A DNA stretch of 23,492 bases from a virus: positions 1 through 23,492 of the IMG/VR virus record IMGVR_UViG_3300046733_000556. One strand, written 5' to 3'. Below, piece by piece: positions 1 to 23,492 of the stretch. A program made the position numbers and the translations under genes. Numbering within the stretch: position 1 is the stretch's first letter; the number at the start of each line of letters is the position of its first letter. The notes below the pieces were generated by a model. The model had not been told where the DNA came from, made no database searches, and saw only the letters and a program-made list of their open reading frames with translations.

Positions 1-200
1 TTAGTTTCATCTAAGTAATAAGATCTATTCTTAGCAACAATATCTCTTGAAATATAATTCTCACACCAGATTCGAGCTTGTGTTATTTGTCTAGCAATAA
101 TTGCATCATCAGCGGTTGTATCTATTTTTGCAAATAATTTTAAATCAGCGGATGATACGATTTCTGATCCTGTTGTTGAATTAATTTTTACTTGCCTCAT
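1..200 (-). CDS. Head-tail connector protein, gp6/phiE125 gp8-like (partial, N-terminal part)
   Basis: The first 66 codons of a gene that runs off the left edge. The start is ATG at 200. The product begins MRQVKINSTTGSEIVSSADL and continues with a helical stretch in which a run of acidic residues (TTADDAII) precedes a Q..QAR.WCENYI helix. This is the usual N-terminus of phage head-tail connectors of the gp6-like family, which form the ring docking under the portal. The start lies 20 bp inside the upstream 70-residue gene, so the two are translationally coupled. The position after the capsid genes fits a head completion protein. The family call rests on a partial sequence; the head-tail role is the secure part. 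Confidence 0.72.
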   Translation of the reverse strand, partial: MRQVKINSTTGSEIVSSADLKLFAKIDTTADDAIIARQITQARIWCENYISRDIVAKNRSYYLDET

Positions 201-393
201 TTTTGGTTTCTTTTGAATCGAGTTTTAACTCTTTAGTTTCTTTTTTAATTTTTGATTCTTTTTTTTCAATTATAGATTTTGCCCATTTTTTAGCAATCCA
301 TAATTTTGCCTGTTCATGACCTAAATTAATTTCATCACCCTCATTGTGTCTTTTGCCATCTTTAAGAATAGATATTAATAATTTTATTTTCAT
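181..393 (-). CDS. Small head-region protein of unknown function
   Basis: A 70-residue protein. The N-terminal 45 residues have the pattern K-ILK-DGK-H-EGDEI-L-EQAK-WI-KKWA, as in small phage proteins often found just before the gp6-like connector gene. The last 25 residues are nearly all Lys, Glu, Ser and Thr and are probably disordered. It starts about 20 bp downstream of a strong terminator, with no recognisable promoter between, so expression seems to depend on read-through. It overlaps the connector gene by 20 bp. A minor head or joining role is inferred from position only. Confidence 0.6.
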   Translation of the reverse strand: MKIKLLISILKDGKRHNEGDEINLGHEQAKLWIAKKWAKSIIEKKESKIKKETKELKLDSKETKNEASKN

Positions 394-412
394 AATGAAT
401 ATTTTATGTAAA

Positions 413-453
413 GATAAAAAAAAAGTGCCACTAGGGTTTTAATCTAATGGCAC
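413..453 (-). terminator. Intrinsic terminator after the nuclease gene
   Basis: On the minus strand a 10-bp stem GTGCCATTAG / CTAGTGGCAC (one G-T pair; arms at 444-453 and 425-434) is followed by a run of T's (424 down to about 415). It lies 12 bases beyond the stop codon of the PD-(D/E)XK gene and about 20 bases before the next start codon. Confidence 0.85.
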
Positions 454-464
454 CTTAAACTTAT

Positions 465-845
465 TTATGAAATCAATGCAAAGTTATCAAAATTTTCTTT
501 ATATGGGCCATCAATTCTCAATCGAATAGTTTTTTGTTCATTATTTTTAATAATAAAAAATCCTTTTAAATTTTCCATATAAATAGCAAAGTAATCAACA
601 TACTTTTTTTTATAACATTTACCCTCTCTCCTTAAAACAATTTGCTCTGAATATTTGTTGTGTTCACCTTTTACCCTTGTATTACTAACATATTTAATTT
701 GTATCTTATATAGATTCCCGTTTTTTTCCAAAATACAATCATAATAAGAGGCATCAAGTAAAGGCATCGATACATTAAAACCATTTTTCATGGCGGTTGC
801 TGTAAAAAGATATTCGCAATAACAACCTTGTTGGTTTTGATTCAC
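465..845 (-). CDS. PD-(D/E)XK superfamily endonuclease-like protein
   Basis: A 126-residue protein from a GTG start at 845. The in-frame codon just upstream is a stop and the next Met lies past the first active-site residue, so GTG is required. The N-terminal half carries the nuclease-fold signature: Glu11 in the first helix (GCYCEYLF), Asp36 (YYDCIL) and Gln49-x-Lys51 (KIQIKYV), matching the E...D...(E/Q)xK arrangement of Holliday-junction-resolvase-like and group I intron/homing-type enzymes. The Q-x-K form of the last motif is tolerated in the superfamily. It lies between two terminators, inside a cassette of small genes that separates the capsid gene from the connector genes. Function is unproven; homing-type nuclease, resolvase and superinfection-exclusion factor are all possible. 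Confidence 0.65.
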   Translation of the reverse strand: MNQNQQGCYCEYLFTATAMKNGFNVSMPLLDASYYDCILEKNGNLYKIQIKYVSNTRVKGEHNKYSEQIVLRREGKCYKKKYVDYFAIYMENLKGFFIIKNNEQKTIRLRIDGPYKENFDNFALIS

Positions 846-856
846 TCAATCAAGAT

Positions 857-891
857 ATAAAAAAAACCGACTAAATTAATAATCGGTTTTT
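857..891 (-). terminator. Intrinsic terminator before the nuclease gene
   Basis: A 9-bp perfect stem AAAAACCGA / TCGGTTTTT (arms at 862-870 and 883-891, 12-base loop) is followed on the minus strand by an uninterrupted T run down to 858. The stem is flanked by T/A runs on both sides, so it could also act on plus-strand transcripts. It lies between the 49-residue gene and the nuclease gene, only 12 bases before the nuclease start codon. Confidence 0.8.
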
Positions 892-921
892 CAACATTCA
901 CTTTAGATTAAAACAAAACAA

Positions 922-1071
922 TTATAAATGAAAACTATTATGTGAATGTACTATCTTTTCAATTTGTGATGCTAACTTAAAAATTTCAAGTTTTTTAATT
1001 GCTGGGAGTTCTTTCCATATTTTTGGATCAATAGAACTATTAATCATATCATCAATTTTAATCATTTTCAT
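922..1071 (-). CDS. Small protein of unknown function (49 aa)
   Basis: An ATG-started frame (start 1071, TAA at 922-924) encoding 49 residues: MKMIKIDDMINSSIDPKIWK, then a helical, charged stretch ending in HSHNSFHL. A terminator follows 31 bases downstream. The frame is the only reasonable coding region between 1200 and 845, and its codon use resembles its neighbours. No family is recognised. It belongs to the cassette between the capsid gene and the connector gene. The 128 bases upstream (1072-1199) hold no gene on either strand that can be supported. Confidence 0.45.
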   Translation of the reverse strand: MKMIKIDDMINSSIDPKIWKELPAIKKLEIFKLASQIEKIVHSHNSFHL

Positions 1072-1199
1072 TGTTGTTTGATAATACTGAGATTGATAAA
1101 ATAATTAATATTGTAGCTGTTAAAAAGTCGGATGATAACAATATAACCCTAAACCCTAGAAAGAGCAATAGAAACGCTAAAAAGTACCTTAAACGCTGT

Positions 1200-1400
1200 T
1201 TATTCATTTTCTTTAGTTATTGAGATTAAACCTTTTGAATAGCTTTTAAATACATTGTTGATGACATTCCTTTCATGTTGCTTTTGCCTTTTAGTTTTGT
1301 TTAAATTATGTATAAATTTTTCTTTGTATGGCATAGTTATATTTTTACAGTTAAAAGAATCATTATTATAGTTGCTACTAAATAAAAGCTCAATAGCCAT
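1200..1400 (-). CDS. Hypothetical protein (66 aa)
   Basis: The frame is open from a TTG at 1406, but the ATG at 1400 (MAIELLFSSNYNND) is the likelier start. The C-terminal half is strongly basic (KEKFIHNLNKTKRQKQHERN), which may indicate nucleic-acid binding. I recognise no family. It lies in the small-gene cassette, 43 bases downstream of the 79-residue gene, and probably shares its transcript. Confidence 0.4.
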   Translation of the reverse strand: MAIELLFSSNYNNDSFNCKNITMPYKEKFIHNLNKTKRQKQHERNVINNVFKSYSKGLISITKENE

Positions 1401-1443
1401 TTCCAATTGTTTGGATTTTGTTTTAAGAATTTTTTATACATAA

Positions 1444-1683
1444 TTAAAATTTTATAAATTCACTTGTTTGAAAATATGGTTTTAGAGCTTTATTAATTAT
1501 TAATTCACCATCTAAGTCATAAGAAACATTAGCTTGATATTTTTCAGTTGATAATATAGTATTACCATTATTAGTTAAAGTTTGATCTATTTTAATTTTG
1601 TGTGAATAGTAAGATTTTGATTTACCTATCAAATAAACTTTTCTAATCATCCAGTTGTTTTTTGTTTGTTTTAATAATTTCAT
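1444..1683 (-). CDS. Hypothetical protein (79 aa)
   Basis: ATG start at 1683. The product is basic at the N-terminus (MKLLKQTKNNWMIRKVYLIG) and then alternates hydrophobic and polar residues in a pattern that suggests beta strands (YSHKIKIDQTL, YQANVSYDLDGELII). No family is recognised. It is the first gene after the capsid-gene terminator and has a promoter-like sequence immediately upstream, so it heads the small-gene cassette. Confidence 0.5.
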   Translation of the reverse strand: MKLLKQTKNNWMIRKVYLIGKSKSYYSHKIKIDQTLTNNGNTILSTEKYQANVSYDLDGELIINKALKPYFQTSEFIKF

Positions 1684-1687
1684 ACTC

Positions 1688-1718
1688 CAAATATAAAAGA
1701 ATTTTTTTAAATAACAAA
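1688..1718 (-). promoter_or_regulatory. Candidate Bacteroidota-type promoter for the small-gene cassette
   Basis: On the minus strand TTTG (1715-1718) is followed after exactly 19 bases by TATATTTG (1688-1695), matching the TTTG / TAnnTTTG -33/-7 arrangement described for Bacteroidota. It lies between the capsid terminator and the 79-residue gene. The -7 box ends only 5 bases before that ATG, so a transcript would be nearly leaderless or the true start is internal. Confidence 0.4.
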
Positions 1719-1760
1719 TATATTTTGCATTTATTTTATTATTATTTCACTTTACTCCAT

Positions 1761-1787
1761 AAAAAAAGGGGTAATAAATACCCCTTT
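1761..1787 (-). terminator. Intrinsic terminator after the major capsid gene
   Basis: A 9-bp stem AAAGGGGTA / TACCCCTTT (arms at 1779-1787 and 1765-1773) with a 5-base loop is followed on the minus strand by a run of T's down to 1761. It is 21 bases past the capsid stop codon and would end the packaging/head transcript after its most abundant product. Confidence 0.9.
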
Positions 1788-1807
1788 AATTAGTATAATA
1801 GTTATTA

Positions 1808-3007
1808 TTATGGTGTTTCTAGTGCTGCTTTTGCAGTGCTGAATGTTCCATCGATAATACCATTTGGCAAGTATGTTGCAAGTGCAACTCTTTCCATTAC
1901 TCTTACAGTAACAAATCCATCTCTTACGTTTGTTCCATCCTCTGTAAAGAACTCAACAGATACGTTATCTCTAACCCATAACTGAGCCGCTTGTCCAAAG
2001 TTACCAACTAGGAATGTTCCAGGGTTAACTTCGTTATTTACAGCGATTGGCACACCTAAGAAATTAGGTTGTAACCCTTGATAAACTTGATCCTTTAGAT
2101 AGTTATTATTACTATCTTTTAATAATAGGATTTTATGAAAATCAGTTGGGTTAAGTAAAATATAATCAGCTTTGTAATTAGCAATCTGTAATTGGTTGAT
2201 TGCCGCAACTAATACGTCAAATTCATTTGCCGCTTCAACTGATTGATAAAATTTACCATTAGATGAAACATCAAAGTTAGTTCCTGAGTTATAGAAACCA
2301 TCTAGGTTTGGAGCTGATCCATTTCCGCCAAGGATTTGGTCATCCTCAACCTCCATTAATTTTGCCGGTACTCTAGCTGATAGATAACTAGAAATTTGAG
2401 GCGTATCATGTAACATCTCATCAGATATTCTTAAATAGGTTCCAATTTTTCTAACATTAGCATCAGTTGCAGTCATGTCAAAGTCAGTTTGACCTAGTGT
2501 TGAACCCTCAGCCGCAGCCGCTGCTCCATTACTGTATCCGCTTTCTTTAACATATCTTACAACATCACTATTAGTTGAACCAATAGGAATAAGTTGTCTG
2601 ATGTTTTGTGGCGTTGTAGGATCGAATTTATATCCTGGTATTCTTTGTGGTGGTATTACATCACCAGTAAAGTCAGCCGCAACAGTCATATCAGCTTTTA
2701 TTTCAAATGCTGATGATCTGTTAGAGCCATTTCTCATTGAATCTAAAGCACCCTCTTTGATAGCTTTTGTTAAGTTGCCACCAAATGATTTATCTTCTTT
2801 TTGAGATGCTTCGAATCTCTTTTTGTTAGATACTTCAATAGCATCCATTCTCTCAGTGAATTTTTGTGTTAGGTTTTTGATCTCTCCTTTTAGAGCATCA
2901 TCTGCCTTGCCAGTTGCTGATTCAACTGCCTGTCCATGAGCTTTTTCCAATTTAGCATCGATAATATCGCCTAATTGATCAAGCTGATTTTTTACATTTT
3001 CATTCAT
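1808..3007 (-). CDS. Major capsid protein, HK97 fold
   Basis: A 399-residue protein. Residues 1-105 are helical and charged, like the scaffolding delta domain that HK97-type capsid proteins carry and lose on maturation. The body follows the family pattern: a stretch around IPPQRIPGYKF and RQLIPIGSTNSDVVRYV (N-arm and E-loop region), an AEGSTLGQ-DFDM segment, the KIGTYLRISDEMLHDTP spine-helix region, ILGGNGSAPNLDGFYN, and a C-terminal part with LNPTDFHKIL and VRDGFVTVRVMERVAL. There is no separate scaffold gene, in agreement with the N-terminal delta-like domain. It follows the protease by 12 bases and is the last gene before a strong terminator. The cleavage site cannot be fixed from sequence alone. 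Confidence 0.93.
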   Translation of the reverse strand: MNENVKNQLDQLGDIIDAKLEKAHGQAVESATGKADDALKGEIKNLTQKFTERMDAIEVSNKKRFEASQKEDKSFGGNLTKAIKEGALDSMRNGSNRSSAFEIKADMTVAADFTGDVIPPQRIPGYKFDPTTPQNIRQLIPIGSTNSDVVRYVKESGYSNGAAAAAEGSTLGQTDFDMTATDANVRKIGTYLRISDEMLHDTPQISSYLSARVPAKLMEVEDDQILGGNGSAPNLDGFYNSGTNFDVSSNGKFYQSVEAANEFDVLVAAINQLQIANYKADYILLNPTDFHKILLLKDSNNNYLKDQVYQGLQPNFLGVPIAVNNEVNPGTFLVGNFGQAAQLWVRDNVSVEFFTEDGTNVRDGFVTVRVMERVALATYLPNGIIDGTFSTAKAALETP

Positions 3008-3019
3008 TTTAATAGAATT

Positions 3020-3697
3020 TTAAAGATTATTAATTAAATATTTGTAAATATCAACCTCTTGACTTTTTTCGACTGGCTCAGTAGTTTCCTCAACTGGCTG
3101 AGTAGCATTAATGAAATATGTTTTGAGTTTAAGTATTTCTGATTCAAGGGCATATCCCATATCATCCGATATGTTGCCTTTTCTTAGCAGCTTACAAATG
3201 TTATCATAACGCTTGTAAACCTTATCAATATCGACCATTCCTTTTACATCTAATATCTTTGCCTGGTCATTAGCGGCCATCGTAACGGCACTTATTTCAT
3301 ATAGTTTAACCTCTCTTATTTCTCTGTAATCATTCATCATTTCTTTTACAATTGGCATAATACCAACTGAATTTTCAGTTATCACACCGGCTTTCATTAG
3401 CTCAATCACATCATTACCTAATTGAGTTTTTGGAATCTCGGCTGTAAATACCAATCCTTTTTCATCCTCATAAAGCTCATTCATTTTACCAATTGGTTGC
3501 ATCATATCGTGTTGATATAAATACTTTACTCTTTGGCCATTCTCTTGAATTGTTTTTTGATATGCACCACGCCTAATAATATCCATGTCACTATCCTTGT
3601 TATCAAAATAAGATCCATAACCTTTTACAATATTATTTTTCTCATCTAAATCAATTATTTCATCCCCAATTGGTGCTGATTTGTATATAAAATTCAT
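3020..3697 (-). CDS. HK97-type prohead maturation protease
   Basis: A 225-residue serine protease of the HK97 gp4 family that processes the capsid delta domain inside the prohead. The family core is present: VKGYGSYFDNKDSDMDIIRRGAY near residues 24-46, the catalytic His63 in YLYQHD, and Ser110 in VITENSVGI, followed by the acidic strand region REIREVKLYEISAV. The last 50 residues are a charged tail (EETTEPVEKSQEV) outside the family core. The gene lies directly before the capsid gene, as is usual for this module, and a TAATTTTG box lies 15 bases before its start. Confidence 0.92.
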   Translation of the reverse strand: MNFIYKSAPIGDEIIDLDEKNNIVKGYGSYFDNKDSDMDIIRRGAYQKTIQENGQRVKYLYQHDMMQPIGKMNELYEDEKGLVFTAEIPKTQLGNDVIELMKAGVITENSVGIMPIVKEMMNDYREIREVKLYEISAVTMAANDQAKILDVKGMVDIDKVYKRYDNICKLLRKGNISDDMGYALESEILKLKTYFINATQPVEETTEPVEKSQEVDIYKYLINNL

Positions 3698-3711
3698 AAT
3701 TATATTTTTTA

Positions 3712-3719
3712 CAAAATTA
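3712..3719 (-). promoter_or_regulatory. Possible -7 box upstream of the protease gene
   Basis: TAATTTTG on the minus strand, 15 bases before the protease ATG, fits TAnnTTTG. No TTTG was seen at the -33 distance, so it may be chance in AT-rich sequence. Confidence 0.25.
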
Positions 3720-3733
3720 GTAATTTTTTATTA

Positions 3734-4789
3734 TTAATTATTTTCATCTGTTTCATCGATGATTTCTCTTGTTATAATTGTTTCAAATACTGGATTGACA
3801 ATATTTGTCAATGTAAATTCTGGGATTCTTTGATTACCTAATCCAACACCAATGTTATCTAATTCAGTTACTGGAATAGCACCCTCATCTGGAATTGGTA
3901 TAATTCGACATCTACAATTAATTACATTTCTAGCCGAACCCTCTCCAGGTCGTGGCATTTCCTCACCACCAACAATAAAATTATCAGTCATTCGAACTGT
4001 TTGACCATTAGCTGCTTCATGCCATGGGCGCTCCCTACCATCCATAACAGTTAGCCATCTTTTAGATAAATCATTTTTAGAAAATAATGTTGTGGCACTC
4101 TTTTCAGCGGCAAAGTTTGCGGCCCTTGTGCTTTCAGTTCTTACTAATCTTTGCGCTTGAAATTTACTATAATGTTTAAACTTAGAACGTAATATCCTAG
4201 CTTTTTGTTGCGCTCCTAAGCTCATAAACTCCGGATCTCTCATTAATTGTTGTGTAATCTTTATTAATGTTTTTTTAGCTGTATTGGCAACACCTGTGAC
4301 ATTAGTTGCAGCCACTTGACCGCCATAAGTTGCAAATGCTTTTTCCCACTCGCTTTCATAAGGTTTTGAATCTGCTTTTTTTATATACTTTTCAAATGTT
4401 TTAAAATACCATTTGGCGATATGATTGCCAATTGATACATACATCTTTTCATATTCTTTTTGTAATGAATCTAAAGTAAATAATGATTCATATCTTGTTA
4501 TTCCAAAATCATTAAAATTCTTAACACCCTGGTTATAATTGTTTTCATAATATTTTGTGAGGGTTTTTATATTTTTATTTTCTATAATATTTATTTGCTT
4601 ATCTAAGGATGCTAAATAATTATTATCTAAAGAATTGTTTTTATAAATTGGTTTTGATTTGTTTTCAAATTGAGAATAACAAAAAGCAACACGCTGGTCA
4701 ACATCTGGAAAATCCCTTGTTGCCTCATCATTTATAACACATCTAGCAATAAACTGTCTTTCTGATTCGTTTGGTTTTGGTGTTGGCAT
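3734..4789 (-). CDS. SPP1 gp7 / Mu gpF-like head morphogenesis protein
   Basis: A 351-residue minor head protein. Residues 1-42 (MPTPKPNESERQFIARCVIN ... AFCYSQF) form a short module often found at the N-terminus of phage head or protease proteins. The C-terminal half carries the gp7/gpF signature: a basic helical region, RLVRTESTRAANFAAE, a tryptophan-containing WLTVMDGRERPWHEAANGQ segment and the terminal NVINCRCRIIPIP with its paired cysteines. Proteins of this family attach to the portal and take part in DNA delivery or head assembly. The start codon overlaps the portal stop codon by one base, so the two genes are translationally coupled and the partners probably meet during translation. 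Confidence 0.88.
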   Translation of the reverse strand: MPTPKPNESERQFIARCVINDEATRDFPDVDQRVAFCYSQFENKSKPIYKNNSLDNNYLASLDKQINIIENKNIKTLTKYYENNYNQGVKNFNDFGITRYESLFTLDSLQKEYEKMYVSIGNHIAKWYFKTFEKYIKKADSKPYESEWEKAFATYGGQVAATNVTGVANTAKKTLIKITQQLMRDPEFMSLGAQQKARILRSKFKHYSKFQAQRLVRTESTRAANFAAEKSATTLFSKNDLSKRWLTVMDGRERPWHEAANGQTVRMTDNFIVGGEEMPRPGEGSARNVINCRCRIIPIPDEGAIPVTELDNIGVGLGNQRIPEFTLTNIVNPVFETIITREIIDETDENN

Positions 4790-7044
4790 TATTCATTATC
4801 TAATTGGTTTAACTTTCTCTCGGCATAATTTAACATCGATTCACCACCCCACCCAAGATAAGCAACATAACCTTTATCTCGCCATGGCGTGTCTTTAAAC
4901 TTTGGATTTATTTTATTATAACCACCGCCTTTGGTCCTAGATAAAAAGCTAAAAGTTCTTTTCAAAACTGATAACGAAAGTTTTTCCCTTGAAATTAATT
5001 GGTTCATCCTTGAAAGCCCAATAGTTGTCATTCCATCAACCTGGTCACGCCCATATTTATCAATCCAATTTTTAACTCTTTTGGCGTTGTTAGTAGCACT
5101 TTGAGGATAGTCATCATAACCCTCGGCTTTAGATTCTTTTTTAGAACTCATTGGATGGCCCTCTGGTAATAAATCTGTATCATGTTTGCCACCTCTAAAC
5201 TTACCATTTTTAAGGGCAAATAAATATGAATTTACTCTAGCCATAGCCCATTGGTCCGGACTTGATACACTAGGCCGAACACTACTAGGGTTGGTATTAT
5301 AAGCGCCAACACCTCTATTAAAAACCTTTTTTAAAGTTCCTAATGATGTTTTTTTTGATTTCGCACTAACCGAATCGTTGTGATCATCAGCTTTTTTCTT
5401 TAATGCCTTTTCAACTCTAGCCGAGACCTCTGCCTTATACTCATCATCGTGTGGTTTATCCTCATGATATTTCTCATCCTCTATCGCACTTATATACTCA
5501 TTATGAGTTTTAAATGGCATATAAACCAATTCACCATCCATGTCATGTGAATGACTACCCTCCCCACCTAATTCAATAGCTCTATCCTCGGCCTCTTGTC
5601 TTGTAGTAAAGACATCGGTCATTCCGGGTACTAATTTTTTTATTTCAATATTAGTTATTGGAGTTTTTTTTTTATCCTCTGAGATTTCAGCTGGTTGTGG
5701 TTCCGGCATATCTATTGGCTCACCACTAACAGGAATTAAATTAGCTGGGATATAATAATCATCTAATATTGGATTTTCCTCATCGTGGCTGTAAGACATT
5801 GCCGCTCTTTTTTCATTTGGAGTTAACCACCACGCTTTGGACATCTGATCAACAATCTTGTCTGTTTCCTCTTGTAACTCTGGAATGACACTAAAATCAT
5901 ATTCAATACAAATGTTATCGCCATACATTGGAGCCAACCAACGATTCAATTCATCTTGTATCTTAACAAGCTCTGGAATAACACAATTTTGATATAATGC
6001 TTTCTTTGCCTCTTTCATGTTGTTATAAGTGCTGGATTCAGTATTGTTTAATAATTGAACTGGCACATTATAAATATTACATAAATCTTTAATTGAGGCA
6101 TTGTATTGCTCAATCAAACTCATATCAGATGCATTTAAACCAAAGTTTACCCAAGATAATTTCTTTGGTGTGATAATTATATCACCGGCTTTTTGACTTC
6201 CCTGGTGGTTTTTTCTAAACTTATCTTTTAATTGTTGCGCTTGAACCTCATTTAAATCACCCTCATCACTCATTAAAATACCCCTAGCCGTCTGGTTTTG
6301 TAGGAACTTAACTCCGCTTTCTGTCGCCTCGTTATTAGTAGTCATCGACCTTAAACCAGCTTTTAGGGGTGATTGGCCATAAAGATGTGAACCGGTACCA
6401 TCATAATAAGGATTAAAATCTTTTATATGACACATTTGTTCGGCTGGTATGTGATAAGTTCCGTTATATTCAATGGTATATGATTCAACCGGTTTCATGA
6501 TACCACCTGAGTTGATTTCCATTATCTGAGATGGCATAACGTAAAGCTCAGTATATTTATTGATATTATCACCTGTCTCTGGTCCAATACCATAAATGTA
6601 TCGGTTCCCTGTTAATTTACCAAAAGCAATAACCTCACTAATCCATGAGGCATAAGATTGCGCTGGATTTGGTCGCTCTAATAATTTATGTAATTCAGTA
6701 TGCTCAAGCTCAACCAAAGCATGTTTCTTTAACATATTAGCTTTGTACATTACATTGGCATCGCTAAGCCCACTAGATAGCGCCTTATATCGCTTATAGC
6801 TATTGTCATTTACTTTTTCATATATGTGAAAAGGAATAGTTGATGCCGCCTTAGTGATGATATTTACAATTGAATAAATCGTTGCATTTTTTCTGTAACC
6901 ATCATTAATATAAGTTTCATCATTTTCAGTATTCCAAACAATTGTATTGCCTAACCAATTGTAAATTGCTCGGTTATATTGTTCGTTTGTGTTTTGTGAT
7001 TTAGTGTTTATTATAGATTTAAACCTATCAAAGAATGATGCCAT
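4789..7044 (-). CDS. Portal protein (HK97 family) with a three-module C-terminal extension
   Basis: A 751-residue protein. Residues 1 to about 430 are an HK97-type portal: a helical entry (YSIVNIITKAASTIPFHIYE), ERPNPAQSYASWISEVIAF, GNRYIYGIGP, the NATARG-like region NQTARGILMS, and the stem/clip segment with YNVPVQLLNNTESSTYNN. Family members are usually about 400-500 residues, so some 300 residues are extra. The extension has three recognisable stretches: 471-521 (TRQEAEDRAIELGGEGSHSH ... YMPFKTHNEY), 571-631 (KKVFNRGVGAYNTNPSSVRP ... DLLPEGHP) and 650-740 (a helical segment ending in VAYLGWGGESMLNYA). These resemble small domains that recur in other phage structural or protease-associated proteins; their roles are not known to me. 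The reading frame is continuous, so this is a fusion rather than two genes. Confidence 0.88.
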   Translation of the reverse strand: MASFFDRFKSIINTKSQNTNEQYNRAIYNWLGNTIVWNTENDETYINDGYRKNATIYSIVNIITKAASTIPFHIYEKVNDNSYKRYKALSSGLSDANVMYKANMLKKHALVELEHTELHKLLERPNPAQSYASWISEVIAFGKLTGNRYIYGIGPETGDNINKYTELYVMPSQIMEINSGGIMKPVESYTIEYNGTYHIPAEQMCHIKDFNPYYDGTGSHLYGQSPLKAGLRSMTTNNEATESGVKFLQNQTARGILMSDEGDLNEVQAQQLKDKFRKNHQGSQKAGDIIITPKKLSWVNFGLNASDMSLIEQYNASIKDLCNIYNVPVQLLNNTESSTYNNMKEAKKALYQNCVIPELVKIQDELNRWLAPMYGDNICIEYDFSVIPELQEETDKIVDQMSKAWWLTPNEKRAAMSYSHDEENPILDDYYIPANLIPVSGEPIDMPEPQPAEISEDKKKTPITNIEIKKLVPGMTDVFTTRQEAEDRAIELGGEGSHSHDMDGELVYMPFKTHNEYISAIEDEKYHEDKPHDDEYKAEVSARVEKALKKKADDHNDSVSAKSKKTSLGTLKKVFNRGVGAYNTNPSSVRPSVSSPDQWAMARVNSYLFALKNGKFRGGKHDTDLLPEGHPMSSKKESKAEGYDDYPQSATNNAKRVKNWIDKYGRDQVDGMTTIGLSRMNQLISREKLSLSVLKRTFSFLSRTKGGGYNKINPKFKDTPWRDKGYVAYLGWGGESMLNYAERKLNQLDNE

Positions 7045-7088
7045 TAATATAAAATTTTATGTAAAAATACAAAATAATTAATTCTTAA

Positions 7089-8270
7089 TTATACAACAAA
7101 AAAATCATTGCGATTGCGCCATCTTGAATAAACACAATATCGTATTGAATCCATCAAGTGATCCGCTTGATTTGCTTTTGGTTTATTAATAATCGTGCCA
7201 TCTTTTAATTCATCAAAAACATACGATTGCTGTTCTTTTAAAATGTTAATTGATTCCTCACTAACATAAATATCAAACTCTTTTAATAAGCTAATACCAG
7301 CGTTAATACTACCGGCACCCTTTATGGCTGGTTTTGCCCATATACTCATTTGCTTTAATTCCTCAATACTCTTTGGCTCGGCACTATCACAATAACAAAT
7401 GAAATCATCTAATTTTTCTTTTTTTAAGAATTGTGCAATATCCCTATTTGTCATTCCCTTTTTATATAATAACTCATGTATGTATAAATTATTATTATGC
7501 CTACTAACTTTAACAATTGCCAAACTATCTTGAGAGAATCCAAAATCAATACCAATAACCTCATCATCTAATTCTGGGAAATCTTTATAAGGAATGTAAT
7601 TCCAATTCTTAAATATTTGCTTTTCACTAAATACCGCTCTTTGGCCCTCTCCATACACCCTCCAATAATCTGGATCTCTTTCCCTTATCCTTTCAATTTC
7701 ATCAACTAATTCTTTAGGCAAAAACTTATTATCCTTGTATGTTGATATAAATAATGCAGCATCATCCCTCTCGGCTAAATCATAAAGATAATGGACAGGA
7801 TCTGATGGATTGAAATCAATATAAACCTTTTTTCTGGTTCGCATTACCAATTGTTGGTAATCCTCAAAGAATAATTCATTACCCTCATTAATCCATAATA
7901 TATCCCTAGCGGATCCCCTTATTTTCTGCGCATCATCAGCACTGAACATTTCTAATGTATGGCCATTAAAATCAAATGTGTTTTCTGACTTATTATGAAC
8001 GCCATTCCAATAGATACCTAATTGCTTTGATATATGTAAAAAATCTCTTAAAACTGACCTTTTGAGTGCTGGTAGTGTTTTTCTAACTATTGATATTGTT
8101 AATGGATTCTTTTCGGTAGTCATTAAGTATAAACAATATTGCATCAATGACCAGGATTTGCCGGATCTTGTACCGCCTTGAAATATATTTAATCTTTTTT
8201 CTGAGTTAACCGCCTGGTAAAATTGTTTATTGCAATACTCAGTTACTTTTTGTCTTTGGCTGGTGTCCAT
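7089..8270 (-). CDS. terL: Terminase large subunit
   Basis: The 393-residue packaging motor, which translocates and cuts DNA at the portal. The ATPase part has Walker A at residues 32-39 (GGTRSGKS), Walker B with the catalytic acid at 124-132 (ILWINEGNE) and a coupling segment IDFNPSDP at 151-158. The RNase H-like nuclease part has Asp242 (GIDFGF), Asp295 (CYCDSAEP) and Asp370/Asp374 (QADHLMDSIRY). The length is normal. The gene overlaps the small subunit by 28 bases and precedes the portal, the classic order. All motifs needed for activity are present. Confidence 0.96.
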   Translation of the reverse strand: MDTSQRQKVTEYCNKQFYQAVNSEKRLNIFQGGTRSGKSWSLMQYCLYLMTTEKNPLTISIVRKTLPALKRSVLRDFLHISKQLGIYWNGVHNKSENTFDFNGHTLEMFSADDAQKIRGSARDILWINEGNELFFEDYQQLVMRTRKKVYIDFNPSDPVHYLYDLAERDDAALFISTYKDNKFLPKELVDEIERIRERDPDYWRVYGEGQRAVFSEKQIFKNWNYIPYKDFPELDDEVIGIDFGFSQDSLAIVKVSRHNNNLYIHELLYKKGMTNRDIAQFLKKEKLDDFICYCDSAEPKSIEELKQMSIWAKPAIKGAGSINAGISLLKEFDIYVSEESINILKEQQSYVFDELKDGTIINKPKANQADHLMDSIRYCVYSRWRNRNDFFVV

Positions 8271-8602
8271 TCAATTAGTTTGCTTTCAATAGTGCTATCG
8301 TGTTGAATCTCTTGCCTTTCGATATACCCTCTTTTTTTTCCTTTTGTTTTTAATAAAAATATTGTTGCTGTAACATTACCCTCTTGTATTTGTTTATGTA
8401 ATTGACTTTCAGCAAAATCCAAAGTAATATCCTCAATAGATTTAACCTCAGCCGCATACTTAGGATCATTCTTTAACCAATTATAATGTGTTTGTCTATT
8501 GATGCCAACTGTTCTAACAGCTGTTGTAACAACTGATAAACTTTTTTCTAATGCCTGGAGCATTAATCTTTTTTTATGTGTCGATACTTGCCTATTTGCC
8601 AT
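8243..8602 (-). CDS. terS: Terminase small subunit
   Basis: A 119-residue DNA-recognition subunit that would bind the packaging start site and deliver it to the large subunit. The N-terminal part is a helix-turn-helix (VVTTAVRTVGINRQTHYNWL, residues about 24-43). It is followed by the oligomerisation helices and the ATIFLLKTKGKKRGYIER motif typical of HTH-type small terminases. The 3' end overlaps terL by 28 bases. A terminator lies 21 bases upstream and a TATTTTTG box just 5 bases before the ATG, so this gene begins a new transcription unit with a very short or absent leader. Confidence 0.88.
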   Translation of the reverse strand: MANRQVSTHKKRLMLQALEKSLSVVTTAVRTVGINRQTHYNWLKNDPKYAAEVKSIEDITLDFAESQLHKQIQEGNVTATIFLLKTKGKKRGYIERQEIQHDSTIESKLIEWTPAKDKK

Positions 8603-8606
8603 TTAA

Positions 8607-8614
8607 CAAAAATA
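8607..8614 (-). promoter_or_regulatory. Candidate -7 box for the packaging operon
   Basis: TATTTTTG on the minus strand lies between the terminator at 8615-8646 and the terS start codon and fits TAnnTTTG. No convincing -33 element is visible. If used, the transcript would be essentially leaderless. Confidence 0.3.
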
Positions 8615-8646
8615 CATAAAAAAAAGGGAGTTGTGAAACCCCCTTT
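8615..8646 (-). terminator. Intrinsic terminator closing the replication operon
   Basis: A 10-bp stem AAAGGGGGTT / AACTCCCTTT (one G-T pair; arms at 8637-8646 and 8623-8632) with a 4-base loop is followed on the minus strand by an eight-T run. It lies between the methyltransferase and terS and separates the replication and packaging units. Confidence 0.88.
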
Positions 8647-8650
8647 AATT

Positions 8651-8691
8651 ACCTAATGCCAATAGCTCCCGCCTGGCTTCTTACGTTAGGT
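8651..8691 (-). repeat. Interrupted inverted repeat at the 3' end of the methyltransferase gene
   Basis: ACCTAA (8651-8656) pairs with TTAGGT (8686-8691), and GCCA (8658-8661) with TGGC (8674-8677), giving a bulged hairpin that includes the methyltransferase stop codon and sits directly before the operon terminator. It has no T run of its own. It may protect the mRNA 3' end, or it may be chance. Confidence 0.4.
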
Positions 8692-9831
8692 TTTTATATA
8701 TTCTTTTCCATTTATTTTAATACTTAGTTTGGAATCTAGCTTTAACATTCTATCAATAATTACTTGGCAATACCTAGGGTCAAGTTCCATGCCGTAACAT
8801 TTCTTTTTAAGTTGATGAGCTGCTACCATACAAACTCCACTTCCTAAAAAATAATCTAATATTAAATTAGCTTCTGAATAGTACTCCTTAATACAATAAT
8901 TAACTAATTCTATTGGTTTTTGTGTTGCGTGTACTCTTTTTTCTCCTCTTTCAGAATCTTTCAACATTCCTTTCCATAAGTGCCTAAATATTCTTATTGA
9001 TTTTTTATCTGATTTTATCCAAGCTAATTCACAATCAGAATTATAATCTCTTTGATTCTCTTCAACTCTTTTGTCCCAAACTAACCAATTTGCACTTTGT
9101 GGTAATGAATGACAATAATAATTTGCTCCAAACCAAACTTGAATTTTTATATCTTGATTTATAGATTGATTGAAAGCTTCAATAGCATATTGAATTGTAT
9201 CGTCTTTAAACGATGGTAAATTATTTCCTTTAGCTAGTCCGCCTCTTTTGCTTCTATCTCCTTTTTCATTTATTCCATAAGGAGGGTCAGTCCAAACCAT
9301 ATCAGCTTTCTCTCCATTCATTAGCTTTGCCACTTGGTCTGAATCTGTACTATCTCCACACAGTAAACGATGCTCTCCTATTTCTATTAAATCACCAAGA
9401 ACAACATCTACCTTTATTTGTTCTGGTTCGGTATAATCATCTTCTTCAGCTTCAAGTTGTATTTCATCAAACTCTGGTAAATTTAAACCCCAGTCATTTA
9501 ATTCTTTTACATCCCATTCATTTGCCAATATATCCCAATCCCAATCACCAAAGCCAACATTATCTTTAATTATAAACTCTTGTTTTTGTTTTTTGGTCCA
9601 ACCAATTGCCTTATGAATATAAATCTCAAATAAACCAGCTGATTGACACGCTTTTAATCTCATATTGCCACCTAAAACAATCATTTTTTCATCAACAATA
9701 ATTGGTCGTTTTTCCAACATTTCTGGAAACTCTTTAATTGATTTAACTAATTTTTTAAATTTAGAATCAACAACATATCGAGGATTATTTTTATTTTCTT
9801 TTACAAGTTTTATATTAACTTTTTCAATCAT
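8686..9831 (-). CDS. ParB/Srx-like domain fused to a DNA N4/N6 methyltransferase
   Basis: A 381-residue protein from the ATG at 9831 (MIEKVNIKLVKENKNNPRYV). An upstream in-frame ATG at 9903 is less likely, because it would lie 80 bases inside the preceding gene and add residues outside the ParB fold. Residues 1-95 are a ParB-type domain (NPRYV, RPIIVDEKMIVLGGNMRLKA). The methyltransferase follows, with DPPY at 182-185, HATQKP at 301-306 and the AdoMet-binding DYFLGSG at 326-332. This DPPY-before-FxGxG order fits the beta group of N6-adenine/N4-cytosine enzymes. No restriction partner is adjacent, so it is probably an orphan methylase that protects phage DNA or marks a regulatory site. The target sequence cannot be read from the protein. 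Confidence 0.9.
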   Translation of the reverse strand: MIEKVNIKLVKENKNNPRYVVDSKFKKLVKSIKEFPEMLEKRPIIVDEKMIVLGGNMRLKACQSAGLFEIYIHKAIGWTKKQKQEFIIKDNVGFGDWDWDILANEWDVKELNDWGLNLPEFDEIQLEAEEDDYTEPEQIKVDVVLGDLIEIGEHRLLCGDSTDSDQVAKLMNGEKADMVWTDPPYGINEKGDRSKRGGLAKGNNLPSFKDDTIQYAIEAFNQSINQDIKIQVWFGANYYCHSLPQSANWLVWDKRVEENQRDYNSDCELAWIKSDKKSIRIFRHLWKGMLKDSERGEKRVHATQKPIELVNYCIKEYYSEANLILDYFLGSGVCMVAAHQLKKKCYGMELDPRYCQVIIDRMLKLDSKLSIKINGKEYIKT

Positions 9832-10039
9832 TTTTAGTTTTTTTATTGTACAAATATAAATACAAATCCCATATTTTATCACTTGCATATTTTTGATATG
9901 CATAAGTTTTAGGTGATCTAATTAATTGGCCATCATCATTTATTTCAACATAACATTTTTTTTTGCCTTTAATCGGAACTATATAAACTTTTATATTGTT
10001 TTCTAAACACCAGGATTGAGCTTTTAAATATTTATTCAT
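9824..10039 (-). CDS. Small protein of unknown function (71 aa)
   Basis: Starts in an ATGA overlap with the preceding MazG-like gene and ends 8 bases inside the ParB-methyltransferase gene, so it is coupled to both. The protein is basic in the middle (PIKGKKKCYVEI) and tyrosine-rich towards the end (YAYQKYASDKIWDLYLYLYN). No family is recognised. A small accessory role in the replication or modification operon is all that can be inferred. Confidence 0.6.
   Translation of the reverse strand: MNKYLKAQSWCLENNIKVYIVPIKGKKKCYVEINDDGQLIRSPKTYAYQKYASDKIWDLYLYLYNKKTKND
9850..9857 (-). promoter_or_regulatory. Possible -7 box before the methyltransferase
   Basis: TATATTTG on the minus strand lies 19 bases before the methyltransferase start, inside the end of the preceding gene, and fits TAnnTTTG. 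No -33 element is seen. Confidence 0.22.
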
Positions 10040-10401
10040 TCTGTGCCGGATATTATATCTTTTAAATTAGGATCTAAATCTAACAATAATTTTTTATTAT
10101 TCTCAACAATCATTGCGAACCCTAAGAATAGGTAATTTAAAGCGTCTGCATAACGACTATCTATTGGCTCGGCTTGATGCATGTTTGGATCACCAGAATG
10201 GCTTAAAATGGCTTGTATATGCTTATTAAAGAACACCGCCCAAACCTCCATTGGCTCAATACCTATGACTTTTGCTGTTTGTTTAAAATTATTTAATACA
10301 TCAATACTTTTGTTTGTATATTCTGGTTGCTTAGCATCCATAATATCTTGAGCTTTGTCTAAGATAAATTTTTTAGTTTGTAAAAATTCTTTTTGATTCA
10401 T
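10036..10401 (-). CDS. MazG-like / all-alpha NTP pyrophosphohydrolase-related phage protein
   Basis: A 121-residue, all-helical protein. The pattern YTNKSIDVLNNFKQTAKVIG, then VWAVFFNKHIQAIL, then EPIDSRYADALNYLFLG matches phage proteins of the DUF1599/DUF6378 type, which are related to MazG-like nucleotide pyrophosphohydrolases. The acidic residues near Glu28, Asp35 and in SRYADALNY could bind metal and nucleotide, but the full EExxED motif of true MazG is not obvious. It follows the primase-helicase by 23 bases and overlaps the next gene by ATGA. A role in nucleotide-pool control or DNA modification is inferred from family and neighbours. Confidence 0.6.
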   Translation of the reverse strand: MNQKEFLQTKKFILDKAQDIMDAKQPEYTNKSIDVLNNFKQTAKVIGIEPMEVWAVFFNKHIQAILSHSGDPNMHQAEPIDSRYADALNYLFLGFAMIVENNKKLLLDLDPNLKDIISGTE

Positions 10402-10424
10402 GTTATTTTTATGTTATTTATATG

Positions 10425-12104
10425 TTAAAATGGCACATTATCTTTTATTACTTGTATTTTCTTTTCGCCTTGATATATCTCTTTATAAATTCCCCCATTA
10501 TCAAAATCTGGTGCAATTTCAAAATCACCTAGCTGCCCATTCTCTTTCCTTTTAACCTTTTCCACATGAACCCTTACCACATCACTTTTGTATTTAGTTT
10601 TTTGTCCTATGCATCTATATGCAATCAAACCATTATATGCCTTATTAAAAAAATCAGCACTACCAGAAATATCATATAATGTTGGTTTTTTATAAACACC
10701 ACCCTCACTTTCTATTTTCCTAGGGTGTGCCACTAAGAATAAATGAGTATTTGTTTGCTGACAAAACTGAGTTATCTGGCTAAGTATTTTACCTATATAA
10801 CTATGATCTCTTTGGGCTGAATGATCAAGCATATTCCATGGATCTATCACACAAACATTGATACCCTTTTGAAATACAAGCTCTTTAAATGCATTTAAAA
10901 TTCCTTTTAGAGTTAAGTTTTCTAAATCAATTTTAATCCAAAAAAAATGATCCTCAATAAAATCTTTAGTATTGTTTAAATCATCACTATTACAATTCTT
11001 TTCATTTAATTTATTTGCTATTCTTTTAATATGGCCCTCGTAAGGGAATGATTCTGGTGAAAACATAGCACATCTAAAGTCATGTTTAGTGGCTAAGTTG
11101 CATAAAATTTGATCCAATATATCTGATTTACCACTATTTGGAATACCACTTACAACTGTCCATTCACCAAATGCCATTTTAAAAAAATCATCAGATCCTG
11201 GCAATCCAATAGAATAATTAGTTATGCCATTTTCATTAAAATTCAATACATCTTGCCAAATATTATCTAAGTTTAAAACACCCTCTAAAGGAAAGTTCTT
11301 AGCTTCTTTAATAATATTTCTAAGCGTTTCGCCACCCTTACTAATTAAGACCTCATTAGCATCCTTATAATCGCCAAATTCAACATATTTGCATTTATAT
11401 TTTCCAAACCGCCTAGCCAGTTCATTTCTTAACTGTAATCCAGCATCATCATTATCAGTACATAAAATAATTTCTTTTTTATCTTTAAAAAATTCCCAGC
11501 AATTATCCAAATACTCTAATTTTTGTGAACCTTTACTGGCTCCATTTGGAACCGAACAAACACTATACAAACCAGATTCATGCAAACTAAGCGCATCCAT
11601 TTCGCCCTCAACGATATAACATTTATCAGAATCTTTTACATTATCAATGCCATAAAATATTAATTCAGCTCCAGAAACTAATTTAAAATTCTTTTGGCCA
11701 TCTCGATATTTAACATTGATAACCTCACTAGATCTGTAATAATTAAAATTTATACAACGCCTTTTGGCTTGAACTTGCGGCATGTATTCAAGTGATTCAC
11801 CAATTTTCCAATGAACTAAAGTTGGCTCAGTTATGCCTCTAGTGAGAAACCATTTAATTACTTTGTCATTTAAATTACAGTTAACTTTTGGTGGTAAAAC
11901 ATAATCGATTTTTTGTTTAAATTTAACATTGCCACCCCACCCACAATTATGACAATTATATAAACCCTCATCTATATTCACCGATAAACAATCATCTCTT
12001 TTATTTTTTCTAGTGTGGGAACACTTAGGGCATTTAGTTTTAACCGATCCATTGGAACGCTTTAAGATAATGCCAAGAGCCAACAAGTCATGATAGTGAT
12101 TCAT
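10425..12104 (-). CDS. Bifunctional DNA primase-helicase (T7 gp4-like)
   Basis: A 559-residue replication enzyme. The zinc-binding domain has CPKC at 25-28 and CHNC at 51-54. The TOPRIM primase core has Glu166 in IVEGEMDAL and Asp217/Asp219 in CTDNDDAG. The RecA-like hexameric helicase follows, with Walker A GIPNSGKS at 320-327, a catalytic Glu in PESFPYE near 351, Walker B VCVIDPWN near 417-424 and a LFLVAHPRK motif near 455-463. The order zinc finger, TOPRIM, helicase is that of T7 gp4 and Twinkle, so one protein can unwind the fork and prime the lagging strand. It lies downstream of the initiator gene. All expected motifs are present. Confidence 0.93.
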   Translation of the reverse strand: MNHYHDLLALGIILKRSNGSVKTKCPKCSHTRKNKRDDCLSVNIDEGLYNCHNCGWGGNVKFKQKIDYVLPPKVNCNLNDKVIKWFLTRGITEPTLVHWKIGESLEYMPQVQAKRRCINFNYYRSSEVINVKYRDGQKNFKLVSGAELIFYGIDNVKDSDKCYIVEGEMDALSLHESGLYSVCSVPNGASKGSQKLEYLDNCWEFFKDKKEIILCTDNDDAGLQLRNELARRFGKYKCKYVEFGDYKDANEVLISKGGETLRNIIKEAKNFPLEGVLNLDNIWQDVLNFNENGITNYSIGLPGSDDFFKMAFGEWTVVSGIPNSGKSDILDQILCNLATKHDFRCAMFSPESFPYEGHIKRIANKLNEKNCNSDDLNNTKDFIEDHFFWIKIDLENLTLKGILNAFKELVFQKGINVCVIDPWNMLDHSAQRDHSYIGKILSQITQFCQQTNTHLFLVAHPRKIESEGGVYKKPTLYDISGSADFFNKAYNGLIAYRCIGQKTKYKSDVVRVHVEKVKRKENGQLGDFEIAPDFDNGGIYKEIYQGEKKIQVIKDNVPF

Positions 12105-12139
12105 AAATAATAAATTTCTTTAAATATAAAAAAATTCTT

Positions 12140-12652
12140 TTAAAAATTAAGTAAAAAATTTAATTCTTTGTAACTTAATAAGTTTTCTTTTTCAATAACA
12201 TAGGCCTCAACTCTAGTCATTCTTAGATTTTTGTCTTGAAAAATTATATTGTTTAAAGTAAATCCCTCAAAAATATATTTTGGATAATTACTAGTAAATA
12301 AGGCAAATATTTTGCAATCACTTTTAGCATATTTAGGAATCATTAGGGGATGATTTTTTTTTCTATTTACTTTTATATCAACGCTTAATCCATTCCAATT
12401 GGCATCATAATCATCGGTCTTTAATTCTTTTGATGTGTTATGGATTTTAAAATCTGGATATAAATTAAATTCCCTACAAAATATAAACTCGCCACCAAAT
12501 CCAGCAATATTTAAATCTAAACTAGATTTTTTATTAACTGTTTTGTGGCCATCCCAACCGGTTTTAATTTTATTATATTGCCTTTGCATGGCGCATAATT
12601 CAACAATCTTTTGTTCACTTTCATCCAAAGTATATATTTTATTAATTTCCAT
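12140..12652 (-). CDS. PD-(D/E)XK-like nuclease of unknown role
   Basis: A 170-residue protein from the ATG at 12652; a TTG six bases earlier is a weaker alternative. The middle carries a likely nuclease core: Glu55 in GFGGEFIFCREF, an acidic DDYDANWNG segment near 80-88, and Asp92-x-Lys94 in LSVDIKVNRKK. This is the E...D-x-K layout of restriction-enzyme-like folds. The start lies 11 bases inside the end of the initiator gene, and the primase-helicase follows 35 bases on. A nuclease placed between initiator and primase suggests a role in replication, recombination or host-DNA attack, but no specific family is recognised. Confidence 0.6.
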   Translation of the reverse strand: MEINKIYTLDESEQKIVELCAMQRQYNKIKTGWDGHKTVNKKSSLDLNIAGFGGEFIFCREFNLYPDFKIHNTSKELKTDDYDANWNGLSVDIKVNRKKNHPLMIPKYAKSDCKIFALFTSNYPKYIFEGFTLNNIIFQDKNLRMTRVEAYVIEKENLLSYKELNFLLNF

Positions 12653-13499
12653 TGCCAATAAAATCTTTTAATACTTGAATTTCAACATTGTTCAATATTT
12701 GACTTATATTAAATTCATTAAGTTTGTTAGTTTTGGTTATTGCACCCAATCTTTTTTTGCCATCCGGATCTAAATAAATAACATATTTTTTTATGCCTTT
12801 AATTTTATAAAAGCATTTTGGTTTATTTTGCTTTTTATAATTTTCCATAAATCGATGAATAAACATAATGCCATTTTTATCATGATTTCTTAATTTTAAA
12901 AGCGTTAAAAAATTATCTTTCCAAAACTCATCATTTCTTATATGCTTAACCGATAGGTAAATATCATTCAAATCGTATTTATCAATCCTAACACATCGTT
13001 CAATACATTCAAACCATCTTTGTTTTTGAATATCAGTTTTTGGGCGATACCTTAAATCAAATAAATCAACAAAGTGAGGAAATGCTTTTTGTATTTTCTC
13101 ACTTTGGGTAATATTACTTTTATTGTTATTATTATATATATTAATATTACTTTGTGGCGGATTTTCCGACATCGGTTTTTTCCGACATCGGTTTTTCCGC
13201 TTTCGGTTAGCTTTTAAAATATAGTTGTAACCTTTAAATTTTCCTTTGTCAGTAACCTTTTGCCTTTCTAAATAACCCAAATCAATCAATTCTTTTATCT
13301 TAGCTCTAATGGCATCTTTGCCCTCTTTAAAATGACCACATATAAATTCAATTGTAATATCTTGGTCGGCTGTATGTGAAAATAAATAAGAATAAAGACC
13401 AGTGGCACCAATAGAAATGCCTTTATCCCTAAAAATATAGCTAGGAACTATATTAAAATTATCAAATTTTTTAGGTTTTAGAATCTTATTGTATTTCAT
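12642..13499 (-). CDS. Winged-helix replication initiator-like protein
   Basis: A 285-residue protein. Residues 28-97 read as a winged helix-turn-helix (GATGLYSYLF ... EFICGHFKEGKDAIRAKIKE, LGYLERQKVTDKGKFKGYNY), the arrangement of phage and plasmid initiators of the lambda O / RepA / DnaD type. Residues 97-135 are a basic, then Asn-rich linker with no stable fold. The C-terminal half is helical and basic. The gene lies with the DnaA-like protein upstream and the primase-helicase downstream. The DNA encoding the linker contains three iteron-like dyads beside an AT-rich tract, as at the lambda origin inside gene O. The initiator role is inferred from fold, context and this repeat. Confidence 0.72.
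   Translation of the reverse strand: MKYNKILKPKKFDNFNIVPSYIFRDKGISIGATGLYSYLFSHTADQDITIEFICGHFKEGKDAIRAKIKELIDLGYLERQKVTDKGKFKGYNYILKANRKRKNRCRKKPMSENPPQSNINIYNNNNKSNITQSEKIQKAFPHFVDLFDLRYRPKTDIQKQRWFECIERCVRIDKYDLNDIYLSVKHIRNDEFWKDNFLTLLKLRNHDKNGIMFIHRFMENYKKQNKPKCFYKIKGIKKYVIYLDPDGKKRLGAITKTNKLNEFNISQILNNVEIQVLKDFIGNGN
13109..13150. other. AT-rich tract next to the iterons (candidate DNA unwinding element)
   Basis: Only about three G/C bases occur in these 42 positions, which include a TATATATA core. The tract directly follows the iteron-like dyads inside the initiator gene. It encodes the Asn-rich linker, so composition is partly set by coding. Its placement matches the AT-rich region beside the lambda iterons. 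Confidence 0.4.
13162..13207 (-). repeat. Three iteron-like dyad repeats inside the initiator gene (candidate origin)
   Basis: On the minus strand ACCGATGTCGGAAAA occurs twice (cores at 13166-13175 and 13182-13191), with a diverged copy ACCGAAAGCGGAAAA (core 13197-13206). Each core is a dyad, CCGA-TG-TCGG in the exact copies. Core spacings are 16 and 15 bases, so the copies are read in different frames (NRKRK, NRCRK, KPMSEN). The DNA is repeated while the peptide is not, which points to a protein-binding site. Confidence 0.55.
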
Positions 13500-13522
13500 A
13501 AATAAGCCGCTAAGTAATAAAT

Positions 13523-13780
13523 TTATTCTTTGTCAACCAAACCTTTGACTTGATCACAAAAATCCCTAAGTTCTCGAAAAGTATCAAAAAATTGATTATA
13601 TGTTATTTCCTCATCTTCGTATAAGTACCATAAAAAATCCATTAACAAATCAAATTCCGGTTCATTTGCCTCACCAATGTATTTATAAGCATATTTAAAA
13701 TCATCAGAGCTTGTTTGTGTCCATCTTACCCTTTGAGAATCTGGCTCAAAGTAAATTTTTTTAGTGCGATTAATTCCCAT
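13523..13780 (-). CDS. Acidic protein of unknown function (85 aa)
   Basis: Starts 11 bases inside the end of the VRR-NUC gene and ends 24 bases before the initiator gene. The N-terminus is basic and beta-like (IYFEPDSQRVRWTQTS). The rest is acidic and aromatic (EFDLLMDFLWYLYEDEEITY, FFDTFRELRDFCDQV), probably helical, and suited to protein contacts. No family is recognised. The position suggests an accessory factor of replication. Confidence 0.6.
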   Translation of the reverse strand: MGINRTKKIYFEPDSQRVRWTQTSSDDFKYAYKYIGEANEPEFDLLMDFLWYLYEDEEITYNQFFDTFRELRDFCDQVKGLVDKE

Positions 13781-14144
13781 TATTAAAATATTTATCTATT
13801 GTGTTGATACATTCATCCAAATTATTATGCCAAACAGCCACCCAATTAGCGTTTTCAAGCCATTTAAGCCACTTTTTTTGATTCTCTGTGGGTTTGTTAT
13901 ACCCAGCTTTTAATTCAATCGCTAAACCGCTTTTATTTAAGTTTGGTGTAAATATCATTAAATCCGGTATGCCTGGCTTAGTGCCTAAATATTTCATTTT
14001 ATATTGTTCAAATGGCGTTCTTTTACCCTCATTGGCTACATGAGTAAATAATGCTTTTGGATATTTTAAACTCAAATATTTCATTACTTGATTTTGCAAC
14101 ACATCCTCTTTTCCTAAATATTTAGCATAAGGGTTTCTTTTCAT
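13770..14144 (-). CDS. VRR-NUC domain nuclease
   Basis: A 124-residue, single-domain nuclease of the VRR-NUC group of the PD-(D/E)XK superfamily. Glu13 lies in the first helix (KEDVLQNQVMKYL), followed by THVANEGKR, GIPDLMIF with Asp61, and the AIELKAG motif with Glu77 and Lys79. An NQKKWLKWL helix around Gln89 follows, which completes the family pattern. Stand-alone phage VRR-NUC proteins of this size are known as structure-specific nucleases, probably acting on replication or recombination branches. It follows the DnaA-like gene by 28 bases. Confidence 0.9.
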   Translation of the reverse strand: MKRNPYAKYLGKEDVLQNQVMKYLSLKYPKALFTHVANEGKRTPFEQYKMKYLGTKPGIPDLMIFTPNLNKSGLAIELKAGYNKPTENQKKWLKWLENANWVAVWHNNLDECINTIDKYFNNGN

Positions 14145-14172
14145 AAAATTTTTTTACAAAATTAAAAAATAT

Positions 14173-14619
14173 TTAATCTGTATCGGCCATAATATAAATA
14201 ATTCTTTTCATTTCTTTGCAATCCGTTAATAAATTTCTATTTTTTTTAACCAAATCATCTAAGTTTTTTTTTAAAGAATCATTTTCAAATAATAAAATAT
14301 TATAATTATTTACAAGTGTGTTAAGATCCATTTGTTCTTTATTGATTCCAAGTAACTTATCTTTTTTAATTTGTAATTCATTATATTTTCTAGCAAAATA
14401 ATGATTGCTTTTTAACATATATGGCAATCCTTTAATTGCATTAATAACTGTTGCATGAGTTCTGTCAACAGATTGTGATATATTAGCCAGTGAATTATCA
14501 GTGTGCCTTTGGCATAACTCATAATAACACGCTCTAGCAAAAACATATTTAAACAATCTTGATCGTTTATTTATATTTAAATCAAAATGTTGCTCAACTA
14601 ATTTTTTAAATTTTTCCAT
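14173..14619 (-). CDS. DnaA domain-IV-like DNA-binding protein with coiled-coil tail
   Basis: A 148-residue protein. Residues 5-66 resemble the C-terminal DNA-binding domain of DnaA: VEQHFDLNINKRSR, an ARACYYELC helix and SLANISQSVDRTHATVINAI. The segment DRTHATV (52-58) corresponds to the DnaA signature around GGRDHTTV that contacts the DnaA box. No AAA+ ATPase domain is present. Residues 95-140 are a Leu/Asn/Lys-rich probable coiled coil (LLFENDSLKKNLDDLVKKNR), which may give dimers. The start lies 2 bases after the exonuclease stop. It may bind DnaA-box-like sites at the phage origin or compete with host DnaA. The domain call is good; the role is inferred. Confidence 0.72.
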   Translation of the reverse strand: MEKFKKLVEQHFDLNINKRSRLFKYVFARACYYELCQRHTDNSLANISQSVDRTHATVINAIKGLPYMLKSNHYFARKYNELQIKKDKLLGINKEQMDLNTLVNNYNILLFENDSLKKNLDDLVKKNRNLLTDCKEMKRIIYIMADTD

Positions 14620-14621
14620 AA

Positions 14622-15377
14622 TTATATTAAATAAGAACCATCATCAGCAAATTGATACCAATGATAACTGGTTGGTTGATTTGTTAAAAGATATTTTTTC
14701 CATTGATCTAAGGCGCTTTTATATGCCATTCGACCAAATTCAATGTGCTTTTCATCTAGTGTGTGGACCTCAACAGTAAATGGGAAAGAGGTTGTAACGG
14801 CTATAAATTTAAAATTTTCAATGCCGCAAACATCCATATAAAAAGCCGCTTGTAAATGATAACCCCATTTGTAAATGTCTTTTTTAAATCCCTCTGGTGA
14901 ATTATCCTGGCAAGTTTTTACATCACTTATAAAGTTTGACATTCTATTTATGCAATCTGGCCGAACCCTCACATCAATACCATCCATCTTACTATAATGA
15001 GACAATTCCTTTTCGCCAATACAATATTTTTGAGCTAATCGATTCTTTTTAAATGATTTTTTTATTTCATCAATTATATAATAAATATCAGATTCTAAAA
15101 CTATTTTATTTTGTGCCAACTCTATTTGTTTATTATATTCCTCTTTTCCGGCTTTTGTTCTTTTATCTATTTTATCGATTATGTGATAAATGTCATCAAA
15201 ATCCTCTGGTTCCAAAAGTGCTTGATGAACAGCGGTTCCAAGTTTCATGGCTGATGATTCTCTAAATTTTCTATTTATAAAATGATAAATAGATTTTTTC
15301 CAAATTTCCTTTAACCCACTAGCACTAATACTATTGTGAGAATGATATTGATCATTACTATCTTTAATTATTTTCAT
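14622..15377 (-). CDS. RecE-like PD-(D/E)XK exonuclease
   Basis: A 251-residue nuclease resembling the C-terminal domain of RecE (exodeoxyribonuclease VIII type). Motifs in order: SISASGLKEIWKKS at the start, MKLGTAVHQALLEP with His51, VRVRPDCI with Asp141, ISDVKT with Asp152 and Lys154, and YKWGYHLQAAFYMDV with Gln176. Such enzymes resect double-stranded ends so that an annealing protein can load. An ERF annealing protein is encoded about 1 kb upstream, across a terminator, which fits a phage recombination pair. The start lies 14 bases inside the preceding gene. Confidence 0.88.
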   Translation of the reverse strand: MKIIKDSNDQYHSHNSISASGLKEIWKKSIYHFINRKFRESSAMKLGTAVHQALLEPEDFDDIYHIIDKIDKRTKAGKEEYNKQIELAQNKIVLESDIYYIIDEIKKSFKKNRLAQKYCIGEKELSHYSKMDGIDVRVRPDCINRMSNFISDVKTCQDNSPEGFKKDIYKWGYHLQAAFYMDVCGIENFKFIAVTTSFPFTVEVHTLDEKHIEFGRMAYKSALDQWKKYLLTNQPTSYHWYQFADDGSYLI

Positions 15378-15576
15378 TGCTTATAAATTGTTGATTTTTA
15401 ATTGTTTCAAGTACAATATTATTATACTTTTTTTGTTCCTCATTGCTTTTAAAATAAATTTTATATCGACACCATTTATATGTTGATTCTTTTTTATTTT
15501 CAAAAAACAAATCTTTTATTAATTCACCCCATAATCTTAATGGTCGATAAATTTTAGTTGCTTTAGTTACTTTCAT
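15364..15576 (-). CDS. Small basic protein of unknown function (70 aa)
   Basis: Begins in an ATGA overlap with the preceding gene and overlaps the exonuclease gene by 14 bases, so the three are coupled. It is basic and aromatic (IYRPLRLWGELIKDLFF, YKWCRYKIYFKS). No family is recognised. Coupling to the exonuclease suggests an accessory recombination role. Confidence 0.55.
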   Translation of the reverse strand: MKVTKATKIYRPLRLWGELIKDLFFENKKESTYKWCRYKIYFKSNEEQKKYNNIVLETIKNQQFISNENN

Positions 15577-15890
15577 TTTTTATTAATATTTATTAATCGG
15601 TTTTTTACTCTTTTTAATATTTCATCGCCATTGTAATAATCTTTTTGATTGTTTAAATTAAAAGATATTCTATAATGCATTTTGTTCTTAATTCGGCTTA
15701 AATTAATTACATTAATATCGTATTTAGATTTATTTAAATTTCCATTATTACCACTAAAAGAAATTATATCCTCATCGATTAAATGATTCAATAAAAAATA
15801 AACATCATCATTAGTTAAATTTTTTCTTTTTTCATTAAAAGATTTGTAAGTTTTTTCAAACTCTTTTTTTACTTGTTTAATTGATTTCAT
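15573..15890 (-). CDS. Protein of unknown function (105 aa)
   Basis: First gene of the replication operon, about 60 bases downstream of a terminator. The N-terminal 45 residues are helical and basic (KQVKKEFEKTYKSFNEKRKN, VYFLLNHLI), followed by a low-complexity Asn/Lys-rich region and a beta-like stretch. No family is recognised. A near-match to the -7 consensus (TTAATTTG, 15941-15948) is the only promoter-like signal upstream. The product is basic throughout, so DNA or RNA binding is possible. Confidence 0.55.
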   Translation of the reverse strand: MKSIKQVKKEFEKTYKSFNEKRKNLTNDDVYFLLNHLIDEDIISFSGNNGNLNKSKYDINVINLSRIKNKMHYRISFNLNNQKDYYNGDEILKRVKNRLININKK

Positions 15891-15951
15891 ATATAAATTT
15901 TAAAGTTGATTTTAAATTTAAAAAAATATTTTAAATAAATCAAATTAATTA

Positions 15952-15985
15952 TAAAAAAAAAGGCATGAAATAAATCATGCCCTTT
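15952..15985 (-). terminator. Intrinsic terminator closing the ERF/SSB operon
   Basis: A 7-bp perfect stem GGCATGA / TCATGCC (arms at 15962-15968 and 15975-15981) with a 6-base loop is followed on the minus strand by a long T run. It lies about 40 bases past the stop of the 54-residue gene. Confidence 0.9.
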
Positions 15986-16024
15986 AATTTCCCTTAGTTT
16001 GCTTTAATTATGTTACAGGGATTT

Positions 16025-16189
16025 TTAATCGATAATACGATCTTTTTTAATCCATTTACCCTCATGATCAATAATAGTGTAATTATACTCTCTTAACAGT
16101 TCAATTGCATTATTAATCGCTTTGGCTCTTTTTCTAAAATGGTCAAATGTTTCGTTTTCAATTACTTTTATTTCGTTATCTTTTGCCAT
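16025..16189 (-). CDS. Small protein of unknown function (54 aa)
   Basis: ATG at 16189, stop at 16025-16027. The product MAKDNEIKVIENETFDHFRK continues with RAKAINNAIELLREYNYTII and a basic end (WIKKDRI). It looks like a helical hairpin with a short C-terminal strand. It follows the SSB-like gene by 11 bases and precedes the operon terminator, so it is the last gene of the recombination operon. No family is recognised. Confidence 0.6.
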   Translation of the reverse strand: MAKDNEIKVIENETFDHFRKRAKAINNAIELLREYNYTIIDHEGKWIKKDRIID

Positions 16190-16200
16190 AATTAAAAAAT

Positions 16201-16476
16201 TTAAAATGGCAAATCATTACCATTGCCAGATGGTATTGGATTAACATTTGAAACCACATCATTACTTTTAGGTTCCCAACTATTTATTTCGCCATAGTAT
16301 TTACCACCTTGTGATTTTTTAAGGTCAATATTAACCCATCCATTTTTTGCGTGTTTATCTAAAAACTTTTTAAAGTCATCAACTTTAACGCTTAGATTTC
16401 CAATTACGAAATCTGGTGCATTGTCATTTCTTTTGACAATCATTCCCTCTGTAAAAATTTTCTCTTTTTGATTCAT
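16201..16476 (-). CDS. Putative ssDNA-binding protein with an SSB-like C-terminal tail
   Basis: A 91-residue protein. Residues 10-70 alternate strands and turns (MIVKRNDNAPDFVIGNLSVK, GWVNIDLKKSQGGKYYGEIN), in keeping with a small beta-barrel. A flexible Asn/Pro/Ser-rich linker leads to the end NGNDLPF, which resembles the acidic DDDLPF/DDDIPF tip by which bacterial SSB recruits partner proteins. It lies 5 bases downstream of the ERF gene, and annealing proteins and SSBs are often encoded together. It is not a clear OB-fold match by eye, so the function is an inference from tail and context. Confidence 0.55.
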   Translation of the reverse strand: MNQKEKIFTEGMIVKRNDNAPDFVIGNLSVKVDDFKKFLDKHAKNGWVNIDLKKSQGGKYYGEINSWEPKSNDVVSNVNPIPSGNGNDLPF

Positions 16477-16481
16477 ATCTA

Positions 16482-17006
16482 TTATTTTAAATTAAATTGT
16501 TTATTGATTTTTTCTCTGTATTCTTTATTTATCTTAAAATTTTCAATTACTTTTTTGGCTTGTTCTTTAGTGCCTTTTAGTGTTGCAATTAATTCGTTTT
16601 CTTTTAACCATGGTCGGTTATCCTCTTTTTTAACTTCAACCTTTTTATTACTAGCTAAATTACCATCATCATCATCGGCTTGTAAACCTAACAAAGAAAC
16701 TAATGTATATCGCCTAAAATAAGTTATACAGCTTCCTAATTTTTGTGGATCACTAATGTCTGGCAATTCTAAACTTGATGGTTTTGTAATTTCATTTGTG
16801 TCAACACATTCGATAATACTATGCACTTCACCTTTTATTATAGGTTGATATAATACTAATTTATACTTCCCTAAAAGTGGTCTTAAATTTTTAAGTAGTG
16901 AATTAATGTCGAAATAACTACTTTTAAAAAAAGGATTTTTAGCATCTTTTGAGATTGCTCCAATCTCTTGCTGTAATGCAAACAGCTTTTGATTTATTGA
17001 TTTCAT
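16482..17006 (-). CDS. erf: ERF family single-strand annealing protein
   Basis: A 174-residue recombinase of the ERF superfamily, which anneals complementary single strands during phage recombination and genome circularisation. Family marks are NPFFKSSYFDINSLLKNLRP near residues 24-43 and the signature GSCITYFRRYTLVSLLG ... ADDDDGN at 91-116. The C-terminal 55 residues are a basic, flexible tail (KKVEVKKEDNRPWLKENE). It is the second gene of a short operon, followed by an SSB-like protein. The RecE-like exonuclease further downstream would supply its substrate. Confidence 0.92.
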   Translation of the reverse strand: MKSINQKLFALQQEIGAISKDAKNPFFKSSYFDINSLLKNLRPLLGKYKLVLYQPIIKGEVHSIIECVDTNEITKPSSLELPDISDPQKLGSCITYFRRYTLVSLLGLQADDDDGNLASNKKVEVKKEDNRPWLKENELIATLKGTKEQAKKVIENFKINKEYREKINKQFNLK

Positions 17007-17018
17007 AAATAATTAATT

Positions 17019-17204
17019 TTAAATTAAACGTTTTACATCGAATCCAGAATTTTCTAATTTTTTTACCTCATCAACTGTAAAACTTCCTGGATTCTCAATT
17101 CTAGTTTTTAAAGTTGGCATAGTACATCCCAAAATGGTACATACATGGTAACGCTTAAAATTTAACCTTTTAAGCTCATTTCTAAAATGCAATTCAAATA
17201 TCAT
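17019..17204 (-). CDS. Small XRE/Cro-like helix-turn-helix protein
   Basis: A 61-residue protein at the head of the recombination operon, 12 bases before the ERF gene. The segment HVCTILGCTMPTLKTRIENP then GSFTVDEVKKL has the helix-turn-helix and third-helix pattern of small XRE/Cro-type DNA-binding proteins (compare ...LGVSRPTLSRKLKNPGSFTLDEL...). As the first gene after a terminator it could autoregulate the early operon. It is too short to carry any other domain. It could also be a non-regulatory structural HTH, so a repressor role is not certain. Confidence 0.65.
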   Translation of the reverse strand: MIFELHFRNELKRLNFKRYHVCTILGCTMPTLKTRIENPGSFTVDEVKKLENSGFDVKRLI

Positions 17205-17223
17205 ATTATATATATTTAGCTTA

Positions 17224-17231
17224 CAAAAATA
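17224..17231 (-). promoter_or_regulatory. Candidate -7 box for the recombination operon
   Basis: TATTTTTG on the minus strand lies 20 bases before the HTH gene start and 40 bases after the tail-operon terminator, fitting TAnnTTTG. The upstream 50 bases are almost only A and T and show no clear -33 TTTG. A promoter is expected here from the layout. Confidence 0.38.
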
Positions 17232-17270
17232 AAAAAATATTTTTAAAAAAAAGAATTATTTTAATTTAAT

Positions 17271-17312
17271 TTCAAAAAGAAAACCCCCTAACTATAAAAA
17301 ATTAGAGGGTTT
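17271..17312 (-). terminator. Intrinsic terminator at the end of the tail operon
   Basis: An 11-bp stem AAACCCTCTAA / TTAGGGGGTTT (one T-G pair; arms at 17302-17312 and 17281-17291) with a 10-base loop is followed on the minus strand by TCTTTTT. It lies 28 bases past the stop of the 660-residue tail protein gene. Confidence 0.9.
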
Positions 17313-17339
17313 CCCAAGCAAACAAGGAAAAGAAAAAAG

Positions 17340-19322
17340 TTAAAAAGTTATTTTAAATGTGCTAGTTTGGTCATCATCTTGATTTGGTATATGCATTATA
17401 ACATCAAAAGAGTTTTTTATTACATTGTAAGTCATGCCATCGATATAACAACTAACCGGTTCCCTTAAAATACTAGAACCAAAATTAATCCAAACTTTGT
17501 TATTTAAACCAATAGGATCATTTAATAAATTATATAATTTACCCTCATATCTAACAAGATTGGTTCTATAATCGTTAATTACTTGTTGAGTAACAATTTG
17601 CTCAACTGACTTGATAAAACTAGCGTTGTCGTCTCTAGGGCGTATAAAATCGGTTGTAATAATATTATTATAATTATTATTTGATAATTGTAAATCGCTA
17701 AATTCTAAAACACCAGTTAAATTGCTGCCTGTTGTTCTAATTCTTTGATAAGCAAAACCATCAATACTTGAGAAAAAATTTGTTTCTCTGTCGTTTTCTA
17801 ATCTTTTAAATTCAAGAGTAATGTTATCGTAATAAATAGCGTTTAAACCTGTTGCACTTTGCACATAGGGTTCAAACAAATCAATTGTTAATAATCCAGA
17901 TATTGGATAAGTTCCTAAATTATATGAAAACTCTTTCCAAACATCCCCTGTTTTTACAGATTGAATGTTTATGTGGTCACTACCTCCCCAACCACTACCG
18001 GTTGAACTGTTCCAATATCTAACTTGACCACTTGAGGTGTCCTCAATTTTTACTCTAAATCTAAAAGAAATTGCATTAAAACCAGCGTTTGTGTCAAAAT
18101 AAGTGTTAATTTTTAATGTATTAGATAAAAAAGATTGACTTAAAACATCGACTGATGTGCTTAATGTTTTTCTGGTTCCTGTTTCATTGGTTTGCGCTTG
18201 ACTATTTTTAAAGCTATTATTGCCCTGTTTTGTAAAATCTGTTGATAATTCGCCAGGTGATGTTGTTCCACTTGATGAATACGTTGTCCACTCAGTTAAC
18301 CCATTTTCAAAACCACTGTTTTTTATTGTATTGACATCTAAAAATTGTGATGTTTCATGAGTTATATTAAACTCATTTAATGGCCTTAAATATTCTTTTG
18401 TTAAGCTGTTATCAAGTGGTAATAATTGGCTCGGTACTTGTTTTAAAGCGTCAATTGTTGTGGTTGATTGATGACTACCAAAATAATTATAAATAACATA
18501 TTGGATTGATTCGGTATTGTTGGCAACTAATGAAGCCGCCTCCGCCGCTCTAATTCCTGTTGGTATTGTACCACCTTGAGCGGTTGTTGCACTAGCATCC
18601 TTTATACTTTGTGCCGAATAACTTGAGTTATTAATTATATACCACCGGCCAAAACTTTGAAAAATCCTTGCATTAGTAAATTTTAATATTTGTTCTAAAA
18701 TTTTCTTTGCATTATTAAGAGCAAATTTATCTTTTTGTAATGTATAGGGTTTTATATTGATTACATCATAAATTGAATCTACTGTTGCTCCTGGATTTAA
18801 AATAAATATATCCTGGCTTACATAAATATCAAGCTGTAAATCTAAATTATTTAAAGATTTATATATATATTGTTTTGCATTAACTAATCCAACGCTTGTA
18901 TCATCTACAAACATTGAATAAGAATCTAAAGTCCCCAAACCATCTATTGCTGTTAAAGAAATTTGAAATGGCTTTGATGTTATTGCCTCACTAAATGAAT
19001 CAACAACAAGCCATCCAATCCAATATGTTTGATAATTATTTGATGAATCTTTATAAGATATTTTTACTTGATATTCCCTTTCATCATATTCATAAAAATT
19101 GTCATATGAAACAGTGTTAGTGACAAATAAATTTAATCTACATTTAGAACCTTTGATGGGTGAATAAAAATCATCATCACCCTCCCAAGTAATTTCACAA
19201 GGATTATTTGTGCCAATCATTGGCAATACAGAGCCAACATAATTATTTTTTAGAATCTCAATTTTTTTGTCTTTTTCATTATGATCTGAAAATTCCAATC
19301 TATATTTTACCCCGTAAGCCAT
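17340..19322 (-). CDS. Distal tail / baseplate protein with carbohydrate-binding-like insert
   Basis: A 660-residue protein encoded directly after the tape measure gene with a one-base TAATG overlap, the place of distal tail or tail-tip proteins. The N-terminal 130 residues have a strand pattern (VKYRLEFSDHNEKDKKIEIL, ITWEGDDDFYSPIKGSKCRL, YQVKISYKD, WIGWLVVD) seen in distal tail proteins of Bacteroidota phages. Residues 333-505 look like an inserted jelly-roll carbohydrate-binding module: it opens with NSGFENGLTEWTTYSS and closes with YYDNITLEF, the typical entry and exit of CBM4/9-type modules. The C-terminal 150 residues are again strand-rich. The protein probably forms the tail tip and touches host surface glycans; this role is inferred. 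Confidence 0.68.
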   Translation of the reverse strand: MAYGVKYRLEFSDHNEKDKKIEILKNNYVGSVLPMIGTNNPCEITWEGDDDFYSPIKGSKCRLNLFVTNTVSYDNFYEYDEREYQVKISYKDSSNNYQTYWIGWLVVDSFSEAITSKPFQISLTAIDGLGTLDSYSMFVDDTSVGLVNAKQYIYKSLNNLDLQLDIYVSQDIFILNPGATVDSIYDVINIKPYTLQKDKFALNNAKKILEQILKFTNARIFQSFGRWYIINNSSYSAQSIKDASATTAQGGTIPTGIRAAEAASLVANNTESIQYVIYNYFGSHQSTTTIDALKQVPSQLLPLDNSLTKEYLRPLNEFNITHETSQFLDVNTIKNSGFENGLTEWTTYSSSGTTSPGELSTDFTKQGNNSFKNSQAQTNETGTRKTLSTSVDVLSQSFLSNTLKINTYFDTNAGFNAISFRFRVKIEDTSSGQVRYWNSSTGSGWGGSDHINIQSVKTGDVWKEFSYNLGTYPISGLLTIDLFEPYVQSATGLNAIYYDNITLEFKRLENDRETNFFSSIDGFAYQRIRTTGSNLTGVLEFSDLQLSNNNYNNIITTDFIRPRDDNASFIKSVEQIVTQQVINDYRTNLVRYEGKLYNLLNDPIGLNNKVWINFGSSILREPVSCYIDGMTYNVIKNSFDVIMHIPNQDDDQTSTFKITF

Positions 19323-21328
19323 TATATAATTCTGTTTCTGTTTGTGTTTGCTCTTTGTAATGCAACAACTAAATCCTGACCTTTTAATGTAAATGAACCA
19401 CCCACATCGACTTTCTGTGAACCTCTATCACCAATCATTCCTTTCAGTTTATCTAGTGGCGCAATAACCTCAGGGTTAGATTTAGCTCCTGTATATTCTC
19501 CGACAAGTCCAAGAGTTGGAGCTGATACAATTCCACCATTAGCAAATTTAGCTGGACCGGCTGAACCACCGCCACCGCCTTTATCCATACTTTGACCAAT
19601 ATCAGCTGACTTAGCTTTAAAAAATGCACCTAAAGCAACTAAAGCAACACCAGCGGCAATTGCTACAACTGGATTTAAACTTTTTAATGCTGTTTTAATA
19701 CTCTCTAATCCTATCCCAATTCCTATTGCCATTTTTCCGACTTGTGATACAATTGCTCCTAAACTTCCCAACAAAACAGCTGCTAATTGATTACCCATGT
19801 TACCGGCTCCAGCAATTGCACTTCCCATTGCTTCACCAATTCCAACAGCTAAATTATTTAATCCATCAGTCATTATTGGTGCTAATTTTTGATTAAATTC
19901 ATTTGCATTACCTAAAAATTCTGTTTGTTTAGATGTCAATAATTCATTTGTTTGATTTAATTGGTCATTTAATTTTGGAATACCAACATTTTGAATACTA
20001 TCTGCCAGTAAAGATGCTGGATCTTTACCAACACTAGATATACCAATTATTGGTTGAGCTGTTATTTCTGGTTGTTTTAGAGAATCAGTCCCAATTCCAC
20101 TGACTTTACTTCTTTGAGATTCGGTATTTAAATCTTTTAAAGAACCTGTTAATCCATCAATCTCATTTTTTAATTTAGATGTTGCTGTTTTATCTTTTTC
20201 CGCTTGTTTAGCCGCCTCTTTTAGATTCTCTGCTTTTGTTTTTAATTGTAAAGCCGCAAATTTTGCAGGACTGCCAAACGACTTAACCATATTAAGAAAG
20301 GTTTGCCATTTACTAATTGCTGGTTCTAATTTTTGTACAAAAGAAACAAATATAGCCACAAGCCCAACGATAGCAGTTCCAACTAAGACAAAAGGATTAG
20401 CCATCATTGCGGTTGTTAATACTGTAAAACCAGTAGCAACAACCCCTAAAATGCTTGATAAAGATCCTAGTATAAAAAGAAAAGGACCAATTGCTGAAAC
20501 AACTAAACCAACAACAACAATTATTTTTTTTGTCTTATCATCTAATCCAATAAATTTTTCTATAATTTTATTAGCAAATGATACAATTTTAGTAAATGCG
20601 GGTAACATAATAGATCCAATTGATTGACCTAATTGTTTTAAACCCTCACTAAATATTCTCATTTGATTTGCCGCACCCTCTTGAGTTCTAGCAAAATCGC
20701 CTTGAGCGTTTCCAGTTTTAGATAAAATAAATTCATATCTTAAATTAACTTTTTCCGCTTGTGTCATGTCTTTAATATTCTTTTGAATACCCTCGGACAT
20801 TGCAAATTGCTTTAAGTTTACCTCAGTCATTACAATACCCAATCTTTTAAGTGATTCGGTTTCACCTGTAAAAACACCAGCTAATGCGGTGGTTGCTTGA
20901 TCAATACCAATATTTTTAAATGATGCTAAATCACCAGCTAAACCAACCATTGATGTACTCATTAAAGATGCCTCGTTCCGAGTTATACCCATTGAGGTGG
21001 CCATGTCACCAAAAAGTGCGGCCATATCTAGTGCTGATCCCTCAGCAATACCAAATTGTGTTAATGTAGTTTTAGCAAAATTTTTGACCTCAGCCGATGA
21101 TTTACCAAAAGCAACATCAACTTTATTTAAACTTTCCTCAAAATCACTAGCTAATTTAATTGCAGCACCACCAGCCAAAGCAATTGGTAATGTTAATTTT
21201 AATGATAAATCTTTTCCAACTTTCCTTGCCGATTTACCAAATGCTGATAATTTAGAACTTGCCTTGTTTAATGATGATGTTAGTTTAGTAGCATCACCAA
21301 CTAAAAACACTTTTAATTCATTTGACAT
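19322..21328 (-). CDS. Tape measure protein (TP901 type)
   Basis: A 668-residue protein that sets tail length and fills the tail tube. The TP901-type tape measure core occupies about residues 60-250 (FEESLNKVDVAFGKSSAEVK, FGIAEGSALDMAALFGDMAT, QATTALAGVFTGETESLKRL). Two long hydrophobic stretches follow, near 268-330 and near 480-570, typical of tape measures whose C-terminal parts enter the host membrane. A charged helical region with Lys/Ala/Glu repeats lies between them, and a glycine-rich segment (DKGGGGGSAGPAKF) lies near the end. At the usual 1.5 angstrom per residue the tail would be about 100 nm. It has its own candidate promoter and follows a terminator. Confidence 0.93.
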   Translation of the reverse strand: MSNELKVFLVGDATKLTSSLNKASSKLSAFGKSARKVGKDLSLKLTLPIALAGGAAIKLASDFEESLNKVDVAFGKSSAEVKNFAKTTLTQFGIAEGSALDMAALFGDMATSMGITRNEASLMSTSMVGLAGDLASFKNIGIDQATTALAGVFTGETESLKRLGIVMTEVNLKQFAMSEGIQKNIKDMTQAEKVNLRYEFILSKTGNAQGDFARTQEGAANQMRIFSEGLKQLGQSIGSIMLPAFTKIVSFANKIIEKFIGLDDKTKKIIVVVGLVVSAIGPFLFILGSLSSILGVVATGFTVLTTAMMANPFVLVGTAIVGLVAIFVSFVQKLEPAISKWQTFLNMVKSFGSPAKFAALQLKTKAENLKEAAKQAEKDKTATSKLKNEIDGLTGSLKDLNTESQRSKVSGIGTDSLKQPEITAQPIIGISSVGKDPASLLADSIQNVGIPKLNDQLNQTNELLTSKQTEFLGNANEFNQKLAPIMTDGLNNLAVGIGEAMGSAIAGAGNMGNQLAAVLLGSLGAIVSQVGKMAIGIGIGLESIKTALKSLNPVVAIAAGVALVALGAFFKAKSADIGQSMDKGGGGGSAGPAKFANGGIVSAPTLGLVGEYTGAKSNPEVIAPLDKLKGMIGDRGSQKVDVGGSFTLKGQDLVVALQRANTNRNRII

Positions 21329-21342
21329 AATGTAATTTTATT

Positions 21343-21350
21343 CAAAAATA
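21343..21350 (-). promoter_or_regulatory. Candidate -7 box for the tape measure transcript
   Basis: TATTTTTG on the minus strand starts right after the T run of the chaperone terminator and lies 15 bases before the tape measure start codon. It fits TAnnTTTG. No -33 element is visible in the terminator-derived upstream sequence. Confidence 0.35.
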
Positions 21351-21381
21351 CGAAAAAAAAAAGCCATCATTTTGATGACTT
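21351..21381 (-). terminator. Intrinsic terminator overlapping the end of the GT-like frame
   Basis: An 8-bp stem AGTCATCA / TGATGGCT (one T-G pair, 3-base loop) lies across the TGA stop of the extended chaperone frame (21367-21369). A run of more than ten T's follows on the minus strand, down to 21353. It separates the tail chaperone from the tape measure gene. Confidence 0.85.
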
Positions 21382-22073
21382 CATACTATTAACTTTTTTC
21401 AAAAATGATTCATATTGTTTCCTAGTTGATTTAGGTTTGCCACGCTCCAAATATACATCTTGTGGTAATGGAAATAATTTATCCGGTGTAATCATTTGCG
21501 CTCTCTTTTCACAATTAACATTAAAAAGCATTGATGCCAAATATCTAGTTCGTTCCCAATCTAAATTCAATTTTATATTGTGTGATTCACCTAATAATTG
21601 ATTCTCGGTCCAAGTATTTGACCAGAAATCATTAGGATTTATGCCAACCTGACCAATGTAATAATCAAGTATATTATCCCAAGTTAGTTGGCTGGGCGCT
21701 TTCCCACCTTAGTGGTTTTTTTTACATTTCTATTAATACCCATGTTAAGGTCATTTCCAAGTATTCTGGATTCCATCATGGATTCAATTATTTTAGTAAG
21801 CTCATCAGATGTTAAATCCTCAAGCCACATTCCAACTTTAAATTCATTATAATCAATTTCATTGCCTTGCTCTTGATCATTAGCTAATAAACCAGAATAA
21901 ACCAAAGCTCTAATACCGGATAGTGAAATTCCATCTTGAAAAACATTACCAATTTTTTCTATTGATACACCTAAGTTATCAGTAAAGTTTGCCCAGAAAT
22001 TCATTGAAAAATGCATAGTGCGGTTTTTACCACCTATACTAAGAGAATAATACCCTCGTTTCTTGTTTGCCAT
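21367..22073 (-). CDS. Tail assembly chaperone, -1 frameshift product (lambda gpGT-like)
   Basis: Predicted 235-residue fusion made when ribosomes slip back one base at 21699-21705. The first 125 residues are those of the G-like protein, ending ...KVGK. The next codon becomes GCG, and 110 further residues follow in the -1 frame (APSQLTWDNILDYYIGQVGI ... FLKKVNSMKSSK), ending at TGA 21367-21369. The -1 frame is open from the slip site to this stop, with no ATG at its head and protein-like content (Trp, Tyr and Asp in the expected mix). So it is a translational extension rather than a separate gene with the internal TTG at 21570. In lambda the GT protein binds both tube subunits and the tape measure; the tube genes lie directly upstream and the tape measure gene directly downstream, as expected. 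Confidence 0.85.
21684..22073 (-). CDS. Tail assembly chaperone, unshifted product (lambda gpG-like)
   Basis: A 129-residue protein (MANKKRGYYSLSIGGKNRTM ... VGKRPAN, stop at 21684). It is largely helical, with the pattern FWANFTDNLGVSIEKIGNVF and MWLEDLTSDELTKIIESMME seen in gpG-type tail chaperones of Bacteroidota phages. Position between the tube genes and the tape measure gene, plus the in-frame slippery heptamer five codons before the stop, identify it. The chaperone keeps the tape measure soluble and helps tube polymerisation; it is usually absent from the finished virion. Its start lies 13 bases after a strong intercistronic hairpin. Confidence 0.85.
   Translation of the reverse strand: MANKKRGYYSLSIGGKNRTMHFSMNFWANFTDNLGVSIEKIGNVFQDGISLSGIRALVYSGLLANDQEQGNEIDYNEFKVGMWLEDLTSDELTKIIESMMESRILGNDLNMGINRNVKKTTKVGKRPAN
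21699..21705 (-). promoter_or_regulatory. -1 ribosomal frameshift site G GGA AAG
   Basis: In the zero frame the codons are GTG GGA AAG CGC, so the heptamer G GGA AAG has the X XXY YYZ form, identical to the lambda G/T site. Slippage gives GGG AAA and opens a 110-residue extension. Downstream, CCCA (21693-21696) can pair with TGGG (21678-21681) and GCCAAC (21687-21692) with GTTGGC (21643-21648), a possible weak pseudoknot; its spacing from the slip site is shorter than usual. Confidence 0.85.
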
Positions 22074-22086
22074 ATATGTAGATTTA

Positions 22087-22115
22087 AGACACCTAGTTCC
22101 TTATTCTAGGTGTCT
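22087..22115 (-). repeat. Perfect 10-bp hairpin between tail tube and tail chaperone genes
   Basis: AGACACCTAG (22087-22096) and CTAGGTGTCT (22106-22115) form a perfect stem with a 9-base loop, in the 61-base gap between the tube and chaperone genes. The minus-strand sequence after it is TTAAATC, a poor T tract, so it is more likely an attenuator, an RNA processing site or a 3'-end protector of the tube mRNA than a full terminator. Confidence 0.65.
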
Positions 22116-22134
22116 ATTATTAAAAGATTAAATC

Positions 22135-22557
22135 TTAATTTGTAGATTTAGTGATTGCGCCTGTAACTGTAATTGAACCTGAGAAAGTAACTGGTGATTC
22201 CATTTCCGCACTCATTTCAACACTAGAAAAGAATCCCTCACCACTATAAACCGAATCCCCTGTTTCAGCTGTTCCAAAACTAAAATCAACTTTTTGTCTA
22301 GCCAAAAGATAATCAGCCATTTCAATAGCATTTGCCGCATCATCGTAAGCGACTAAACCATCAAAACTAATCTCTCCAGATCTAACCCCAGCGATAACCT
22401 CTTGAAAACCACCACTCGATTTAGTTGTTGCCTCTGGTAAATCATTAGACAAAGATAATGAACACGATGTTGTGTGACCAATTGTTGCTAATGTTCCACC
22501 ATCACTGATGACTTTTAATAATAAATTTGTTCCATTGAACACTCCGACTGTTGCCAT
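22135..22557 (-). CDS. Tail tube protein, copy 2
   Basis: A 140-residue major-tail-protein-like subunit of the TP901-1 type. It shares with the preceding gene the block DLPEATTKSSGGFQEVIAGV followed by RSGEISFDGLVAYDD, and the same overall strand order: N-terminal strand, DLPE loop, AGVRSG turn, GEGFFSSVE, and a final SITVTGAI strand. Subunits of this fold stack as hexameric rings around the tape measure. The gene has a candidate promoter 33 bases upstream and is followed by a strong hairpin, so it could be the more highly expressed tube subunit; that is an inference. Confidence 0.82.
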   Translation of the reverse strand: MATVGVFNGTNLLLKVISDGGTLATIGHTTSCSLSLSNDLPEATTKSSGGFQEVIAGVRSGEISFDGLVAYDDAANAIEMADYLLARQKVDFSFGTAETGDSVYSGEGFFSSVEMSAEMESPVTFSGSITVTGAITKSTN

Positions 22558-22589
22558 TTATTTAATTTTTATTAGTTAATAATTTTATT

Positions 22590-22597
22590 CAAATATA
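22590..22597 (-). promoter_or_regulatory. Candidate -7 box for tail tube copy 2
   Basis: TATATTTG on the minus strand, 33 bases before the start codon, fits TAnnTTTG. A second match, TAATTTTG, is adjacent at 22598-22605. No -33 TTTG is seen. Confidence 0.35.
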
Positions 22598-22610
22598 CAA
22601 AATTATATTT

Positions 22611-23084
22611 TTATGCCGCTTCCCAATTATAGTTAGAATTTTCCCACTCATCAAAGTTAGTATTCCAAACCTCACCGGTCCTTTCATCGACTAATATAAT
22701 GCTGGTTAAAGTAATCGAAAGGTTGTAACTTGTTGGTGCTTCATGGCTCCCCTCCTCATCAACATTAGAAATATATCCATTTCCTAATAATACCAAACCA
22801 TCACCATATCCCTCAATGTCCTGACTAAAATAAAACTTTGTTGTGGTCCTAAGTAAAACCATTTCGGCAAGTTGCTCAAAGTTTACGGAATCACTATAAT
22901 CAATTAATCCATCAACCTCAACCGAACCACTACGAACCCCAGCTAAAACCTCTTTCCATCCGCCAGAATCCTTTGTTGTGCTTTCTGGTAAATCACAATC
23001 TAAATTAATTGTGGCATTGTTACTATGGCCAATAGGATCATCGCCTTTATATATCAAAAAACTGGATCCATTTATTAAAGCCAT
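22611..23084 (-). CDS. Tail tube protein, copy 1 (paralogue)
   Basis: A 157-residue protein starting 3 bases after the upstream coiled-coil gene. It carries CDLPESTTKDSGGWKEVLAG followed by VRSGSVEVDGLIDYSD, nearly the same block as the next gene, and the same GNGYISNVDEEG / YNLSITLTSI strand order. The C-terminus is 20 residues longer and rich in Trp and Asn (GEVWNTNFDEWENSNYNWEA), which might sit on the tube surface or cap one end. The two copies could form a mixed tube, or one could be a tail terminator or tip ring. The fold assignment is firm; the division of work is not. Confidence 0.78.
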   Translation of the reverse strand: MALINGSSFLIYKGDDPIGHSNNATINLDCDLPESTTKDSGGWKEVLAGVRSGSVEVDGLIDYSDSVNFEQLAEMVLLRTTTKFYFSQDIEGYGDGLVLLGNGYISNVDEEGSHEAPTSYNLSITLTSIILVDERTGEVWNTNFDEWENSNYNWEAA

Positions 23085-23087
23085 TAT

Positions 23088-23333
23088 TTATCCTTTTATT
23101 TTCTCCTCTTCAATAATTTCAGAATACTTGCCAGATTCTAAGTCAACAGATATTTTACCGTATTTTTCCTCCAATGACTTTTTCAATTCACCTTGTTTGT
23201 TTATCTCATCAATTTGCATGTGATTTAATGAATGTATTTGGCCCATTAAAGTTCCAATATCCATTTTGATAGCATTGATTTTTCCTTGAGATTCTCTTAA
23301 TTCTTTTAATTCTTTTTCCTCTAATTTGCTCAT
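23088..23333 (-). CDS. Small coiled-coil protein of unknown function (81 aa)
   Basis: Almost entirely charged heptad-like sequence (MSKLEEKELKELRESQGKIN, MGQIHSLNHMQIDEINKQGE, LKKSLEEKYGKISVDLESGK), so a long helix or coiled coil is likely. It lies between the tail-fibre-like gene and the tail tube genes. Similar short coiled-coil proteins are common beside tail genes of Bacteroidota phages, but no function is known to me. A TATATTTG box lies 24 bases upstream. Confidence 0.6.
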   Translation of the reverse strand: MSKLEEKELKELRESQGKINAIKMDIGTLMGQIHSLNHMQIDEINKQGELKKSLEEKYGKISVDLESGKYSEIIEEEKIKG

Positions 23334-23356
23334 TTTATTTAATTTATAGTTATATA

Positions 23357-23364
23357 CAAATATA
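23357..23364 (-). promoter_or_regulatory. Candidate -7 box for the tail tube genes
   Basis: TATATTTG on the minus strand lies between the fibre-like gene and the coiled-coil gene, 24 bases before the latter's start codon, and fits TAnnTTTG. No -33 element is seen. Confidence 0.3.
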
Positions 23365-23365
23365 A

Positions 23366-23492
23366 TTATTTACAATTACATTTGTTTTTTAAATCATCTA
23401 TTTCTGCTTTTAGTTCTTGTATTGACTTAATTAAGAAAGGAATTAAATCTGTATAGTTTAAACCTTCGATTTGAGGTTCGTCAAATCCTTCA
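23366..23492 (-). CDS. C-terminal end of a probable tail fibre protein with chaperone domain (partial)
   Basis: The last 41 codons plus stop (23366-23368) of a gene that enters from the right edge. The end reads EGLNYTDLIPFLIKSIQELK followed by AEIDDLKNKCNCK. This (Y-LIP-L-K-IQEL--EI--LK) is the usual close of proteins ending in an S74-type intramolecular chaperone (endosialidase) domain, in which a trimeric coiled coil follows a self-cleaving segment. Such ends occur on tail fibres and spikes. Only the tail end is visible, so the receptor-binding part and the catalytic Ser/Lys are outside the window. Confidence 0.6.
   Translation of the reverse strand, partial: EGFDEPQIEGLNYTDLIPFLIKSIQELKAEIDDLKNKCNCK

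Follow-up and report, generated by a model that had tools for sequence, protein, structure and literature searches.

A candidate replication origin of 15- to 16-bp iterons inside the HTH_36 initiator gene of an IMG/VR phage contig

The ORF13 protein of lactococcal phage TP901-1 and the Rep2009 protein of phage Tuc2009 are reported to bind direct repeats that lie within the genes encoding them and act as ori (PMC8965321). The N-terminal domain (NTD) of pSK41 Rep, a winged helix, binds boxes situated mid-gene in rep; as protein, the linker is not needed, and the C-terminal domain (CTD) contacts the replication machinery and binds primase (PMC5703833). pPR9, whose NTD belongs to pfam13730, is an autonomous replicon compatible with pSK41, its NTD and origin having been swapped (PMC5703833). 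The oriL of Bacillus phage SPP1, located in gene 38, combines direct repeats and an AT-rich unwinding element within the gene for the origin-binding protein (PMC6316719), and in lambda, whose ori lies in gene O, iterons and an AT-rich tract likewise occupy the initiator-gene linker (PMC7466680), as they do in the locus described here.

The stretch of DNA analyzed (the window) is a linear 23,492-base IMG/VR virus contig, an incomplete fragment that carries nearly all its genes on the minus strand and comes from a marine bacterial virus. Its 285-aa initiator shares with the TP901-1 and Tuc2009 proteins a homologous N-terminal HTH_36 winged helix (TP901-1 Rep is its tblastn homolog, with 35% over residues 2-84, E 2e-5) and the location of repeats within the cognate gene, but the C-terminal parts and the repeat sequence differ, and the window phage belongs to a marine lineage. 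With staphylococcal pPR9 (HTH_36) and pSK41 (RepA_N), it shares the winged-helix NTD, boxes in the linker-coding middle of the gene, and exchange of the NTD together with the origin; the RepA_N-type placement of boxes in the linker between NTD and CTD has its counterpart in iterons that start at codon 98 and disorder at residues 101-130. Those replicons are plasmids, however, and the window initiator has no RepA_N domain. SPP1 has the same layout of in-gene direct repeats plus an AT-rich element but also a second site, oriR, none being seen in the window fragment. Lambda has four iterons of 18 bp spaced 20-24 bp (lambda annotation), versus three at 15-16 bp in the window, and lambda O has a neighboring P-type helicase loader, whereas the window initiator is followed by a DUF5843 gene and then a primase-helicase gene. 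The lambda-style origin proposed in an earlier note, made from the sequence alone, is apt as an analogy, but by family the site is of the TP901-1/pPR9 type and not a lambda O origin. An in-gene origin is thus of a known kind (TP901-1 Rep); the newer part is the shared 15-bp grammar and the correspondence between recognition helix and iteron.

The initiator and its gene neighborhood

The initiator comprises a winged helix (aa 1-95), a disordered linker (aa 101-130), and a helical CTD (aa 130-282). HTH_36 (E 8.5e-6) was the only domain found in the Pfam search, RepA_N (PF06970) being absent, and the PHROG matches (186/270/428, E 1e-11 to 1e-12) are annotated as DnaD-like loader or replication initiation. 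Neither a lambda O-type protein nor its P partner was recognized (O-like PHROGs were weak, best E 3e-4). A PDB sequence search with the initiator gave no convincing match, and a PDB fold search returned nothing below 1e-3, its best hits being the Geobacillus DnaB primosomal protein and small winged-helix regulators. In the AlphaFold model, pLDDT falls below 50 only at residues 101-130, which nearly coincide with codons 98-131, the location of the iterons and AT tract.

The initiator neighbors include genes for a stand-alone DnaA domain IV, a VRR-NUC nuclease, a DUF5843 protein, and a primase-helicase, and this module is retained in nearly all longer relatives. The DnaA domain IV-only protein (148 aa, without an AAA+ domain; 14173-14619, minus strand) is encoded upstream of the initiator, as part of the same run of genes, and 51 of the 57 longer loci of relatives retain it, yet DnaA boxes in the window are below chance: TTWTNCACA occurs once in 23.5 kb versus 5.2 expected, and no cluster was found. 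A 405-aa gene at 8686-9903 (minus strand) looks ParB-like at its start and DNA methyltransferase-like at its end, judging by sequence; its relatives lie near the initiator in 21 of the 57 longer loci.

Iterons and AT tract in the linker codons

Codons 98-131 of the initiator, which encode the disordered linker, contain three dyad repeats followed by a 42-base AT tract (Table 1). The dyads are CCGATGTCGG, present twice, and CCGAAAGCGG, present once, at spacings of 15 and 16 bp. Along the coding (minus) strand, the linker runs AACCGAAAGCGGAAA, AACCGATGTCGGAAAA, AACCGATGTCGGAAAA, and TCCGCCAC, then AAAGTAATATTA, the AT-rich stretch, and AAAGTAATATTA again; these flanking AAAGTAATATTA copies on both sides of the AT tract had been missed in the earlier note. 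On the plus strand, 13162-13177 and 13178-13193 are identical (TTTTCCGACATCGGTT) and 13193-13208 is an 81% match, with spacings of 16 and 15. A spacing of 15 leaves the frame unchanged (NRKRK, NRCRK) and one of 16 shifts it (KPMSEN), so the same iteron DNA is read in two frames, identical letters giving NRCRK in iteron 2 and KPMSEN in iteron 3.

Table 1. Features of the initiator gene and its candidate origin
Feature	Coordinates	Strand	Evidence
Initiator (replisome organizer) gene, 285 aa	12642..13499	-	HTH_36, PHROG, AlphaFold model
Codons 60-73, recognition-helix start; residues 60-62 are G-K-D	13281..13322	-	Helix 61-73 in model; iteron-class association
Iteron 1, AACCGAAAGCGGAAAA, imperfect	13193..13208	-	81% match to reference copy
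Iteron 2, AACCGATGTCGGAAAA, dyad CCGATGTCGG	13178..13193	-	Repeat analysis
Iteron 3, AACCGATGTCGGAAAA, frame differs from iteron 2	13162..13177	-	Repeat analysis
Half-iteron end TCCGCCAC, joins array to AT tract	13154..13161	-	SENPPQ codons: near-complete synonymous conservation
First AAAGTAATATTA flank of AT tract	13142..13153	-	CAAAGTAAT in 81/81 family members
AT-rich tract, 42 nt, 3 G/C, candidate DNA unwinding element	13112..13153	-	Composition, synonymous conservation
Second AAAGTAATATTA flank of AT tract	13109..13120	-	Direct repeat; at least 2 AGTAAT in 76/81 family linkers

The array is the top-scoring tandem repeat of the window (score 70), and CCGANNTCGG with up to one mismatch has no other occurrence there. 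When the same peptide was recoded by window codon usage, none of 20,000 versions reached the repeat score (for the dyads, P = 1e-4). The iteron block is 45% G/C, versus 25-31% in the surrounding 500-bp blocks. The composition of the AT tract is ordinary, as 202 contig windows of 42 nt are at least as G/C-poor and the stretch at 15909-15958 is poorer; the tract is notable for its position and conservation rather than its composition. That emptier stretch, considered as an origin, was rejected, having no direct repeats.

The three 15- to 16-bp dyads of the earlier note are thus real repeats, with the qualification that the first copy is imperfect, and they are read in different frames as it stated, although in two rather than three. 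Its view that the repeat is conserved as DNA agrees with the recoding result and with synonymous conservation that peaks at the linker (see below); likewise, the position of repeats and tract between the winged-helix and C-terminal domains is matched by disorder in the model, and the G/C-rich dyads do stand out from their surroundings. The nearly G/C-free 42-base tract is present, but its composition is not unusual in the contig.

Linker arrays and recognition helices in related initiators

The family of the window initiator, compiled from two scans of IMG/VR and one of genomes, consists of 81 distinct intact genes of about 50-100% identity; the only genome match of the (marine) window-phage lineage is a Flavobacteriaceae MAG. 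The CAAAGTAAT motif at the start of the AT tract and the tract itself are kept in 81/81, and the repeats upstream of CAAAGTAAT vary (CCGATGTCGG, CCGAAGTCGG, CCGTACACGG, CCGAAACCCC, CCTTAATGTAG, CAGAAATCTG, and CCAGCGCTGG). Of the 60 distinct family linkers, 46 have significant repeats, with a pitch of 15-16 bp in 45 and of 13 bp in the remaining one; most of the 14 that failed the test have one good dyad, the others being degenerate. Where the amino acid is common, the same codon is used at a frequency of 0.93-1.00 over aa 110-123, versus 0.53-0.67 expected. Synonymous conservation over the AT tract ranks 1-14 of 294 windows, mostly at aa 110-123, and is the peak of the gene; the most conserved synonymous stretch is the AT tract with its AAAGTAAT flanks. 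Local homogenization by recombination could add to the codon conservation at aa 110-123, yet that conservation adjoins different iterons. The CCGAAACCCC class (L070, L072, L064, and relatives) keeps the 15-bp pitch and A-tract and lacks dyad symmetry; its sites look head-to-tail and go with an S-K-G helix start, so binding as a dimer cannot be universal.

The 15-base spacing rule recurs, in other letters, in hundreds of related virus genes. A protein-similarity search also found 15-bp linker arrays in distant phage initiators, including those of Firmicutes, Bacteroidetes, Actinobacteria, and Vibrio phages; linker repeats were significant in 69 of 70 distinct initiators chosen in this way, with a period of 15 in 49, 16 in 11, and 30 in 7. 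The earlier note had pointed to homologous genes as a check, and what they carry is linker repeats of the same pitch, often of other sequence, so that its proviso about homologs with no repeats does not refute the reading. A DNA-only scan of IMG/VR with the pattern CGGAAAANCCGN4CGGAAAANCCG matched at least 120 loci. Among the matches listed, 110 of 120 fall inside winged-helix initiator ORFs, the arrays typically lying 0-28 codons past the winged-helix domain, in frame 1 at 83 loci, in frame 2 at 20, and on the opposite strand at 7; frame 0 is represented in the window family. Frame 1 also yields an EKP/ENP peptide, so that DNA can be told apart from peptide only by the other readings. A changed pattern with a GGC core and the same layout gave 3 loci in IMG/VR, none in winged-helix ORFs, and a 16-bp version of the pattern gave 2. 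Complementarity between the inner bases of CCGnnnnCGG exceeds that in shuffles (0.407 versus 0.324, P 0.004; 0.433 versus 0.310, P 0.0002), these P values being optimistic because the arrays are related.

For the other 10 of the 120 loci, again among the matches listed, no winged-helix ORF was detected around the array. Of those inspected, L186 is truncated where its contig ends, and L167 encodes a proline-rich repeat protein; L139 (at ~11910) and L183 (at ~4679, minus strand) are apparently broken winged-helix initiators with intact iteron arrays. The marine flavobacterial Cellulophaga phage phi18:3 (L122, 721-1581) has a different initiator, with an 11-bp tandem array in the linker instead of a 15-bp one. 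A 16-bp periodicity is seen in L264, L266, L267, L307, L312, and L318, most of which have a G-R-E helix start, with CCGTCGGACGGG-type sites in the last three. In L151, L180, L187, L199, TP901-1, and others, a CTACTAAATACTAATA-like motif stands just past the array, where the window family has CAAAGTAATATTA; it is possibly a shared element for unwinding or single-strand recognition.

Among 47 family representatives, iteron similarity tracks the identity of the N domain when the C domain is controlled (partial r 0.54, 0/500 permutations) and does not track the C domain when the N domain is controlled (0.02, P 0.38). At residues 60-62 of these representatives, G-[KR]-D pairs with CCGANNTCGG (G60 and D62 in 23/23), S-K-G with CCGAAACCCC (9/9), and N-x-[ST] with CCTTAAT (5/5). 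When all sets are taken together and clustered by identity at 70%, 51 of 70 CGG arrays have [KR]D at 61-62, versus 4 of 19 other arrays (Fisher 9e-5). Leaving out the pattern-selected set gives the same, weaker trend (5/8 versus 4/19, P 0.07), and clustering at 85% without that set gives 11/15 versus 6/29 (P 0.001); the relatives compared are not independent, kinship being handled by identity clustering alone (70% and 85%). Bacillus-type relatives combine GRD with CGG (5), G[IL]D with TGG (19), and GKD with TGG (2). Exceptions include GRD with TGG arrays (L039 and LL-H) and GKD with TGG (L342 and L343), so the relation is a correspondence and not a strict code; a simple rule that D62 means CGG was dropped as weaker than [KR]D together and not absolute.

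Over codons 1-140, the DNA of L010 is 93-100% identical to that of the window; over codons 141-260 it instead matches L020, at 98-100% identity. By this comparison, L010 is a natural chimera, with a window-like N domain and origin, an L020-like C domain, and a junction just past the AT tract. The winged helix and the candidate origin travel together while the C domain is exchanged, as reported for pPR9.

Candidate origin function and its alternatives

Given the precedents of TP901-1/Tuc2009, pSK41, SPP1, and lambda and the homology to TP901-1 Rep, the window site is read as a phage origin. It is very probable that the linker site serves as the replication origin inside the initiator gene, with iterons bound by the winged helix and melting at the AT tract. 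If the initiator instead used these in-gene sites as an operator to block its own transcription, with the origin elsewhere, binding there would account equally well for the conservation of the sites and for their covariation with the winged helix. We consider this unlikely, as it leaves unexplained both the AT tract with its AAAGTAAT flanks as the most conserved synonymous stretch and the mid-gene sites in nearly every homolog; in addition, neither a second iteron array nor a DnaA-box cluster was seen in the window (the contig being a fragment), and the in-gene repeats of TP901-1 serve as ori. Autoregulation may still take place alongside origin function. GC skew, which the earlier note had listed as a check, is monotonic in the window and in four longer relatives and equal on both sides of the site; with co-oriented genes sharing one strand, it is uninformative.

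The dyads were also considered as hairpins of mRNA or single-stranded DNA, and the window stretch does fold far better than shuffles (z -6.2 over 108 nt and z -4.1 over 67 nt). However, tandem palindromes fold by construction, and three of the six iteron classes of the family fold no better than shuffles (z +0.65, +1.2, and +0.98), so a hairpin is not conserved; there is no Rfam match at the gathering score, and the single sub-threshold one is taken as chance. A hairpin function is accordingly highly improbable. There is also very little chance that the repeats are coding matter, an ENPxT-like repetitive linker peptide that arose by tandem duplication and has no function as DNA: most of the distant arrays do use one frame and encode EKP/ENP repeats, but the same DNA is read as NRCRKNR, KPMSENP, and GKTGAGKT, synonymous sites are frozen, and the recoded peptide loses the repeat.

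For the site as an origin, the following mechanism can be proposed. Each CC-N6-GG dyad would be bound by the N-terminal winged helix, probably as a dimer, with residues 60-62, at the N-terminal end of the recognition helix, reading the CGG half-sites. Three occupied sites, at a pitch of 15-16 bp with A-tracts, would assemble into a nucleoprotein complex able to melt the 42-base AT tract next to them, and the CTD would bring in the replicative helicase, its likely client being the primase-helicase encoded 0.5 kb downstream. The iterons would double as codons of a flexible linker tolerating almost any peptide.

A tentative generalization, which we rate as slightly short of probable, is that HTH_36 phage initiators across several phyla share one origin grammar: CC-N6-GG dyads plus an A-tract at a 15- to 16-bp pitch, placed in linker codons in any frame, with an AT tract after them. 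The half-site would be set by the start of the recognition helix, at its N-terminus ([KR]D for CGG, [IL]D for TGG, SKG for CCC, and N-x-[ST] for TAG or CAG), replication specificity would be predictable from the protein alone, and the winged helix plus origin would form one mobile cassette moving between phages. No statement of the 15-bp grammar or of the helix correspondence was found in the open-access literature searched, and priority is not claimed.

The natural covariation of three helix residues with the half-site offers a ready test of how specificity changes when the site lies inside the initiator's own coding sequence, the pairing of protein and DNA site being readable from sequence and testable. 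Most uncultured phages lack a known origin; should the 15-bp grammar prove correct, origins could be located from sequence alone in a large class of phage genomes, and phages could be sorted by the origins that their initiators should recognize.
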